Assembly (NCBI RefSeq): GCF_025642155.1
Contig: NZ_CP106798.1
Location: 2,728,001-2,792,000 of the forward strand
Direction of reading: 5' to 3'
Source of the DNA: Streptomyces sp. HUAS 15-9
GTDB taxonomy: Bacteria; Actinomycetota; Actinomycetes; Streptomycetales; Streptomycetaceae
Length of the DNA: 64,000 nt
The notes below the pieces were generated by a model. The model did not search any database and was not told where the DNA came from. It saw only the letters and a list, made by a program, of their open reading frames with translations. Made by a program: the position numbers and the translations under genes. The stretch's first letter is position 1. Each line of letters starts with the position of its first letter. This document shows positions 1 to 64,000 of this stretch, one piece after another.

Positions 1-2
1 AC

Positions 3-659
3 CCGCTGCCGATCGTCGCGTTCGGCAACATGATGGCGATGTCGAAGAACAACGACGACCCCGAGGGCGCGTCGCGTCCCTACGACTCCGGCCGCGACGG
101 CTTCGTGATGGGCGAGGGCGCCGGCGTGATCATCCTGGAGTCCGAGGAGCACGCGAAGGCCCGCGGCGCCCGGATCTACGTCGAGGCCGTCGGCCAGGGC
201 ATCTCGTCCGACGGTCACCACATCACGCAGCCCGAGCCGTCCGGCAACGGCATCGCGCACGCGCTGCAGAACCTGCTCGACAACACCGACCTCAAGCCGG
301 CCGAGATCGTGCATGTGAACGCGCACGCCACCTCGACCCCGCAGGGCGACGTCGCCGAGATCAAGGCCCTGCGCAAGGTGTTCGGGGACGACGTCGACCA
401 CATGGCGATCTCCGCGACCAAGTCGATGACCGGCCATCTGCTCGGCGGCGCCGGCGGCATCGAGACCGTGGCGTCGATCCTCGCCCTGTCCAACCGCCTC
501 GCCCCGCCGACCATCAACCTCGACGACGTCGACCCGGAGGTCAACGCCGACGTGGTCCGCGGTGAGGCGCGTCAGCTGCCCGAAGGCCGTATCGCCGCGC
601 TGAACGACTCGTTCGGCTTCGGCGGGCACAACGTGGTGCTGGCGTTCCGGACGATCTGA
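3..659 (+). CDS. fabF: Beta-ketoacyl-ACP synthase II (C-terminal part, cut by window edge)
   Basis: This is the C-terminal half of the elongating condensing enzyme of type II fatty acid synthesis, which adds malonyl-ACP to acyl-ACP in the cytoplasm. The reading frame is open from the first bases and runs 218 residues to TGA. The family block DGFVMGEGAGVIILE and both catalytic histidines are visible (VNAHATSTPQGD and the GHLLGGAGG motif). The active-site cysteine would lie upstream of the window. In Streptomyces fabF normally closes the fabD-fabH-acpP-fabF operon; a strong hairpin follows at 690-712. Identification is secure and only the 5' end is missing. Confidence 0.96.
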   Translation, partial: PLPIVAFGNMMAMSKNNDDPEGASRPYDSGRDGFVMGEGAGVIILESEEHAKARGARIYVEAVGQGISSDGHHITQPEPSGNGIAHALQNLLDNTDLKPAEIVHVNAHATSTPQGDVAEIKALRKVFGDDVDHMAISATKSMTGHLLGGAGGIETVASILALSNRLAPPTINLDDVDPEVNADVVRGEARQLPEGRIAALNDSFGFGGHNVVLAFRTI

Positions 660-689
660 GAAGCGCCGGTACGCGCCGGTACGCAAGTG

Positions 690-712
690 AAGGGCCCCCA
701 CCGGGGGCCCTT
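690..712 (+). terminator. Hairpin terminator after fabF
   Basis: A perfect 10-bp inverted repeat (AAGGGCCCCC / GGGGGCCCTT) with a 3-nt loop sits 30 bp after the fabF stop. It lacks a long T tract, as is common in Streptomyces, and lies between convergent genes. Confidence 0.75.
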
Positions 713-755
713 CCTCGTGTGCGGATTCCTCGTGTGCGGATTCCTCGTGTGCGGA
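711..755. repeat. Three 15-bp tandem repeats
   Basis: Three perfect copies of TTCCTCGTGTGCGGA begin inside the terminator arm and abut the stop codon of the convergent DUF3145 gene. The block is non-coding on both strands. Confidence 0.85.
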
Positions 756-758
756 TTC

Positions 759-1253
759 CTAGACCACCTGGTGCAGCCAGCGCACCGGGGCGCCCTCGCC
801 CGCGTACCGGAACGGCTCCAGTTCGTCGTCCCACGGCTTGCCCAGGAGCTTGGCGATCTCCGCTTCCAGGTCCGTCTCGCCGCGCTGGGAGCGGGTCAGC
901 GCCGCGCGCAGGCGGTCCTCGGGGATGAGGATGTCGCCGTGGATGCCGGTGACGGCGTGGAAGATGCCGAGTTCGGGGGTGCAGCTGTAGCGCTCGCCCT
1001 CGGCGGTCGGGCAGGGCTCCGCGGTGACCTCGAACCGCAGGAGGTGCCAGCCGCGCAGCGCGGACGCCAGCTTGGAGGCCGTGCCGGCCTCGCCCTGCCA
1101 GGAGAACTCCGAACGCCAGGTGCCCGGTGCCGCGGGCTGCCGGATCCAGTCGAGGTTGACCCGGGTGCCGAGCACCCCGGCGACGGCCCATTCGACGTGC
1201 GGGCACAGCGCGCGCGGAGCGGAGTGCACGTACAGAACTCCACGTGTCGTCAC
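759..1253 (-). CDS. DUF3145 family protein
   Basis: This 164-residue cytoplasmic protein belongs to the actinobacterial DUF3145 family and has no assigned biochemical function. I chose the GTG start (protein V-TTRGVLYVHSAPRALCP) because GGAGG lies 5 bases upstream and conservation as I know the family begins at TRGVLYVHS. The longer open frame upstream to 1487 has no such support. The whole family length is present, ending RWLHQVV. It is convergent with fabF, the arrangement I recall from other Streptomyces. No catalytic motif is evident. Confidence 0.9.
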   Translation of the reverse strand: MTTRGVLYVHSAPRALCPHVEWAVAGVLGTRVNLDWIRQPAAPGTWRSEFSWQGEAGTASKLASALRGWHLLRFEVTAEPCPTAEGERYSCTPELGIFHAVTGIHGDILIPEDRLRAALTRSQRGETDLEAEIAKLLGKPWDDELEPFRYAGEGAPVRWLHQVV

Positions 1254-1508
1254 CGGAACCTCCGGGCAGAGCGGGACATCTTGCGGACGGGCCGGCGGCA
1301 GTGGTGCGACGGCCGCGTTGATGGCGAGGCTACCGTGCGTCGGGGCAAGGAGTGTGACGTACCGTCGCTCCCGCCGCCAGGAAACCCCGCCATTCACCCA
1401 GGGGGACGCTTGTACGGGTGTGAGCCGTTGCATGCCGCACGTCGGGAACCCTCGCGCGTTGTTATGGGTTGGGGACCATGACGGCACGACAAGGGGATGG
1501 ACCAGGGC

Positions 1509-2402
1509 ATGCGAAACCGACGCCGGCGTTCACGGGCCGTCCTCGCCGTCCTGCTGGCGGCGGCCCTGGGCGCCGCCGGCTGCGACGCGGTGGGTGACAA
1601 CTCCCCCGCGCCGGACGTCACGAAGGCGCGGGCCACCCGGGCGGCCCCGGTGTGGAACCGCAGCCCGTCCTCGCTCGCCGCCGTCGGCGATTCCATCACC
1701 CGTGGCTTCGACGCGTGCGCGGTGCTGTCCGACTGCCCCGAGGTGTCCTGGGCGACCGGCACCAGCACCCAGGTCGACAGCCTGGCGGTACGGCTGCTGG
1801 GGCGCGAGAAGGCGGCCGAGAGCAGCTGGAACTACGCGGTGACCGGGGCCCGGATGGCCGACCTGCCCGACCAGATGGCACAGGCGGCCGCCCGCAGGCC
1901 CCAGTTGGTGACGGTGATGGCGGGGGCGAACGACGCCTGCCGGGCCAGGGCCTCGGCGATGACCCCGGTGGACGACTTCCGCAACCAGTTCGAGGAAACG
2001 ATGAGCACGCTGCGCGAGACGCTGCCGAAGACGCAGGTGTATGTGGCGAGCGTGCCGAACCTGAAGCGGCTGTGGTCGCAGGGCCGTACGAACCCGCTGG
2101 GCAAGCAGGTGTGGAAGCTCGGCATCTGCCCGTCGATGCTGAGCGACGCGGACGACCTGGCCGCGGCGGCGACCCTGCGCCGGGACAAGGTGCAGCAGCG
2201 GGTGGAGGCCTACAACAAAGTGTTGAAGGAGGTCTGTGCGAAGGACCGCCGGTGCCGCTTCGACGGGGGCGCCGTCTTCGACTACGAGTTCGGCACCGAC
2301 CAGCTGAGCCACTGGGACTGGTTCCATCCGAGCGCGGACGGTCAGGCGCGGCTCGCGGCCATCGCGTATCGCACCATCACCGCGGCCGGGCCCGTCACCT
2401 AG
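1509..2402 (+). CDS. SGNH/GDSL-hydrolase family lipoprotein
   Basis: This exported lipid-anchored esterase-like protein has about 297 residues. An arginine-rich n-region, a hydrophobic core and a lipobox (LGAAGC, Cys25) form a lipoprotein signal. The SGNH blocks follow in order: GDSIT with the nucleophile Ser near residue 62, GAND (block III), and DWFHPS near the C-terminus carrying the Asp and His of the triad. The substrate is unknown. An ATG at 1497 is also in frame, but AAGGGG directly abuts it, so 1509 is the more reasonable start. It is followed after 10 bp by a mutarotase gene and is probably co-transcribed with it. Confidence 0.85.
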   Translation: MRNRRRRSRAVLAVLLAAALGAAGCDAVGDNSPAPDVTKARATRAAPVWNRSPSSLAAVGDSITRGFDACAVLSDCPEVSWATGTSTQVDSLAVRLLGREKAAESSWNYAVTGARMADLPDQMAQAAARRPQLVTVMAGANDACRARASAMTPVDDFRNQFEETMSTLRETLPKTQVYVASVPNLKRLWSQGRTNPLGKQVWKLGICPSMLSDADDLAAAATLRRDKVQQRVEAYNKVLKEVCAKDRRCRFDGGAVFDYEFGTDQLSHWDWFHPSADGQARLAAIAYRTITAAGPVT

Positions 2403-2412
2403 GGTTTCCCAC

Positions 2413-3423
2413 ATGAGCGAACTTTTCGGCACACTTTCCGACGGAACCCCGGTACACCGCTGGACGCTGGAGCGCGCCGGGGTGCGGGTACGGGTCCTGA
2501 CGTACGGCGGGATCGTGCAGTCCGTCGAGGTCCCGGACAGATGGGGGTCCCCCCGCTCGAGCGAAGCCGAGAGTGGGGGAGGACGGACGGCGAACATCGT
2601 GCTGGGGTTCGCCGGCCTCGACGGCTATCTGGCGCACCCCGAGCCGTACTTCGGCGCGCTGGTCGGGCGGTACGCGAACCGGATCGGGAACGCCCGCTTC
2701 CCGCTGGACGGCCTGACGTACGCACTCGAACCGAACGACGGACCCCACTGTCTGCACGGCGGCGGCCACGGCTTCGACAAGCGCGTCTGGAGTGCGCGGC
2801 CGGTCGGACACGGCGTGCGCCTCACCCGGGTCAGCCCGCACGGCGAGGAGGGCTTCCCGGGCCGGCTTGAGGTCTCGGCGACGTACACCCTCGACGAGTC
2901 CGGCGCGCTGCGGATCTCCTACGAGGCGGTGACGGACGAGCCGACCGTGGTGAACCTGACCAGCCACAGCTACTTCAACCTGGCCGGCTCGGGCCACGCG
3001 GGCGGCCATGAGCTCCGGATCGCCGCCTCCCGGTTCACCCCGGTCGACACGGGTCTGATCCCGACCGGCGAGCTGCGGGACGTGACGGACTCCCGCTTCG
3101 ACTTCCGTACGACGCGCAAGGTCGGCTCCGGCTACGACCACAACTTCGTGCTCGACAAGGGGGTGACCGAGGCGCCCGCGGAGGTCGCCGAGCTGCACGA
3201 CCCGGCGTCCGGGCGGCTGCTGACGATCGCGACCACCGAGCCCGGTATCCAGGTCTACACGGCGGACCATCTGAGCGCCCCGTTCGAGCCGTGCGAGGGC
3301 ATCGCCCTGGAGACCCAGCACTTCCCGGACTCCCCCAACCGCCCGCAGTTCCCCAGCGCCCAGCTGCGGCCGGGCGCGGTGTACCGGTCGGAGACGGTGT
3401 ACGGCTTCGGCGTGCGGGACTAG
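2413..3423 (+). CDS. galM: Aldose 1-epimerase (galactose mutarotase), cytosolic
   Basis: This enzyme interconverts alpha and beta anomers of galactose or glucose in the cytoplasm. The 336-residue protein shows NRIGNARF, the LHGG region, the catalytic His in LTSHSYFNLAG, and [10 protein letters not shown] with the catalytic Glu. No signal peptide is seen, unlike the second GalM at 23809. Residues about 44-58 (WGSPRSSEAESGGG) have no counterpart in the second GalM, which reads [14 protein letters not shown] there. They are encoded by a palindromic repeat at 2540-2587 that looks inserted in frame. The start follows the SGNH gene by 10 bp. Confidence 0.9.
   Translation: MSELFGTLSDGTPVHRWTLERAGVRVRVLTYGGIVQSVEVPDRWGSPRSSEAESGGGRTANIVLGFAGLDGYLAHPEPYFGALVGRYANRIGNARFPLDGLTYALEPNDGPHCLHGGGHGFDKRVWSARPVGHGVRLTRVSPHGEEGFPGRLEVSATYTLDESGALRISYEAVTDEPTVVNLTSHSYFNLAGSGHAGGHELRIAASRFTPVDTGLIPTGELRDVTDSRFDFRTTRKVGSGYDHNFVLDKGVTEAPAEVAELHDPASGRLLTIATTEPGIQVYTADHLSAPFEPCEGIALETQHFPDSPNRPQFPSAQLRPGAVYRSETVYGFGVRD
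2540..2587. repeat. Palindromic repetitive element inside galM
   Basis: A GGGGGTCCCCCC block and a TGGGGGAGG block flank GCTCGAGCGAAGCCGAGAG. The element has the look of dispersed Streptomyces palindromic repeats and keeps the galM frame open. Confidence 0.6.
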
Positions 3424-3441
3424 GAAGGGTCCCGGTCGCGC

Positions 3442-4350
3442 CTAGCCGGCCTCCCCGCGCATCCGCTTGGTCGCCCTGCCCAGCAGGGCCATGGCGCCCG
3501 CGCAGACCAGCAGGGTCGAGCCGCCGATCGCGATCGGGGGGAGCGCCCCGCCCTTGATGCCCTCGCCGGTCACCGTGGTGGCCAGCACGAGGATGATCGA
3601 GTACAGGCTCCGGCCGACCTTGGCGCCGGCCGGGATCACCCGGAGCAGCTGCGGAATCGTGGTGGCGGCGGCGACGCCCATGCCGAGCGGGATGGACGCG
3701 CCGAGCATCAGCGCCCCGAAGCCGAAGGAGTTGCCGTACGCACCCCACCCTGCGCCCTTGATCAGCAGATAGCCTGCCGCGCCGAAGGACAGCAGGACGA
3801 GCAGGCCGTTGACGTAGGCGGCCTGCGTGGCGGCCTTGCGGGCGCCGGGCAGATGGGCGGCCGGGGAGCGCCAGGCGTCCGGGGTGATCAGCCGCAGCTG
3901 CCGCTTGAGGGCCTGCATCTGCGTCAGGGCGAGGGCGCCGACGGCCACGAGGACCAGCCCGACGGCCGCACCGGCGAAGCCGATCGGGCTCCGCGTGATG
4001 CCGTAGTGGACACCGCCGAAGGTCAGCGGGACGCCGAGCACATAGCCGTAGGCGAGGAACTTGGACTTCTGCTGGATCTTCACCACAAGCTCGCGCTGCC
4101 CCGGCGTGAGATTCGGATCGAGCCGCATCTGCCCCTCGCCCAGGCTCTGCTGGGGCGGCTGGGGATGCGGCGGGTACGGCTGCTGGGGCGGGTACGGCTG
4201 CTGGGGCGCATAGGGTTGCTGCTGCGGCGGGTACGGCTGCTGTGGCGCGTAGCCCTGCTGGGGCGGATACGGCTGGTACGGCTGCTGGGCACCGTACGGG
4301 CCCGGTTGCTGCTGGCCGTACGGCCCCGGCTGCTGCTGACCTGGATACAT
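3442..4350 (-). CDS. Membrane protein with Pro/Gln/Tyr-rich N-terminus
   Basis: The protein has about 302 residues and unknown function. The N-terminal ~75 residues are low complexity, built of PYPPQQ / QPYAPQQ-like repeats. A soluble stretch (MRLDPNLTPGQRELVVKIQQ) follows, and then several hydrophobic helices (for example LVLVAVGALAL, YVNGLLVLLSFGAAGYLLI, STLLVCAGAMALLG). The ATG at 4350 is chosen because GGGGAGAG precedes it by 5 bases; an in-frame extension to 4422 lacks a ribosome site. Pro/Gln-rich cytoplasmic tails are common on actinobacterial membrane proteins and may mediate interactions, but that is inference. Confidence 0.8.
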   Translation of the reverse strand: MYPGQQQPGPYGQQQPGPYGAQQPYQPYPPQQGYAPQQPYPPQQQPYAPQQPYPPQQPYPPHPQPPQQSLGEGQMRLDPNLTPGQRELVVKIQQKSKFLAYGYVLGVPLTFGGVHYGITRSPIGFAGAAVGLVLVAVGALALTQMQALKRQLRLITPDAWRSPAAHLPGARKAATQAAYVNGLLVLLSFGAAGYLLIKGAGWGAYGNSFGFGALMLGASIPLGMGVAAATTIPQLLRVIPAGAKVGRSLYSIILVLATTVTGEGIKGGALPPIAIGGSTLLVCAGAMALLGRATKRMRGEAG

Positions 4351-4481
4351 GGTGTCTCTCCCCCGAACCGGTGTTCCGGTGCTTGCGGCCCGGGAGTCTG
4401 CCACATCCGCCTCTTGGGCCACGAGCCCCGGTCCGGGCGTCAGGTCCCGGACCGGGGCTGCTCATGGGGAGACTGTCCCGC

Positions 4482-6914
4482 TCAGACGTTAGTCGTGGCG
4501 GTGAGTCGGCGGTCGACGATCGAGCGCCCCGCTGTGATCTCGTACGAACCCTTCACACACACCCACGAGTCGTCCCAGATTTCGAAGGCGCGGCGCGGGA
4601 TCTCGACACTCGCCTCGACGCTGTCGCCGGGCCCCGCCTCTACGCCCGCGAATCCGGCCAGCCAACGGGCGGGGCGGTGGGCGTCCGGCTCGGCCGGCGC
4701 CAGATAGACCTGCACGACCTCCCGGCCCGCCCGAGCACCGGAGTTGCGGACGCGGACCTTCACGGTCGTGCCCTCGACCTCCAGCGACTCGTACGTCCAC
4801 TCGGTGTACCCGAGTCCGTGCCCGAAGGCGTACGACGGGGTGCGGCCCGCCCGCTCCCAGGCGCGGTGGCCGATGAACACGCCCTCGGTGTAGGGGAGCT
4901 CGCCGTTGTCCGGGGCGACCCGGGTGACCGGGGCGTCGTCCAGGGAGCCCCAGGTGGTCGGCAGCCGGCCGCCGGGTTCGTACGCCCCCGTCAGCACGTC
5001 GGCCAGGGCCGCGCCGCCCTCCTGGCCGGGGAACCAGCCGAGCAGCACGGCCGCGACCTCGTGGCGCCAGGGCAGTTCCACCGGGGAGCCGGAGTTGACG
5101 ACCACGACGGTGTCGGGGTTGGCGGCGGCGACCGCGCGGACCAGGTCGTCCTGTCGGCCGGGCAGGCGCAGGTCGCGGCGGTCGAAGCCCTCCGACTCGA
5201 CGCGTTCGCTGGTGGCGACGACCACGACCGCGGTGTCGGCGTCGCGCGCGGCCTCGACGGCCTCGGCGATCAGCTCGTCCGGGTCGCGCCGGGGGTCCTG
5301 GTGGGCCAGGGCGAAGACGACGCTCTTGAAGGGGCGCCTGCCGGGGTGGGTCACGACGTGGGTGAGGGAGACGTCCACCGGTTCGCCCGCGGTGAGTTCG
5401 GTCCGGGCGCGGGGTACCGGGGTGCCGAAGACGGCGGCGAAGGGGTCGTCGCCGGTGGGGTGCTGAACGTCGTCGTAGTACGTAGTGCCGCCGATCGTGA
5501 GTGTGAAGGCGCCCAGGCCTTTGATGCCGAAGGTGTGCTCGCCGGTCTCGCGCGGGGTGTAGGTGCCGGTCAGTTCGACGGTGTGCAGGGTGTCGAAGCC
5601 GACGCCCTCGGGTAGGTCGGTGCCCGTCCACTGGATCTGGCCGCCCGGGGCGGAGCCGGTGCCGATGACCCGGCCGTCGGTGTCCCGGCAGACGGCGTGC
5701 AGCGCGAACCCGCCCTCACCGACGGCGAGTTCGGTGCTCGGGTCGGCGCCGACGGTGTAGGTGAGTCCGCCCTCGGGCAGGGCCGCGGTGAGGGCGTCGA
5801 GCGGGGAGACGATCCGGGCCGGGAAGACGGTCGCGGAGCCGCCGCCGAGGATGTGGGCGTCACGGGCGGCGGCGCCGATCAGGGCCACCTTCCGACCGAC
5901 GGCCAGGGGCAGGGCACGGCGCTCGTTCCGTACGAGGACGAAGGAGCGGCGGGCGATCTCGCGGGCCAGGGCCGCTCCGTCGACCGGTGCCGGCAGTTCG
6001 GTGACGGCCGGTTCGGCACCCTCCAGGATGCCGACGCGGGCGGCGAGGCGCAGCACGTTCCGTACGGCCGTGTCGACCGTCGCCTCGGACACCGTCCCGG
6101 CGCGGACGGCCCGTGCGAGCGGTTCGCCGTACACCGTGACCGGGCCGGGCATGGCGGCGTCGAGGCCGCCCTCGATCGCGGCGACGGTGGAGCGGGCGGC
6201 CGTCCAGTCGGAGACATTGAGGCCGTCGAAGCCCCATTCGCCGCGCAGGACTTCGTTGACCAGGTGGTGGTGTTCGGTCATCGTCGTGCCGTTGACCGAG
6301 TTGTAGGCGGTCATGACGGCCCAGGGGCGGGCGTTCTCGACGATCGCCTCGAAGGGGGCCAGGTACAGCTCGCGCAGGGCGCGTTCGGGGACCAGGTTGT
6401 TCACCGTGAAGCGGTCGGTCTCGGCGTCGTTGGCGACGAAGTGCTTGACCGTGGCGCCGACGCCGCCGGACTGCACGCCGGTCACATAGCCGGTGCCGAT
6501 CCGCCCGGTGAGGTACGGGTCCTCGCTGTAGGCCTCGAAGTGACGGCCGCCGAGCGGGGAGCGGTGCAGGTTGACGGTGGGCGCGAGGAGCAGGTGGACG
6601 CCCTTGCGGCGGGCCTCCTGGGCGAGCAGGACACCGGCACGGCGGGCCAGCTCCGGGTCCCAGGCGGCGGCGAGCGCGGTCGGGGAGGGCAGGGCGACGG
6701 ACGGGTCGTCGGCGGTCCAGCGCACGCCCCGGACGCCGATCGGGCCGTCGGACATGACGAGGGACTTCAGGCCGATCTCCGGCAGGGCGGGCAGGGTCCA
6801 CATGTCCCGGCCCGCCAGGAGGCGGGTCTTGGCGTCCAGGTCGAGCCGCCCGAGGGCGGCCTCCACGACGGCCTCACGGGCCGCGTCCGCTCGGGCATTG
6901 CCGGTCTCCGCCAC
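4482..6914 (-). CDS. Glycoside hydrolase family 3 beta-glucosidase with PA14 domain
   Basis: This 810-residue enzyme removes terminal beta-linked glucose or related sugars. The GH3 N-terminal barrel contains MSDGPIG (about 55), the KHF motif (157-159) and the nucleophile Asp236 in NVSDW. A PA14 sugar-binding insert (about 405-520, ETGEHTFGIKGLG) interrupts the second GH3 domain, and a fibronectin-III-like domain ends the chain. This is the layout of KglB-type beta-glucosidases. No signal peptide is apparent, so it may act on imported oligosaccharides. The GTG start at 6914 has GAGGAGG nine bases upstream. Confidence 0.93.
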   Translation of the reverse strand: MAETGNARADAAREAVVEAALGRLDLDAKTRLLAGRDMWTLPALPEIGLKSLVMSDGPIGVRGVRWTADDPSVALPSPTALAAAWDPELARRAGVLLAQEARRKGVHLLLAPTVNLHRSPLGGRHFEAYSEDPYLTGRIGTGYVTGVQSGGVGATVKHFVANDAETDRFTVNNLVPERALRELYLAPFEAIVENARPWAVMTAYNSVNGTTMTEHHHLVNEVLRGEWGFDGLNVSDWTAARSTVAAIEGGLDAAMPGPVTVYGEPLARAVRAGTVSEATVDTAVRNVLRLAARVGILEGAEPAVTELPAPVDGAALAREIARRSFVLVRNERRALPLAVGRKVALIGAAARDAHILGGGSATVFPARIVSPLDALTAALPEGGLTYTVGADPSTELAVGEGGFALHAVCRDTDGRVIGTGSAPGGQIQWTGTDLPEGVGFDTLHTVELTGTYTPRETGEHTFGIKGLGAFTLTIGGTTYYDDVQHPTGDDPFAAVFGTPVPRARTELTAGEPVDVSLTHVVTHPGRRPFKSVVFALAHQDPRRDPDELIAEAVEAARDADTAVVVVATSERVESEGFDRRDLRLPGRQDDLVRAVAAANPDTVVVVNSGSPVELPWRHEVAAVLLGWFPGQEGGAALADVLTGAYEPGGRLPTTWGSLDDAPVTRVAPDNGELPYTEGVFIGHRAWERAGRTPSYAFGHGLGYTEWTYESLEVEGTTVKVRVRNSGARAGREVVQVYLAPAEPDAHRPARWLAGFAGVEAGPGDSVEASVEIPRRAFEIWDDSWVCVKGSYEITAGRSIVDRRLTATTNV

Positions 6915-7033
6915 GGTGGTACCTCCTCGTCGAAGTCGCTGGGTACCTCCATCGTGTCCATCACCCGGTCACTGCCGCCAGACGCCCGTCGGCGGCTTGC
7001 GCACGGCCTTCGCTGTCTTCATGCGCGGCGGTG

Positions 7034-7423
7034 TCACCCGCCCCCGGGCACCGCCGCCACGATCTCGATCTCGATCAGGGCCTCCGGGCGGAACAGCCGG
7101 GGCACTTCGAAGGTCATGCTCGTGGGCGGGATCCCGGTGAGGAACTCCCTTCGTACGGCGCCGTATTCGTCGAGCCGGGAGATGTCCGTCAGATACGTGC
7201 GGATGTTGATGACGTCCGCCAGGGTCGCGCCGTGCGCCTTGAGCAGGGCCTCGATCGTCTCGAAGACGCCACGGGTCTGCTCGGCGAGGGTCGCGCCCTC
7301 GGCGATCTGCCCGGAGAGGAACAACAGGGCGCTGCCATCGGCGTGTTCGGCTCGGGCGACCTGGGAGTAGTAGGCGTTGAGGGGCTGGGGTGCGGAGGCG
7401 GGACTGCCGAGGGTGATCTGCAT
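7034..7423 (-). CDS. RidA family protein
   Basis: This 129-residue YjgF/RidA-fold protein is typically an enamine/imine deaminase that protects PLP enzymes from 2-aminoacrylate. The family shape is clear: NAYYSQVARAEHADG, FLSGQIA, INIRTYLTD and IEIEIVAAVPG. The usual conserved Arg of RidA (in CxxxNVRVFL-type blocks) aligns with NIRTYL. The ATG at 7423 has no ribosome site but lies one base after the predicted transcription start (promoter 7431-7459), so it is probably leaderless. It is divergent from a LysR gene, which is a likely regulator of it. Confidence 0.85.
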   Translation of the reverse strand: MQITLGSPASAPQPLNAYYSQVARAEHADGSALLFLSGQIAEGATLAEQTRGVFETIEALLKAHGATLADVINIRTYLTDISRLDEYGAVRREFLTGIPPTSMTFEVPRLFRPEALIEIEIVAAVPGGG

Positions 7424-7430
7424 GTCGTCG

Positions 7431-7459
7431 ACGCTAGGTGTGTCCCCGCGATGCGACAA
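7431..7459 (-). promoter_or_regulatory. Promoter of the ridA-like gene (leaderless)
   Basis: On the minus strand TTGTCG, 17 bp and TAGCGT match the housekeeping-type -35/-10 pattern. The predicted start is near 7424, one base before the ATG at 7423, and there is no Shine-Dalgarno sequence. Confidence 0.6.
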
Positions 7460-7481
7460 GCGAGTGTCTAGCATGGCTCGC

Positions 7482-8426
7482 ATGCCGAATGCGCATCACG
7501 ATCCGGACCTCTCCACCGTCTGGCTGCGGGTGTTCCTGGCGGTCGCCCGGCACGGCTCGTTCACCACGGCCGCGCGGACGCTCGGCTGGACGCAGTCCGC
7601 GGTGTCCCGGCAGATCTCCTCGCTGGAGGCGGCGCTGGGCGGCGGTCCGCTCTTCGACCGGCTGCCGCGCGGGGTGCGGCTGACGGAGGCCGGGCGGATC
7701 CTGGTGCCGTACGCCGAGACCGTCGCCGGGGCGCTGTACGGCGCCGGGCGCGAACTGGCCGCGCTGCGCGAAGCGGCCGCCGGGCGGCTGCGGTTCGGTG
7801 CCTTCCCCAGCGCCGACGCGGCACTGGTGCCGCACGCCCTCGCCGCCTTCCGGGCCCGGCACCCCGGTGTCCGGGTCACCCGCGAGGAGGGGCTGACGCC
7901 GGGGCTGCTGGACCGGCTGGCGGACGGGCACCTGGAGGTGGCCGTGGTCTCCACGACCGGCCGGGCGCCGCTGGAGACGTACGAACTCCACCATCTCATC
8001 GACGAGTCGCTGTACGTCGCTGTTCCGGCCGACCATGCGCTGGCGCGCGAGGACGGGCCCGTGCAGCTCGGCCTGCTCGCTGACGCCGACTGGATATCCG
8101 GCGGTCCCCGCCCCGAGGGCACGCTCCTGGACGCGGCCCTGCGGCAGGGCTTCCGGCCGCGCGTGGCGCATGTCGTCGCCGAGTGGACGGCCAAGCAGGG
8201 CTATGTCGCCGCGGGTCTGGGCGTCGCCCTGGTCCCGGCGCTGGCCGCCGTCTCCGTACGGCCGGACGTGGCCCTGCTGCCCGTCCTCGACGAGGGCGCC
8301 CCCGCGCGGGCGGTGTACGCGGCGACGGTACGGGGGCGGACGCCGACGCCGGCCACGGAGGCGTTCCTCACGGCGCTGCGGGAGGCGGCGGCGAGGATCC
8401 CGGGCCCCCCGGACACCATGGCGTAG
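7482..8426 (+). CDS. LysR family transcriptional regulator
   Basis: This 314-residue DNA-binding regulator has an N-terminal winged helix-turn-helix (FLAVARHGSFTTAARTLGWTQSAVSRQISSLE split across residues ~15-46) and a periplasmic-binding-like effector domain (LRFGAFPSADAALVPHAL onward). The ligand is unknown. Two in-frame ATGs, 7473 and 7482, are possible and neither has a convincing ribosome site. The divergent position and the 50-60 bp gap to the ridA-like gene, which contains GTGT-type direct repeats, are typical of LysR control of the divergent neighbour. Confidence 0.88.
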   Translation: MPNAHHDPDLSTVWLRVFLAVARHGSFTTAARTLGWTQSAVSRQISSLEAALGGGPLFDRLPRGVRLTEAGRILVPYAETVAGALYGAGRELAALREAAAGRLRFGAFPSADAALVPHALAAFRARHPGVRVTREEGLTPGLLDRLADGHLEVAVVSTTGRAPLETYELHHLIDESLYVAVPADHALAREDGPVQLGLLADADWISGGPRPEGTLLDAALRQGFRPRVAHVVAEWTAKQGYVAAGLGVALVPALAAVSVRPDVALLPVLDEGAPARAVYAATVRGRTPTPATEAFLTALREAAARIPGPPDTMA

Positions 8427-8501
8427 ACCACTCCCGTCACGCGATACTTCCGCTGTCCCGCACCAAGCGCCCCGCACAGCGATGGAAGGACTCGAACTCC
8501 C

Positions 8502-9785
8502 TTGAATTCATTACGTGTTCGGATCGGCGTCCTCGGACTGGCCCTGATGGCGGGGCTGGCGGCCCCCACGGCGACGGCGTCCGCCGGTACGGCCCCGGCG
8601 CCGACCGTCGAGGAACAGCGGCTCGACCGGGCCGTGCCCCGGGAGATCCTGCGGCGCTCGGGATTCGGCACCGTGGCCCCGGAGCTGGCCCACGCGCTCG
8701 GCTCCGCGCACTCCTACGCCCAGGCCCGGCGCCTCGTCGTACGGGAGGGATCGGCGCTGTGGCGGCGGGCGGTCGAGCGGGCGCAGGGGCGGGGGTCCGC
8801 GGGCGGTGACCTCAGCAGGGACGACGACCGGCCGCTGTACTGGGCCCGGCTGGGGATGACCCGGGAAGTGCGCACGTGGGAGCCGGAGTTCGGCCTGTCC
8901 GACGCTCAACGGTCCGCACTGCTGTCGGAGTTGGAGCGGACCTCACGCGGCCAGACCGACATCCGCTATCCGCACGGCAAGGGCGTCCGGCGGATCCTGG
9001 TCACGGGCTTCGACCCGTTCACCCTCGACCGGGACATCCGCATCTCCAACCCGTCCGGGGCCACCGCGCTCGCGCTGGACGGCACGGTGATCCGGACGGC
9101 GGACGGTCCGGCGCGCGTGGAGACGGCCGTGTTCCCGGTGCGCTGGCAGGACTTCACTGGGGGCACCTCCCAGGCTTTCGGCTCTGGGGGAGGGACGGTG
9201 GAGCGGACGCTGCGGCCGTACCTGCCGAAGGTCGATCTCTTCACGACGGTGAGCCAGGGCCGGGTCGGGCGCTTCGACGTCGAGCACACCAACGGGGCCT
9301 GGCGGGGCGGCTTCCCCGACAACGACAACGTCGGCCGGACGGAGACGGTCCCGGTCACCGACACGGCCTCGCAGCCGCAGTGGACGACCACGACGCTGCC
9401 CTACGCGGCGATCGTGGCCGCGCGCACCGGGCGCTTCCCCGTGTACGACCACACCGAGGTGACCGAGATCCCGGCGGGCGGCACCGGTCCCGTCGTACGG
9501 GCGGACGGCCCGACCCCCGGCTCGGTGGCACGCGCCGGCGGTGGTGGCGACTACCTCTCCAACGAGATCGCCTACCGTGCGACGCTGCTGAGGGACCGTC
9601 TGGGCCTGCACGACAGCCTGCCCGGCGGCCATGTCCACACTCCCGTGCTCCAGTTCGGCACCGGGAACACGGACCCGGCGTCCGGCACGGTCACGGACCC
9701 GGAGTTCGTGCGGAACCGGCTCGACATCATCGACCAGGTGCGGTCGATCGTGACGGTGGCGGCGGACGCCGAGTTCAGGAGGTGA
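8502..9785 (+). CDS. Exported pyroglutamyl-peptidase-like protein, catalytic Cys replaced by Ser
   Basis: The protein has 427 residues: a signal peptide (about 1-28, cleavage near TASA), an N-terminal helical segment, and a C15 pyroglutamyl-peptidase-like domain starting at RRILVTGFDPF. In that family the active Cys lies in YVCN/YLCN; here the site reads GGDYLSNEIAY, so Ser replaces Cys, while the His region (GGHVHTP) is present. Peptidase activity is therefore uncertain. The start is TTG with AAGGA eleven bases upstream, and codon 4 is TTA, a bldA-dependent codon in Streptomyces. A palindromic repeat is inserted in frame at 9158-9199. The gene overlaps the convergent neighbour by 11 bp. Confidence 0.8.
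   Translation: MNSLRVRIGVLGLALMAGLAAPTATASAGTAPAPTVEEQRLDRAVPREILRRSGFGTVAPELAHALGSAHSYAQARRLVVREGSALWRRAVERAQGRGSAGGDLSRDDDRPLYWARLGMTREVRTWEPEFGLSDAQRSALLSELERTSRGQTDIRYPHGKGVRRILVTGFDPFTLDRDIRISNPSGATALALDGTVIRTADGPARVETAVFPVRWQDFTGGTSQAFGSGGGTVERTLRPYLPKVDLFTTVSQGRVGRFDVEHTNGAWRGGFPDNDNVGRTETVPVTDTASQPQWTTTTLPYAAIVAARTGRFPVYDHTEVTEIPAGGTGPVVRADGPTPGSVARAGGGGDYLSNEIAYRATLLRDRLGLHDSLPGGHVHTPVLQFGTGNTDPASGTVTDPEFVRNRLDIIDQVRSIVTVAADAEFRR
9158..9199. repeat. Palindromic repetitive element inside the pyroglutamyl-peptidase-like gene
   Basis: CTGGGGGCACCTCCCAG, GCTTTCGGCT and CTGGGGGAGG follow one another. The architecture (GGGGG/CCTCCC block, short spacer, GGGGGAGG) resembles the element in galM at 2540-2587. 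It encodes a Gly/Ser-rich stretch in frame. Confidence 0.55.
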
Positions 9786-10584
9786 CCTGCTCCCCCTCGG
9801 CGTCGTCCGTGTCCTGGTCCGTGTCCTCCTCCTCGTCGATCTCCTCGCCCAGCAGGTCCCGCGCCAGCAGCGTCGCCCCGGCGACCGCGCCCGGCATCAG
9901 GAAGACCGCGACGAACGGGACCAGGAAGGCCAGGCCGAGGGGGGTGCCGAAGCCCCAGACCAGGGTCTTGCGGGAGCGGAGCAGGGTGAGGCGGGCGCGC
10001 AGCTCGACGCCCCGGCGCTGCAGGGCCACGGAGGCGAGTTCCTCGGTGAGGAAGAAGCCGGTGACGAAGAACCCGAGCACCGGTACGGCCGTCTGGCCGA
10101 CGAACGGCAGGAAACCGACGGCGAACAGCAGCACGCCCCAGACGGCGGCGCGGATCAGGACGCGGAGGCTGTCGCGGGCCGAGATCCACAGTTCGCGCCA
10201 CAGGGGGAGGCCCGACTCGGGTGCCGTGCCGTCGGGCGACACGTCCCGGTCGACCTTCTCGGAGAGGTTCTCGTAGAAGGGCTGGCCGATCAGCAGGGTG
10301 ACCGCGGTGAAGGTGAGGACGGCCATCAGCAGGCCCAAGGCGAAGAGCACCGCCGTGAGAAAGCCCCGGAACAGCCCCTGCCAGGGGCTCGACCAGCCGT
10401 CGGCGAAGGGCGTGGCCCAGCCGACGACATCCTCACCCCAGACGGCCAGCACGACGAGCGCCGCCGCGTAGAGAACGAGGGTGATCAGGCCGGGCACAAG
10501 GCCGAAGCCGTACTGCTTCCCGTGCCGGGCCACCCAACGCTGGCCCTTCAGCAGATAACCGAACCCCACCCCGAGATCACGCAT
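9775..10584 (-). CDS. EI24 domain-containing membrane protein
   Basis: This 269-residue integral membrane protein belongs to the EI24/CysZ-like family. It starts MRDLGVGFGYLLKG and has about five or six hydrophobic helices (LVPGLITLVLYAAALVVLAVW, TAVLFALGLLMAVLTFTAVTLLIGQPFYE, VWGVLLFAVGFLPFVGQ). GQPFYENLSEKV is characteristic of the family. The C-terminal ~25 residues are very acidic (GEEIDEEEDTDQDTDDAEGE). CysZ proteins import sulfate, but the actinobacterial members are untested. No ribosome site precedes the ATG; a TAAAGT box eight bases upstream suggests a leaderless transcript. Confidence 0.85.
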   Translation of the reverse strand: MRDLGVGFGYLLKGQRWVARHGKQYGFGLVPGLITLVLYAAALVVLAVWGEDVVGWATPFADGWSSPWQGLFRGFLTAVLFALGLLMAVLTFTAVTLLIGQPFYENLSEKVDRDVSPDGTAPESGLPLWRELWISARDSLRVLIRAAVWGVLLFAVGFLPFVGQTAVPVLGFFVTGFFLTEELASVALQRRGVELRARLTLLRSRKTLVWGFGTPLGLAFLVPFVAVFLMPGAVAGATLLARDLLGEEIDEEEDTDQDTDDAEGEQVTS

Positions 10585-10599
10585 GGCGAAAACTTTACC

Positions 10600-11125
10600 G
10601 GCGTGGGGCGGGTGGGCCGGGGTGGCCCGGGGGCCGGGGCCCGGGGGGCCGGAAGCCCGATGCCCGGGTGGCCCTGTGCCCGGTGGCCCGAAGGCCCGGT
10701 GGCCCGGGCCCGAAGACTGGGGGCTGGAGGCTGGAGGCCGGGGCCCGGAGGCCCGGGGGGTGGGGGCTGGGGCCTGGTGGCCCGAAGGCCGGAGGCCGGG
10801 GGCTGGAGGCCGGGGGCTGGAGGCCGGGGCCCGGAGGCCCGGAGGCCCGGAGGCCCGGAGGCCGGAGGCTGGAGGCCGGGGGCTGGAGGCCGGAGGCCGG
10901 GGCCCGGAGGCCGGGGGCTGGAGGCCGGAGGCCGGGGGCTGGAGGCTGGAGGCTGGAGGCCCGGAGGCCCGGAGGCCCGGAGGCCCGGAGGCCGGGGGCA
11001 CCGGAGGCTGGAGGCCGGAGGCCGGGGGCCGGGGGCACCGGAGGCCGGAGGCCGGAGGCCGGGGGCCGGAGGCCGGGGGCCGGAGGCCGGGGGCCGGAGG
11101 CCGGGGGCCGGGGCCCGGGGGGCCA
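10600..11125. repeat. GC-rich minisatellite of GGAGGCC / GGGGGCT units
   Basis: About 520 bp fill almost the whole gap between the EI24 gene and the MarR gene. The plus strand is built from 6-8 bp units (GGAGGCC, CGGAGGCC, GGGGGCT) in higher-order combinations such as CGGGGGCTGGAGGC. All reading frames stay open because the unit lacks stops, but the translations are pure Gly/Pro/Arg low complexity and are not real proteins. One strand carries dense G-runs. Confidence 0.95.
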
Positions 11126-11137
11126 GGAGGACGGGGT

Positions 11138-11575
11138 CTATCCGTGCAGCATCCGGCGCAGCAGGTCCCGGAGGGACTGTCGTTCCTCGTCGGAGAGGCC
11201 CGCCAGGGGCTCGCGGGCGAAGCGTAGGCCGTTGCGGAGGTCCTGGGCGACCTGGCGGCCCTCGTCCGTGGCGGCGGCGAGCTTCACCCGGCGGTCGGCC
11301 GGGTCGGGGCGGCGCTCGACCAGGCCGCGGGACTCCAGGCGGTCCACGATCCCGGTCACGTTCGACGGCTCGCACTTCAGCTTCTGCGCGAGCTTGCGCA
11401 TCGGCAGCGGCTCCAGGGACAGGAGGCTGAGCAGGCGGGCCTGCGCCCCGGTCAGCGTGTGCTCACCCGCCGCTTCCTCGTAGTCCGCGTAGAACCGGGC
11501 CACGACGTCCCCGATCAGCTCGACGACCTCCATGGTCAGCCGGTCGGGGCGGTAGGTCTTCTCTGGGGTGGACAT
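11138..11575 (-). CDS. MarR family transcriptional regulator
   Basis: This 145-residue winged-helix repressor has the MarR core: LTGAQARLLSLLS, the recognition helix region MRKLAQKLKCEPSNVTGIVDRLE, and the wing GLVERRPDPADRRVKLAA. It is divergent from an NADP-dependent oxidoreductase, with a 90-bp gap holding a perfect 9-bp inverted repeat (11627-11647). Autoregulation and repression of the oxidoreductase in response to a toxic small molecule is the usual arrangement and is inferred here. The stop codon lies just beyond the minisatellite. Confidence 0.92.
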   Translation of the reverse strand: MSTPEKTYRPDRLTMEVVELIGDVVARFYADYEEAAGEHTLTGAQARLLSLLSLEPLPMRKLAQKLKCEPSNVTGIVDRLESRGLVERRPDPADRRVKLAAATDEGRQVAQDLRNGLRFAREPLAGLSDEERQSLRDLLRRMLHG

Positions 11576-11597
11576 GCCCTCAAGAGTACCCGGTTAC

Positions 11598-11627
11598 TTG
11601 ACATCATGAAATATTCAGGCGCATGGT
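11598..11627 (+). promoter_or_regulatory. Probable promoter of the oxidoreductase gene
   Basis: TTGACA at 11598-11603 is followed after 18 bp by CATGGT. The -10 box runs directly into the palindromic operator at 11627, so a bound repressor would block initiation. Confidence 0.45.
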
Positions 11628-11647
11628 TGTTTCAGGTACTGAAACAA
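11627..11647. promoter_or_regulatory. Palindromic operator, probably for the MarR regulator
   Basis: TTGTTTCAG and CTGAAACAA form a perfect 9-bp inverted repeat with a 3-bp centre (GTA). A related TGAA-N3-TTCA sequence lies at about 11608. Both are in the divergent marR/oxidoreductase gap. Confidence 0.7.
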
Positions 11648-11664
11648 ATCCGAAAGGCACCGTC

Positions 11665-12663
11665 ATGATCAACCGCGAATGGCACCTCCTCAGCCGTCCC
11701 GTCGGCTGGCCGAAGCCCGAGGACTTCGCCCTGCTCGAGACGGAGGTCCCGACGCCGGGCGAGGGCCAGGTGCTGGTGCGGAACGAGTACCTCTCGGTCG
11801 ACCCCTACATGCGTGGCCGGATGAGCGCCGCCAAGTCGTACGCGGCCCCCTACGAACTCGGCAAGGTCATGCAGGGCGGCGCGGTGGGCGAGGTCGTGGC
11901 CTCCAACGCCGAGGGGATCTCGGTCGGCGACCACGTCCTGCACTTCTTCGGCTGGCGCGAGTACGCGGCCGTGGACGCGAAGAACGCCGTCAAGGTCGAC
12001 CCCGCCGCCGCGCCCCTGTCGACGTACCTCGGCGTCCTCGGCATGACCGGCCTCACCGCCTACGCCGGTCTGCTGCGCACCGCCTCCTTCAAGGAGGGCG
12101 ACAGCGTCTTCGTCTCCGGCGCTGCGGGTGCCGTGGGCAGCCAGGTCGGCCAGATCGCCAAGCTCAAGGGCGCCTCGCGGGTCATCGGCTCCGCCGGGTC
12201 CGACGAGAAGGTCAAGCTGCTGGTGGAGGAGTACGGCTTCGACGCCGCCTTCAACTACAAGAACGGCCCGGTGGCCGAGCAACTGCGCGAGGCCGCTCCC
12301 GACGGCATCGACGTCTACTTCGACAACGTCGGCGGCGACCACCTGGAGGCGGCCATCGGGTCGCTGAACCAGGGCGGCCGGATCGCCGTCTGCGGAATGA
12401 TCTCCGTCTACAACAACACCGAGCCGGCCCCCGGCCCGAGGAACCTCGCCCGGCTCATCCAGACCCGTGGCCGCATCGAGGGCTTCCTCGTCGGCGACCA
12501 CTACGACCTGCAGCCGCAGTTCGTGGCCGAGGTCGGCCCGTGGGTGGCCTCCGGGCAGCTGAAGTACCGCGAGACCGTCGTCGAGGGCATCGAGAACAAC
12601 CTGGAGGCGTTCCTCGGGGTCCTGCGCGGCGACAACACCGGCAAGATGATCGTCAAGCTGTAG
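11665..12663 (+). CDS. NADP-dependent oxidoreductase, MDR superfamily (leukotriene B4 dehydrogenase-like)
   Basis: This 332-residue zinc-free medium-chain reductase acts on alkenals, enones or quinones with NADPH. It starts MINREWHLLSRPVGWPKPEDF, with the family hallmark LSVDPYMRGRM, a nucleotide-binding SGAAGAVGSQVGQIAKL (about residues 150-170), YFDNVGGDHLEAAI and the C-terminal GKMIVKL. Metal-binding cysteines of the alcohol dehydrogenase type are absent. The ATG at 11665 follows GAAAGG by about eight bases; an upstream in-frame start at 11623 would lie within the operator. Control by the divergent MarR protein is likely. Confidence 0.9.
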   Translation: MINREWHLLSRPVGWPKPEDFALLETEVPTPGEGQVLVRNEYLSVDPYMRGRMSAAKSYAAPYELGKVMQGGAVGEVVASNAEGISVGDHVLHFFGWREYAAVDAKNAVKVDPAAAPLSTYLGVLGMTGLTAYAGLLRTASFKEGDSVFVSGAAGAVGSQVGQIAKLKGASRVIGSAGSDEKVKLLVEEYGFDAAFNYKNGPVAEQLREAAPDGIDVYFDNVGGDHLEAAIGSLNQGGRIAVCGMISVYNNTEPAPGPRNLARLIQTRGRIEGFLVGDHYDLQPQFVAEVGPWVASGQLKYRETVVEGIENNLEAFLGVLRGDNTGKMIVKL

Positions 12664-12681
12664 CGCCGAGAATGGCCGCAA

Positions 12682-12707
12682 CCGTCGGGTTGCCCCACAT
12701 CCGACGG
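12682..12707 (+). terminator. Weak hairpin after the oxidoreductase gene
   Basis: CCGTCGG and CCGACGG form a 7-bp stem with a 12-nt loop about 20 bp after the stop codon. Confidence 0.45.
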
Positions 12708-12790
12708 CAGGCTCGACGTGGTCGTGAACCCGGGGCGACGGTCACCGCCAAGGTCGGCCAGTCTGGCTCGTTCGCTACGGGGCGCCTGAG

Positions 12791-12860
12791 CCGGTGTCGA
12801 GGCCACGATCGTGCTCAGCCCTTCGGGCCTCCGCGCTCCCCCAAGCTCTCTCGATACCGG
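12791..12860. repeat. Long imperfect inverted repeat in an otherwise empty gap
   Basis: CCGGTGTCGAG (12791-12801) and CTCGATACCGG (12850-12860) pair at 10 of 11 positions and enclose a further CCCTTCGGGC mini-hairpin. The 294-bp gap 12664-12957 holds no credible gene. The element could be a degenerate mobile or dispersed repeat, or a bidirectional terminator. Confidence 0.5.
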
Positions 12861-12957
12861 CGCGCCCCTTCGGCTCTCTCGCGGCCGGCGCGTTGGGACG
12901 GTGGGAGTTGGTGGGCCCTTGCCGTTGGTGTGGGGGCCGTCGGCTGCTGTTCCCCCG

Positions 12958-14115
12958 TCAGACGTTCAGTGCCGCTCTGTGCACCGCTCTTGCCAGTTGG
13001 TCGTTCTCCGGGGCCGCGCCGCCCGGGAAGGCGAAGCGGCGGCGGGTGTAGCCGTAGGCCAGGCCGCTGCGGGGGTCGGCGAAGGACTGGGAGCCCGCCG
13101 CGCCGCTGTGGCCGATCGTGCCGGCGCCCAGGAACGGGTGCCAGGTGTCGGCGGTCGTCTGGAAACCGAGGCCGAACGTTTTGTGCGCCCGCGCCACCAG
13201 GTCGTATCCGGCGGAGTGGAACTGGCCGAACTCCGCCACCGTGTCCGGTTTCAGCAGCGGTGCCTTCCCGTCGACCTCGCTGATCATGGCCGCGTACAGC
13301 CCGGCGAGCCCGCGCGCCGAGGCGACCCCACCGACCGACGCCGGGCCCTTGGCGCGGATCAGGCGCTCGTTGGGCAGGGACTGCAGGTCGGTCGGCTCGG
13401 CCGCGTGGCCGTTGAAGGCGATGGACGCGAGGGTGTGCGGTCCGCTGGGCTGCGCGTCGAGCAGGGACCGCTGCTCTGCGGTCGGCCGCATCGGCTGGAC
13501 GGTGCGGAAGCGCGGCTCGCGGGAGGCGGGCAGGCCCAGGTAGAAGTCCAGGCCGTAGGGGGCGCGGACCCGTTCCTCGTGCAGCTCCTGGATCGTACGG
13601 CCCGTGGCGCGCCGTACGACCTCGCCGGTGAGCGCGCCGATGACCAGGGCGTGGTAGCCGAACGCTGTGCCGGGCCGCCAGAACGGCCGCTGGTCGGCGA
13701 GGCGTTCGGCGATCGCCCGGTCGTCGGCCAGCTCCGCCGGCGTGAAGCCGGAGTCGGTGCCGACCAGGCCCGCCCGGTGCGCCAGCAGCTCGCGCAGGGC
13801 CAGTGAGCCCTTGCCCTCCGCCGCGAACTCCGGCCAGTAGTAGGTGACTTTGCGGTCCAGTTCCAGTGTGCCGTCCTGCACGAGCATCGCCACCACGAGA
13901 TGGGCGGCGCCCTGGGTGGAGGAGTACACGCCGTAGAGGGAACCCCCGTCGGCGTCCTCACCCGCCCACAGGTCGACGACCTTCCGCCCGTTGACGTACG
14001 CGCACAACTGACCTTCGTAGTCTGCTCGTTCGCCGGCGACGAACGCGGCGAACCCCTCGCGCACCTGCTCGAAGCCATCGGCGACCGTGCCGTGGACGGT
14101 GATCTCCTGTGTCAT
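12958..14115 (-). CDS. Serine hydrolase, beta-lactamase/EstB-like family
   Basis: The 385-residue protein has the class C beta-lactamase/esterase fold and no signal peptide. Family landmarks are the nucleophile region VYSSTQGAAHLV (about residue 65), LRELLAHRAGL, the Tyr motif GYHALVIGALTGE and the third motif IGHSGAAGSQSFADP. In EstB-like enzymes the first motif is SxxK; here the Lys position reads Gln (S-S-T-Q), which could reduce or abolish the usual chemistry. The start has GAGGAG eight bases upstream. The substrate cannot be predicted. Confidence 0.85.
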   Translation of the reverse strand: MTQEITVHGTVADGFEQVREGFAAFVAGERADYEGQLCAYVNGRKVVDLWAGEDADGGSLYGVYSSTQGAAHLVVAMLVQDGTLELDRKVTYYWPEFAAEGKGSLALRELLAHRAGLVGTDSGFTPAELADDRAIAERLADQRPFWRPGTAFGYHALVIGALTGEVVRRATGRTIQELHEERVRAPYGLDFYLGLPASREPRFRTVQPMRPTAEQRSLLDAQPSGPHTLASIAFNGHAAEPTDLQSLPNERLIRAKGPASVGGVASARGLAGLYAAMISEVDGKAPLLKPDTVAEFGQFHSAGYDLVARAHKTFGLGFQTTADTWHPFLGAGTIGHSGAAGSQSFADPRSGLAYGYTRRRFAFPGGAAPENDQLARAVHRAALNV

Positions 14116-14312
14116 CCGCTCTCCTCAACCGAGCCGCTGCCCGCTGCTCCCACCGTTCAGAGATCGGTACGGCGGGACGTACCTGTTCGACTCAACAGCA
14201 ACAACGGCGTCTCGGTGGCACCGATGCCCCGGATGGCCGATGACGCGGGGGGCGCACGGGGCATGCTGGGGTCGGGTGCACCCGAGACGCGGGCCGAGAA
14301 GAGGCGGGGGCC

Positions 14313-15176
14313 ATGGCGACGATTCCTTCACTCCCCAGCAGGGACGACATGCTGCGCATGGCACGCAGCACCACCGACATCACCGGCCAACTCCTGGACA
14401 CGGCTGGGAACATCACCAGAATCGCGATCAACACTCTTGATCCACGGGACGGTTCGGGCACCGAGCTGTTGCGGGTGTTACGGCAGACCACGGCGGAGCT
14501 GGCGGAGGCGAGTGCGTCACCGCAGGCGCAGGAGGCGTTCTACCGGATCGTCGACACGCTGACCCGGCTGGGTACGAGCGGCGCTCCGCTGGCGGTGCAT
14601 CCGGTGAGCGAACCGGCCCAGGCCCTGCTCGCCGCCATCGGCGACAGCCTGCTGCCGGTGCTGGACGCGGTGGAGCCGGCCGTGGAGGAGGTGGCCGCGG
14701 CGGTCGGGGAGCTGGCCGAGGCGATGTCCCCGCTGCTGCCCGCGGCGGCGGGCCTGGGGGCGGGGGTGCTGCTGGCCCTGACTCCGGTGCTCCGTGCGGC
14801 GGCCGAGGTCCTGCGGGACTCCTCCCCCGAACTGCGCCGCATCGCGGACGCCCTCACCGCGGCGGTGGCTCCCCTGATGCCCCTCCAGGTGGCCCTGGCG
14901 GAGCGGGCGGCCAAGGCGGGCGTGGGCGTCGTCCGCGCCACGCTGCCGCCCCTGGCCGACCTGACCGAGGCGGCAGCGGCAACGACGAAGGCGGCCCGCC
15001 CGGTGCTGATAGCGGGCGAGGAACTGTTGGTCGCCACCCTGGAGCACCTCCAGCCGCTCCTCCTGTCAACGGCGACCCACACGGGCCGCGTGGCCCGCGC
15101 GGCGGCGGTACGGGTATCGGCGGCGGCGAACCCGGCGGCGGACCGGGGGGTGGTCGTGGCGGTCACACCCGGGTAG
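14313..15176 (+). CDS. Ala-rich helical protein of unknown function
   Basis: I do not recognise a named family. The 287-residue protein is extremely rich in Ala, Leu and Glu and should be almost entirely alpha-helical. The N-terminal ~60 residues (MATIPSLPSRDDMLRMARST) are polar. The rest contains heptad-like stretches (VEPAVEEVAAAVGELAEAMSPLL, LRRIADALTAAVAPLMP) and one weakly hydrophobic segment (LPAAAGLGAGVLLALTPVL) that could be membrane-associated. There is no signal peptide. The start follows a purine-rich AAGAGGCGGGGG stretch. Third-position GC is very high, as in its neighbours, so it is likely a real gene. Confidence 0.7.
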   Translation: MATIPSLPSRDDMLRMARSTTDITGQLLDTAGNITRIAINTLDPRDGSGTELLRVLRQTTAELAEASASPQAQEAFYRIVDTLTRLGTSGAPLAVHPVSEPAQALLAAIGDSLLPVLDAVEPAVEEVAAAVGELAEAMSPLLPAAAGLGAGVLLALTPVLRAAAEVLRDSSPELRRIADALTAAVAPLMPLQVALAERAAKAGVGVVRATLPPLADLTEAAAATTKAARPVLIAGEELLVATLEHLQPLLLSTATHTGRVARAAAVRVSAAANPAADRGVVVAVTPG

Positions 15177-15313
15177 GCGCCCCGCTCGATTCGCAGAAAG
15201 GAACACCGCCGCGATCGGGATGGGATCCGACCGCGCCCGCCCTGCCGACGGCGCCGAAGCCCGCACGCCTGCGGCAGCAACGGCCGGTCGACCGGCGATC
15301 GCAGCAGACGCCG

Positions 15314-15385
15314 TCAGAACCGCGGCAGCATGGTCACCAACCGCGCAAGCGCCGGGCCCGGCGGTGTCGCAGCCGCCGTGCCCAT
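15314..15385 (-). CDS. Possible 23-residue small protein
   Basis: A short frame (MGTAAATPPGPALARLVTML then PRF) begins 19 bp downstream of the zinc-ribbon gene stop. It has an excellent ribosome site, GGAGGGA, seven bases before the ATG. The good site and operon-like position argue for translation; the size and lack of recognisable relatives argue for caution. Confidence 0.4.
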   Translation of the reverse strand: MGTAAATPPGPALARLVTMLPRF

Positions 15386-15404
15386 GGCGGTCCCTCCGGC
15401 CAGC

Positions 15405-16238
15405 TCACGTGCACCACCACAGGAACCGCTTGCACGTCTGGGTCGGTGCGGGGTTGGTGGTCGGGGCCGAGGTCGGTGGGGTCGTGGTCCGGGTGGGGGC
15501 CGGCTGGGCCGTGGTCGTGGCGGTCGGGCGGGATGTCGTCGGGCCCGAGCCGGTGGCCGACGCGTCGTCGGACTTGTCCGTCGCCTTGTCGTCCGGGGAC
15601 TTGGACGCCTTGTCCTTGCCGGACTCCGAGGCCGAGGGGGAGGCGGAAGCGGTCGGGGAGGCGTCCGCTCCCGACGAGCCGCCGGACGCGTCGTCCAGGG
15701 GCTTCGCGGTCTTGCCGGCCTCGGCGGACGAGGAGCCGCCGTCCGTCGTCTCGCCCCCGGCCGCGGCCGGTTTCGGGCTGGAGAACGGGGCGTCGACGCC
15801 CAGTTCGGCAAGGCTCAGGCCACCCGCCGCCAGGACGAACCCCGCGGTGATCAGAATCGTGCGGCGCCGCCGTCGGCGATGGGCCGCGGCCTTGCGGTCG
15901 CGACGGCTCGCGTCGGCGCCGGACGGGCCCTCGGCGGCGCCTCCGCGTCCCCGGCCCCGACTCTTGCCACGGGTCTGCTCACGGCGGCGGGCCGCGCGTC
16001 CCCGCGGCTCGTTCCCGTCGCCGCCACCATCGCCGTCGTAGCTCTCGGCGTCCTCCTCGCCCTCGTCGCCCTCGTCGTCGTAACCGTCGTACGGGGACTC
16101 GTCCTTGTACTCGTACGGATCCTGAGGGAGCGCGTCCGCTTGCTGCTGATACGCACGTAGCTCTTCGACGGGTGTGCCGCACCCCGGGCAGGCGAGGGCG
16201 CCGTTGAGGTGCCGACGGCACGGGTGGCAGTAGTCCAT
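15405..16238 (-). CDS. Zinc-ribbon protein with single membrane span and Ser/Thr/Pro-rich extracellular tail
   Basis: The 277-residue protein has a start CHPC and a second CPGC (MDYCHPCRRHLNGALACPGC), four cysteines that form a zinc ribbon. An acidic linker, a strongly basic stretch and one membrane helix (TILITAGFVLAAGGLSLAELG, about 125-145) follow. The tail is Ser/Thr/Asp/Pro-rich and ends CKRFLWWCT. This is a type II topology with a cytosolic sensor-like ribbon and an exported disordered tail. The function is unknown; I recall similar proteins in other streptomycetes. The two terminal Cys may form a disulphide outside the cell. Confidence 0.8.
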   Translation of the reverse strand: MDYCHPCRRHLNGALACPGCGTPVEELRAYQQQADALPQDPYEYKDESPYDGYDDEGDEGEEDAESYDGDGGGDGNEPRGRAARRREQTRGKSRGRGRGGAAEGPSGADASRRDRKAAAHRRRRRRTILITAGFVLAAGGLSLAELGVDAPFSSPKPAAAGGETTDGGSSSAEAGKTAKPLDDASGGSSGADASPTASASPSASESGKDKASKSPDDKATDKSDDASATGSGPTTSRPTATTTAQPAPTRTTTPPTSAPTTNPAPTQTCKRFLWWCT

Positions 16239-16354
16239 GACGCCGGAAGACTAAGTTCCGCACCGGTCTCGTTCCTAGGCACCGCTGTGAAGGTTCTGTG
16301 GGAGATCGAAAAAGCTCTCGAAAGGCTTGTCGAAACCGTTATCCGTTCGCCCCA

Positions 16355-16383
16355 TTGACACCCCCGCCGCCCCGTCCTTACTG
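16355..16383 (+). promoter_or_regulatory. Promoter of the dehydratase/dehydrogenase operon
   Basis: TTGACA, 17 bp and TTACTG give a good housekeeping-type promoter with a predicted start near 16390, just upstream of the operator at 16407-16422. Confidence 0.65.
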
Positions 16384-16406
16384 TCACGCCAGCATTTCGA
16401 ACGTGT

Positions 16407-16422
16407 GACGAAATCTCGAACA
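16407..16422 (+). promoter_or_regulatory. Putative IclR operator, site 1
   Basis: GACGAAATCTCGAACA matches the 16-bp motif found at three other sugar genes in the window. An additional half-site, ATTTCGAAC, lies at 16394-16402. Both are downstream of the promoter and upstream of the GTG at 16440. Confidence 0.6.
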
Positions 16423-16439
16423 GCTGAGAGGCAACTGCC

Positions 16440-17600
16440 GTGCGCATCACCGGAATCAGCACACACGTGGTGGGGACGCCGTGGCGCAACCTGACCTACG
16501 TACAGGTGCACACCGACGAGGGGATCACGGGAGTCGGCGAGACCCGGATGCTCGGTCACACCGACGCGCTGATCGGCTATCTGCGGGAGGCCGAGGCCAA
16601 CCACATTCTCGGTTCCGACCCGTTCGCTGTCGAGGACCTCGTGCGCCGTATGAAGTACGGCGACTTCGGCCGCGCGGGTGAAATCGTGATGTCCGGCATC
16701 GCGGTCGTCGAGATGGCCTGCTGGGACATCAAGGGCAAGGCGCTCGGCGTCCCGGTCTGGCAGCTGCTCGGCGGCAAGGTCACCGACCGGGTCAAGGCGT
16801 ACGCCAACGGCTGGTACACGACGGAGCGGACCCCGGACGCCTACCACAAGGCCGCCCAGGAGGTCATGGCCCGCGGATACCGGGCCCTCAAGATCGACCC
16901 GTTCGGCACCGGGCACTTCGAGCTCGACCACGCGCAGACCCTCTACTCCGTCTCCCTCATCGAGGCGGTGCGCGATGCCATCGGCCCGGACGCCGAGCTG
17001 ATGCTGGAGATGCACGGCCGCTTCTCCCCCGCCACCGCGGTCCGGCTGGCCAGGGAGCTGGCCCCGTTCAAGCCCGCCTGGCTGGAGGAGCCGGTGCCGC
17101 CGGAGAACCTCAAGGCGCTGGAGAAGGTGGCCGCCAAGGTGGACCTGCCGGTCGCGACCGGTGAGCGGATCCATGACCGGATCGAGTTCCGTGAGCTCTT
17201 CGAGAGCCAGGCCGTCGACATCATCCAGCCGGACGTCGGCCACATCGGCGGCATCTGGGAGACCCGGAAGCTGGCCGCCACCGCCGAGACCCACTACATG
17301 CTCGTCGCTCCCCACAACGTGGGCGGCTCGGTGCTCACCGCGGCCTCCCTCCAGGTCGGGTTCACCTCCCCGAACTTCAAGATCCTGGAGCACTTCAACG
17401 ATTTCGCCGACGCGGAGATCAAGAAGGTCGTCAGGGGTGCCCCTGAGGTCGTCGACGGGTACTTCCAGCTGTCCGACGCGCCCGGCCTCGGCGTCGAGTT
17501 CGACGCCGACGCGGCAGCCGAGTTCCCCCAGCAGCAGGCCCGGTTCGATCTGTGGGCCGACGGCTGGGAGCAGCGCAGGCCGAAGGGCGGCGAGCAGTGA
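16440..17600 (+). CDS. Enolase-superfamily sugar-acid dehydratase (galactonate dehydratase-like)
   Basis: This 386-residue mandelate racemase/muconate lactonizing family enzyme probably dehydrates a sugar acid to a 2-keto-3-deoxy acid. Visible features are ALKIDPFG (Lys), metal-ligand acids in MLEMHGRFS, WLEEPVPPENL and ATGERI, and the base His in VAPHNVGG. The HGR, EEP, GER and QPD-HIGG blocks resemble E. coli DgoD, but the exact substrate (galactonate, arabinonate, fuconate) cannot be fixed. It starts with GTG after GAGAGG and overlaps the next gene by 4 bp (GTGA). Promoter and operator lie directly upstream. Confidence 0.85.
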   Translation: MRITGISTHVVGTPWRNLTYVQVHTDEGITGVGETRMLGHTDALIGYLREAEANHILGSDPFAVEDLVRRMKYGDFGRAGEIVMSGIAVVEMACWDIKGKALGVPVWQLLGGKVTDRVKAYANGWYTTERTPDAYHKAAQEVMARGYRALKIDPFGTGHFELDHAQTLYSVSLIEAVRDAIGPDAELMLEMHGRFSPATAVRLARELAPFKPAWLEEPVPPENLKALEKVAAKVDLPVATGERIHDRIEFRELFESQAVDIIQPDVGHIGGIWETRKLAATAETHYMLVAPHNVGGSVLTAASLQVGFTSPNFKILEHFNDFADAEIKKVVRGAPEVVDGYFQLSDAPGLGVEFDADAAAEFPQQQARFDLWADGWEQRRPKGGEQ

Positions 17601-18601
17601 ACACCGCCGTCGTCGTCGAAGCACCGGGCACGCACCGCGTCGTCCCGCACGAGCCGCGCGACCCGGGTCCGGGCGAGGCGCTGGTCGCCGTGCACGCCGT
17701 CGGCATCTGCGGCAGCGACCGCGAGGTGTACCAGGGCAACCGGCCCGAGGGGTACGTCCGTTACCCGCTGACGCCCGGCCACGAGTGGTCCGGCACGGTG
17801 TGGTCGGTGGGTGCCGGGGTGCCGGACTCCCTGGTCGGCCGCAAGGTGGTCGGCGAGGGCTTCCGCAACTGCCAGGTGTGCGACCGCTGCCACGCGGGCG
17901 AGACCACCCTGTGCACCGCGGGGTACGAGGAGACCGGCTTCACCCAGCCGGGCGCCATGGCCGGCACGCTCACCCTCCCGGCCCGGCTGCTGCACGTCCT
18001 GCCGGACGACGCGGACCTCACCGCCGCCGCCCTCCTGGAGCCGGCCGCCTGTATCGCGGCCGCCGCCCTCAAGGGGAACGCCAAGCCGGGCGAGCGGGTC
18101 GCGGTGGTCGGCACCGGGACGCTGGGAATGTTCGCGGTGCAGTTCCTGAAGGCCGTCTCGCCGTCGGAACTGCTGGTCGTGGGCACCCGCAACGACCGGG
18201 AGGCACTGTCGCGGCAGTTCGGGGCGACCGACTTCCGGACCAAGGACCAGGAACTCCCCTGCGACTTCGACGTCGTCATCGAGACCGCCGGGTCCGCGTC
18301 CGCCGCGCGCACCGCCGCCTCCCTGCTCAGGCGCGGCGGACGCCTGGTCCTGACGGGTATCCCTGCGCCGGGTGCCGAGGGTCTCGACCCGACCGGTCTG
18401 GTCGTACGGCAGCTGGAGGTGCACACCGTCTTCGGGGCGCCGCCGGACGCCTGGGCGCACACGGTACGGGTGTTCGGCGCCGGGTTGCTCGATCCGCTGC
18501 CCCTGGTCACGCACGAGCTGCCGCTGACCGAGTTCTCGCGGGCCATCGAGTTGGTGGGAGCCGGCGATCCGAAGGTGGGCAAGGTGCTGCTCCGCCCCTA
18601 G
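17597..18601 (+). CDS. Zinc-dependent alcohol/sugar dehydrogenase (MDR family)
   Basis: This 334-residue medium-chain dehydrogenase probably oxidises a sugar or polyol at the head of the oxidative pathway served by the preceding dehydratase. The catalytic zinc ligands appear as GICGSD and GHEWSG; the structural zinc has four Cys in NCQVCDRCHAGETTLC; the Rossmann motif is VVGTGTLGMFAVQ (about residue 170). The GTG start at 17597 overlaps the dehydratase stop, implying coupled translation. A 17-bp-stem terminator at 18604 closes the two-gene unit. Substrate is inferred from context only. Confidence 0.85.
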   Translation: MNTAVVVEAPGTHRVVPHEPRDPGPGEALVAVHAVGICGSDREVYQGNRPEGYVRYPLTPGHEWSGTVWSVGAGVPDSLVGRKVVGEGFRNCQVCDRCHAGETTLCTAGYEETGFTQPGAMAGTLTLPARLLHVLPDDADLTAAALLEPAACIAAAALKGNAKPGERVAVVGTGTLGMFAVQFLKAVSPSELLVVGTRNDREALSRQFGATDFRTKDQELPCDFDVVIETAGSASAARTAASLLRRGGRLVLTGIPAPGAEGLDPTGLVVRQLEVHTVFGAPPDAWAHTVRVFGAGLLDPLPLVTHELPLTEFSRAIELVGAGDPKVGKVLLRP

Positions 18602-18603
18602 TC

Positions 18604-18648
18604 GTACGCCGGTCACGGCGTTACCTGATCGCGCCGTGACCGGCGTAC
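18604..18648 (+). terminator. Strong hairpin terminator
   Basis: A perfect 17-bp inverted repeat (18604-18620 and 18632-18648, arms beginning GTACGCCGG and ending CCGGCGTAC) with an 11-nt loop lies 2 bp after the dehydrogenase stop. Confidence 0.85.
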
Positions 18649-18686
18649 CGCCCAGCCCTTTTTCACACCCCGAGCCGCGAACCTTG

Positions 18687-18702
18687 TCCGAAATATCGAA
18701 CA
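18687..18702 (+). promoter_or_regulatory. Putative IclR operator, site 2
   Basis: TCCGAAATATCGAACA lies 15 bp before the GTG of the U32-like gene and so would cover its transcription or translation start. It shares GAAATNTCGAACA with sites 1 and 4. Confidence 0.6.
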
Positions 18703-18716
18703 CAAAAGGACAGCTT

Positions 18717-19694
18717 GTGACCGACGCATCCGCCACGGCAGCCCGCCGGCCCGGTGAGCAGGCGCTCACCACCCTGGGCCTGGGCGCGCCCGCCCTCGAC
18801 CCCGCCGACACCTCCGCGCACACCTTCCCGGGCGGCGGCCGCTGGCGCACCGAGATCCCCTCGTGCGAGGGTCCCGAGGCGCTGGCGGTCGTCCTCAAGG
18901 AGTCCTCCCGGCTCGACGTGCCGATCCACCGGATCAGCCAGGGCAGCGGTGTGTGGATGCTGACCGACGCCGAGATCACCGAGATGGTCGAGGCCACCGA
19001 TGAACGCGACATAGAACTCTGCCTGTTCACCGGCCCGCGCGGCACCTGGGACATCGGCGGTTCGGTGCGCACCGACTCACGCGGCGGCGGCCTGCGCGCC
19101 CGGGGCCACGACGCGGTCGCCGGATGCGTCGAAGACGCCGTCCGGGCAACCGAGTTGGGCGTCAAGTGCCTGCTGGTCGCCGACGAGGGCGTGCTGTGGA
19201 CCCTGCACCGGGCGCGGGAGAGCGGCATCATCCCGGCCGGCACCACGCTCAAGGTCTCGGCGCTGATCGGGCCGGTCAACCCGGCGTCGTACGCGGTGTA
19301 CGAACGCCTCGGCGCCGACTCCGTCAATGTGCCCAGTGATCTGACGCTCGATCATCTCACCGAGATCCGCCGGGTGTCGGCCGCACCCATGGACATGTAC
19401 ATCGAGGCCCCCGACGACCTCGGCGGATACATCCGGATGTACGAGGTCGCCGAGCTGATCCGGCGCGGCGCACCGCTCTATCTGAAGTTCGGTCTGTCCA
19501 AGGCTCCCGGCATCTACCCGTGGGGCACCCATCTGCGGGACGTGACCCTGGACACCGCCCGGGAGCGGGTGCGGCGCGGCCGCCTCGCCCTGGACCTGCT
19601 CGCCCGGCACGGCGCGGACGGCGACATGGCGCCGCTCGGCTCCCGGCTGCCGGGGTCTTTGAACCGGTTCCCCGCCGAAGGTGCCACTGGATGA
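18717..19694 (+). CDS. Peptidase U32 family-like protein in the sugar operon
   Basis: The 325-residue protein resembles those annotated as U32 peptidases in actinobacterial sugar clusters. Its pattern of GVKCLLVADEGVLW, LKVSALIGPVNPASYAVYERLGADSVNVPSDL and YEVAELIRRGAPLYLKFG suggests a TIM-barrel fold. No peptidase catalytic residues are obvious, so a lyase or epimerase role in sugar-acid breakdown is just as plausible; an aldolase for the pathway is otherwise missing. The GTG start follows AAAGGA by six bases. It has its own operator and precedes the ABC transporter by 116 bp, which contain a dispersed repeat. Confidence 0.7.
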   Translation: MTDASATAARRPGEQALTTLGLGAPALDPADTSAHTFPGGGRWRTEIPSCEGPEALAVVLKESSRLDVPIHRISQGSGVWMLTDAEITEMVEATDERDIELCLFTGPRGTWDIGGSVRTDSRGGGLRARGHDAVAGCVEDAVRATELGVKCLLVADEGVLWTLHRARESGIIPAGTTLKVSALIGPVNPASYAVYERLGADSVNVPSDLTLDHLTEIRRVSAAPMDMYIEAPDDLGGYIRMYEVAELIRRGAPLYLKFGLSKAPGIYPWGTHLRDVTLDTARERVRRGRLALDLLARHGADGDMAPLGSRLPGSLNRFPAEGATG

Positions 19695-19712
19695 CCGATG
19701 GGGGCTGCGGGC

Positions 19713-19757
19713 CCGTCGTGGCTGGTCGCGCAGTTCCCCGCGCCCCTTTGGGGCGCT
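19713..19757. repeat. Dispersed repeat copy A
   Basis: The sequence CCGTCGTGGCTGGTCGCGCA and the following 25 bases are almost identical to 42593-42638 elsewhere in the window. The end forms a CGCCCC/GGGGCG hairpin. I recall this element as widespread in Streptomyces genomes. Confidence 0.8.
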
Positions 19758-19810
19758 TCACCGACCTCGCTTGAAACATCTCAACGAAGAGAAGAACAGG
19801 GACGATCACT

Positions 19811-20917
19811 ATGCGCACTCGTAGAACCGCCCTCACCCTCATGGCCGGAGCCGCCTCCCTCGCCCTCACCCTGTCCGCCTGCGGCCAGAACAGCGAGGGC
19901 GGCAGCAAGGACAAGGGCGGCAGCGTCAAGGGGGCCACGATCGGCATCGCGATGCCGACCAAGTCCTCCGAGCGCTGGATCTCGGACGGCAAGAACGTCG
20001 TCAAGAACCTGGAGTCCAAGGGCTACAAGACCAAGCTGGTCTTCGGCGAGGACGACCCGGACCAGCAGGTCTCGCAGATCGAGAACCTGATCACGCAGGG
20101 CGTCAAGGGCCTGATCGTCGCGGCGATCGACAACAAGTCCCTGAACAACGTGCTCCAGGAGGCCGCGGACGCCAACATCCCGGTCATCGCCTACGACCGG
20201 CTGATCCTCGGCACCAAGAACGTCGACTACTACGCGTCCTTCGACAACTCCAAGGTCGGCGAGCTCCAGGCCAACTACATCGTCGACAAGCTGGGCCTGA
20301 AGAACGGCAAGGGCCCCTTCAACATCGAGCTGTTCGCCGGCTCCAACGACGACAACAACACCAAGTACTTCTTCAACGGCGCGATGAGCGTCCTGAAGCC
20401 GTACATCGACAGCAAGAAGCTGGTCGTCCGCTCCGGCCAGACCGAGCTCACCAAGGTCACCACCCTGCGCTGGGACGGCGCCACGGCCCAGAAGCGCATG
20501 GACGACATCCTGACCTCGTCCTACAAGAGCCAGCGGGTCGACGCGGTCCTCTCCCCGTACGACGGCATCTCCATCGGCATCCTGTCCTCGCTGAAGTCCG
20601 ACGGCTACGGCTCCAAGAGCAAGCCGCTGCCGGTCATCACCGGCCAGGACGCCGAGCTGGCCTCGGTGAAGTCGATCATCGCCGGTGAGCAGACGCAGAC
20701 CGTCTACAAGGACACCCGCAAGCTCGCCGATGTCGCCGCGACCATGGTCGACGACACCCTCAAGGGCAAGAAGCCCGAGGTCAACGACACCAAGACCTAT
20801 GACAACGGCACCAAGGTCGTGCCCTCCTACCTGCTCCAGCCGGTCAGTGTCGACAAGACCAACTACGAGGACGTGCTGGTCAAGGGCGGCTACTACACCG
20901 ACGCCGAGCTCAAGTAG
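19811..20917 (+). CDS. chvE: Multiple-monosaccharide ABC transporter, substrate-binding lipoprotein (ChvE-like)
   Basis: This 368-residue extracellular receptor captures aldoses for uptake; ChvE binds galactose, arabinose, glucose and related sugars. A lipoprotein signal ends LTLSACGQ. The mature protein follows ChvE closely: [67 protein letters not shown] and [18 protein letters not shown]. Transporter ATPase and permease genes follow in order. The ribosome site (CAGGGA) is about ten bases upstream. Expression probably depends on the operator at 18687 or on a nearer, unseen promoter. Confidence 0.95.
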
Positions 20918-20962
20918 TCCGGACACACCCGACCCCGACAACACTGATTGGAAGGCACGACC

Positions 20963-22509
<1,547 letters not shown>

Positions 22510-22513
<4 letters not shown>

Positions 22514-23754
22514 GCACGGATGTCACCGCCAAGAGCCCGGCCCCCGCGCCGCCGGGCAAGAGCGGGCCGGCCACGGGCGGGGGTCTGCTCGGGCTGATGC
22601 TGGACGGCCTGCGCCGCAACATGCGGCAGTACGGCATGCTGCTCGCCCTCGGCCTGATCGTCGTGCTCTTCGCGATCTGGACCGACGGGGACCTGCTGCT
22701 GCCGCGCAACGTCTCCAACCTGGTGCTGCAGAACAGCTACATCCTGATCCTCGCGATCGGCATGATGCTGGTGATCATCGCGGGCCACATCGATCTGTCG
22801 GTAGGCTCACTGACCGCCTTCGTGGGTGCCTTCGCGGCCGTGCTGACGGTGCAGCACCAGATGGCCTGGCCGCTCGCCCTGGTGCTGTGCCTGCTGGTGG
22901 GCGCGGTCGCGGGCTCGATACAGGGATTCCTGATCGCCTATCTCGGCATACCGTCCTTCATCGTCACCCTCGCCGGGATGCTGCTCTTCCGGGGTCTCAC
23001 GGAGATCCTGCTCAAGGGCCAGACCCTCGGCCCGTTCCCCGACGGTCTGCAGAAGATGGGCAACGGCTTCCTGCCCGAGGCCGGCCCGCACACCAACTAC
23101 CACAACCTCACGCTGCTCCTCGGCCTCGTGCTGATCGTCGCCGTGGTGTGGCAGGAGGTGCGGGACCGCGGCCGTCAGCAGGAGTTCGCGCTGGAGGTGC
23201 TGCCGGGCCGGCTCTTCCTGCTGAAGCTGGTCGCCCTGGTCGCCGCGATCCTCACCCTGACGATGCTGCTCGCCAGCTACAAGGGCGCGCCGATCGTGCT
23301 GATCATCCTGGGCGCGCTGGTGGTCGGCTACGGCTACATCATGCGCAACGCCGTCTTCGGCCGGCACATCTACGCGATCGGCGGCAACCTGCCGGCGGCC
23401 AAGCTGTCCGGCGTCAAGGACAAGAAGGTCACCTTCTACGTCTTCCTGAACATGGGCGTGCTCGCGGCCCTGGCGGGTCTGGTGGTCGCCGCCCGTCTGA
23501 ACGCGGCCTCGCCGAAGGCGGGCGTCAACTTCGAACTCGAGGCGATCGCCTCCTCGTTCATCGGCGGCGCGTCCATGAGCGGCGGTGTCGGCACCGTCCT
23601 CGGCGCCATCATCGGCGGTCTCGTCCTCGGCGTGCTGAACAACGGCATGAACCTCCTCAGCGTCGGCACCGACTGGCAACAGGTCATCAAGGGCCTCGCC
23701 CTTCTGGTGGCGGTCGGCTTCGATGTGTGGAACAAGCGCAAGTCCGGTTCGTAG
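22510..23754 (+). CDS. mmsB: Multiple-monosaccharide ABC transporter, permease
   Basis: This 414-residue inner-membrane subunit of the ChvE-type sugar importer has about ten helices. Conserved features are [38 protein letters not shown], the cytoplasmic loop [19 protein letters not shown] and the terminal [19 protein letters not shown], all diagnostic of the GguB/XylH group. Together with the two preceding genes it makes a complete transporter. A hairpin at 23762-23787 may reduce transcription into the following mutarotase gene. Confidence 0.95.
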
Positions 23755-23761
23755 GTAGCTC

Positions 23762-23787
23762 GGGCCCCGCCGGAAACGGCGGGGCCC
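23762..23787 (+). terminator. Hairpin between permease and mutarotase genes
   Basis: GGGCCCCGCCG and CGGCGGGGCCC form a perfect 11-bp stem with a GAAA loop, 7 bp after the permease stop. It is either a terminator or a stabilising attenuator within the operon. Confidence 0.7.
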
Positions 23788-23808
23788 CTCCCATCGGAGG
23801 AGTCGCAC

Positions 23809-24957
23809 ATGGAACTGAACAGACGCACGGTCATAGCAGGCGCCGCGGCCGCGGGCCTCGCCGCGACCACCCTCGGGGGCACCGCCGAGGCCGCCGGCGG
23901 CAGGCTGCCGAAGAAGTCGCTCTTCGGGAAGCTCGCCGACGGCACCAAGGTGTACCGCTGGTCGCTGGAGAACGACGGCACCCGGCTGAGGGTCCTCAAC
24001 TGGGGCGGTGTCGTCCAGGGCCTGGAGCTGCCCGACCGGCACGGCCACTACGCCAACGTCTCCCTGGGCTTCGACAACATCGACGACTACGTGGCGAAGA
24101 CCCCGTACTTCGGCGCCCTGATCGGCCGCTACGGCAACCGCATCGGCAAGGGGCAGTTCACCCTGGACGGCACCTCGTACCAGCTGTCCGTGAACGACGG
24201 TGTGAACAGCCTGCACGGCGGGGCCAAGGGCTTCGACAAGCACATCTGGGACGTCGAGCCGTTCACCAAGGGCTCCGACGTGGGCCTGCACCTGTACTAC
24301 ACCAGCGTCGACGGCGAGATGGGCTACCCGGGCACGCTCCGGACGAAGGTGACGTACACCCTCACCCGGCACGGCGACTGGCGCATCGACTACGAGGCCA
24401 CCACCGACAAGGCCACCGTCGTCAACCTCACCAGCCATGTCTACTGGAACCTGGCCGGCGTGGGCAGCGGCACGATCGAGAACCACGAGCTCACGATCGC
24501 CGCCTCCCGCTACACCCCCACCGACACGGGCCTGATCCCCACCGGCGAGCTCGCGAAGGTCCACGGCACCCCCTTCGACTTCCGCAAGGCCAAGACGATC
24601 GGCCGCGACATCCGCGCCGGCCACGTCCAGCAGGTGCAGGCCAAGGGCTACGACCACAACTGGGCCCTGGACAAGGGGATCACCGCCGGGCCCGAGCACG
24701 TGGCCACCCTGCGCGACCCGCACTCCGGCCGCACCCTGCGGATCGCCACCGACCAGCCGGGCCTGCAGTTCTACTCCGGCAACTTCCTCGACGGCACCCT
24801 GACCGGCACCGGCGGCCGCACCTACCGCCAGGGCGACGCGCTCTGCCTGGAGACCCAGCACTTCCCGGACTCGCCGAACAAGCCCGCGTTCCCGTCGACC
24901 GTGCTGCGCCCGGGGCAGACGTACCGGACGACGACGATCCACTCCTTCGGCAACTGA
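23809..24957 (+). CDS. Exported aldose 1-epimerase (Tat signal)
   Basis: This 382-residue mutarotase probably equilibrates sugar anomers outside the membrane before uptake by the adjacent ChvE system. The N-terminus [20 protein letters not shown] carries a twin-arginine-type motif and an AEA cleavage region. The enzyme body has [30 protein letters not shown], the catalytic [11 protein letters not shown] and [13 protein letters not shown]. It parallels the cytosolic GalM at 2413 but lacks that protein's repeat-encoded insert. GGAGGAG lies seven bases before the ATG. Confidence 0.92.
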
Positions 24958-25073
24958 GTGACCTGAGTGACCTGAGCCACGGGGCCGGTGACGCGGCGCA
25001 CAGGCCCCGGGTTCCCGAACACACACTTCTTTCACACGCGTTGAACAGCCAACCACCCGTCTCCGTATAGAGA

Positions 25074-25103
25074 GGTGGCCCGTGCTCCCCCGCACGGGCC
25101 ACC
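25074..25103 (+). promoter_or_regulatory. 12-bp hairpin in the leader of the aminotransferase gene
   Basis: GGTGGCCCGTGC and GCACGGGCCACC form a perfect stem with a 6-nt loop. It begins just after a TTGAAC-N19-TATAGA promoter-like pair (25041-25071), so it spans the predicted transcript start. It could be an operator, an attenuator, or the terminator of the upstream mutarotase gene. Confidence 0.5.
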
Positions 25104-25156
25104 CACAGACGACGAGCCCAGCCGTCCCCGTCGGGCTCGCCTCATACGGAGGTTCC

Positions 25157-26849
25157 ATGGCCGAAAACGTCACCTCGCTGTTCCGCAACACCGCGGCACA
25201 CAGCCCGTCGATGGCGGCGCTGACGCGGCAGGGCGGCGACGGGGCCGGGCCGGTGGACTTCTGCATTCCCTGTAATCCGTACTTCCCCACCCCGGCGATG
25301 TTCGACGACATGTCGGCCCGGCTGCGGGACATCATCACGTACTACCCGAGCAGCGCCGACACCATCACGGCCGAGCTGTGCAACCTCCTGCAGCTGCCGC
25401 CGCAGTGCGTGGCGATGGGCAACGGCTCCACGGAGCTGATCACCTGGATCGACCACCTTCTGGTCCGTGAGTCCCTGGCCATTCCGGTGCCCACCTTCGG
25501 CCGCTGGACCGACCAGCCGATGGAGACCGGCAAGCGCGTCGACATGTTCCCGCTCCAGGAGTCCAGCGGCTTCGCCCTGGACCTCGCGCAGTACGCGGAG
25601 TTCATCCGCAAGCGCGGCACCCGTGTGGCCGTCGTCTGCAACCCGAACAACCCCGACGGCGGATTCATCCACCGCCAGGCGCTGGTGCAGTTCATGGACG
25701 CGATGGTCGATCTGGACCTGGTGGTGATCGACGAGTCCTTCCTGGAGTTCGCCGACGCCGAGGCCGAGCCGAGCGTGGTGCAGGAGGCGATGCTGCGCCC
25801 GAACGTGGTCGTACTGCGCAGCCTCGGCAAGAACTTCGGACTGCACGGCATTCGCTTCGGATATCTGGTCGCGAACCCGTCCCTGGCGGGCAAGGTCCGC
25901 TCCATGCTGCCCAAGTGGAACCTCAACTCCTTCGCCGAGCACGTGGTGTTCATGCTGAAGGAGCATGGCGCAGAGTATGCGCAGAGCCTGCTGCAAGTGC
26001 GCCGGGACCGGCTGGAGATGGCCAGCCAGCTGTCCGCGCTGCCGGGTCTGACGGTCTATCCGTCCCAGGGCAATTTCCTCTTCGTGCGCCTGCCCGTCGG
26101 CGCCGAGGGCACCGTGGTCCGGGACCGGATGCTCACCGAGCACCGGATCCTGGTCCGTGAGTGCGGCAACAAGATCGGATCTTCCAGCCGCTTCCTGAGG
26201 CTCGTGGTGCGCCCCCAGGTCGACGTGCGTCGCCTGGTGTCCGGCCTGGAGCAGGTGCTCTACGGGTCCAGGAGGGGAGCCGCCGTACCTGAGCTGAGCA
26301 CAGGGACCAGCTACAGCTCGGGTACGGCGGCGGTGGACCGGCTGGTGAGCGAGACCAACGGCGCCGGGATGCTGGGGCTTGCCGCGCAGGCCATCGGTGC
26401 CGGCGCCGCCCCGGGGCCCGCCGTCGCCCCGGCCATGCGGCACCGGCATGCCGCTCCCCGCCGCCGTCCAGCCGTGCGGCGGCGGGATGCCGATGCCGGC
26501 GGCAGCCCAGGCCGTACAGCAGCCCATGGCCGCCCCGGCCGCCCCTCCGGCACCGATCCCCGTGCCGGCCCCGATGCCACCCCCCATACCAACCCCGATG
26601 CCGGTCCCCACACCGGTCCCCACACCGGTACCGGCACCGGTGCCGGCGCCGGTCCCCACACCGGTACCGGCACCCGCCGCCGCGGTCGCCGGCCCCACCC
26701 CTGTCGGGGTCCCGGCCCGCGGCGGCCTCACCGCGGCCCAGGTCCGCGGTATGACGGCCCCGGCCCCGGGGCTGACCCCGGCTCCGGCGACCGGCTGGCC
26801 GAACGCCCAGAGCTGGCCGAACGCGGCGGGGATGGGGCAGGCGGGCTAG
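25157..26849 (+). CDS. PLP-dependent class I/II aminotransferase with Pro-rich tail (apparent frameshift in tail)
   Basis: This HisC/CobD-like aminotransferase has about 370 residues of enzyme and then a low-complexity tail. PLP features are NGSTELI, CNPNNPDGG, VVIDESFLEF and SLGKNFGLHGIRFGY with the Schiff-base Lys. GGAGG precedes the ATG. Around 26395-26440 the plausible frame changes by one base: the starting frame continues with Arg/His-rich text to 27190 and would overlap the next gene. The neighbouring frame instead gives PVPAP/PVPTP repeats and a tidy end (WPNAQSWPNAAGMGQAG, stop 26847-26849) before a terminator. A one-base insertion, real or from sequencing, is likely. The enzyme domain is intact. 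Confidence 0.75.
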
Positions 26850-26859
26850 TTCTATTGAT

Positions 26860-26898
26860 CACGAGCCCGCGCCCTGCCTCACAGGGCGCGGGCTCGTG
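26860..26898. terminator. Strong bidirectional-looking hairpin terminator
   Basis: A perfect 17-bp stem (CACGAGCCCGCGCCCTG and its complement) with a 5-nt loop follows the shifted-frame stop at 26849, supporting that stop as the true gene end. Confidence 0.85.
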
Positions 26899-26900
26899 TG

Positions 26901-26945
26901 CGTCCCCGGGTGCGGTCGGGGTACGCGTCCCCGGGTGCGGTCGGG
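26901..26945. repeat. 20-bp direct repeat, two copies
   Basis: CGTCCCCGGGTGCGGTCGGG occurs at 26901-26920 and 26926-26945 between the terminator and the convergent DUF4360 gene. Confidence 0.8.
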
Positions 26946-26970
26946 GCCGGGCCGTCGAACCGTCAGTCCG

Positions 26971-27624
26971 TCAGGACTTCGTGGGGCATGTCTTCCATGC
27001 CATGTGGTACACCGTGCTGATGTCACCGTCCGTCGAGTCCATGGTCATGAAGCTGACCTTGCCGGGGTTGGCGCTGCCCGCGTTGACGCGGAGCTCGGTG
27101 TTGATGTTGAAGTTGCGCAGCACCCCACAGGGCGCCCAGACCAGCTGCGCCCAGTCGGTACTGTCGGTGGCCTGCCAGTCGTCGTTGTAGGGACCACTGA
27201 ACGGGTGGTTCTTGGCCGCGGTGTTCGAGGAGCCCTGGAAGTAGTACGAGGCTCTCTGGACGCCGCTCGCACCGGACTGGAGCGAGGCGAAGCCGCGGTA
27301 GTCGGCGCTGGCGATGGCGTAGGTGAAGCCCTGCGGGACGTGCACGATCAGGTTGAGCTGGCAGTTCTTGCGGAAGGCCGTGGGGTCGGAGTTGCCGCCG
27401 GCCTGGGCGAGGTACTGGCTGTAGGTGACCGTGAAGGCGGTGTTGTCGGGCGAGACCGCGACGGCGGCGGTGCCCTGCGGACAGCCCGAGCCGTTCACTG
27501 TGGCGACGTCGATGACGATCTTGTCCGGGGGCGGGTTGTCGATCACGGAGGACGGGTTCTGGCCCGGCAGCGCGGTGGTGAGGAGAGCGGCGACCGCACC
27601 GCTCAGAAGGAGTCCACCAGTCAT
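26971..27624 (-). CDS. DUF4360-like secreted protein
   Basis: This 217-residue exported protein has a signal peptide (MTGGLLLSGAVAALLTTALP). The rest matches the DUF4360 pattern as I know it: GSGCPQGTAAVAVSPDNTAFTVTYSQY, RKNCQLNLIVHVPQGFTYAIASADYRG, YYFQG and a C-terminal stretch with conserved Cys (WAPCGVLRNFNINTELRV, AWKTCPTKS). Four Cys could make two disulphides. Function is unknown. GGAGAA lies six bases before the ATG. It is monocistronic and convergent with the aminotransferase gene. Confidence 0.82.
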   Translation of the reverse strand: MTGGLLLSGAVAALLTTALPGQNPSSVIDNPPPDKIVIDVATVNGSGCPQGTAAVAVSPDNTAFTVTYSQYLAQAGGNSDPTAFRKNCQLNLIVHVPQGFTYAIASADYRGFASLQSGASGVQRASYYFQGSSNTAAKNHPFSGPYNDDWQATDSTDWAQLVWAPCGVLRNFNINTELRVNAGSANPGKVSFMTMDSTDGDISTVYHMAWKTCPTKS

Positions 27625-27793
27625 GGTTTCTCCAGTCGTGGAGTGGGGGGTGGAACGCCTCCGGCCCATGAAGAAACTGTGTGGCACCTGTGAAGGCCGG
27701 GGCGGCGCTCGCATCGTAGGAAGCCGCACGAGAGCAGGGCAGGGCGAACTCAGGCCATTCACACACACGGATTTCACACTGAACCGCGGGGGT

Positions 27794-28252
27794 TCAGGGG
27801 TTCTCCCAGGACGCCGGTTCCGCCGCGAGCCGCCGTACCGGCTCGGGGAGGGTGTCCGTCGTGAGGTCGGCGATCGTGACGCCCTCCAGGATCCTGCGCA
27901 CATTGGCGCGCAGGGCGATCCAGACGGGGAGCAGCGGCTGGGCCGTTCCCGTGTAGGCGAGGCCCGTGGGGCGCTCGCCCCGTACCGAGACGATCGGGCC
28001 GTCCACCGCGCGGATGACATCGGCCACCGTGATCTTCGACGCCTCCCGGGCCAGCCGGTAGCCACCGCCCCCGCCGCGCCGGCTGTCCACGATTCCGGCG
28101 CGCCTCAGATCCCCCAGGATCCCCTCCAGAAACTTGTGCGGGATGGCCTGCTCGGTGGCGATTTCCTCGGCCTTCACCGGGGCTTCACCTTGCCGTACGG
28201 CTACCTCCAGTACCGCCCGTACCGCGTAATCCGCCCGTGCCGAGATCCTCAT
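27794..28252 (-). CDS. Rrf2 family transcriptional regulator without cysteines
   Basis: This 152-residue winged-helix regulator starts MRISARADYAVRAVLEVAV. The DNA-binding helix region is AEEIATEQAIPHKFLEGILGDLRRAGIV, followed by the glycine-rich wing SRRGGGGGYRLAREASKITVADVIRAVDGP. Many Rrf2 members (IscR, NsrR, RsrR) bind iron-sulfur clusters through Cys; this protein has none, so it must sense something else or act without a cluster. It is divergent from the GH35 gene, with a CTCCATGGAG palindrome at 28273-28282 between them. Confidence 0.88.
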   Translation of the reverse strand: MRISARADYAVRAVLEVAVRQGEAPVKAEEIATEQAIPHKFLEGILGDLRRAGIVDSRRGGGGGYRLAREASKITVADVIRAVDGPIVSVRGERPTGLAYTGTAQPLLPVWIALRANVRRILEGVTIADLTTDTLPEPVRRLAAEPASWENP

Positions 28253-28326
28253 GGGTCCATTGTGGGGCGTACCTCCATGGAGAATGGCCGGACCCGCGCC
28301 CCGTAAGATCGCCCGGGAGGATCCCC

Positions 28327-31293
28327 TTGGCGCTCAGCAGACGTTCATTCAGTGCCCTCGCCGGCTCGGCCGCGCTCGGTTTCGCCCTGGGCGGCAGCGG
28401 CGGCCCAGGGGCGCCCTCGGCGTATGCCGCGCGCAGCGTGCCGACCGGCCCGGCGCCCGCCCCGCCGAGCGCCGACGGACGACGGCACACGATCGGATAC
28501 GACCACTACTCGCTCGTCGTGGACGGCAGACGGCTGGTCGTGTGGTCCGGTGAGATGCATCCCTTCCGGCTGCCCAGCCCGTCCCTGTGGCGGGACGTGC
28601 TGCAGAAGATGCGGGCGCACGGCTACAACGCGGTCAGCATCTATGTGTCGTGGAACTACCACTCCGCCGCTCCCGGCCACTACGACTTCACGGGTGTGCG
28701 GGATCTCGATCTGTTCCTGCGCATGGCGGCCGAGACCGGGCTGTATGTGATCCTCCGCCCGGGTCCCTACATCAACGCCGAGATCGACGGCGGCGGCTTC
28801 CCGGGCTGGCTCACGGCAACGCCGGGCACGGCGAGGACGGCCGACCCCACCTATCTGAAGTACGTCGACGAGTGGCTCACCGCGGTGAACCGGATCGCCC
28901 GTCGGCATCTGTTCACCGAGGGCACCGGCACGATCCTGCTGTACCAGATCGAGAACGAGTACGACGCCCATGCGGGCGAGCCGACCGGCCGCGCCTATAT
29001 GTCCCATCTGTATGAGAAGGTACGGCGGGACGGGATCGACGTCCCCCTCTTCCACAACGACAAGGGCAGGAACGGCTACTGGGTACCCGGCTCCTTCGAC
29101 ACCGGCGGCGAGAAGGGGAACTGGCTGTACGGCTTCGACGGCTATCCGTCGCCGACCCAGCCGCCGCCGGACTGGGGGCACTTCGGGCCCGGCGGGCTCA
29201 AGGGCGGTGCCACGGCCAGTCCGCGCACACCGGGGTTCGTGCCCGAGTTCGGGGGCGGCTGGTTCGACCCGTGGGGCGGGACGTGGTTCCAGGGGAAGGG
29301 GTACGCCGAGTCGCGGCGCACCCGGGACGCGGCCTACGAGCGGCGCTTCTACCTGACCAATCTGGCCAACGGCATCACGCTGCACAACGTCTACATGACC
29401 TTCGGCGGCACCTCGTGGGGCTGGCTGCCCGCGCCGGTCGTCTACACGTCGTACGACTACGGCGCGGCCATCGACGAGGCGCGCAACGTCACCGAGAAGA
29501 TGGCCCCGATGCACCAGTTGGGGCATCTGCTGCAACGGGTGCCCGACTTCGCCAAGCTGGACCGGGCCAAGGACGTGCGGGCCGACGGGCTCAAGGTGTA
29601 CCACCTCACCAACCCGGACACCGAGGCCCATGTGTACGTCGTGCGCAACGACGGCACGAAGCAGGTCACGTCCAGCCTGCCGACCGCCGCGGGCGACGTC
29701 GAGGTGACCGTTCCGGCCCGGGACGCCAAGCTGCTGACGACCGGGCTCTCCCTCGGCAAGCGCAAGCTGAGGTACTGCACCGCACAGCCCATGATGGTCG
29801 TCAACGCGGGGCGCCAGGACATCGCGCTGTTCACCGGGCGGTACGGCGAGATGGCGGAACTGGTCCTGGAGTGCCCGGTCGAGCCCGTCGTCAACCGGCT
29901 GGACCCCGAGGCCGGCTGGGTGTACGACCGCAACGCCCTGTATGTGAACGCGCCCCTCGGCCAGGGCGGGCTCACCCGTGTGCTGGTCGAGCGCGGTGAG
30001 AGCGAGACACCGCTGCTGCTCCTGTTCGCCGACGACGCGACCGCCATGCACCTGTGGCCGTACGACACGCCGTCCGGCACGGTGTTCGTCTACGGCCCGG
30101 CGCTGCTGCGCCATGTCACGCTGAACGGCTCCACGGTCGAGCTCACCGGCGACACGATCGAGGAGTCCGGTCTGGAGGTGTGGGGGCCGCGCGGGATCGA
30201 GAGCCTGACGTGGAACGGGCGCCCGGTGCCCACTCGTGTCACCACCTCCAAGAGCCTGTACGCCGAGACGCTGGTGCCGGGCGTGCCCGAGGTGCGGCTG
30301 CCCGAGCTGGGCGGCTGGCGCATGCGCACCGAGAACCCGGAGGCCTGGCCGAACTTCGACGACTCGGCGTGGCGGGCCGCCGACCTGACGTCGTCGTACA
30401 GCACCACACCGGTGCCGAAGGGACAGCCGGTGCTGTTCGCCGACGACTACGGCTTCCACTACGGCGACGTGTGGTACCGCGGCACGTTCACGGACTCCAC
30501 CGGCATCGAGGAGGTCTCGCTCGGCTACAGCACCGGTACCCAGGGTCTGCTGATGGCATGGCTGGACGGGGAGCCACTGGGCACGCACCGGATGCCGGTT
30601 CCGGACAACAGCACGGTCCGCAAGGGAAGTTGGACGGCCACGGCCGCCTTCCCGGTGCGCGAGGAGCTGCGTGGTCCCGGCCGGCATGTGCTGTCCGTGC
30701 TGGTCCGGCGCATGCAGCACGACCAGGACGGCAAGGCGCTCGACACGCACAAGGTGGCCCGCGGGCTGACCGGGGTCTCCTTCAAGGGGGCCGCGCCGAA
30801 GGTCGGTTGGCGCCTGCAGGGCGAGGCGGCCGTCGATCCCGTGCGCGGGCCGCAGAACAACGGCGGGCTGTACGGCGAACGGGAGGGCTGGCACCTGCCG
30901 GGTCTCGCGGACCGGGACTGGCAGGCCGTGGCCTTCCCGCGCGCCGAGCGGCGGCAGGGCGTGACCTGGTACCGGACCGAGTTCAAACTGGCCGTGCCCG
31001 CCGGCATCGACGCCTCGGTCGGGCTCGTCCTCGAGGACGAGCCGTACCGCTCCTACCGGGCGCAGATCTTCCTCAACGGCTGGAACATGGGCCAGTACAT
31101 CAACGACGTCGGCCCGCAGCACACCTTCGTCCTGCCGAACGGCATCCTGCGCACCCGGGGCACCAACACCCTCGCCCTGGCGGTGCTGTCCGAGCTGACC
31201 ACGCAGTCGGGTCCGGGCCGGGTGCGGCTGACGCTGCTGGGCAGCGCGGCCGGAGGGGTGCCGGTGACACCGGTGGCCTCTCCCGGCCGCTGA
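28327..31293 (+). CDS. Exported glycoside hydrolase family 35 beta-galactosidase
   Basis: This 988-residue enzyme releases terminal galactose from polysaccharides outside the cell. I chose the TTG at 28327 because GGGAGG lies eight bases upstream and it yields a twin-arginine signal, ALSRRSFSALAGSAALGF. Catalytic regions are RPGPYINAEIDGGGFPGWL, LYQIENEYDA (acid/base Glu) and PEFGGGWFDPWGG (nucleophile Glu). The C-terminal half contains jelly-roll domains typical of GH35 (WRMRTENPEAWPNFDDSAW). It would feed galactose to the ChvE-type importer. No copy of the IclR motif was seen upstream. Confidence 0.93.
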   Translation: MALSRRSFSALAGSAALGFALGGSGGPGAPSAYAARSVPTGPAPAPPSADGRRHTIGYDHYSLVVDGRRLVVWSGEMHPFRLPSPSLWRDVLQKMRAHGYNAVSIYVSWNYHSAAPGHYDFTGVRDLDLFLRMAAETGLYVILRPGPYINAEIDGGGFPGWLTATPGTARTADPTYLKYVDEWLTAVNRIARRHLFTEGTGTILLYQIENEYDAHAGEPTGRAYMSHLYEKVRRDGIDVPLFHNDKGRNGYWVPGSFDTGGEKGNWLYGFDGYPSPTQPPPDWGHFGPGGLKGGATASPRTPGFVPEFGGGWFDPWGGTWFQGKGYAESRRTRDAAYERRFYLTNLANGITLHNVYMTFGGTSWGWLPAPVVYTSYDYGAAIDEARNVTEKMAPMHQLGHLLQRVPDFAKLDRAKDVRADGLKVYHLTNPDTEAHVYVVRNDGTKQVTSSLPTAAGDVEVTVPARDAKLLTTGLSLGKRKLRYCTAQPMMVVNAGRQDIALFTGRYGEMAELVLECPVEPVVNRLDPEAGWVYDRNALYVNAPLGQGGLTRVLVERGESETPLLLLFADDATAMHLWPYDTPSGTVFVYGPALLRHVTLNGSTVELTGDTIEESGLEVWGPRGIESLTWNGRPVPTRVTTSKSLYAETLVPGVPEVRLPELGGWRMRTENPEAWPNFDDSAWRAADLTSSYSTTPVPKGQPVLFADDYGFHYGDVWYRGTFTDSTGIEEVSLGYSTGTQGLLMAWLDGEPLGTHRMPVPDNSTVRKGSWTATAAFPVREELRGPGRHVLSVLVRRMQHDQDGKALDTHKVARGLTGVSFKGAAPKVGWRLQGEAAVDPVRGPQNNGGLYGEREGWHLPGLADRDWQAVAFPRAERRQGVTWYRTEFKLAVPAGIDASVGLVLEDEPYRSYRAQIFLNGWNMGQYINDVGPQHTFVLPNGILRTRGTNTLALAVLSELTTQSGPGRVRLTLLGSAAGGVPVTPVASPGR

Positions 31294-31303
31294 GCGACCG
31301 TGC

Positions 31304-32827
31304 CTAGGACAGCCGGATCATGTTCCAGGACAGCGGCTCCAGTACGGCGGTGAGCCTGCCGTCCTGGAGGGTGGTGCCCTCGGCCGGGTGCGGGGCGACC
31401 CGCTCCGGGTCGGCGAGGGTGTTGCGGGCGTCGGGGTCGGCGTCCGCGAGGGCGCTGTGCTCGACGACGGAGGTCAGGCCGAGCCCGTTCAGGGCGATCT
31501 CCAGCGGGAGCGGTTCGGTGCGGCCGCGGTTGACGGCGAACACGGTGACCGTGCCGTCGGCGGCGCGGACCGCCGTGGCGTGCAGCAGGTCGGCCTCGCC
31601 GTATCTCTTCGTCTCGTAGGCCGGCGAGTCCACCCGGACGTCGAGGACCGTGCCGCGCCCGTGTCCGGAGGCCTGCGCGAACGGGAAGAAGGTCGTCTGC
31701 CGCCAGGCCGGTCCGCCGGGCTCGGTCAGGATCGGCGCGATGACGTTGACCAACTGGGCGAGGCAGGCGACGGCGACCCGGTCGGCGTGCCGGAGCAGGG
31801 CGATGAGCAGCGAGCCGAACACCACGGCGTCCAGGACGCTGTAGTTGTCCTCCAGCAGGCGGGGGGCCTCGGGCCAGTCCGCGGGGTCGTGGGCCTTGGC
31901 CCGCGCCTCCCAGCGGGACAGGTACCAGACGTTCCACTCGTCGAAGGAAAGGCTGATCCTCTTCTGGGACTTGAGCCGGGCGCCGACGTGGTCGCAGGTG
32001 GCGACGACGTTCTCGATGAAGGACTCCATGTCGACGGCGGAGGCGAGGAAGGAGTCGAGGTCGCCGTCGACGGGCTCGTAGTAGGCGTGCAGGGAGATGT
32101 GGTCGACGAGGTCGTACGTCTCCGCCAGGACGGTCGCCTCCCACTCGGCGAAGGTGGGCATGGCCTGGTTGGAGGAGCCGCAGGCGACGAGTTCGACGTC
32201 CGGGTCGAGCTGCCGCATGGCGCGGGCGGTCTCGGCGGCGAGACGGCCGTACTCCCGGGCGGTCTTGTGGCCGGTCTGCCAGGGGCCGTCCATCTCGTTG
32301 CCCAGGCACCACAGCCGGATGCCGAAGGGGTCCTTGTCGCCGTGGGCGGCGCGCAGGTCGGACAGGGCGGTGCCGGAAGGGTGGTTGGCGTACTCCTGGA
32401 GCTCCAGCGCCTCCGCGACGCCGCGGGTGCCGAGGTTGATCGCCAGCATGGGCTCTGCCTCGGGGCCGATCTTCCGGAGGAAGGCGATGTACTCGGAGAG
32501 GCCGAAGCGATTGGTCTCCGTGGAGTGCCAGGCGAGGTCGAGCCGGCGGGGGCGGTCCTCGACGGGGCCGACGGAGTCCTCCCACTGGTAGCCGGAGACG
32601 AAGTTGCCGCCGGGGTAGCGGACGGTGGTGACGCCGAGTTCGCGGATCAGCTCCAGCACGTCCGTGCGCAGGCCGTCGGCATCGGCACCGGGGTGGCCGG
32701 GTTCGAAGATGCCGGTGTGGACACAGCGGCCGAGGTGTTCGACGAAGGATCCGAAGACACGGGGGTCGACCTCACCGACCGTGAAGGCCGGGTCGAGGGT
32801 GAAGCGGGCGGCGCTGCGCTGGCTCAT
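31304..32827 (-). CDS. Glycoside hydrolase family 51 alpha-L-arabinofuranosidase
   Basis: This 507-residue enzyme cleaves terminal arabinofuranose from arabino-oligosaccharides. It lacks a signal peptide, so it acts on imported substrates. Landmarks are VDPRVFGSFVEHLGRCVHTGI, TTVRYPGGNFVSGY, CLGNEMDGPWQ (acid/base Glu) and SFDEWNVWY (nucleophile Glu). It starts MSQRSAARFTLDP at 32827. A TTGACG-N17-TACGGT promoter (32889-32917) and a motif shared with the other sugar genes (32850-32865) lie upstream, so it probably belongs to the same IclR regulon. Confidence 0.95.
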   Translation of the reverse strand: MSQRSAARFTLDPAFTVGEVDPRVFGSFVEHLGRCVHTGIFEPGHPGADADGLRTDVLELIRELGVTTVRYPGGNFVSGYQWEDSVGPVEDRPRRLDLAWHSTETNRFGLSEYIAFLRKIGPEAEPMLAINLGTRGVAEALELQEYANHPSGTALSDLRAAHGDKDPFGIRLWCLGNEMDGPWQTGHKTAREYGRLAAETARAMRQLDPDVELVACGSSNQAMPTFAEWEATVLAETYDLVDHISLHAYYEPVDGDLDSFLASAVDMESFIENVVATCDHVGARLKSQKRISLSFDEWNVWYLSRWEARAKAHDPADWPEAPRLLEDNYSVLDAVVFGSLLIALLRHADRVAVACLAQLVNVIAPILTEPGGPAWRQTTFFPFAQASGHGRGTVLDVRVDSPAYETKRYGEADLLHATAVRAADGTVTVFAVNRGRTEPLPLEIALNGLGLTSVVEHSALADADPDARNTLADPERVAPHPAEGTTLQDGRLTAVLEPLSWNMIRLS

Positions 32828-32849
32828 GGGGTCCGTTTCCCTGCCCTCT

Positions 32850-32865
32850 TGTTCGGTATCTCGAA
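32850..32865 (-). promoter_or_regulatory. Putative IclR operator, site 3
   Basis: Read on the minus strand, TTCGAGATACCGAACA matches 13 of 16 positions of the best site. It lies between the promoter and the start of the GH51 gene, where a bound repressor would block transcription. Confidence 0.55.
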
Positions 32866-32888
32866 TTGTGCTCGCAACCTCGAACCGG

Positions 32889-32917
32889 ACCGTAGAATCC
32901 GGGCGTCGGCCCGTCAA
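32889..32917 (-). promoter_or_regulatory. Promoter of the GH51 arabinofuranosidase gene
   Basis: On the minus strand TTGACG, a 17-bp spacer and TACGGT give a good -35/-10 pair, with a predicted start near 32882 and a leader of about 55 nt. Confidence 0.65.
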
Positions 32918-33060
32918 TGGGGTCGGCGTGACTTTCGAACGGCTCCGGTCACCGGAGTGATCATTCCCGGTGGAACGACGGTCGTCGGATCGCATGACGC
33001 GAACACGTCCGGGCGCGTAATCTCGGACAAGCCGTCGACCGGCGGTGAGAAGGGGGAGCG

Positions 33061-33666
33061 ATGGACATCGCGGGCGCGCGCCGGCGGGCTGCCCGGATCG
33101 CCGCGAGGCTGCGGGGCGCCCGTCCCGCGACGGGCAAGCGCTCACTCGCCGCCGGTCTCGCCCGCGCGGTGCGCGCCAGACCCCGTCCCCCCGCCGACAT
33201 ACGCGAGTTGTGCCGGGCGCTGTGCGAGGCTATGGGCGACCGGCGAGCCGGGCGGCCGGTCGAGCTGCGCTTCGAACGCTTCCCCGACGAGATCGAAGTC
33301 ACCGGCCTGTGGGTGGAATTCCAGGACTTCGACCTGGTCATCGTGGAGGAACGGGCCGAGGCACTGCAGCAACTGGTCATCCTCGGACATGAGTTGTGGC
33401 ATCTGCACGCCGGGCACCGGCACGACCACCTGCTCGGCGCGGAGGCGGCCCGCGCCCTGGCCGGCACGCCCGGCTGGCGTGACGCGGCACTGACGGTCGC
33501 GGCACGCGACGGCTCCCGCGAGGCCGACGAGGCGGCGGCGGACGACTTCGGCCACCGGCTGGCGACCGCCTTCCGCCCGTACGTCCTCGGCCTCGGCCCC
33601 GGCACCCCGCTCGACCCTGTCCAGCGGTCCCTGGGCTACCGCGGACGCGGAGGAGTCACCCGGTGA
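33061..33666 (+). CDS. ImmA/IrrE-like zinc metallopeptidase
   Basis: This 201-residue protein has a basic N-terminus and the peptidase motif HELWHLHAGHRHDH at about residue 110, with the canonical HExxH (H-E-L-W-H). A downstream acidic helix (READEAAADDFGHRLA) may supply the third zinc ligand. Related IrrE/ImmA enzymes cleave repressors to trigger stress or mobile-element responses. The stop overlaps the next gene by GTGA. In other streptomycetes I recall such a peptidase with an XRE regulator and a MAB_1171c protein; no XRE gene is present here. GGGGGAG lies three bases before the ATG. Confidence 0.75.
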   Translation: MDIAGARRRAARIAARLRGARPATGKRSLAAGLARAVRARPRPPADIRELCRALCEAMGDRRAGRPVELRFERFPDEIEVTGLWVEFQDFDLVIVEERAEALQQLVILGHELWHLHAGHRHDHLLGAEAARALAGTPGWRDAALTVAARDGSREADEAAADDFGHRLATAFRPYVLGLGPGTPLDPVQRSLGYRGRGGVTR

Positions 33667-34892
33667 CCCCACTGGCGCTCGACCCCTCGCACATCCTCGG
33701 CGAGTTCTACATCTCCTTCTGGATCCCGACCGCGGTGCTGACCGCCGCCCTGGTCATCAAGCTGCCCACGATCTTCCGGCTGTGGCGGGACCCGCTGCTG
33801 CGCGCGGTGGGCGGGCTGCTCCTGCTCGCCTGCGCGGTGTTCGTGTTCGTGACGCCGTCGACGATCGCCTGGACCAACCGGGTCACCGGCGTACCCAACA
33901 TCTCGGCGCCCTGGTGCTACTCGCTGATCACCGCCTTCTGCGGCTCCTGTCTGCTGCTCATCATCGCCTGGCGCAACGGCCTGTCCGACCGCTCCGCCAC
34001 CACGCGCCGCGCGATGCGCTGGGTCATCTGCGTCTACTCCGGCGTGATCGTCACGCTGTGGGTGCTGTTCGCGCTCGCCGACGCCCCCGTGGAACGGCTG
34101 CGGGACCTGGACACGTACTACGCCAACACGCCGTTCATGCGCGAGGAGATCCTGCTCTACCTCGTCGCCCACGCCGCGGCCTGTCTGATCACGTCCAAGC
34201 TGATCTGGAACTGGGCCCGCACCGACGGCCTCGACGCCTGGCTGCGCTGGGGACTGCGGCTGCTGGGCATCGGCTATGTGCTGAACCTGGTCTTCGACAG
34301 CTCCAAGCTCGTCGCCGTCACCGTCCGCTGGACAGGGCGGAACCAGGACTGGCTGAGCACCGACCTGGCGCCGCCGGTGGCCGCGCTGTCCGCCATCCTG
34401 ATCGCGGTCGGCTTCATCCTCCCGCACGCCGGCCAGTATCTGCACGACCGCTGGCGGGTCCGCCTCGCCCACCGCGAACTGCGCCCCCTGTACCAGCTGA
34501 TGCGGACGGTGAACGGCGACGGCGTGCCCCTGGTGCTGCGCGCCACCGCCGAACTGCGGCTGACCCGGCGCGAGACGTTCATCCGCGATGTACTGCTGCA
34601 GCTGGCCCGGTACATCGACACGGACCTGAGCAAGCGGTCGTACGACGCCGCGCTCGCCCTCGGGCACCCCCCGCACAGGGCGAAGGCGCTGGCCGCCGCG
34701 GTGGGCATCCTGGACGCCGTCGACAACAGGAGCCGTACGCCCGAGGCTCCCCAGACGGCCGCCGGGCCCGACACGACCAACCTGCTCCAGGAGATCGGGG
34801 CCGTCTCCCGAGCCCTCCGCCACCCCGATGACATCGCGGCCGTACGCGCGTATGCGGCCACCCCAGCAGAGAGCGTTCCCGTACATGAGTGA
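33663..34892 (+). CDS. MAB_1171c-type multi-spanning membrane protein
   Basis: The 409-residue protein has about seven membrane helices in the first 260 residues (FWIPTAVLTAALVI, VGGLLLLACAVFVFV, ICVYSGVIVTLWVLFALAD, LLYLVAHAAACLI). A cytoplasmic domain of about 150 residues follows, containing HRELRPLYQLMRTVN and LTRRETFIRDVLLQLARYI. This matches proteins called MAB_1171c family putative transporters; transport has not been shown as far as I know, and a receptor role is equally plausible. The GTG start overlaps the peptidase stop, and its own stop overlaps the oxidoreductase start by 8 bp, so the three proteins are coupled. Confidence 0.78.
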   Translation: MTPLALDPSHILGEFYISFWIPTAVLTAALVIKLPTIFRLWRDPLLRAVGGLLLLACAVFVFVTPSTIAWTNRVTGVPNISAPWCYSLITAFCGSCLLLIIAWRNGLSDRSATTRRAMRWVICVYSGVIVTLWVLFALADAPVERLRDLDTYYANTPFMREEILLYLVAHAAACLITSKLIWNWARTDGLDAWLRWGLRLLGIGYVLNLVFDSSKLVAVTVRWTGRNQDWLSTDLAPPVAALSAILIAVGFILPHAGQYLHDRWRVRLAHRELRPLYQLMRTVNGDGVPLVLRATAELRLTRRETFIRDVLLQLARYIDTDLSKRSYDAALALGHPPHRAKALAAAVGILDAVDNRSRTPEAPQTAAGPDTTNLLQEIGAVSRALRHPDDIAAVRAYAATPAESVPVHE

Positions 34893-36282
34893 TCCCGGAG
34901 CAACCGCCGTCGTCCTCGGCGGCTCCCTGGCCGGCCTGCTCGCGGCCCGCGCCCTGGCCCCCTTCGCCGACCGTGTCGTCGTGGTCGAACGGGACGTGCT
35001 GCCGGCCGTGCCGAAGCCGCGCAAGGGGCTGCCGCAGGCCCGGCACGTGCACCAGTTCTGGTCGGGCGGGGCGCGCGCGCTGGAGCAGCTGGTCCCCGGT
35101 GTCGTCGATCGGCTGCGGGCGGCCGGGGCCAGGCGACTGCCGGTGACGACCGACATGGTCGCGCTGTCTCCGTACGGCTGGTACCGGCGTTGGGCCGAGT
35201 CGGCGTTCATGCTGACCAGCAGCCGGGACCTGCTCGACTGGATCGTCCGGGCGCAGATCCTGGCCGACGAGCGGATCGAGCTCGTGTCAGGGACCGAGGT
35301 GCTCGGGCTGGTGGGCACGGACGCGGCCGTCACCGGTGTCCGCGTACGCGGGCACGACGACGCCGAGCGCACGCTGACGGCCGGCCTGGTGGTCGACGCC
35401 ACGGGGCGCGGCTCCCGCACGCCCCGGTGGCTGGCCTCGCTCGGGCTGCCCGCGGCGGAGCGGCGCGAGGTCAACTCCGGGATCGCGTACGCGAGTCGGC
35501 TGTTCCGGGCGCCGGACCAGGCCCGGGACGGGTTCCCCATCGTCAACATCCAGCCCGATCTTCCACAGGTTGGGCGGCCCGGGGGCGGTGGCGTCCTGAT
35601 GCCCGTCGAGGACGGACGGTGGATGGTCACCCTCTACGGCAGCCGGGGCGTCGAACCGGCCGCCGGCGAGGCCGACTTCGCCCGGTACGCCCGGGAGGAG
35701 CTGCGCCATCCGGTCATCGCCGACCTGATCGCGAACGCGGAGCCGATCGGCGAGGTGTCGTGCACACGGACGACGGCCAACCGCCGGCACTACTTCGAGC
35801 GGATGCCCGCCTGGCCGGAGAACTTCGTGGTGCTGGGGGACGCGGTGTGCGCGCTGAACCCGGTGTACGGGCACGGGATGTCGGTGGCCGCCCAAGGGGC
35901 GCTCGCCCTGAGGGAAGTGGTCCGGCGTCAGGGCTGGGGTTCGCCCGGTCTCTCGCGGCAGATCCAGAAGGCGGTGAGCCGGCCGGTCAGGGCCGCGTGG
36001 GACCTGGCGATCGGCGCGGACGTCTTCTATCCCGGGGCGACGGAGGGCGGGCCCACGCTCAAGGAGCGGCTGACGGCGGCGTACGTCGGACGCCTGCTGT
36101 ACACCGCGACCGGCAACGGCCGCATAGCCCGCCGCGTCACCGACGTGACGTCCCTGCAAAGGGGCGCGGAGGTGCTGCTCGCCCCCGACGCACTCCTGGC
36201 CGCAGCGATCGGCCCGCTCAAGCCGCGGCTGAGCGGGCCGCCGCTGACCGCCGAGGAGCGGAAGGCGGGCGGGCTGCTGTGA
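34885..36282 (+). CDS. FAD-dependent oxidoreductase (monooxygenase-like)
   Basis: This 465-residue flavoprotein of the p-hydroxybenzoate hydroxylase/geranylgeranyl reductase fold has FAD-binding VVLGGSLAGLLAARALAPF, VVVERD, LVVDATGRGSRTPRWL and NFVVLGDAVCALNPVYGHGMS (the GD motif near residue 315). The substrate is unknown; in similar triads it may modify a lipid or terpene-like molecule, which is inference. The C-terminal sequence TAEERKAGGLL is also encoded, in altered form, in each of three 169-bp tandem repeats immediately downstream. Confidence 0.85.
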   Translation: MSDPGATAVVLGGSLAGLLAARALAPFADRVVVVERDVLPAVPKPRKGLPQARHVHQFWSGGARALEQLVPGVVDRLRAAGARRLPVTTDMVALSPYGWYRRWAESAFMLTSSRDLLDWIVRAQILADERIELVSGTEVLGLVGTDAAVTGVRVRGHDDAERTLTAGLVVDATGRGSRTPRWLASLGLPAAERREVNSGIAYASRLFRAPDQARDGFPIVNIQPDLPQVGRPGGGGVLMPVEDGRWMVTLYGSRGVEPAAGEADFARYAREELRHPVIADLIANAEPIGEVSCTRTTANRRHYFERMPAWPENFVVLGDAVCALNPVYGHGMSVAAQGALALREVVRRQGWGSPGLSRQIQKAVSRPVRAAWDLAIGADVFYPGATEGGPTLKERLTAAYVGRLLYTATGNGRIARRVTDVTSLQRGAEVLLAPDALLAAAIGPLKPRLSGPPLTAEERKAGGLL

Positions 36283-36789
36283 GTCCGGGGGCGGTCAGCC
36301 CGCGAACGCCGGCTGGGGCAGGCCCTTGCCTGCTCCCGGGACCACCGTGACGTCCCTGCAGCGGGGCGCCGAGGTGCTCCAGGCCGCGGCGACCGGCCCG
36401 CTCAAGCCGCCGCTGACCGCCGAGGAGCGGAAGGCGGGCGGGCTGCTGTGAGTCCGGGGGCGGTCAGCCCGCGAACGCCGGCTGGGGCAGGCCCTTGCCT
36501 GCTCCCGGGACCACCGTGACGTCCCTGCAGCGGGGCGCCGAGGTGCTCCAGGCCGCGGCGACCGGCCCGCTCAAGCCGCCGCTGACCGCCGAGGAGCGGA
36601 AGGCGGGCGGGCTGCTGTGAACCCCGGCCCGGTCAGCCCGCGAACGCCGGCTGCGGCGGGCCCTTGCCTGCTCCCGGGACCACCGTGACGTCCCTGCAGC
36701 GGGGCGCCGAGGTGCTCCAGGCCGCGGCGACCGGCCCGCTCAAGCCGCCGCTGACCGCCGAGGAGCGGAAGGCGGGCGGGCTGCTGTGA
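36283..36789. repeat. Three 169-bp tandem repeats of a convergent gene junction
   Basis: Copies are 36283-36451, 36452-36620 and 36621-36789, exactly 169 bp each. Every copy contains the last ~17 codons of the SMP-30 gene (minus strand, VVPGAGKGLPQPAFAG plus stop) and a shortened version of the FAD-gene 3' end (plus strand, ending TAEERKAGGLL plus stop). Copies 1 and 2 share GAGTCCGGGGGCGG after the stop, while copy 3 and the flank have AACCCCGGCCCGG. The array fills the whole 519-bp gap; I see no other gene in it. Confidence 0.95.
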
Positions 36790-36801
36790 ACCCCGGCCCG
36801 G

Positions 36802-37647
36802 TCAGCCCGCGAACGCCGGCTGGGGCAGGCCCTTGCCTGCTCCCGGGACCACCAGGAGCGACCCGGCCACCGGGTGCGGTGCCGTCAGTCCCACCCGGGC
36901 CGTGGTGATGTAGAGGTCCGTCAGGTCCGGGCCCCCGAAGGCGCACGCCGTCACCCGTGGGGTCGGCAGTTCGATCACGCGGTCCAGCTCGCCGTCCGGG
37001 GTGTACCGGCGCACCGCGCCGCCGTCCCACAGAGCCACCCACACACAGCCGTCGGCGTCGACCGTCAGCCCGTCGGGGAAGCCCGCGCCGTCCTCGATGT
37101 GCGCCAGTCGGCGCCGGTCCACGGCCCGTCCGTCCTCGTGGCGGAAGACGTCGACCTGCCGCGTCGGCGAGTCGACGTAGTACATCAGTCGGCCGTCGGG
37201 GCTCCACCCGGTGCCGTTGCTCACCGTGACGTCGTCGAGCACCGTCCGGGCCGAGCCGTCGCCGGTGATCCGGCAGAGCGTGCCGCCCCCGGGCGCCTCG
37301 TCGTAGCGCATCGTGCCCGCCCACAGCGAGCCGTCCGGGGCGACGGCGGCGTCGTTCGCGCGGCGGCCGGGGACGGGCTCGTTACGCAGCCAGCGGAACG
37401 TGCCGTCCGGGTCGAGGAGGCCCACGCCGTCCCTGAGGTTCAGGACCAGGCCGCCGCCCGCCCTGGGCTTGGCGGCGCCGACGTGCTGGTGCGTCGTGCG
37501 GACCGTACGGCGGCCGGTCGACGGGTCGTAGGTGTGCACCCGCGAGCCCAGGACGTCCACCCAGAGCAGCCGGCCCGCCGCCGGATCCCAGGTCGGACCC
37601 TCGCCGAGCGTCGCGTGCGCGGCCACCGCCACCTCGTACGCCGTCAT
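36802..37647 (-). CDS. SMP-30/gluconolactonase family lactonase
   Basis: This 281-residue six-bladed beta-propeller lactonase probably hydrolyses a sugar lactone to the sugar acid dehydrated by the enzyme at 16440. Metal-ligand motifs are LGEGPTWDPAAGRLLWVD (Glu), GRRANDAAVAPDGSLWAG (Asn/Asp) and VSNGTGWSPDGRLMYYVD (Asn), followed by FPDGLTVDADGCVWVAL. The ATG overlaps the IclR stop by ATGA, so regulator and lactonase form one transcript. The 3' end has been tandemly copied downstream. Confidence 0.88.
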   Translation of the reverse strand: MTAYEVAVAAHATLGEGPTWDPAAGRLLWVDVLGSRVHTYDPSTGRRTVRTTHQHVGAAKPRAGGGLVLNLRDGVGLLDPDGTFRWLRNEPVPGRRANDAAVAPDGSLWAGTMRYDEAPGGGTLCRITGDGSARTVLDDVTVSNGTGWSPDGRLMYYVDSPTRQVDVFRHEDGRAVDRRRLAHIEDGAGFPDGLTVDADGCVWVALWDGGAVRRYTPDGELDRVIELPTPRVTACAFGGPDLTDLYITTARVGLTAPHPVAGSLLVVPGAGKGLPQPAFAG

Positions 37648-38417
37648 GCCGCGCCCCGGTGGCCGAGGCGCTCCGACAGCTCGGCCGCGCCCTTGGCGGC
37701 GAGCTGCTCCAGCTCACCGCGGCGCTCCTCGCTCCAGCGGATCATGGGAACGGAGATGGACAGGGCCGCGACCACCTGGCCCGTACGGTCACGCACCGGC
37801 GCCGCCACGCAGCTCACGTCCGGGTTGGACTCGCGGCTCTCGACCGCGATGCCGCGCTGCCGGATCTCCGCCAGGGCCTCGCGCAGGACGCCCGGGTCGG
37901 TGATGCTGTTGGGGGTCATCGCGGCCAGCTCGGCGCCGTCCGGGATGCGCGAGGCCAGCTCCGGCTCGGGCAGGGAGGCCAGCAGCATCTTGCCGACCGA
38001 GGTGCAGTGGGCGGGCAGCCGGCGGCCGGCCGCCGACACCATGCGCACCGCGTGCGTGGAGTCGACCTTGGCGATGTAGATGACGTCGGTGCCCTCGAGG
38101 ATCGCCACATGGACCGTCTCGTCGCAGGTCTCGGCGACGGACCGGGCCACCTGCTGGCCCTCGGCGGCGAGGTCGAGCTGCTCGGCGTAGCGGCTGCCGA
38201 GCTGGTACGGGCGCACACCGAGCCGGTACCGTCCGGGCTGGCCCGGTACGGGCACGATGTACGACCGGGCGGCGAGCGTGGTGACCAGTTCGTGCACGGT
38301 GGTGCGCGGCAGCTGTAGCTTGCGCACGATGTCGGGGGCGGAGAGCGTCCCGTCCCCGTCGAGGAAGAGCTCAAGAATGTCGAGAGCCCGGGTCACGGCA
38401 GGTACGAGGCGTCCCAC
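37644..38417 (-). CDS. IclR family transcriptional regulator of the sugar region
   Basis: This 257-residue regulator has an N-terminal winged helix (AVTRALDILELFLDGDGTLSAPDIVRKLQLPRTTVHELVTTLAAR split over ~6-48) and a GAF-like effector domain (ETVHVAILEGTDVIYIAKVDS, LPAHCTSVGKMLLASL, DVSCVAAPVRDRTGQVVAALSISVP). It starts with GTG after GGGAGGGGG. Its promoter overlaps a copy of the 16-bp motif that also lies at the dehydratase, U32/transporter and GH51 genes. It is probably an autoregulated repressor released by a sugar acid or lactone. The ligand is inferred, not seen. Confidence 0.9.
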   Translation of the reverse strand: MGRLVPAVTRALDILELFLDGDGTLSAPDIVRKLQLPRTTVHELVTTLAARSYIVPVPGQPGRYRLGVRPYQLGSRYAEQLDLAAEGQQVARSVAETCDETVHVAILEGTDVIYIAKVDSTHAVRMVSAAGRRLPAHCTSVGKMLLASLPEPELASRIPDGAELAAMTPNSITDPGVLREALAEIRQRGIAVESRESNPDVSCVAAPVRDRTGQVVAALSISVPMIRWSEERRGELEQLAAKGAAELSERLGHRGAA

Positions 38418-38436
38418 GTCCGGCCCCCTCCCTTGG

Positions 38437-38464
38437 GTCTAAGCGCCTGTGTTCGAAATTTCAA
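38437..38464 (-). promoter_or_regulatory. Promoter of the iclR-lactonase operon
   Basis: On the minus strand TTGAAA, 16 bp and TTAGAC form the -35/-10 pair. The operator at 38450-38465 occupies the -35 box and spacer, which is ideal for autorepression. Confidence 0.55.
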
Positions 38465-38495
38465 CAGACGATCGGCATGACGAACGAACACAGGC
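38445..38495. promoter_or_regulatory. IclR operator site 4 within an 11-bp inverted repeat pair
   Basis: Site 4 (38450-38465) reads GTTGAAATTTCGAACA on the minus strand. GCCTGTGTTCG (38445-38455) and CGAACACAGGC (38485-38495) are perfect inverted copies 29 bp apart, suggesting two bound dimers. Confidence 0.6.
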
Positions 38496-38607
38496 TAGTC
38501 ATGGTGGGTTGTACGGGCAATGGTGCTGTACCGGCAATGGTTCTGTACGCGAGCGGAATGGTGGTGTACGCGGTGATGAGTGCGCGTTCGGCCACGGCTC
38601 CGCGCCA

Positions 38608-39888
38608 CTACCGGTGCGCCCTCGGATCGCCCAGCTCTCCGCGCAACCGCTGGGCACGCAGCACCAGCTCCAGCTCGAAGCGGCGGTCCGGGTCGTCGAT
38701 CCCGTCGCCCCACAGCTCGCGGATCTGGCGCAGGCGGTAGCGGACGGTCTGCGGGTGGACGCCGAGACGCACGGCCACCTCCGGGGCGCCTCCCCGCGTC
38801 TCCAGCCACGCCAGTAACGTTTCCGCAAGCCTTCTCCCATGCGTCGGCCCGCAGTGCGCCAGCGGCGCCAGGCAGCGCAGGGCCAGGTCGTCGATCAGCT
38901 CCTCGGGCTGCAGCAGCACCAGGGCCTCCGTGTGCTCGGTGCAGTGCAGCATCTCCCCGGCCGGAAGCAGCCCCCGCTCCATCAGGTGTACGGCGGCCTC
39001 GGCCCAGCGCAGCGACTTGCAGGCGTCGGGCAGCGGCACCGGCGGGCCGATCGCCCCGGCCCAGCCGGTCAGCGCCCGGTGCAGCAGCTCGGGGCGGCCC
39101 CCGGCGTCGGGATCGGGGACGACCATCCGCGGCTGCTCGTACTCCATGTCGAGCAGCACCCCCTGCCCCACCGCCGGGGCCATCGCCTCCCGCGCCGGGC
39201 GCAGCAGCACCCCCACCGCGACCCTCCCGGGCAGCGGCCAGCCGATCCGGGCGGCCCGCTCGGCCAGCGCGTCGGCCGGGTCGCCCCGGTGACGCTCGAC
39301 GAGCAGCAGTTCCATCAGCCGGCGCTGCAGGCGCAGCCGTTCCCCGGCCTGGCGGGCGGCGGCCTCGGCATAGCCGCGCACCGACTGGTCGACCAGGCCG
39401 TCCAGATACTCGTAACCCGCGTCGACCAGCTCGTACATGGCCGGTGGCGGGATGTCGAGGCGCTGGCCGATCTCGGCGAAGCGGCGCCAGGCCAGCCGTA
39501 CTCCCAGGCGGTAGATCGCCTGGAGGGAGTCGAGGCTGCGGCCGCCCAGGCCCTCGCCGCGGCCGAACTCCTGGAACACGCCGGGCGGTACGGTCGGGCG
39601 GCCCTCGGAGCTCTCCAGGTGCTGGACGAAGACCTCGATGGCCCGGCGGATGCCGATCAGCGCCATCGGCTCACCGCTCTCGTCGAGCACGACGGGCAGG
39701 CCGGGGTACTCCCGGCGGATCTCGCCCAGGATCTCCTCGGCCAGCGCGGGCGCCTCGGCCATGGCGATCGCGGCGAACTGCCGGACCTGGAGGCGGGGCA
39801 CGTCGCGCCAGGCCGAGCGGGCGGACACGGCGGCCGCACGGGCGGGCGGCATTCTCCGGTTCGTCTCCGGCACGCCGCTCCGGCTCAC
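38608..39888 (-). CDS. PucR-type transcriptional regulator with C-terminal helix-turn-helix
   Basis: The 426-residue protein has a long N-terminal region (ALIGIRRAIEVFVQHLES, QAIYRLGVRLAWRRFAEIGQ) of the kind seen in actinobacterial PucR/CdaR-like regulators. Its C-terminal HTH is ETLLAWLETRGGAPEVAVRLGVHPQTVRYRLRQIRELWG (split across ~365-405), the classic PucR module. It starts with GTG 4 bp after the stop of a 50-residue membrane protein gene, so the two are co-transcribed. Ligand and targets are unknown. Confidence 0.88.
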   Translation of the reverse strand: MSRSGVPETNRRMPPARAAAVSARSAWRDVPRLQVRQFAAIAMAEAPALAEEILGEIRREYPGLPVVLDESGEPMALIGIRRAIEVFVQHLESSEGRPTVPPGVFQEFGRGEGLGGRSLDSLQAIYRLGVRLAWRRFAEIGQRLDIPPPAMYELVDAGYEYLDGLVDQSVRGYAEAAARQAGERLRLQRRLMELLLVERHRGDPADALAERAARIGWPLPGRVAVGVLLRPAREAMAPAVGQGVLLDMEYEQPRMVVPDPDAGGRPELLHRALTGWAGAIGPPVPLPDACKSLRWAEAAVHLMERGLLPAGEMLHCTEHTEALVLLQPEELIDDLALRCLAPLAHCGPTHGRRLAETLLAWLETRGGAPEVAVRLGVHPQTVRYRLRQIRELWGDGIDDPDRRFELELVLRAQRLRGELGDPRAHR

Positions 39889-39892
39889 GGGG

Positions 39893-40045
39893 TCAACTCC
39901 CCTGGCCGGCTTGCTCGTAGGTGATCAAGGGGGTGTTCGGCTGGTCGGGGCGGGCGTCGAGCAGCGCGACGACACCGAGCGCGGCACCCACGGCGAGGGC
40001 GGCGGCGGCCACGACGGTCAGTGCGGCGGCGAGCAGTCTGGACAT
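39893..40045 (-). CDS. 50-residue single-span membrane protein
   Basis: The protein has one hydrophobic segment (LLAAALTVVAAAALAVGAALGVVALL), then a short polar tail LDARPDQPNTPLITYEQAG. The ATG at 40045 has AGAGAGG about twelve bases upstream; a longer frame to 40117 lacks support. It lies 4 bp upstream of the PucR-type gene and is divergent from the DUF3068 gene. Function is unknown. Confidence 0.7.
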   Translation of the reverse strand: MSRLLAAALTVVAAAALAVGAALGVVALLDARPDQPNTPLITYEQAGQGS

Positions 40046-40239
40046 CGCAGGGTCAGCCTCTCTGTCCGAGTCGGCCCCGGGAACGCTCCCGGAGTCGGTC
40101 CCCATCCGGCGTCCCACCCCTGCTTGTCCGGCCCAGTGTCGACAGTCATTGACACCGAGTCAAGGGGCGCCTACGGTTCCCGGCCCAGAGGGGTGGGTCC
40201 TCGCACGCGCACTGTTCCTTCTCGGACCTGGAGTGCCGG

Positions 40240-41217
40240 ATGCGCCGTACAGCCTCACCCTTTTCCCTGATCACCCTGGGTCTCGGCACGTTCCTGCTGG
40301 TGCTGGCGCCCCTGCTGGCGTGGTACGTCGAGCCGCGTGCCGCCGTGAATCCGATCGACATCGACACCACCGCTGTCTACACCGGCAAGGGCAGTTATTT
40401 CGACACCGGGCAGGTCAGGACCGTGGCCGACCGGCGGATCACGATCACCCAGGTGGTGCGCGGGGACGTCGAGGACAGCGAGCGCAGCGGCCGGGCGGTG
40501 TGGGACGTGACGACGACCGTCGACACGGACAAGACCCTGCCGGCCGCCGATCCGCACGACGCGCTGGAGTTCTTCCTGAACCGCTGGGTCACCGACCGCT
40601 CCACCAACCAGCCCGTGCACTGCTGCAAGGAGAACCCCTACTTCGAGGGCGACGCCTATCTGAAGTTCCCCTTCGACCTGCGCAAACACTCCTACCAGTG
40701 GTGGGACAACTCCCTCGGCTCCACGGTGACCCTGCACTACGCGGGCACCAAGAAGGTGCAGGGCTACCGCGGTTACCGGTTCACGGGGACGGTGGCCGCC
40801 ACGAAGATCGGCACCCGGCTGGTGCCCGGGAGCATCGTCGGCCTGCCGAAGCGTCCTCAGGTGCGGGCCGAGGAGTGGTACGCCAACCACGGCATCGAGC
40901 TGATCGCCGACCGGCGCACCGGCCGGGTGATCTACGCCCAGGTCGGGCCGCGGCGGACGCTGCGCGCGCCGGGGTCGGAGAAGGACGCGGTGGTGCTGCT
41001 GGACAGCCGGAAGATCGGGTTCACCACCGGGACGCAGAAGGAACAGGTGAGCCTGGCGAAGAAGGAGAGCGGCCGACTGCGCATGGTGGGGCAAACCCTG
41101 CCGCTCGGTGCCGGTGTGGCCGGATTCGTCCTCGCGGCGGCAGGGGCTGTTTTGGTGGTACGAGGACGGAAACGTCCTGAAACAGACGCTATATCCAGGC
41201 CACCGCTCACGATGTGA
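40240..41217 (+). CDS. DUF3068 family protein
   Basis: This 325-residue exported, membrane-anchored protein has a helix at the N-terminus (SLITLGLGTFLLVLAPLLAWYV) and another near the C-terminus (LGAGVAGFVLAAAGAVLVVRG), with a large extracellular domain between. Family blocks as I know them are TGKGSYFD, RAVWDVTTTVDTDKTLP, AYLKFPFDLRKHSYQWWD and YRGYRFTGTV. A Cys pair (PVHCCKENPYF) sits in the ectodomain. DUF3068 proteins are actinobacterial and poorly characterised. It precedes the glycosyltransferase cassette by 180 bp. Confidence 0.85.
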   Translation: MRRTASPFSLITLGLGTFLLVLAPLLAWYVEPRAAVNPIDIDTTAVYTGKGSYFDTGQVRTVADRRITITQVVRGDVEDSERSGRAVWDVTTTVDTDKTLPAADPHDALEFFLNRWVTDRSTNQPVHCCKENPYFEGDAYLKFPFDLRKHSYQWWDNSLGSTVTLHYAGTKKVQGYRGYRFTGTVAATKIGTRLVPGSIVGLPKRPQVRAEEWYANHGIELIADRRTGRVIYAQVGPRRTLRAPGSEKDAVVLLDSRKIGFTTGTQKEQVSLAKKESGRLRMVGQTLPLGAGVAGFVLAAAGAVLVVRGRKRPETDAISRPPLTM

Positions 41218-41321
41218 CGTGACGTCAGCTCTAATAAGCCCCGAAATTGTCATCCCGGTGAGTAGCCGTGGGGAACGGCTGGGCGAAAACTGTCCACCCC
41301 ACCCCGAGCACAGCCCATCCA

Positions 41322-41361
41322 CAGAATCGCCCCCACGGAATCTCCCCAGAATCGCCCCCAC
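41322..41361. repeat. 15-bp direct repeat upstream of the glycan cassette
   Basis: CAGAATCGCCCCCAC occurs at 41322-41336 and 41347-41361, a 25-bp spacing, 37 bp before the first cassette gene. The spacing and position suggest a regulator-binding pair, but this is untested. Confidence 0.5.
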
Positions 41362-41397
41362 AGTGAGTTCCGCACCCTGAGACGAGTTGGAGCACCC

Positions 41398-42549
41398 ATG
41401 CCCCAGCACGTGCCGTCCTCGATGCGCGCCGCGTTCCCGCAGGGCACGCGGCACCTCCCGGCGCTCCCCCCACATCCGCGCCGGATCGTCTTCCTCGCCC
41501 ACCGGGACCTCGGCAACCCCTCCGCCGGCGGCTCCGAACTGCTCGTCGACCGGCTCGCGGACGGACTGACCCGTCTCGGCCACCAGGTCACCCTCCTGTG
41601 CGGCGGCCCCGCCGCCTTCCGGGACTACCGGGTCGTGTCCGCGGGCGGCTCCTACGCCCACTACCTGCGCGCCCGCTCGGCCTTCGCCCGCCAGGTCGGT
41701 GACTGCGACCTGCTGGTCGAGGTGTGCAACGGCATGCCCTACTTCGCGCCGCTGTGGCACCACGGCCCCACCCTGTGCCTGGTCAACCACGTCCACACCG
41801 ACCTGTGGCGGATGCGGCTGAGCGGACCGCTGGCACCGGCCGCGCGGATCGGCCGAAGGCTGGAGCACTGGGCGCTGACCGGTGCGCAGCAGCGGGCTCT
41901 GATGGTCGCCGTCTCCCCGTCGACGGCACACGCCCTGCGCGCGATCGGGGTGCAGCGGGACCGCATCCGGATCGTCCACAACGGTGTGGAGGAGCCCGGT
42001 CCACGGGCCGACCGCTCTGCCGAGCCGCTGTTCGTGGCGGTGGGGCGGCTGGTCGAGTACAAGCGGATCGATCTGCTGCTCAGACTCTGGGAGCGGGTGC
42101 GGCCGGTCACCGGCGGCCGACTGCTGATCGTCGGCGACGGCCCGGAGCGGGAACGGCTGGAACGGCTCGGCGGGCCCGGCGTGGAGTTCACCGGGCATGT
42201 CCCGGAGGCCGAGAAGCACCGGCTGCTGTGCGCCGCCTGGCTGCTGGTGCACCCCTCGGCCGTCGAGGGCTGGGGCCTGGTGGTGACCGAGGCGGCGGCA
42301 CGCGAGACACCGACGGTCGCCTTCGACGTACCCGGCCTCAGGGACTCCGTGGTGGACGGCGAGACCGGCGTACTGGCGCGCGGCGAGTCGTCGTTCGCGG
42401 CGGCCTGGTGCACGCTTGCGCTGTCCGCGCGCCGCCGGGAGGCGATGGGCAAGGCGGCCCGTGACCGCGCCGCCGGCTACCGCTGGGACCGCACGGTGAG
42501 ACAGTTCCTTGCGGTTGGCGCGGAGGCGGTGCGGGGCTGGGAGCGATGA
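41398..42549 (+). CDS. Glycosyltransferase family 4 protein
   Basis: This 383-residue cytoplasmic GT-B enzyme transfers a sugar from a nucleotide donor. The N-terminal acceptor domain has FLAHRDLGNPSAGGSELLVDRLADGL. The C-terminal donor domain has FVAVGRLVEYKRIDLLLRLW, LLIVGDGPERERLE, VEFTGHVPEAEKHRLL and the E-x7-E motif VEGWGLVVTEAAA (about 295-310). It is the first gene of a run with 4-bp overlaps extending to 51667. GGAG lies before the ATG. The acceptor is unknown. Confidence 0.88.
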   Translation: MPQHVPSSMRAAFPQGTRHLPALPPHPRRIVFLAHRDLGNPSAGGSELLVDRLADGLTRLGHQVTLLCGGPAAFRDYRVVSAGGSYAHYLRARSAFARQVGDCDLLVEVCNGMPYFAPLWHHGPTLCLVNHVHTDLWRMRLSGPLAPAARIGRRLEHWALTGAQQRALMVAVSPSTAHALRAIGVQRDRIRIVHNGVEEPGPRADRSAEPLFVAVGRLVEYKRIDLLLRLWERVRPVTGGRLLIVGDGPERERLERLGGPGVEFTGHVPEAEKHRLLCAAWLLVHPSAVEGWGLVVTEAAARETPTVAFDVPGLRDSVVDGETGVLARGESSFAAAWCTLALSARRREAMGKAARDRAAGYRWDRTVRQFLAVGAEAVRGWER

Positions 42550-43379
42550 CGCCTGTGCGCCGTGTCGGTGAGGCTGTCGCGCGACTGCGGATCCGTCGTG
42601 GCTGGTCGCGCAGTTCCCCGCGCCCCTATTGGGGCGCTGCAGGGCGCCGGAGTCTGAAGGACCCCTCTCTACGCCGCTCCCTCGCCCTCTTCCGTGCCTT
42701 CCGGCATGAGCAGGACGACCCCAGGGCCTGTTACTCCCTGCTCGCCCGGGACGCCGCCGACCAGGTCGAGGCCTACCACGGGCCGGTCGCCGGGCGGATC
42801 GTCGTGGACGTCGGCGGGGGCGGTGGGTACTTCACCGAGGAGTTCCGGCGCCGAGGCGCGCAGGCCCATCTGTTCGAGCCGGACGTGACCGAGCTTGGCG
42901 AGAAGCCGCCCGCCGGGACGGTGATCGCCGACGGCTATCTGCTGCCGCTGTCCGACGGGGCCGCCGACGTGACGTTCTCGTCCAACGTCCTCGAGCATGT
43001 GGCGGATCCGCAGACGTTCCTCAGCGAACTGGCCCGGGTCACCCGGCCCGGCGGGCTGATCTACGTGTCCTTCACCAACTGGCTCTCCCCGTGGGGCGGT
43101 CACGAGTGGGCGCCCTGGCACTATCTCGGCGCCGAGCGGGCCCGCGCCCGCTACCGCCGTCGTACCGGACGGCCGGCCAAGCACACCCTGGGCGAGAACC
43201 TGTTCGCCGTGCACATCGGAGCCACCCTGCGGCAGGTGCGCGCCCGCGACGACGTCACGGTCGTCTCGGCGCGCTCCCGCTACTGGCCGTTCCTCGCGGA
43301 AGCCGTCGTGAAGGCGCCCGGCATCCGTGAGCTGGCCACCTGGAACCTCCTCCTCATCCTCCGGCGGTGTCCCCCATGA
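42546..43379 (+). CDS. SAM-dependent class I methyltransferase with repeat insertion near the N-terminus
   Basis: The 277-residue protein has motif I IVVDVGGGGGYFTEEFRRRG (about 80-100), then DGYLLPLSDGAADVTFSSNVLEHV (motif II/III region) and GGLIYVSFTNW. It overlaps the glycosyltransferase by ATGA and the AftD-like gene by ATGA. Residues about 17-31 (RRGWSRSSPRPYWGA) are encoded by a dispersed repeat nearly identical to 19713-19757. The insert keeps the frame, precedes the catalytic core and is unlikely to be functional sequence. It probably methylates a sugar of the same glycan. Confidence 0.85.
   Translation: MTPVRRVGEAVARLRIRRGWSRSSPRPYWGAAGRRSLKDPSLRRSLALFRAFRHEQDDPRACYSLLARDAADQVEAYHGPVAGRIVVDVGGGGGYFTEEFRRRGAQAHLFEPDVTELGEKPPAGTVIADGYLLPLSDGAADVTFSSNVLEHVADPQTFLSELARVTRPGGLIYVSFTNWLSPWGGHEWAPWHYLGAERARARYRRRTGRPAKHTLGENLFAVHIGATLRQVRARDDVTVVSARSRYWPFLAEAVVKAPGIRELATWNLLLILRRCPP
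42593..42638. repeat. Dispersed repeat copy B, inside a methyltransferase gene
   Basis: This copy matches 19713-19757 except for one extra base and a base change in the hairpin loop (CCCCTATTGGGG versus CCCCTTTGGGG). It is translated in frame. Confidence 0.8.
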
Positions 43380-46300
43380 CGACCACGGTCCAGGCTCCTC
43401 CCCCGGCAGCCGTCCCCACCACCGCGGCCACCTCGGGCCCGCCTGAGGGCCCACGGTCGCGGCGCTGGCTGCTGGGGTTCTGGGCCGTGGCGTTCGTGCT
43501 GTTCCTCGCGGTGCACCCGGGCCGGCAGACCTTCGACACCAAACTGGGCGTCACCGTCGACCCGGGCCGATTCCTCTCCGACCTCGGCCAGTTGTGGCAC
43601 GACCAGGGATCCTTCGGCGGGATCCAGGACCAGTACGCCGGCTATCTGTGGCCGATGCTGCCGTACTACTGGCTGTGCCACACCGTGTCCCTGCCGGTGT
43701 GGCTCGCGGAGCGGCTGTGGCTGTCGCTGATCGTGTCGGTGGCTTTCTGGGGCGCGCTGCGGCTGGCCGAGCGGCTGCGCGTCGGAACCCCGGCGTCCCG
43801 GCTGCTCGGGGCGCTGGCCTACGCGCTGTGGCCGGTGTTCACCGTGGTCGTCGGCTCCACCTCGGCGGCCGCGCTGCCCGGCGCCCTCCTGCCGTGGGTA
43901 CTGCTGCCGCTGGCCGACGAGCGGTACACCGCCCGGGTCGCGGCCCTGCGCTCGGCACTGGTCGTGCCGTTCATGGGCGGCGTCAACGCGGCCGCGACCC
44001 TCGCCTCCCTCCTCCCGGCCGGGCTGTATCTGCTCTCCCGCCCACCCGGACCACGACAGCGCAAGCTGATCTCCTGGTGGGTGCCCGGAGTGCTCGTGGC
44101 GACGGCCTGGTGGTGGATCCCGCTGCTGCTGCTCGGCGTCTACGGGGAGAACTTCCTTCCCTATGTGGAGACTTCACAGACGACGACGGCGACCATGTCG
44201 GCCACGGAGGCGCTGCGCGGCAGCGGGAACTGGGTCGCCTATCTGCATCTCGGCGAGGCCTGGCTGCCCGCGGGCTGGGCCGTGGCCTCCGCGGTCGTGG
44301 TGATCGTCTGCTCGGCGCTCGCCGCCGGGCTCGGGCTGGCCGGACTGGCCCGACGCGACATGCCGGAGCGGCGCTGGCTGGTGCTGACCGTGCTCATCAC
44401 CGCGCTGATCACGCTCGCCGGGTACGGCGGCGCGTTCGGGGCGCCCTTCCACGGGGTCGTACAGGACTGGCTGAACGGCCCGCTGGTGCCGTTCCGCAAC
44501 ATCTACAAGTTCCAGACGGGCATGGCGCTGGCGCTCGTGCTCGGGCTGGCCCATCTGGTGGGCGTGGCCGCCGAGCCGCGCGGCGCCCGCCCGGTGCGCG
44601 GCCGCCGCTTCGCCCCGCTGGTCGCGGCGGTCCTGGTGCTGCCGGGGCTGCTGTGGCCGTACCTCAACGGGTCGATCCTGAACCCGGGTTCGTTCCAGCA
44701 GCTGCCCAAGTACTGGCAGACCACGGCCGACTGGCTGAAGAAGTACTCCCCCGACTCCCGCGCCCTGGTCGTCCCGGCCACCGCGCACGGCCTCTACACC
44801 TGGGGCTCCCCCATCGACCACCCCCTGGACGTGCTGGCCGACAGCCGCTGGGCACAGCGGGACTTCGTGCCCTTCGGTACCCCGGGCAACCGGCGCGCGA
44901 TGGACGCGGTCGAGCAGGCGCTGCTGAGCGGCGGCGAAGTCCCTGGCCTGGCCGACTGCTTGAGCCGCGCCGGGATCTACTACGTGGTCGTCCGCAACGA
45001 CCTGGACCCCGACCAGATCGGCTCTGTCCCGACGACCACGGTCAAGCGCACCCTGGAGCAGTCCGGCTACCGGCGGGTGACCGGCTACGGGCCGGTGATG
45101 ACCGGCGGCCGGATCGCCCACGGCACCCCGCTCCAGGTGGAGGGGCTGTACCCGAGGCAGCGGGCGGTGGAGATCTACGAGCCGGTGGACAAGGACGTGC
45201 CGCGGCCCGGTCAGGCCCGGCTGCTGTCGGCCGCGGACACCGCCGTCGTCTCCGGCGGCCCCGAGGCGCTGCTGCCGCTCGCCGCGCGGCTGCGCGACCG
45301 GGCCACCGTGCTCACCGGCGACAACCACCCGGGGGTCGGCTCTCCCGGCCTCCAGCTGGTCGGCGACGGACTGCGGCGGGCCGACACCCGGTTCGGGCTG
45401 GTCGACGCCAACACCTCGTACACGTACACCCGTGACGAACGCAACGCACCGGACGCCGTGCAGGACGCGGGCGAGGAGCCGCGCCAGATCCTGCCCACCG
45501 ACGGCATCGGCCACCAGACCGTGGCCCAACTGCGCGGCGCCAGTTCGGTGACGGCGTCGTCGTACGGCAACTGGCTCTTCCACCTCCCGCAGTACGACCC
45601 GGTCAACGCCTTCGACGGCGACCCGGCCACCGCGTGGGCGGAGGGCGCGCCCGGCTCGGCGAAGGGGCAGTGGCTGCGCATCGGCTTCGACGGGTCGTAC
45701 GACATGCCGTCGTCCGTCAAGGTGACGCCGTTGCCGCAGCAGAGCGTGCGGGCGGCCGCGACCCGGGTGCGGGTGACGACGGAGAAGGGCTCGGTGACCA
45801 GCTTCCTGCGGCCCGACGGCATGACGCAGACCGTCAAGGCCCCGGCCGGCGCGACGCGTTGGATGAAGCTGACGATCGTGGACTCGGTGGCCCGGCGCTC
45901 CGGCCTCACCGGCGCGGGCTTCTCCGAGATCGCCCTGCCCCACGTCCAGGTGACCCGGATGCTGCGGCTGCCCACCGACGCCGACCGCTCCGACGCGGCG
46001 GCCGAGGTCGTCTCCTTGCACCGCGCGGCCGACCCGACCGGGCTGTCGGCGACCGGCACCGAGGCGGGGCTGCACCGCGCCTTCGCCACCGGGACGGCGG
46101 GGTCGTACCAGGTGGCGGCGAGCGCGGTGCCGGTGCCGGGCGAGGCGCTCGACAAGCTGCTGTACCGGGTCGCGCCGGACCAGAAGCACCGGATCACGGC
46201 GACCGCGGACTCCACCGCGGCCCTGGGTGCGGGGCTGTCCGCGCGCAACCTCACCGACGGCGATCTGACGACGGCGTGGATCGCGGGCGACCGTCCGACG

Positions 46301-47689
46301 ATCCATCTGAGCTGGAAGGGCAAGCAGCCCGTCGGCGAGCTCGTGCTCGCCCCCGCGGGCGGCCTGTCGACCCGCCCCACCGAGGTGGACATCAGCTCCC
46401 CGGACGGTGCGACGACCGCGGGCGTCGACGAGAACGGCATGGTCCGCTTCGACCCGATCACCACGGACCGGCTCGACATCACGATCACCAAGACGGCGCC
46501 GCTGACCCTGCACAACCCCGTCGCCGACGAGGACCTGCAACTCCCCGTCGGACTCACCGAGGCGTACCTCCCGGCGCTCGACGGCTACCGCACCCGGCAG
46601 CCGGCCCCCACCCGGACGTTCTCCCTGCCGTGCGGCCAGGGCCCGGTGCTGGCGGTGGACGGCGAGCTGTATCCGACGAGCGTGAAGGGGACCGTACGGG
46701 ACCTGGTGGAGCGCCGACGGGTAGAGGTGACGCCCTGCCAGGAAGGCTCTGTCGACGCGGCGTTGGAGTTGACCGCGGGCACGCACCGGGTCGAGGCGGG
46801 GGACACCGGTCCCCTGGTCCTGACGGACGTGACGCTGACCCGCGGGGCGGTGAACGAGGCCGCCGGCCCGGGGCGTGAGCTGCGGATACGGGACTGGCTG
46901 GGCGACCGCCGCGAGGTGACGATCGGCTCGGGGGCGGCCACGTACCTGACGACGTACGAGAACTACAACGACGGCTGGCGGGCCACCCTGAACGGCAAGG
47001 AGCTGACCCCTCTCCGGCTCGACGGCTGGCAGCAGGGCTGGCGGATCCCGGCCGGGGCCGGCGGCACGGTCAAGCTGTCGTACGGACCGGCGACGACCTA
47101 CGAAGCCGGTCTGATCGGCGGCGCGGTGGGGCTCGCGGCCCTGCTGGGCCTGGTGGTGTGGCGGCGCCGCGCGCCCAACCCGGACGAACCGCAGCCCGAG
47201 TCTCCGGCGCCCGGCCTGTGGCTGGGCACGGTGGCGCTGACGCTGGTCGCCGTGGTGATCGCGGGCTGGTTCGCCCTGCTGGTGCCGCCCCTGGCACTGC
47301 TGGCCCACCGACGGCACGCGCTGCTGGTGCCGCTCGCCCTCGTGGCGCTCGCCGGGGCCGGGATCGCGGCCGCGACCGGCGCCGGGGAACCGGTGGCCGC
47401 CGGACACGGCGCCTTCGGCCACCTAGCCCAACTGCTCGCGCTGATAGGGCTGTTCGCGGGGCTGGTGAGTGTCCGGGAGGTCCCGCCCGGGGAGGAGGGT
47501 GGCACACCTTCGGACGCGGAGGCGCCGACCGCACCGCTGCCGCATCGGATACGCGGATCCAGTCCCCTGGGCACGCAGCCGCCGGGGCCCGCGCCCGCCA
47601 CACCAGAGGAGAAGTCCCCGCCGAGCGCCTCCGGGCCGACCGTCTCCGCCCGTGGCCCCGGACAGCCCGACGGAGGTGCTCCCGAATGA
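43376..47689 (+). CDS. AftD-like alpha-(1->3)-arabinofuranosyltransferase family protein (GT-C)
   Basis: This giant membrane glycosyltransferase homologue has 1437 residues. The N-terminal GT-C core has about eleven helices, with the acidic loop HPGRQTFDTKLGVTVDPGRFLSDLGQ (catalytic Asp expected) and GGIQDQYAGYLWPMLP. A long extracellular part follows, including an F5/8 type C-like carbohydrate-binding domain (VNAFDGDPATAWAEG, about 745-790) and a second discoidin-like module (ARNLTDGDLTTAWIAGD). C-terminal helices and a disordered Pro-rich tail end the protein. Mycobacterial AftD acts on arabinogalactan and lipoarabinomannan with decaprenyl-phosphoarabinose; the Streptomyces acceptor is unknown. 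ATG at 43376 overlaps the previous stop. Confidence 0.88.
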   Translation: MTTTVQAPPPAAVPTTAATSGPPEGPRSRRWLLGFWAVAFVLFLAVHPGRQTFDTKLGVTVDPGRFLSDLGQLWHDQGSFGGIQDQYAGYLWPMLPYYWLCHTVSLPVWLAERLWLSLIVSVAFWGALRLAERLRVGTPASRLLGALAYALWPVFTVVVGSTSAAALPGALLPWVLLPLADERYTARVAALRSALVVPFMGGVNAAATLASLLPAGLYLLSRPPGPRQRKLISWWVPGVLVATAWWWIPLLLLGVYGENFLPYVETSQTTTATMSATEALRGSGNWVAYLHLGEAWLPAGWAVASAVVVIVCSALAAGLGLAGLARRDMPERRWLVLTVLITALITLAGYGGAFGAPFHGVVQDWLNGPLVPFRNIYKFQTGMALALVLGLAHLVGVAAEPRGARPVRGRRFAPLVAAVLVLPGLLWPYLNGSILNPGSFQQLPKYWQTTADWLKKYSPDSRALVVPATAHGLYTWGSPIDHPLDVLADSRWAQRDFVPFGTPGNRRAMDAVEQALLSGGEVPGLADCLSRAGIYYVVVRNDLDPDQIGSVPTTTVKRTLEQSGYRRVTGYGPVMTGGRIAHGTPLQVEGLYPRQRAVEIYEPVDKDVPRPGQARLLSAADTAVVSGGPEALLPLAARLRDRATVLTGDNHPGVGSPGLQLVGDGLRRADTRFGLVDANTSYTYTRDERNAPDAVQDAGEEPRQILPTDGIGHQTVAQLRGASSVTASSYGNWLFHLPQYDPVNAFDGDPATAWAEGAPGSAKGQWLRIGFDGSYDMPSSVKVTPLPQQSVRAAATRVRVTTEKGSVTSFLRPDGMTQTVKAPAGATRWMKLTIVDSVARRSGLTGAGFSEIALPHVQVTRMLRLPTDADRSDAAAEVVSLHRAADPTGLSATGTEAGLHRAFATGTAGSYQVAASAVPVPGEALDKLLYRVAPDQKHRITATADSTAALGAGLSARNLTDGDLTTAWIAGDRPTIHLSWKGKQPVGELVLAPAGGLSTRPTEVDISSPDGATTAGVDENGMVRFDPITTDRLDITITKTAPLTLHNPVADEDLQLPVGLTEAYLPALDGYRTRQPAPTRTFSLPCGQGPVLAVDGELYPTSVKGTVRDLVERRRVEVTPCQEGSVDAALELTAGTHRVEAGDTGPLVLTDVTLTRGAVNEAAGPGRELRIRDWLGDRREVTIGSGAATYLTTYENYNDGWRATLNGKELTPLRLDGWQQGWRIPAGAGGTVKLSYGPATTYEAGLIGGAVGLAALLGLVVWRRRAPNPDEPQPESPAPGLWLGTVALTLVAVVIAGWFALLVPPLALLAHRRHALLVPLALVALAGAGIAAATGAGEPVAAGHGAFGHLAQLLALIGLFAGLVSVREVPPGEEGGTPSDAEAPTAPLPHRIRGSSPLGTQPPGPAPATPEEKSPPSASGPTVSARGPGQPDGGAPE

Positions 47690-48987
47690 CCGCGCTCCAG
47701 CACCGGCCGGACGGTCCCGCGCGGCCCCCGTCCCGTATCCCGTTCCCGGTCGTCGACGAGGTCGCCCGGCACTGTCTGCAGGACGCGGAACCGGAGACCG
47801 TGCACATCGAGGTCCGGCTGCCCGGCCGACTGGACCCCGCGCGGCTGCGCACGGCCTTCGGGGAGGCGCTGCGCCGGCATCCACGCATCCTGATGCGGGA
47901 GGCTCCCCGGGCCAGGTACCGGGCCCGGTACGAGTGGGAGCTGACGGCGGAACCGGACGTGGAGGTGATCCGCTTCCCGCCGCCGGACCGGGACGCGCGA
48001 GGGCAGGCCCGGCAGCGCGCCCTGGACTGCGCTCCCCCGCTCTCCGCCGCCCCGCCGATCCGCCTGGAGGCGGTGCCCGAGGGCGAGGGCACGGTGCTGA
48101 TCCTCACCGTCAACCACGCCGCCCTGGACGGCCCGGCCTGCCTGCGCGTCGTGGCCACGGCGGCGGAGCTGTACGGCGGCCGGGACAACTCGCCCGCCGC
48201 ACCTCCCGTACGCACGCAGGACGCACAGCGGGAGTCCGTGGCCGTCCCGTCCAACTGGACCCCGCCCGCCCGGGTGGCCCCCGGCAGCCCCGGCCCCACC
48301 CCCTCCCCCGGCAATGGCGTGATCGTCACCGAACTGCCCCTCCCGCACCGCCCCAAGGGCTCCCCGTACACGGTGAACGACCAGCTCATGGTCACCACCG
48401 CGCTGCTGATCGCCCGCTGGAACCGGGACCACGGCGCCCGCCCCCGCCCGATCCGCATCACCATGCCCGTCGACGACCGCCCCCGGGACGCGGGCATGCC
48501 CATCGGCAACGGCACCCGGCTCGTCGAGGTCCCCTTCGCGCCCGAGGAGTTGGACGCGACGGACATGGCCGGGCTGCTGCGCCGCACCGCCGTCCGCACC
48601 CGGTTCCTCAAGTCCCTGCCCCGGCCCCAACTCGGCCACGGCGCCGTCCTGCTGACCGCTCCCTGGGCCCCGGTGGCCGTACGAGCCGCGCTCACCCGGG
48701 GGCTGCGCAGGGCCGTCGCACCCTGGACGTCGACCACCCTGCTCAGCAACATCGGCCGCATCCCCTACCCGCTGGACTTCGGCGAGGAGGCGGGCCGCGC
48801 GGACGCCGTCTGGTTCTCCGCACCGGCCCGTATGCCGCGCGGGCTCACCTTCACCACCGCCTCCACCGCGGGCCGCCTCCACCTCTCCGTGCGCTGGTCC
48901 CGCGCCCTGCTCGGCCCAGGGGACGGTGCCGAGCTGCGCGATCTGTTCGAGCACTATCTGCACACCACGGAGGTGACCGCCCCATGA
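47686..48987 (+). CDS. Condensation-fold acyltransferase-like protein (PapA/NRPS C-domain related)
   Basis: The 433-residue protein has the chloramphenicol-acetyltransferase/condensation-domain shape. The HHxxxDG motif appears as VNHAALDGPA (about residue 145), with Asn replacing the first His but the catalytic second His and the DG kept. Other blocks are RLDPARLRTAFGEALRRHPRI, VNDQLMVTTALLIARWN, MPVDDRPRDAGMPIGNGTR and LLSNIGRIPYPLDFG. Such proteins (PapA5, wax-ester-type) esterify lipids or sugars. In this cassette it may acylate the glycan or its lipid carrier. It overlaps both neighbours by ATGA. Confidence 0.78.
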   Translation: MTALQHRPDGPARPPSRIPFPVVDEVARHCLQDAEPETVHIEVRLPGRLDPARLRTAFGEALRRHPRILMREAPRARYRARYEWELTAEPDVEVIRFPPPDRDARGQARQRALDCAPPLSAAPPIRLEAVPEGEGTVLILTVNHAALDGPACLRVVATAAELYGGRDNSPAAPPVRTQDAQRESVAVPSNWTPPARVAPGSPGPTPSPGNGVIVTELPLPHRPKGSPYTVNDQLMVTTALLIARWNRDHGARPRPIRITMPVDDRPRDAGMPIGNGTRLVEVPFAPEELDATDMAGLLRRTAVRTRFLKSLPRPQLGHGAVLLTAPWAPVAVRAALTRGLRRAVAPWTSTTLLSNIGRIPYPLDFGEEAGRADAVWFSAPARMPRGLTFTTASTAGRLHLSVRWSRALLGPGDGAELRDLFEHYLHTTEVTAP

Positions 48988-49717
48988 CGACCACCGCCAC
49001 CCCGCCCGGGGAACTCCGCGACTTCTACGAGGATCCCGCCGTGCCGGTCGCCTCCGGCGCCGCGCGCAGCATCCGCCAGGCCCGGCTGCTGGCCGCCGCC
49101 CTCGGCCCGGCCGGCGCGGGGCGCGCACGGTCCTCGACATCGGCTGCGGCGACGGCACCGCGGCCGCCACCGCCGCCCCGTTCCTCGCCGGTCACCGCGT
49201 CGTCGGCGTCGACTGGTCCCAGGACGCCCTGCGCCGCGCCCACGCCCGGCTGCCGTACGCCGTCCGGGGCGAACTCACCGGCGGGGGGCTGCCGTTGCGG
49301 ACCGGCTGCGCCGACGCCGTGCTGTTCAGCGAGGTGATCGAGCACCTGGTCGACCCCGACGCGGCCCTGGACGAGATCCACCGCGTGCTGCGCCCCGGAG
49401 GCCACCTCATGCTCTCCACGCCGAACCTGGCCGCCTGGTACAACCGCGCCCTGCTGCTGGCCGGCGTACAGCCCGTGTTCTCCGAGGTCAGCCTGCGTGC
49501 GATCCACGGCCGCCCCGGCAAGGAGGTCGTCGGGCACCTGCGGCTCTACACGGCCCGCGCGCTGCGGGAGTTCGTGACCGCGGTCGGCTTCGAGGTCGTA
49601 CGCGTGCACGGCGCCCCCTTCCACGGCGTGCCCCGTCCGCTGCGTCCGCTGGACCGGCTGGCCTGTGCCAGACCCTCGCTCGCCTCGATCCTGCTGCTGC
49701 ACGCACGACGGACGTAG
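48984..49717 (+). pseudogene. SAM-dependent class I methyltransferase, broken by a +2 frameshift
   Basis: Translation starts at the ATGA overlap (MTTTATPPGELRDFYEDPAV) and reads well until about 49120. The next recognisable text, VLDIGCGDGTAAATAAPFLAGHRVVGVD (SAM-binding motif I), is in another frame and continues to a stop at 49717 with FSEVIEHLVDPDAALDEIHRVLRPGGHLML. The break lies at GCGCGCACGG (49121-49130); removing one GC pair restores GRTVLDIGCGDGT. It may be a true dinucleotide slippage or an assembly error. If real, the cassette has lost this methyltransferase. Confidence 0.8.
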
Positions 49718-49725
49718 GGGCGGCC

Positions 49726-50628
49726 ATGTGGTGGGGAGTGGTCGCGGCCCTGCTGGCGAACGTCCTGTACAGCACGGGGTTCGTGCTGGAGAAACGGGCC
49801 CTGTCCGCGCTGCCCGAGGTGACCGTGCGCAGGCCCGCCCGGCTGCTGCGGCTGGTGCTCGGCAGCCCCCTGTGGATCGGCGGGTCGCTGGCGCTGGCGG
49901 CCGGGTTCGGCGCCCAGCTCGTCGTCTACCGCACGCTGCCGATCGCCGCGGCGCAGGGCATCTTCGTGTCCGGGCTGGTGCTGCTCGTGCTCCTCTCGGC
50001 ACGGCTGCTCGGCGAGGAGACCAGCGGCCGGGAGCGGTATGCGCTCGGCGCGATCCTGGCCGCGCTGCTCATGGTCGTACTGTCCCTGCGGGAGGGGTCG
50101 GACAAGGTCAGCCGGGCCGCTCCGTACCCGCTGGTGCTGCTGGTGTGCGTGCCCTCGCTCGGTGCGGGCGTGTGGCTGTACCGGGCCACCGAGCGCCGGG
50201 CCCGCCGCCGGCACCGGCTGCCCACGACGGGGGTGGAGTACGGGGTCGCGGTGGGCCTGCTGTACGGGGTCAGCTCGCTCGCCATCAAGGGCGTGTCGGG
50301 CTATGTGACCAGCGGCCCGGCCGGACTGCTGCGCTCCCCCTACCCGTACCTCCTGCTCTGCACGGGAGCGTTCGGCCTCGTCATGTCCCAGGCGGCGCTG
50401 CAACGCTGTCGGGCCTCCCTGATCGTTCCGGTGTGTACGACGGTGACCTGCCTGTTCACCGCGGTGCTCGGCACGCTGTCCTTCGGTGAGGCGCTGCCGC
50501 ACGATCCGCTCAGGCTCGCCCTGCGGCTGGCGGGCACGACGCTCGCGGTCAGCGTGCTGCTGGCCATGCCGAAGCACGACCGAGCCCCCGAACCCTCCCT
50601 CGGCGCCAAGGAGTTGACACCCCCATGA
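49726..50628 (+). CDS. EamA/DMT-family membrane transporter-like protein
   Basis: This 300-residue protein with about nine or ten helices (WWGVVAALLANVLYSTGFVLEKRAL, ALGAILAALLMVVLSL, VAVGLLYGVSSLAIKGVSGYV) resembles the drug/metabolite transporter superfamily. Members can flip or export nucleotide sugars, lipid-linked sugars or amino acids. Its place in the glycan cassette suggests handling of a lipid-linked sugar. It starts 8 bp after the frameshifted methyltransferase and overlaps the Trm112-like gene by ATGA. Confidence 0.82.
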   Translation: MWWGVVAALLANVLYSTGFVLEKRALSALPEVTVRRPARLLRLVLGSPLWIGGSLALAAGFGAQLVVYRTLPIAAAQGIFVSGLVLLVLLSARLLGEETSGRERYALGAILAALLMVVLSLREGSDKVSRAAPYPLVLLVCVPSLGAGVWLYRATERRARRRHRLPTTGVEYGVAVGLLYGVSSLAIKGVSGYVTSGPAGLLRSPYPYLLLCTGAFGLVMSQAALQRCRASLIVPVCTTVTCLFTAVLGTLSFGEALPHDPLRLALRLAGTTLAVSVLLAMPKHDRAPEPSLGAKELTPP

Positions 50629-50831
50629 AACCCGACGACCCGCTGCTGAGGATCCTGGCGTGCCCGCTGGACAAGGGGCCGCTGCACCTGCTGCCCGAGG
50701 AGGCCCTCTACAACCCGCGGCTGCGCCGCCGCTATCCGATCGTGGACGGCATCCCGCAGCTGCTGCCGTCGTCCGGGGAGCAGGTGTCGGACGACGAGCA
50801 CGAGGAGCTGCTGAGGCGGATGACGCCGTGA
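50625..50831 (+). CDS. Trm112-like small protein
   Basis: The 68-residue protein reads LLRILACPLDKGPLHLLPEEALYNPRLRRRYPIVDGIPQLLP. This is the bacterial Trm112/YcaR type (CPxDKGPL, YPIVDGIPxLLP), usually a zinc-ribbon relative that has lost Cys pairs; only one Cys remains here. In eukaryotes and archaea Trm112 activates methyltransferases, so an activator role for the adjacent FkbM-type or other methyltransferases is an attractive guess. It overlaps both neighbours by 4 bp. Confidence 0.88.
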   Translation: MKPDDPLLRILACPLDKGPLHLLPEEALYNPRLRRRYPIVDGIPQLLPSSGEQVSDDEHEELLRRMTP

Positions 50832-51667
50832 GGGGACCGACCCTGGCCACCCGGCTGGCCCCCCGCCTCCCCACCCGGCTCGTCGCCGCCACCGCCCGCG
50901 CGCTGTACCCGCGCTTCGAACCCGAGCTGGCCCGCCTCGGCGAGCTCTGCCCGGCCGGCTGCGGCACGGCGGTGGACGTGGGCGGCTGGTACGGCCCGTG
51001 GACCCGCCGTCTGTCGGCACGCGCACGCCAGGTGGTCACCGTGGAACCGGTCCCCCATCTGGCCCGTCTGCTGTCCTCGGCGGCGTTCCCGGCGAACGTG
51101 CGGGTGATCCAGGCCGCCGCCGCGGACCGCCCCGGCATCGCCCGGCTCTGGCTGCCGCCGGACGACGCGGGCGACCGGGGTGTGTCGTCCCTGGTGCGCC
51201 GGGACATCCACGGCCGGGCCCTGGAGGTGCCCTGTGTGCCGCTGGACGACCTGGGACTGCGGGACGTCGGCTTCATCAAGATCGACGTGGACGGCAGCGA
51301 ACTGGCGGTGCTGCGCGGCGCCACGGCACTGCTCGCGCGCGACCGCCCGGCGCTGTTCGTGGAGCTGGAGTCACGGATCCAGCCGATCGCGCCGGTGCTG
51401 ACGTATCTGCGGCTGCTGGGCTACGAGGGCTGGGTGCTGCCGGGGGCCGGCTGGATCCCGCTGGCCTCCTTCCCGCTGGAGGCCCACCAGGCCGGAACCG
51501 CGCATGTCGTCTCGCGCGGCCTGCTGCGCCGGGTCCTCCCCTTCCGCGCGGTCAGGGGTCCGCGCTACGTCAACTCCGTGCTGTTCCTCCCGGACGGCCG
51601 CCGCCCGGGTACGACCCCGATGGGCGACGATGGTCCCCATGCCGCCCTCCGGAAAGCGCCCCGCTAG
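50828..51667 (+). CDS. FkbM family methyltransferase
   Basis: This 279-residue SAM-dependent enzyme has motif I AVDVGGWYGPWTRRLSARARQVVTVEPVPHLARLL and the FkbM hallmark VGFIKIDVDGSELAVLRGA, followed by ALFVELES. FkbM enzymes O-methylate sugars or polyketides. The GTG start overlaps the Trm112-like stop. Its 3' end overlaps the next small gene by about 29 bp. It is the last clear member of the glycan cassette. Confidence 0.88.
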   Translation: MRGPTLATRLAPRLPTRLVAATARALYPRFEPELARLGELCPAGCGTAVDVGGWYGPWTRRLSARARQVVTVEPVPHLARLLSSAAFPANVRVIQAAAADRPGIARLWLPPDDAGDRGVSSLVRRDIHGRALEVPCVPLDDLGLRDVGFIKIDVDGSELAVLRGATALLARDRPALFVELESRIQPIAPVLTYLRLLGYEGWVLPGAGWIPLASFPLEAHQAGTAHVVSRGLLRRVLPFRAVRGPRYVNSVLFLPDGRRPGTTPMGDDGPHAALRKAPR

Positions 51668-52232
51668 CCCCTTCACCGCGCTCGACTTCCAACTGGTGCT
51701 GCTGCGCCGCATGGCCGACCACAACCCCGGTCTGGTCGAGGACGCCCGCCGCGAGCTGGGGGCCTCCCTCGCGGACATGCGGGAGGCCAACAAGCGCTGG
51801 CAGGCCATGGTCCGCTCCCCGCGCGCCCGCACGTCCGCCGCGCGCTACCGCTCCGTCCTCGGCCCGCCCGAGTACGAGACCAAGCGCACCGTCGGCGACC
51901 TGGAGTGCAGGGCCTGGCAGTGGCCGCTCTCCCTCTGGCCCACGCTGCGCTTCGAAGCGCTGCTCGGTCCCGACGGCGCGGTCTGGAACGAATGGCTGAT
52001 CCGCGCCCCAGGCGCCCCCGCCCCCCACCTCCGCACCCTCGAAGACCTCACCCCCTGGTCCTGCACGGTCGACGAGGTGGCCCGCGCCTTCGCCCCCGCC
52101 CGCCCCCTGGAGGGCACGGCACCGACCCGCTGGGGCCTGGCGTTCACGGCGCCCGACGCGCAGGGCGTACGGCGGGAGGTGGCCGCCGAGTTCACCTGGG
52201 GGCTGCTGCAGCGGACGGCGGTCAGCGAGTAG
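51639..52232 (+). CDS. Conserved-looking protein of unknown function
   Basis: This 197-residue cytoplasmic protein is not from a family I recognise. An N-terminal helical part (FTALDFQLVLLRRMADHNPGL, ADMREANKRWQAMV) precedes a likely beta-rich part (ARYRSVLGPPEYETKRTVGDLECRAWQWPLSLWPTLRFEALLG). There is no signal peptide. The start is either 51630 or 51639, with no strong ribosome site, and it begins inside the FkbM-type gene. The 3' end overlaps the convergent ATP-grasp gene by 11 bp. Confidence 0.68.
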   Translation: MPPSGKRPASPFTALDFQLVLLRRMADHNPGLVEDARRELGASLADMREANKRWQAMVRSPRARTSAARYRSVLGPPEYETKRTVGDLECRAWQWPLSLWPTLRFEALLGPDGAVWNEWLIRAPGAPAPHLRTLEDLTPWSCTVDEVARAFAPARPLEGTAPTRWGLAFTAPDAQGVRREVAAEFTWGLLQRTAVSE

Positions 52233-53097
52233 CGGCCGCCGCGAGGATCCCGGCGACGACCTCGTCCACCGAGCCGGGGTGCAGGAAGAGGAACAGGTTC
52301 GGCTCGACGAGCTCCAGCTCCATGACCCGGGGTTCCCCCTCCTCCCCGTCGACGAGGTCCACGCGCGCGTACAGCAGCTCGGGAGCGTCCGGTACGGCGG
52401 CCAGGGCGCGTTCGGCGACGGAGAGTTCGGCAGGGGTCGGGGTCCACGGTTCCAGGTCGGGGTGGGCCACCTTGGCCGCGTCGTAGGCGGCGCCGGGTGC
52501 CAGGACGGCGCGCTTGCGGCTGGCGTGCAGCAGACGGCCGCCGAAGAACTGCAGGGCGCGCTCACCACTGACGTCTATGCCCTCGACGTACGGCTGCACC
52601 ATCGCGGTGAGCCCCTCGTCGTGCATCCGCGCCAGATGCCCCACGGCCCGGTCCCGCTCGCCGGGGGTGTAGCGCGCGGCGAACCGGGCGCCCGCGCCGA
52701 AGGTGGGCTTGACCACGAACTCGCGGTCGTCGGGCAGGTCGGGGGCGTCGCCGGGGGCGAGGTAGCTGGTCGGCACGACGGGCACACCGGCCGCCGCGAG
52801 GTCACCGAGATACCGCTTGTCCGTGTTCCAGCGCACGACGGCCGCCGGATTGGCGAGGCGCGTCGCCTTACCGACCCGCTCCGCCCACGCCACGAACTCG
52901 TCCGCGCGCCAGCTGTAGTCCCAGGTCGACCGGATGACGACGAGATCGAACCCGTCCCAGTCGACGCCGGGATCGTCCCAGTGCACGGCACCGGCCTCGG
53001 CCCCGGCGTCCGTGAGGGCCGCCACCAGCGCGGGCAGGTCACGGTCGTGATGGGGCTCATCGCCCGGGTCGTAGGTGGCGAGTGCGATACGGGGCAT
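52222..53097 (-). CDS. ATP-grasp family ligase
   Basis: This 291-residue protein resembles the RimK/DcsG group, which joins a carboxylate to an amine or forms a ring using ATP. Features are MPRIALATYDPGDEPHHDRDLPAL, VVIRSTWDYSWRADEFVAWAERV (the STWDY signature of cycloserine-type ligases), DREFVVKPTFGAGARFAARY (nucleotide-binding Lys and Gly-rich loop), MVQPYVEGIDVSGERALQFF and the metal-ligand VMELELVEPNLFLFL. Substrates cannot be predicted. It starts ATG at 53097 and is divergent from the MerR-PP2C gene. Confidence 0.85.
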   Translation of the reverse strand: MPRIALATYDPGDEPHHDRDLPALVAALTDAGAEAGAVHWDDPGVDWDGFDLVVIRSTWDYSWRADEFVAWAERVGKATRLANPAAVVRWNTDKRYLGDLAAAGVPVVPTSYLAPGDAPDLPDDREFVVKPTFGAGARFAARYTPGERDRAVGHLARMHDEGLTAMVQPYVEGIDVSGERALQFFGGRLLHASRKRAVLAPGAAYDAAKVAHPDLEPWTPTPAELSVAERALAAVPDAPELLYARVDLVDGEEGEPRVMELELVEPNLFLFLHPGSVDEVVAGILAAAATR

Positions 53098-53140
53098 GCG
53101 CCGCAGGCTAACAACCGCTGCCGCAACCGATCCAACGGGT

Positions 53141-53171
53141 TTGACCTTCACCTTTGGTGAGGCCCCAGCAT
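53141..53171 (+). promoter_or_regulatory. MerR-type promoter of the MerR-PP2C gene
   Basis: TTGACC and CAGCAT are separated by 19 bp, the unusual long spacing of MerR-controlled promoters. The spacer holds a near-perfect dyad, CTTCACC-TTT-GGTGAGG, matching the expected binding position. Confidence 0.65.
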
Positions 53172-53212
53172 CAGTGGCGGAACGACGAGCGGACGTACGG
53201 GGGTGGCGGCGC

Positions 53213-54274
53213 ATGGAGCTGCTGACGATCGGGGCCTTCTCGAAGGCGTGCCGGCTGTCACCGAAGGCGCTGCGGCTGTACGACGAGCTGGAGCTGCTGC
53301 GGCCCGCGCGGGTCGACCCGGACACCGGGTACCGCTATTACGCGGTGGAGCAGCTGGAGCGGGCACGGCTGGTGGCGTGGCTGCGGCGGCTGGGGATGCC
53401 GCTGGCCTCGATCCGGCAGGTGTGCGCGCTGCCGCCCGCGGCGGCCGCCCGCGAGATCCGTGCCTATTGGGCGCGGGTCGAGCGGGAGACGGCCGTACGC
53501 CGCGATCTGGCCGGGTTCCTCGTCGACCACCTGACCGCAGAGCCGAGGAAGGACACCACGATGCTGGAACTGCGCTATTGCGCCCACTCCGACACCGGGC
53601 GCGTACGGCCCGCCAACCAGGACACGGCCTACGCGGGCACACGGCTGCTCGCCGTGGCCGACGGGTTCGGGCCCGCCGGGGCGCCCGCGAGCAGCGCCGC
53701 CGTGGAGGCGCTGAAGTTCCTGGAGAGCGAGGAGCCGTCGGCGGGCAGCGTGCTGAACCTGCTGGAGGAGGCCGTGCGGGGCGCGACCGAGGCGGTCCGG
53801 GACGTGGCCGGCGGCAGCGACACCGTCGGCACCACGCTGACCGCGCTGCTGTGGACGGGGTCCCGGCTGGCCCTCGTCCACATCGGCGACTCCCGCGCGT
53901 ATCTGCTCCGCGACGGCGGCCTGTTCCGGATCACCCACGACCACACGGTCGTCCAGTCGATGATCGACGAGGGCCGGCTGACCGCGGAGGAGGCCACCGC
54001 CCATCCACAGCACGCCATGCTCCTCAAGGCGCTCTCGGGCGACACCCCTGCCGTCCCCGACCTGAAACTGCACGACGCCCTGCCCGGCGACCGGTACCTG
54101 CTGTGCTCCGACGGCCTGTCCGGCGTCGTACCGGACGCCCGGATCACCCAGCTCCTGTCCACCGCCCCGGCCCCGGACACCGCCGTACGCACCCTGATCA
54201 CCGAGGCGAACGCCGTGGGCAGCCCGGACAACGTGAGCTGCGTGGTGGCGGACGTGGTGGAGGCGGCGGCCTGA
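53213..54274 (+). CDS. MerR family regulator fused to a PP2C-type serine/threonine phosphatase
   Basis: The 353-residue fusion has an N-terminal MerR DNA-binding domain, residues 1-70 (LLTIGAFSKACRLSPKALRLYDELELLRPARVDPDTGYRYY), a linker helix, and from about residue 117 a PP2C domain (ELRYCAHSDTGRVRPANQD). The phosphatase keeps its metal motifs: VADGFG, HIGDSRAYLLRDG, CSDGLSG and SPDNVSCVV. It would link transcription of a target, probably its own gene, to protein dephosphorylation. Its promoter has MerR-type geometry. The effector and phosphoprotein partner are unknown. Confidence 0.9.
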   Translation: MELLTIGAFSKACRLSPKALRLYDELELLRPARVDPDTGYRYYAVEQLERARLVAWLRRLGMPLASIRQVCALPPAAAAREIRAYWARVERETAVRRDLAGFLVDHLTAEPRKDTTMLELRYCAHSDTGRVRPANQDTAYAGTRLLAVADGFGPAGAPASSAAVEALKFLESEEPSAGSVLNLLEEAVRGATEAVRDVAGGSDTVGTTLTALLWTGSRLALVHIGDSRAYLLRDGGLFRITHDHTVVQSMIDEGRLTAEEATAHPQHAMLLKALSGDTPAVPDLKLHDALPGDRYLLCSDGLSGVVPDARITQLLSTAPAPDTAVRTLITEANAVGSPDNVSCVVADVVEAAA

Positions 54275-54317
54275 CACCCTTCGACACGGCAGCCGGGCGT
54301 CGGGCAGGATCGGGTCC

Positions 54318-54923
54318 ATGGCGCTTTCGGGGACCGACGCGTACACCGGCGTGGACCATCTGCCTCCGCTCGTCCGGCGCGCGGTGGCCGTCGCCCGTGG
54401 CCACGGCTTCCCGTATTCGTGCCGCCCCGAGCAGGGGCGTCTGCTGTACGCCCTGGCGGGCGGCGCACGGGCCCGGATCGGCGAGACGGGCACGGGGCTC
54501 GGGGTGGGGCTGGCTTGGCTGGCCGCCGGCGCGGGTGACGGCGTGCGGCTGTACAGCGTCGAGCGCGAGCCGGCGCGGGCGCGGGTCGCGGCCGGGATCT
54601 TCGCCGGCCGGCCGGGGGCCGAGGTGCTCACCGGCGACTGGCGGAGGATCGAGGAGCACGCGCCGTACGACCTGCTCGTGCTCGACGGCGGCGGGCAGGG
54701 AAAAGCGCCCGGGGACACCCCCGCCGACGTGGAGCGGCTGCTCGTACCCGGCGGCACGGTCGTCGTGGACGACTTCACGCCCGCCACCACCTGGCCGCCG
54801 CTGCACGACGGTCTCCCCGACCGGGCCCGGCTGCACTGGCTGGAGCACCCGGTGCTGTGCTCGGCGGAGCTGCGACTCGCTTCGGATCTGAGCGCGGTCG
54901 TGGGGACGCGGCGCCTGGTGTAG
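54318..54923 (+). CDS. O-methyltransferase-like protein
   Basis: The 201-residue Rossmann protein resembles class I O-methyltransferases: ARIGETGTGLGVGLAWLAAGAGDGVRLYSVERE (motif I and following acidic residue), GDWRRIEEHAPYDLLVLDGGG and LLVPGGTVVVDDFTP. Its partner in the family is often a small molecule or a carrier protein. It lies 43 bp after the MerR-PP2C gene and 51 bp before matB, so operon membership is unclear. Confidence 0.8.
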   Translation: MALSGTDAYTGVDHLPPLVRRAVAVARGHGFPYSCRPEQGRLLYALAGGARARIGETGTGLGVGLAWLAAGAGDGVRLYSVEREPARARVAAGIFAGRPGAEVLTGDWRRIEEHAPYDLLVLDGGGQGKAPGDTPADVERLLVPGGTVVVDDFTPATTWPPLHDGLPDRARLHWLEHPVLCSAELRLASDLSAVVGTRRLV

Positions 54924-54974
54924 GAAGGGTGCTGTCGTCCCCTGCAGCGTCCCGACAGACAAGGAGTGCTTCGC

Positions 54975-56420
54975 GTGTCCTCCCTCTTTCCGGCCCTGGT
55001 GGGCGGTTCCGGCGAGCGAGTCGCCCTGCGGTTCGGCGAACGGTCGCTGACGTACGCGCAACTGGGTGCCGCCGCGGGGGCCGTGGCCGCCCGGGTTCAT
55101 GGCGCGGGCCGGGTGGCCGTGTGGGCGACCCCGGAGCTGGAGACGGCCGTCGGGGTGGTGGGCGTGCTGCTCGCCGGGGCGGCCGCGGTGCCGCTCAACC
55201 CGAAGTCGGGGGAGAAGGAACTCGCGCACATCCTCTCCGACAGCGCGCCCTCGCTGGTGCTGACCGCGCCGGGTGACGAACTCCCGGCGGCACTGGCTGA
55301 CTTGGAGCGCGTCGATGTCGACGCGTTCGGCAGCGGGGACGTGCCCGAGGACCGTACGTCCGAAAGCGACCCCGCGCTGATCGTCTACACCTCCGGCACC
55401 ACCGGTCCGCCCAAGGGCGCCGTCATCCCCCGCCGGGCGCTCGCCACGACCCTGGACGCGCTCGCCGACGCCTGGCAGTGGACCGGCGAGGACGTCCTGG
55501 TGCACGGGCTGCCGCTGTTCCATGTGCACGGTCTGGTGCTCGGCGTGCTCGGCCCGCTCCGGCGCGGCGGATCCGTGCGGCATCTCGGGCGCTTCGGCAC
55601 CGAGGGCGTGACCCGGGAGCTGAACGACGGCGCCACCATACTGTTCGGGGTGCCGACGATGTACCACCGCATCGCCGAGGCCCTGCCCCGCGACCCGGAG
55701 CTGGCCAAGGCGCTCGGCCGGGCCCGGCTGCTCGTCTCCGGCTCGGCCGCGCTGCCCGTGCACGACCACGAGCGGATCACGGCGGCGACCGGTCAGCGGG
55801 TGATCGAGCGGTACGGCATGACGGAGACGCTCATGAACACCAGCGTGCGGGCCGACGGCGAGCCGCGCGCGGGCACGGTCGGGGTGCCGCTGCCGGGCGT
55901 GGAGCTTCGGCTGGTGGAGGAGGACGGGACGCCCGTCGCGGCGTACGACGGGGAGACCGTCGGCGAGATCCAGGTGCGCGGCCCGAACCTGTTCACCGAG
56001 TACCTCAACCGGCCCGACGCGACCGCCGCCGCCTTCACCGAGGACGGCTGGTTCCGGACCGGGGACATGGCCGTGCGCGAGCCGGACGGGTACGTGCGCA
56101 TCGTCGGACGCAAGGCCACCGACCTGATCAAGAGCGGCGGTTACAAGATCGGGGCCGGGGAGATCGAGAACGCCCTCCTGGAGCATCCGGGGGTGCTGGA
56201 GGCGGCCGTCACCGGGGAACCGGACGCGGATCTGGGCGAGCGGATCGTGGCGTGGATCGTCCCGGCGGATCCCCAGTCCCCGCCGTCCGACCAGGAGTTG
56301 GCCGACCATGTGGCCCGCAGGCTGGCTCCGCACAAGCGCCCGCGTGTCGTACGGCACCTGGACGTCCTCCCCCGCAACGACATGGGGAAGATCATGAAGC
56401 GGGAGCTGCGCGATGCCTGA
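54975..56420 (+). CDS. matB: Malonyl-CoA synthetase (malonate-CoA ligase)
   Basis: This 481-residue adenylate-forming enzyme makes malonyl-CoA (or methylmalonyl-CoA) from the free diacid, ATP and CoA. It reads very like the S. coelicolor MatB I remember: VPLNPKSGEKELAHILSDSAPSLVL, VYTSGTTGPPKGAVIPRRALATTLDALADAWQWTGEDVL and ERYGMTETLMNTSVRADGEPRAGTVGVPLPGVELRL, with the hinge GRKATDLIKSGGYKIGAGEIE and the catalytic Lys near NDMGKIMKREL. The GTG start has AAGGAG eight bases upstream. It overlaps the following carboxyltransferase gene by 8 bp. Confidence 0.95.
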   Translation: MSSLFPALVGGSGERVALRFGERSLTYAQLGAAAGAVAARVHGAGRVAVWATPELETAVGVVGVLLAGAAAVPLNPKSGEKELAHILSDSAPSLVLTAPGDELPAALADLERVDVDAFGSGDVPEDRTSESDPALIVYTSGTTGPPKGAVIPRRALATTLDALADAWQWTGEDVLVHGLPLFHVHGLVLGVLGPLRRGGSVRHLGRFGTEGVTRELNDGATILFGVPTMYHRIAEALPRDPELAKALGRARLLVSGSAALPVHDHERITAATGQRVIERYGMTETLMNTSVRADGEPRAGTVGVPLPGVELRLVEEDGTPVAAYDGETVGEIQVRGPNLFTEYLNRPDATAAAFTEDGWFRTGDMAVREPDGYVRIVGRKATDLIKSGGYKIGAGEIENALLEHPGVLEAAVTGEPDADLGERIVAWIVPADPQSPPSDQELADHVARRLAPHKRPRVVRHLDVLPRNDMGKIMKRELRDA

Positions 56421-57756
56421 GCGGCTGTCGGCGCGCGACATACTCGCACTGGTCTGCGACGCCTCCACCTTCACCGAACTCCCCTACCGGGAAGGGAAGT
56501 CCGCGCCCGACGGACCGATCTCCTGGCAGGGGTACGACGCCTCGCGCGCCCGCGCCGCCCGCCGCACCGGCGAGGAGGAGTCCGTCGTCTGCGGCACCGC
56601 CCGCGTCGAGGGCACGCCCGCCGTGCTGATCGCCTTCGAGTTCGGCTTCCTCGGCGGCTCCCTGGGCCGGCGTACCGGCGACCGCCTGGAGGCGGCGTAC
56701 ACCCACGCCCGCGCACACCGCCTCCCGGTCGTCCCGCTGATCGCCACCGGCGGCAGCCGGATGCAGGAGGGCATGTTCGCGCTGACCCAACTCCAGCGTG
56801 TGGCCCGACAGTCGGCGCTCACCCGGGAGGCAGGCCTGTCCCAGATCGCCGTACTGCGCGACCCGACGACGGGCGGCGGCTGGGCCACCCTGGGCGCCGG
56901 TGCCGACATCACCCTCGCCCTCCCCGGGGCCCAGGTCGGCTTCGCGGGCTCCCGGGTCCGCCCGCCGGACGCCGACCCCGCCGCCTACACGGCGGAGGCG
57001 CAGGTGGCGGCGGGTTCGGCGGACGCGGTGGTACGACCCGAGGAGCTGCGGGAGACGCTCGGGCTGTGGCTACGGCTGCTGACCACACCGGCGGCCGAGG
57101 CCCCGCCCCCGTCCGCGCTCGGCTCCACACCCCTCCCGGCCACCGGCTGGGAGGCCGTCCTCCGCGCCCGCTCCCCCGAACGCCCCCGGGCACAGGCCTA
57201 CTTGGACGCGTACTTCACCCGCCGTGCCGCGCTCGTCGGCGACCGCTGCGGGGGCACCGATCCCGACGGGATGCTGTGCGGCTTCGGCGAGCGGGACGGA
57301 CGTACCGTCGCCTACGCCGCCCAGACCGGGACGAAGACCCGCCCCGCCGGATACCGCACCGCCGCCCGGCTGATCCGGCTGGCGGACCGGCTCGGGATAC
57401 CGGTGCTGACCCTGGTGGACACACCGGGCGCGGCGAACGACGCCGAGGCGGAGCGAGAGGGCGCGGGTGCGGCGATCGCGGACGTGTTCGGGGCCGTGGC
57501 CGCCGCCCGTACCCCGGTCACCACGCTCGTCATCGGCGAGGGCGGCTCGGGCGGGGCGCTGGCGCTGGCGGCGCCCGGCAACACCTGGGCCACGCCGGAC
57601 AGTTACTTCTCGGTCATCGCCCCGGAACTGGCGGCCGCCATCCTGAAGCGCCCCCCGGAGGAGACGGAGGCGACGGCCGACCAGCTCCGTATCCGGCCAC
57701 AGGACCTGGTGGAGCTGGGAGTGATCCGCGGCATCGTGGACCACGCCCGGCGTTGA
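56413..57756 (+). CDS. Acyl-CoA carboxylase carboxyltransferase with fused beta/alpha domains
   Basis: The 447-residue protein has two crotonase-like halves, an AccD-like N-terminal half (AFEFGFLGGSLGRRTGDRLEAAY, LIATGGSRMQEGMFALTQL) and an AccA-like C-terminal half (LTLVDTPGAANDAEAEREGAGAAIADVF, LVIGEGGSGGALALAAPGNTW). It transfers the carboxyl group from biotin to acetyl- or related acyl-CoA. It lacks the zinc-ribbon of E. coli AccD. Coupling to matB places two malonyl-CoA sources in one transcript. A biotin carboxylase partner is not in this window. Confidence 0.9.
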   Translation: MPERLSARDILALVCDASTFTELPYREGKSAPDGPISWQGYDASRARAARRTGEEESVVCGTARVEGTPAVLIAFEFGFLGGSLGRRTGDRLEAAYTHARAHRLPVVPLIATGGSRMQEGMFALTQLQRVARQSALTREAGLSQIAVLRDPTTGGGWATLGAGADITLALPGAQVGFAGSRVRPPDADPAAYTAEAQVAAGSADAVVRPEELRETLGLWLRLLTTPAAEAPPPSALGSTPLPATGWEAVLRARSPERPRAQAYLDAYFTRRAALVGDRCGGTDPDGMLCGFGERDGRTVAYAAQTGTKTRPAGYRTAARLIRLADRLGIPVLTLVDTPGAANDAEAEREGAGAAIADVFGAVAAARTPVTTLVIGEGGSGGALALAAPGNTWATPDSYFSVIAPELAAAILKRPPEETEATADQLRIRPQDLVELGVIRGIVDHARR

Positions 57757-57863
57757 GCCTCGGCAGGGGCGGGCGCAACCGGCCGAACGGGGGACATCGC
57801 CGGTCGGCTTCGGGAACAATGGAGCCGGTAGTGGATCAAGAACACGGGGGAGCGTGCGCGGCC

Positions 57864-58295
57864 ATGGCCAAGCTGGTGGAGTTCAGGACCGATGACGGCA
57901 CGGTCGTCGTCGTGGAGACCGCGGACCCCACGACCGGGACCCGCCTCGTCTCACGCGGCGAAGGCCCCGGCAACGGACCCGGCAACGGAACGGCGGACCG
58001 GACCGTCCACACCTTCGAGAGCGCCCTGGGCTCGGTCCGCTCGGCGGCGCAGTCCGCGCTGCGGGTCTTCCGGGAGGGCGCGCTGCGGCCCGACTCCGTG
58101 GAGCTGGAGTTCGGGGTGAAGCTGAGCGCGGAGGCCGGGGCGGTGATCGCCAAGGGTGCGGCCGAGGGACAACTGGTCGTCCGGCTCAGCTGGTCGTCGG
58201 GACAGGAGGCGGCGGCCCCGTCGAGCACGCCACGTCAGGAGCCGCCGCAGACGCCGGCCGTCCCGCCCGCGGCGGGTCCCACCACCGGGTCCTGA
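57864..58295 (+). CDS. CU044_2847-type small protein
   Basis: The 143-residue protein reads AKLVEFRTDDGTVVVVETADP, SALGSVRSAAQSALRVF and PDSVELEFGVKLSAEAGAVIAKGAAEGQLVVRLSWS. The beta-strand/helix/beta pattern fits the CU044_2847 (trypsin-co-occurring, Trypco1-like) family, found beside peptidases and predicted conflict proteins. A disordered Pro/Ala/Ser tail follows. I chose the ATG at 57864 with GGGGAG upstream; an in-frame ATG at 57819 lacks a ribosome site. No partner peptidase is adjacent. Confidence 0.75.
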   Translation: MAKLVEFRTDDGTVVVVETADPTTGTRLVSRGEGPGNGPGNGTADRTVHTFESALGSVRSAAQSALRVFREGALRPDSVELEFGVKLSAEAGAVIAKGAAEGQLVVRLSWSSGQEAAAPSSTPRQEPPQTPAVPPAAGPTTGS

Positions 58296-58528
58296 GCAGC
58301 GCACCGTACGTGCCCCTTCCCGGGGCGGGCGGCATGTTACCCGTACGCCACCTCCGGGCGGGCCGGGCACGACCCGCGTCCCCGCCCGGCTCCTGCGAAC
58401 CCCCCATTCAGCGGCACCCCGCCCGGCCCCCTCCAGAAGGCGCACCGTCCCCCGGCCCGCGCAGGATGCAGGAAGAGGCCCGCCACCCGGCGGCACCCCC
58501 ACGGCCTGCGCACCCGGGAGGATCTGCC

Positions 58529-59566
58529 GTGACCGTCAGTCTGGAGCAGTTGCGCCGCTGCCACTTCGCCGTCGACCTGGGGGCGGCCCGCACCCGGGTG
58601 TATGTGAAGGGCGCCGGTCTGGTCGTCGACCAGCCCTCCGTCGCTGCCGTGAACATCCGGACCGGCGCGCTCATCGCGGTGGGCGACTTCGCGGAGCGGA
58701 TGACGGGGCGGACGCCGAGTTACATCCGCGTGGTGCGGCCGGTCTCCGGCGGTACGGTCGTCGACATCGAGATGGCCCAGCGCATGCTGCGCCATCTGCT
58801 CGGCGACAAGGTCCGCCGCACCCTGCGCCGCAAGACCCGCCTCCGGGCCGCCGCCTGCACCCCGCACGACGCCGGTCCGCTGGCCCAGCGAGCGACCATC
58901 GAGACCCTGGTCGGCCTGGGCGCCCGGCGCGTCGAACTCGTCGACACCCTCATCGCCGCCGCCGTGGGCTGCGGGCTCCCGGTGGAACAGCCCCAGGGCA
59001 TGATGATCGTCGTGTGCGGGGCCGCCGCCACCCAGGTCGCCGTCCTCTCGCTCGGCTCGATCGTCACCGCCGAGCGGATCAACGTCGGCGGGGAGGCCGT
59101 CGACCACGCGATCGTGCAGCTCCTGCGGCACGAGCACGAACTGGTGCTGCCGAGCCAGTCCGTACGGCCGTTGCAGCTGGCCCTGTCCGGCAGCGGTCTC
59201 AACGCGCAGGGACCGGCGACCACGGAGATCCACGGGCGGGACGTGGCCACCGGCCTCGCCCGGTCCGTGCGGGTCGACACCGCGACCGTACGGGAAGCCA
59301 TCCACACGCCGTTGACGGCCGTGCTGGACGGCATCGGCAAGGTGCTGCGGGTCTGCCCACCCGATCTGGTGGCCGACCTCGCCGACGTCGGGATGATGAT
59401 GGTCGGCGGGTCCGCGCTGATCCCCGGGTTCGACGAGATGCTCAGACGGGCCACCGGCATGCCGGTGCACATCGCCGAGCGGCCCGACGTGTGTGCCGTA
59501 CAGGGCATCGGCGCCATGCTGGAGGGCAGGATCGAGCCGATGACGCTGGACCCACTGGCGGCCTGA
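58529..59566 (+). CDS. mbl: MreB/Mbl-like actin homologue
   Basis: This 345-residue cytoplasmic actin-fold ATPase has phosphate-1 HFAVDLGAARTRVYVKGAG, RPVSGGTVVDIEMAQRMLRHLL, MMIVVCGAAATQVAVLSLG (phosphate-2) and VGMMMVGGSALIPGFDEML (adenosine motif). Sequence and position, a few genes after matB and the fused carboxyltransferase, match the divergent Streptomyces Mbl, which acts with MreB in spore-wall formation. It is shorter than MreB at the ends. The GTG start has GGGAGG seven bases upstream; the upstream open frame from 58310 is Pro/Arg low complexity and unlikely to be translated. Confidence 0.85.
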   Translation: MTVSLEQLRRCHFAVDLGAARTRVYVKGAGLVVDQPSVAAVNIRTGALIAVGDFAERMTGRTPSYIRVVRPVSGGTVVDIEMAQRMLRHLLGDKVRRTLRRKTRLRAAACTPHDAGPLAQRATIETLVGLGARRVELVDTLIAAAVGCGLPVEQPQGMMIVVCGAAATQVAVLSLGSIVTAERINVGGEAVDHAIVQLLRHEHELVLPSQSVRPLQLALSGSGLNAQGPATTEIHGRDVATGLARSVRVDTATVREAIHTPLTAVLDGIGKVLRVCPPDLVADLADVGMMMVGGSALIPGFDEMLRRATGMPVHIAERPDVCAVQGIGAMLEGRIEPMTLDPLAA

Positions 59567-59855
59567 ACCCCCCAGTGATGTACGTCAGTAGGGCAGGATC
59601 CGCCCCGAAGGCGTCCTGCGGTCGATCTCCTGCCCGCGAGGTGCGGCGGGCCGACGGCTGACACGAACACGGATCCGGCGGTCCATGACGCCTCCTCAGG
59701 CCTCGTACTGTCGGGTCTTCCTGGCACTGCTCGTCACCGCTCATTCGGTACGAGGTCAGTGCCCCGCAGTTGATACGCCCAAGCCTCGCCCGCGACCCGG
59801 TCTGGCACATCGTGCCCACGGAGCGACCTCCCATGCCTCCCCGGCAGGAGACGAA
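59567..59855. other. Gap with no gene recognised
   Basis: This stretch between the mbl-like gene and the hairpin at 59856 has several short open frames of Arg/Pro/Ser-rich text with no ribosome site or family resemblance. I see nothing convincing in it. Confidence 0.6.
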
Positions 59856-59891
59856 GGGGTCCGTCTACTCCCGGAGGAGGAGACGGACCCC
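59856..59891 (-). terminator. Terminator of the secreted HNH-like gene
   Basis: GGGGTCCGTCT and AGACGGACCCC form a perfect 11-bp stem with a 14-nt loop, 10 bp beyond the stop of the minus-strand gene at 59901. Confidence 0.75.
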
Positions 59892-59900
59892 TGAACCGCG

Positions 59901-60425
59901 TCAGCCGAGGCCGAGGCTGGAGAGCGCGGTGGTCCAGTCGGTGACGATCGCGTCCTGGGCATCGGCCAGGCTGACCCGACCGGCGCAGACGGCCTTCTTG
60001 AGCTTGTTCTCGACGGTGTCCTTGTTCGCGGCGGTCCTGGTGCCGTACTCGGGCTCCGGCCAGAGGTTGAGCTCGCTCTTGGGGGCGCCGCCGAGTTCGA
60101 GCGGGACGAAGTGGTCCTCCTCGTAGTCGGAGGTGCTGGTGTCCGTGTAGCCGTACTCGACGATCTGCTTCTTCTTCAGCGCGGTGGTGTACGAGCTGGA
60201 CGGCCGTACGGTCGCGGTCCAGCCGGAGACGCAGATCGTGGAGCCGATGGTGCTCTGAGTGACGTCGGGGTTGAACGCGCCGGGCTGGCAGCCGGGGTCG
60301 GGCAGGGGGAGGTGGTCCTGGCTGCAGCCGGCGGCATGGGCGCTGCCGGTGGTGACGGTGAGGCCCGCGGCGGCGAGGGCGAGGGTGGACAGGGTGGTCA
60401 CGAGGGGGCGCGGTATTCGGGACAT
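59901..60425 (-). CDS. Secreted HNH-like nuclease domain protein
   Basis: This 174-residue exported protein has a signal peptide ending SAHAAG. The mature part contains YTDTSTSDYEEDHFVPLELGGAPKSELNLWPEP, an HNH-type D-H...N core seen in many small bacterial and phage proteins. Helices with conserved Cys (LKKAVCAGRVSLADAQDAI) follow. DNase activity is inferred from the motif only, and a catalytic third His is not obvious. GGGAGA lies seven bases before the ATG. It is a single gene with its own terminator. Confidence 0.78.
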   Translation of the reverse strand: MSRIPRPLVTTLSTLALAAAGLTVTTGSAHAAGCSQDHLPLPDPGCQPGAFNPDVTQSTIGSTICVSGWTATVRPSSSYTTALKKKQIVEYGYTDTSTSDYEEDHFVPLELGGAPKSELNLWPEPEYGTRTAANKDTVENKLKKAVCAGRVSLADAQDAIVTDWTTALSSLGLG

Positions 60426-60586
60426 GTGGGGGTCTCCCGGTACGGTGCCCGGCACGATTTCCGGGCAGTCGTGCGCATGACAGCACCGGGTTCTTCTATG
60501 CGGGTAGACCCCTTTGCCGGACCAGGAATGCCTTGATTGAACATTTGACCTCACCATGACAGGCGTAGGTGAAGTCATGGGCCGGA

Positions 60587-60640
60587 CTTGGTTGTTGGGC
60601 GGGGCTTGGTTGTTGGGCGGGGTTTGGTTGTTGGGCGGGG
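60587..60640. repeat. Three 18-bp tandem repeats
   Basis: Units are CTTGGTTGTTGGGCGGGG twice and the variant TTTGGTTGTTGGGCGGGG, followed by a partial copy. They lie in the 252-bp gap between the cytidine deaminase and the secreted protein gene and are not coding. Confidence 0.9.
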
Positions 60641-60677
60641 CTTGGATCCCCGGATACTCGGCAGCTGAGTGTCGTGG

Positions 60678-61091
60678 CTACTCGGCGTCCAGCTGGTGGT
60701 CGGCCCAGACATAGCTTTCGGGCAGCAGGTCGGTGACAGGGACGGTTCGTACGCGGTCGCCTTCGCCGACAATGACCTTGAGGGCGGGGAAGTAGTCGAG
60801 AAGGACCTGACGGCACCGACCGCACGGGGGAACAACCCCCCGGTCGCGGTCGCCCACGGCGACGATCGTGTCCAGGTCGTAGGCGCCCTGGGCGGCTGCC
60901 GCGCCGATGAGGACCAGCTCCGCGCACGGCCCTCCCGTGAAGTGGTAGGCGTTCACCGCGGTGACGATCCGGCCGTCCCGGGCGCGGGCCGCGGCAGCCA
61001 TGGTGTGGTTGTCGCCCCGACAGCGAGTGCGAGCGACGAGCGCCGCGGCCTGGACGAGTTCATGGTCGACGGGGTGGGTCTGCGTGGTCAT
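60678..61091 (-). CDS. Cytidine deaminase family protein
   Basis: This 137-residue zinc enzyme deaminates cytidine or a related nucleoside. Zinc and catalytic motifs are FTGGPCAELVLIGAAAAQG (Cys and the proton-shuttle Glu) and PPCGRCRQVLLDYFP (two Cys). The ending ESYVWADHQ is unusual and recalls blasticidin-S-deaminase relatives. It starts ATG at 61091 with GCAGAGAAG upstream. It sits close to a DUF6924-like gene and an RHS remnant, so a role linked to polymorphic toxins is possible, though a salvage role is more likely. Confidence 0.85.
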   Translation of the reverse strand: MTTQTHPVDHELVQAAALVARTRCRGDNHTMAAAARARDGRIVTAVNAYHFTGGPCAELVLIGAAAAQGAYDLDTIVAVGDRDRGVVPPCGRCRQVLLDYFPALKVIVGEGDRVRTVPVTDLLPESYVWADHQLDAE

Positions 61092-61167
61092 CTTCTCTGC
61101 CTTCGTCAGGTGTCAGGCGACGTTGACCCGGGTGACGAGGGTGTGCAAGCGAATATCGGCGGCACTG

Positions 61168-62037
61168 TCAGTAGTGCTCTTCCCGGTAGATGCCGTCGGC
61201 GTCGACACCATCGCCCCACGCACCGAAACTCGTGTTCGCCAGCTCCATGTTGACGACGAAGGAACCGGCCGCTGCGAGGGTGATCCTGAACGGATCGTCG
61301 TCCTCGTCGGGCAGGTTGTTCACGGCCAGCAAAGGGAACTCCGCGGAGGCCAGTGCCCACTCGTCGGCGATGAGGACGAGGGTGATGCCGGGCCAGTCCT
61401 CGTCATCCCGCCCGATCCGCGCCTGGATCCGATCCGCCGTGAAGCCCGCATAGGCGCGGTTGTCGATGACGGTGATCGACTCGTGGTGCTCCGAGCCTCC
61501 TTCGAGGGCCTGGAGCAAGCGTGCCCACTCATCCGGCTGTTCGAAGCACGTCCGCACCAGGAACGGCCCGGTGGACTCCTCGATCGTGGAGGAGGCCGGC
61601 TCGGGCTCGGCCCCCGTACGCTCGCCGGGGATGACCTGGATGAGGAAGCGGGGCCTCCTGCCGTCCGACGACCGGTCACTGGCATGGACACGGATCAGGT
61701 AGGGGCCGACTCCTGCGGTGGCGAGATTCTCTTTGCGCAGCGGCTCGTATCCGCTGTCGCACAGGGCGAGGAAGCCGGTCGTGGAGATCACGGTGACCTC
61801 TTCGACCTCGTCCCAGCCGCTCTCCGCTCCCGGGTCGTCTCCGGCGTAGAGAGCGACGACGGGGTTCTCCATGGCGCTTCCGGCATCGATGCGCAGCCAG
61901 TCCTTCTCGGCCGCGAGGAACCCGCGTCCACGTGGCCGCTTGCCGGCGTCGGGGTCCATGACGGCCAGGTCGCCCCACTCCTTCAACTTGAGCGGCCGGG
62001 TGCGGCCGTCAAGGAGCGGCCAGTTGGAACGCTGCAT
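61168..62037 (-). CDS. DUF6924-like domain protein, possible immunity protein
   Basis: This 289-residue cytoplasmic acidic protein has two halves. Residues 1-160 (WPLLDGRTRPLKLKEWGDLAVMDPD, EEVTVISTTGFLALCDSG) are not recognised. The C-terminal half (GPFLVRTCFEQPDEWARLLQAL, ITLVLIADEWALASAEFPLLAVNNLPDEDDDPFRITL, FVVNMELANTSFGAWGDGVDADGIYR) resembles DUF6924 as I know it. Small acidic proteins next to RHS genes are often immunity proteins; that is inference here because the neighbouring RHS gene is a remnant. The ATG at 62037 follows GGGGGCT. Confidence 0.65.
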   Translation of the reverse strand: MQRSNWPLLDGRTRPLKLKEWGDLAVMDPDAGKRPRGRGFLAAEKDWLRIDAGSAMENPVVALYAGDDPGAESGWDEVEEVTVISTTGFLALCDSGYEPLRKENLATAGVGPYLIRVHASDRSSDGRRPRFLIQVIPGERTGAEPEPASSTIEESTGPFLVRTCFEQPDEWARLLQALEGGSEHHESITVIDNRAYAGFTADRIQARIGRDDEDWPGITLVLIADEWALASAEFPLLAVNNLPDEDDDPFRITLAAAGSFVVNMELANTSFGAWGDGVDADGIYREEHY

Positions 62038-62126
62038 GGTGAGCCCCCAATGTGCTTGCTGTGCCTGCCGGTTGTCGGCGACTTCGGCGTGAGAACGGAA
62101 ACCCGGCTGAAGACCTCTGACAAGCC

Positions 62127-62741
62127 ATGGACCCACACCTCCGTCATGACAGCAGACGCCTGCGCGCGGCAGCAGCCGCCCTCATCACGACCATCATCGG
62201 ACTGACGACCCCCCACGCGGCATCCGCGGTGGAAGACCCGGGCCTGAGCGTCAGCATCAGCGAAAACGACAGCGACAGCGCCGCAGAGGGCCCCCTTCAG
62301 CAGGGCGCGCCCATCACGGTCACCTCCGACGTCGACCTGACCTCCCTGGCCGCGGACGGCAACGGTCGCTTCACCGTGAAGTCCCCCGCGTTCGCCAAGG
62401 CCGTCACCGTGGAGATGCAGAAGAACAGCTTCGGGCAGGGCAACGGCACCATCCGCTGCGACATCAGGCCGGGAAGCTACCCGGTCGACATCGCCGGACA
62501 CCACAAGGCGCCCGGACCGACCGACAACCGGGGCCACTTGACCATCACCGTCAAGAGCGACAACCGCCGGTACTGCAAGCAGGCCGCAGGTTCCTCCAGC
62601 CACATGGGCACCGTGGGCATCGCCGGCGGCGGCACGGTGATCCTCGCCGCCGCCGTGTATACCGCCGCACGCCGCCGGAAGGCGTGCTCCGAGCCGTCCA
62701 TGGCCACCCGGTGCTTGGAGATGCGCCGGCCCGGGTCGTAG
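62127..62741 (+). CDS. Secreted membrane-anchored protein, C-terminus possibly truncated
   Basis: The 204-residue protein has a signal peptide (RLRAAAAALITTIIGLTTPHAASA), an extracellular beta-type domain with a Cys pair (TIRCDIRPGSYPVDIAGH, NRRYCKQAAG) and a C-terminal helix (TVGIAGGGTVILAAAVYTAARRRK). The last ~20 residues are translated from the antisense of an RHS-like fragment, so the original 3' end may have been lost at that junction (about 62680). Function is unknown. No clear ribosome site precedes the ATG. Confidence 0.65.
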   Translation: MDPHLRHDSRRLRAAAAALITTIIGLTTPHAASAVEDPGLSVSISENDSDSAAEGPLQQGAPITVTSDVDLTSLAADGNGRFTVKSPAFAKAVTVEMQKNSFGQGNGTIRCDIRPGSYPVDIAGHHKAPGPTDNRGHLTITVKSDNRRYCKQAAGSSSHMGTVGIAGGGTVILAAAVYTAARRRKACSEPSMATRCLEMRRPGS

Positions 62742-63340
62742 GCGTAGCGCCAGCGGTCACCGTCCGGAGTGACCACCTCCGCCAGACGGTCCTCGGCGTT
62801 CCACGCGTAGGTCCACGTACGGCTCTGGCCGTTCAGGAGCCTGCGGGTTCTGCGGACCAGGCGTCCCTGCGCGTCGTGCTCGTACGCGGTTGCGCCCGCC
62901 GAGCGGACGAGAGTGCCGTCGAACTCTCGCTCGCCGGGCGTGTCGTGGGCGGGCGCGGAGGCGTCCACCACATTGCCCGCCGCGTCGTAAGCGTAGGTCT
63001 CGGTCCAACCGTGCGCCCGCACTCCGGTGACGCGTCCCATGCCGTCGAGGTCGAAGCGCCGGGTGCCCGAGGTCAGCTCGCGGATCTCGGTGAGGCAGCC
63101 GTCGGCGCGGTGTGTGTAGGTGCGGTGCTGGAGAAGGCGGTCCGCGTCGTCCGCCTCCGGGCCGAAGGTCAGACTCTGACCGGTGAGGAGGTTCCGCGGG
63201 CTCCAGCTCTGGGTCAGCCTCACCTCCGTACCGAGGCGGCGCTCCGTCTCGCGGTTCGCGGGATCGTGGGCGAAGTGCAGTTCGCCCACGGGCGAGCGCA
63301 GGATGAGCGGGCGGCCCACCGGGTCGTACGTCGCGGGATG
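62680..63340 (-). pseudogene. RHS/YD-repeat gene remnant
   Basis: An open stretch on the minus strand encodes RHS-core text: YDPVGRPLILRSPVGELHFAHD, RRFDLDGMGRVTGVRAHG, WTETYAYDAAGNVVDASAP, YEHDAQGRLVRRTRR, WTYAWNAEDRLAEVVTPDGDRWRYAYDPGRRISKHR. Full RHS proteins exceed 1500 residues and carry a C-terminal toxin; here only about 220 residues remain, with no N-terminal export region, no DPxG-type core end and no toxin. The fragment ends abruptly at the 3' end of the gene at 62127. The ATG at 63385 has no ribosome site. Confidence 0.8.
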
Positions 63341-63394
63341 CCTCGGCCGTCGGTCCGGCGGCGACATGGGAACCGGGCTGTTCATATCCGATCC

Positions 63395-63406
63395 GTTCCC
63401 GGGAAC
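63395..63406. promoter_or_regulatory. 12-bp perfect palindrome
   Basis: GTTCCCGGGAAC lies just upstream of the RHS remnant. It may be a regulator site, but no regulator gene is adjacent. Confidence 0.35.
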
Positions 63407-63569
63407 AGCGGCAAGGGGGCAAAGCCCGTGCAGTTCGCCTTGCCGCCGGCGAGGGCCGTATGGCGCGCACGGGGGTCAACAGGCCCCTGGGAGCACCCCG
63501 GAGCCTTCGGAACAGTGAAGACGGCACGGGAAACCGAGCCTTGTGGACCACAGACAAAGGGGGTGTGCC

Positions 63570-63764
63570 ATGGCTGGGTTGCTTGCCATCGGCGCCATCA
63601 CTTCGATCGGTTTCGGCGCCATCCTCACCTTCGCCGTGGACTGGCAATGGCGCAGCGCCGACCGGCCGCTCGTCGGACTGATCATGATGGCAGTCGGGGC
63701 CATCGCGCTCGCTGTCGCCACGAGCGCGGACCGCCAGGACAGCGGGACGGGGAAATCGCCCTGA
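63570..63764 (+). CDS. Small two-helix membrane protein
   Basis: The 64-residue protein has helices LLAIGAITSIGFGAILTFAV and LVGLIMMAVGAIALAVATS and a short hydrophilic loop (DWQWRSADRP). It resembles small actinobacterial DUF6458-type membrane proteins, though I am not certain. The ATG at 63570 is preferred because AAAGGGGG lies about eight bases upstream; an earlier in-frame GTG (63543) lacks one. A terminator follows at 63771. Confidence 0.75.
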   Translation: MAGLLAIGAITSIGFGAILTFAVDWQWRSADRPLVGLIMMAVGAIALAVATSADRQDSGTGKSP

Positions 63765-63770
63765 GTGCTC

Positions 63771-63795
63771 GCCGTGGGTGCGGACCACCCACGGC
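63771..63795 (+). terminator. Hairpin terminator after the small membrane protein gene
   Basis: GCCGTGGGTG and CACCCACGGC form a perfect 10-bp stem with a 5-nt loop, 6 bp after the stop. The rest of the window to 64000 shows no convincing gene. Confidence 0.75.
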
Positions 63796-64000
63796 GGACA
63801 TCGTCGGACGCTCCTCACGAGCCATGTGCCCGGCTCCACGCCTCGCCGCGTCACGGGCTCCGGCGTCTCTTGCGCAGCTGGTGGCGTCCGACCGTCAAGG
63901 CCGAAACCATAGCAAGCGCGCCGCTGACCGCTCTCCTGCCCCCGGTCGCGGCCGTGAAGACGGTGTAAGAGCGCGACCTGATCCAGGAGTTGGCTCCGGC

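Follow-up and report, generated by a model that had tools for sequence, protein, structure and literature searches.

A 169-bp tandem array carrying the ends of two convergent genes in a Streptomyces chromosome

The gene junction described here belongs to a Streptomyces genome of 9,604,367 bases, which is assembled into 3 contigs, one of them 9.26 Mb long, and is listed as 100% complete. Unless a locus is named, coordinates refer to the window, i.e. the whole stretch of 64,000 nucleotides that was analysed. An FAD-dependent oxidoreductase gene occupies 34828-36282 on the plus strand, and its product (P0001) scores above the cut-off for both PF01494 and PF12831. The database copy of this protein has 465 aa, which is 19 aa below the length of the open reading frame in the window. 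Facing it on the minus strand is an SMP-30/gluconolactonase/LRE-like gene (36802-37647; PF08450, 276 bits), hereafter the lactonase gene, which is adjoined by a gene for an IclR-family regulator (37644-38417, minus strand; PF01614 and PF09339). The name Streptomyces is carried by 41 of the 45 named loci encoding a relative of the FAD protein.

The stop codons of the two convergent genes are separated by 519 nt, filled by three 169-bp units, after which comes the 12-nt spacer of a partial fourth. This 169-bp tandem array is far beyond chance. Tandem Repeats Finder places it at 36237-36853 with a period of 169, 3.7 head-to-tail copies, 97% matches, 0% indels and a score of 1150, the highest among its 26 entries for the window, the copy number being that of one genome of the species. 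A direct-repeat search likewise gives spacings of 169 and 169. The triple 169-bp tandem duplication claimed in the earlier note is real. Each unit comprises a 12-nt spacer, a 52-nt lactonase tail and a 105-nt FAD tail. Unit 1 (36283-36451) thus consists of the spacer at 36283-36294, the lactonase tail at 36295-36346 (minus strand) and a truncated FAD tail at 36347-36451 (plus strand). Unit 2 (36452-36620) is identical to it, unit 3 (36621-36789) differs at 7 positions, and the partial fourth unit (36790-36853, 64 nt) is formed by the 12-nt spacer and the end of the lactonase gene itself. Both gene ends occur in every copy, as had been claimed: the lactonase part contains, on the minus strand, the stop, 16 codons and one base, and the FAD part contains, on the plus strand, 34 codons and the stop, reading VTSLQRGAEVLQAAATGPLKPPLTAEERKAGGLL-stop. 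The unit length of 169 is not divisible by 3, so that no reading frame extends across the whole array. It is not a tandem duplication of a whole gene, as the unit holds only 34 FAD and 16 lactonase codons, each set with its stop.

The 7 positions that set unit 3 apart from units 1 and 2 fall into two groups. Five lie in the spacer and are common to unit 3 and the lactonase-side flank, and two lie in the lactonase tail and are private to unit 3. Over its 64 positions, the flank itself has 5 mismatches to units 1 and 2, and 2 to unit 3. The suggestion that copy 3 and the flank differ together from the other copies is therefore right for the spacer, beside which unit 3 has its two private changes. 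A dispersed element of the REP or MIRU type was not found, as all 5 own-genome matches listed, from a search that scored 40 out of its 236 first-look candidates, are the array, its partial copy or the living tail. Additionally, a mobile element was considered and rejected, with no plasmid match in a distant mode search and no further copy among the own-genome matches listed.

The repeated FAD tail has its counterpart in the last 45 codons and stop of the living FAD gene (36145-36282, plus strand). The three repeated tails are identical to each other and lack 18 and 15 nt (6 and 5 codons) of the living tail. In the alignment, the last 42 nt are free of substitutions and the 63 nt upstream of them contain 6; identity reaches exactly 46 nt back from the stop (36237-36282). 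All 6 mismatches lie within the 5' 48 of the 105 aligned nt, for which the probability under random placement, calculated post hoc, is 0.0076. Both deletions are multiples of three, and the reading frame stays open to the stop. An FAD part that is shorter and different and yet keeps the same peptide ending, as had been described, is accordingly what the alignment contains.

Codon usage in 67 relatives' tails, which were not deduplicated, bears on the direction of these changes. The CAA of the living gene occurs in 0 of 67 and the CAG of the repeat in 6; the living AGG occurs in 0 of 67 and the repeat's CGG in 42; the living GCA occurs in 6 of 67 and the repeat's GCG in 47. At the CAA/CAG position most relatives have Glu, not Gln. 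Judged by these counts, the living-gene codons CAA, AGG and GCA look derived, by synonymous change, relative to CAG, CGG and GCG of the repeat. The repeat has changes of its own besides the two deletions, namely a synonymous GCG to GCC and the nonsynonymous CTG to CAG and ATC to ACC, the placement of CTG to CAG varying with the alignment of the first deletion.

The ancestry of the short tail was followed in relatives of the FAD protein, for which 1693 hits were obtained from the 8000 candidates sharing most words, and the best 120 were examined. From the aspartate of the TDVTSL motif to the C-terminus, the 120 listed proteins (the window's own included) have 44 to 47 residues, and the repeated tail would give 35. 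The same distance is 44 to 51 residues in 65 of 68 unique junctions; of the other three, L007 and L055 are without the search motif and have full-length tails, and L068 is masked. As the living tails of the relatives are full length, both in the listed proteins and at the readable junctions, the short tail is a derived form. The nearest relative of the FAD protein, P0002 from Streptomyces sp. NPDC086549 (84% identity), likewise has a full-length tail. Over 63 aligned positions, the repeated tail has 6 differences from the living gene and 9 from the nearest of the other species sampled, which fits the decay of the lineage's own duplicated tail. The short ending is absent from all 119 other relatives listed, and the repeated FAD tail is therefore best taken as a relic, now decaying, of the gene end that this lineage itself possesses. 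The earlier note had proposed expansion from a homologous junction; this proposal is not supported, given the lack of the short tail in those 119 relatives and in the 66 other readable junctions, and given that the repeated tail is less distant from the living gene than from every species sampled (at least 9/63). The divergence of the 5' part, 6 of 48 nt, is close to that found between species, which counts against the relic reading, and therefore the repeated tail must be old or foreign. A foreign short-tailed donor was sought and not found among the best 120 of the 1693 hits.

Among the genomes covered, the array was seen only in its own. Of the 392 genomes in a same-genus draw, with the own genome among them, 33 gave a match with an E-value of 1e-20 or lower; outside the own genome, no match extended past query position 208 of 482, where the first lactonase tail ends. 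In a draw of 100 genomes (60 of them other same-genus genomes) the unit was covered only in the own genome; the other matches were short and partial, involving the lactonase tail or GC-rich parts of the FAD tail, and were not counted. Moreover, no published account of this junction was found in a literature search. A different duplication is present at the same junction in L035 (Streptomyces sp. HD), where 117 bp of FAD tail and spacer occur twice with 96% identity. It resembles the array in involving the same convergent pair and in duplicating the FAD tail, stop and spacer, but differs in its 117-bp unit, its two copies, its other break points and its lack of a lactonase tail; it is an independent event. 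Loci L009 and L038, whose tail peptide is nearly that of L035, have a plain 84-nt spacer.

These observations are best explained, with a probability of about 0.75, by a lineage-specific, probably neutral, minisatellite-like array that arose through tandem duplication, decay and homogenisation. The units are joined as ...GGGACCACC|GTGACGTCC..., and the parents of this join are the lactonase-side ...GGGACCACC|AGGAGCG... and the gene-side ...CACCGAC|GTGACGTCC.... By inspection, about 1 base is common at the break here and about 2 in the L035 duplication. Measured from the break point in the living gene, its counterpart in unit 1 lies 202 nt away, which equals the length of a present-day unit with the 33 deleted nt added. 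The join itself is observed; the event behind it would have been an illegitimate first duplication of ~202 nt, in which the lactonase tail (after ...GGGACCACC) was joined to the FAD gene at a point 45 codons before the living stop. Such a duplication would have placed a further copy of both gene ends, not translated, in the space between the two genes. The spare FAD tail would then have lost 18 and 15 nt and gained substitutions, and the living FAD gene, to go by the codons of its relatives, would meanwhile have undergone synonymous change. Unequal recombination or slippage between the long direct repeats may subsequently have produced three units and made the copies alike; this would also have involved the last 46 nt of the living gene, as the end of the first repeat. 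The repeated tails are identical although no frame runs through the array, as is expected of recent amplification, and repeat turnover accounts for the identical parts. Expansion and homogenisation, which had been suggested before, fit both the unit differences and the tail alignment. Furthermore, the living FAD and lactonase genes keep the same ends as in their relatives, so that no effect on either protein is expected, and the array is probably neutral.

The main fact against decay of an own tail is that both deletions are in frame. This fact would fit a history in which the short tail had been the former working end of the FAD gene, the array having formed from it before a full-length allele from another strain was swapped in by a crossover ~46 nt before the stop. 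The tail, open to its stop, could then be a once-working gene end, and the sharp boundary 46 nt before the stop, with differences only on its 5' side, would mark the crossover. The repeat also keeps CAG and CGG, which occur in relatives, and the living CAA and AGG do not. Against such a replacement stand the 0 of 119 other listed relatives with a short tail, the repeat's own changes, among them L to Q and I to T, and the closeness of the repeated tail to the living gene rather than to any sampled species. On this evidence allele replacement is considered rather improbable.

A bidirectional terminator or insulator array, selected to separate the two converging transcription units, is very unlikely. 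The spacer and lactonase tail do fold into two small GC hairpins, and a 61-nt plus-strand stretch at the lactonase-side flank, the strongest of seven folded stretches, reaches a z of -2.07. However, a consensus scan returned 0 terminator-like sites in 36100-37000, and in RNA folding against shuffles the 138 nt of units 1 and 2 gave z of -0.38 to -0.60 and the other 61-nt stretches -0.99 to -1.18. The best local plus-strand energies, -36.4 for the array and -34.4 for the first junction, compare with a median of -35.75 in 66 relatives. The 66 lactonase tails fold no better than after synonymous codon resampling (mean z +0.36, against +0.69 and -0.41 for control blocks). A perfect hairpin of at least 8 bp lies at the stop in 6 of 66 lactonase tails, that of the window not being among them; L068, whose junction holds N, was left out of the hairpin, resampling and direct-repeat counts. 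Neither a stem with a U-tract nor stems stronger than expected, the marks of an intrinsic terminator, were thus found in the array, which is also absent from the other 66 junctions, and the earlier idea of a terminator array finds no backing in scan, folding, hairpin energies or resampling. Published work on Streptomyces (PMC8269248) describes transcript ends that have a stem-loop and lack a U-rich tract, and therefore the sequence alone is not decisive against termination at the array. That the assembly gives a wrong copy number is scarcely credible, for although unit 2 does not differ from unit 1, private variants are present both in unit 3 and in the repeated tail, which a spurious duplication would not have introduced, and the array is below 0.7 kb in an assembly of the contiguity and completeness given above.

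Long-period arrays are not rare in these genomes, being present in all four same-genus genomes sampled. Forty 20-kb stretches of the own genome, 800 kb in all, contained 14 arrays with a period of at least 60, 8 of them mostly intergenic; per 400 kb, G049 has 5 (0 mostly intergenic), G040 has 3 (2) and G364 has 9 (5). An unusually repeat-prone host genome was also considered, and is unsupported by these counts. In 44 relatives' loci (410,732 bases) together with the window, 4 arrays with a period of at least 40 and a length of at least 80 bases were found: that of the window, that of L035 at the junction, and two elsewhere. Several other repeats were observed along the way. At 10616-11136 of the window, Tandem Repeats Finder reports a degenerate GC-rich array of more than 50 copies of 7-bp units (GGCCGGA/GGCCCGG). 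A 63/126-bp repeat family (GCACGCCGGG...TGCGGCCGGTGGG) forms two arrays at each of two distant places of the own chromosome (L151, 8558-8846 and 10517-10782; L170, 2338-2658 and 2898-3193), apparently in opposite orientations. The own genome also contains a 694-bp tandem duplication (L160, 15999-17391) of 2.0 copies with 99% matches, mostly coding according to a crude gene caller.

Bacterial VNTR or minisatellite loci consist of head-to-tail, intergenic, near-identical units with private variants, and work on Yersinia pestis VNTRs is reportedly an example. The array is like them in all these respects, and unlike them in that its unit contains two gene ends; the copy number of such loci varies between strains, and the array is known from one strain. 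It is also like spontaneous bacterial tandem duplications in being joined at a new junction. In published work on such duplications (PMC3411829), short microhomologies were removed by filtering and 22 junctions with microhomology > 10 bp were confirmed, whereas the join in the array has about 1 common base. Overall, the array looks less like a switch or a terminator than like an ordinary non-coding tandem duplication, specific to its lineage, in which the copies decay and are homogenised.

The junction had also been proposed as a recombination hot spot, and this proposal was compared with other convergent junctions. The FAD/lactonase pair gave 67 usable unique junctions, after omission of loci in which only one of the two genes was found. 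An intergenic direct repeat of at least 40 nt is present in 7 of the 67, or in 6 of 66 without the window, and in 5 of 296 other convergent junctions from four genomes (Fisher p 0.006 against 6/66). The two sets differ, the first covering many species by tblastn coordinates and the second four genomes by a crude codon-based gene caller; because of this unlike sampling and the non-independence of the species, the excess is a lead, no more. Intergenic direct repeats occur at the same junction in L014, L039, L040, L115 and L137 as well, L071 and L116 having the same repeat and tail as L014. Duplicated gene ends, on the other hand, are found in 1 of 66 FAD/lactonase junctions and 2 of 296 controls (p 0.45). 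The proposal keeps a modest statistical lead from the direct repeats. It is conceivable, though doubtful, that the FAD/SMP-30 junction is a recurrent tandem-duplication hot spot of Streptomyces, perhaps through head-on transcription, at which arrays formed by each lineage from its own gene ends or spacer preserve older gene ends in decaying form, open to exchange with the living one.

Other structures were noted at this and other convergent junctions. A recurring intergenic motif like GGTCGCGCAGTTCCCCGCGCCCCTGGGG has variants at the junctions of L040, L014/L071, L042, L043, L047, L049 and L060, and in several species it is followed by its inverted repeat. In L050 (Streptomyces sp. SA15), an imperfect palindrome of 267 columns and 75% identity extends across the whole FAD/lactonase spacer. 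Between other convergent genes, a perfect 46-nt duplicated gene end lies at L191 15140-15326 (G049), and a decayed 126-nt one at L227 11561-11860 (G364).

If the hot spot is real, the junction would be a natural place to measure the rates of tandem duplication under head-on transcription. The array may serve as a strain-typing marker. Especially, it provides a clean example of gene ends that were copied between convergent genes and then decayed or were evened out.
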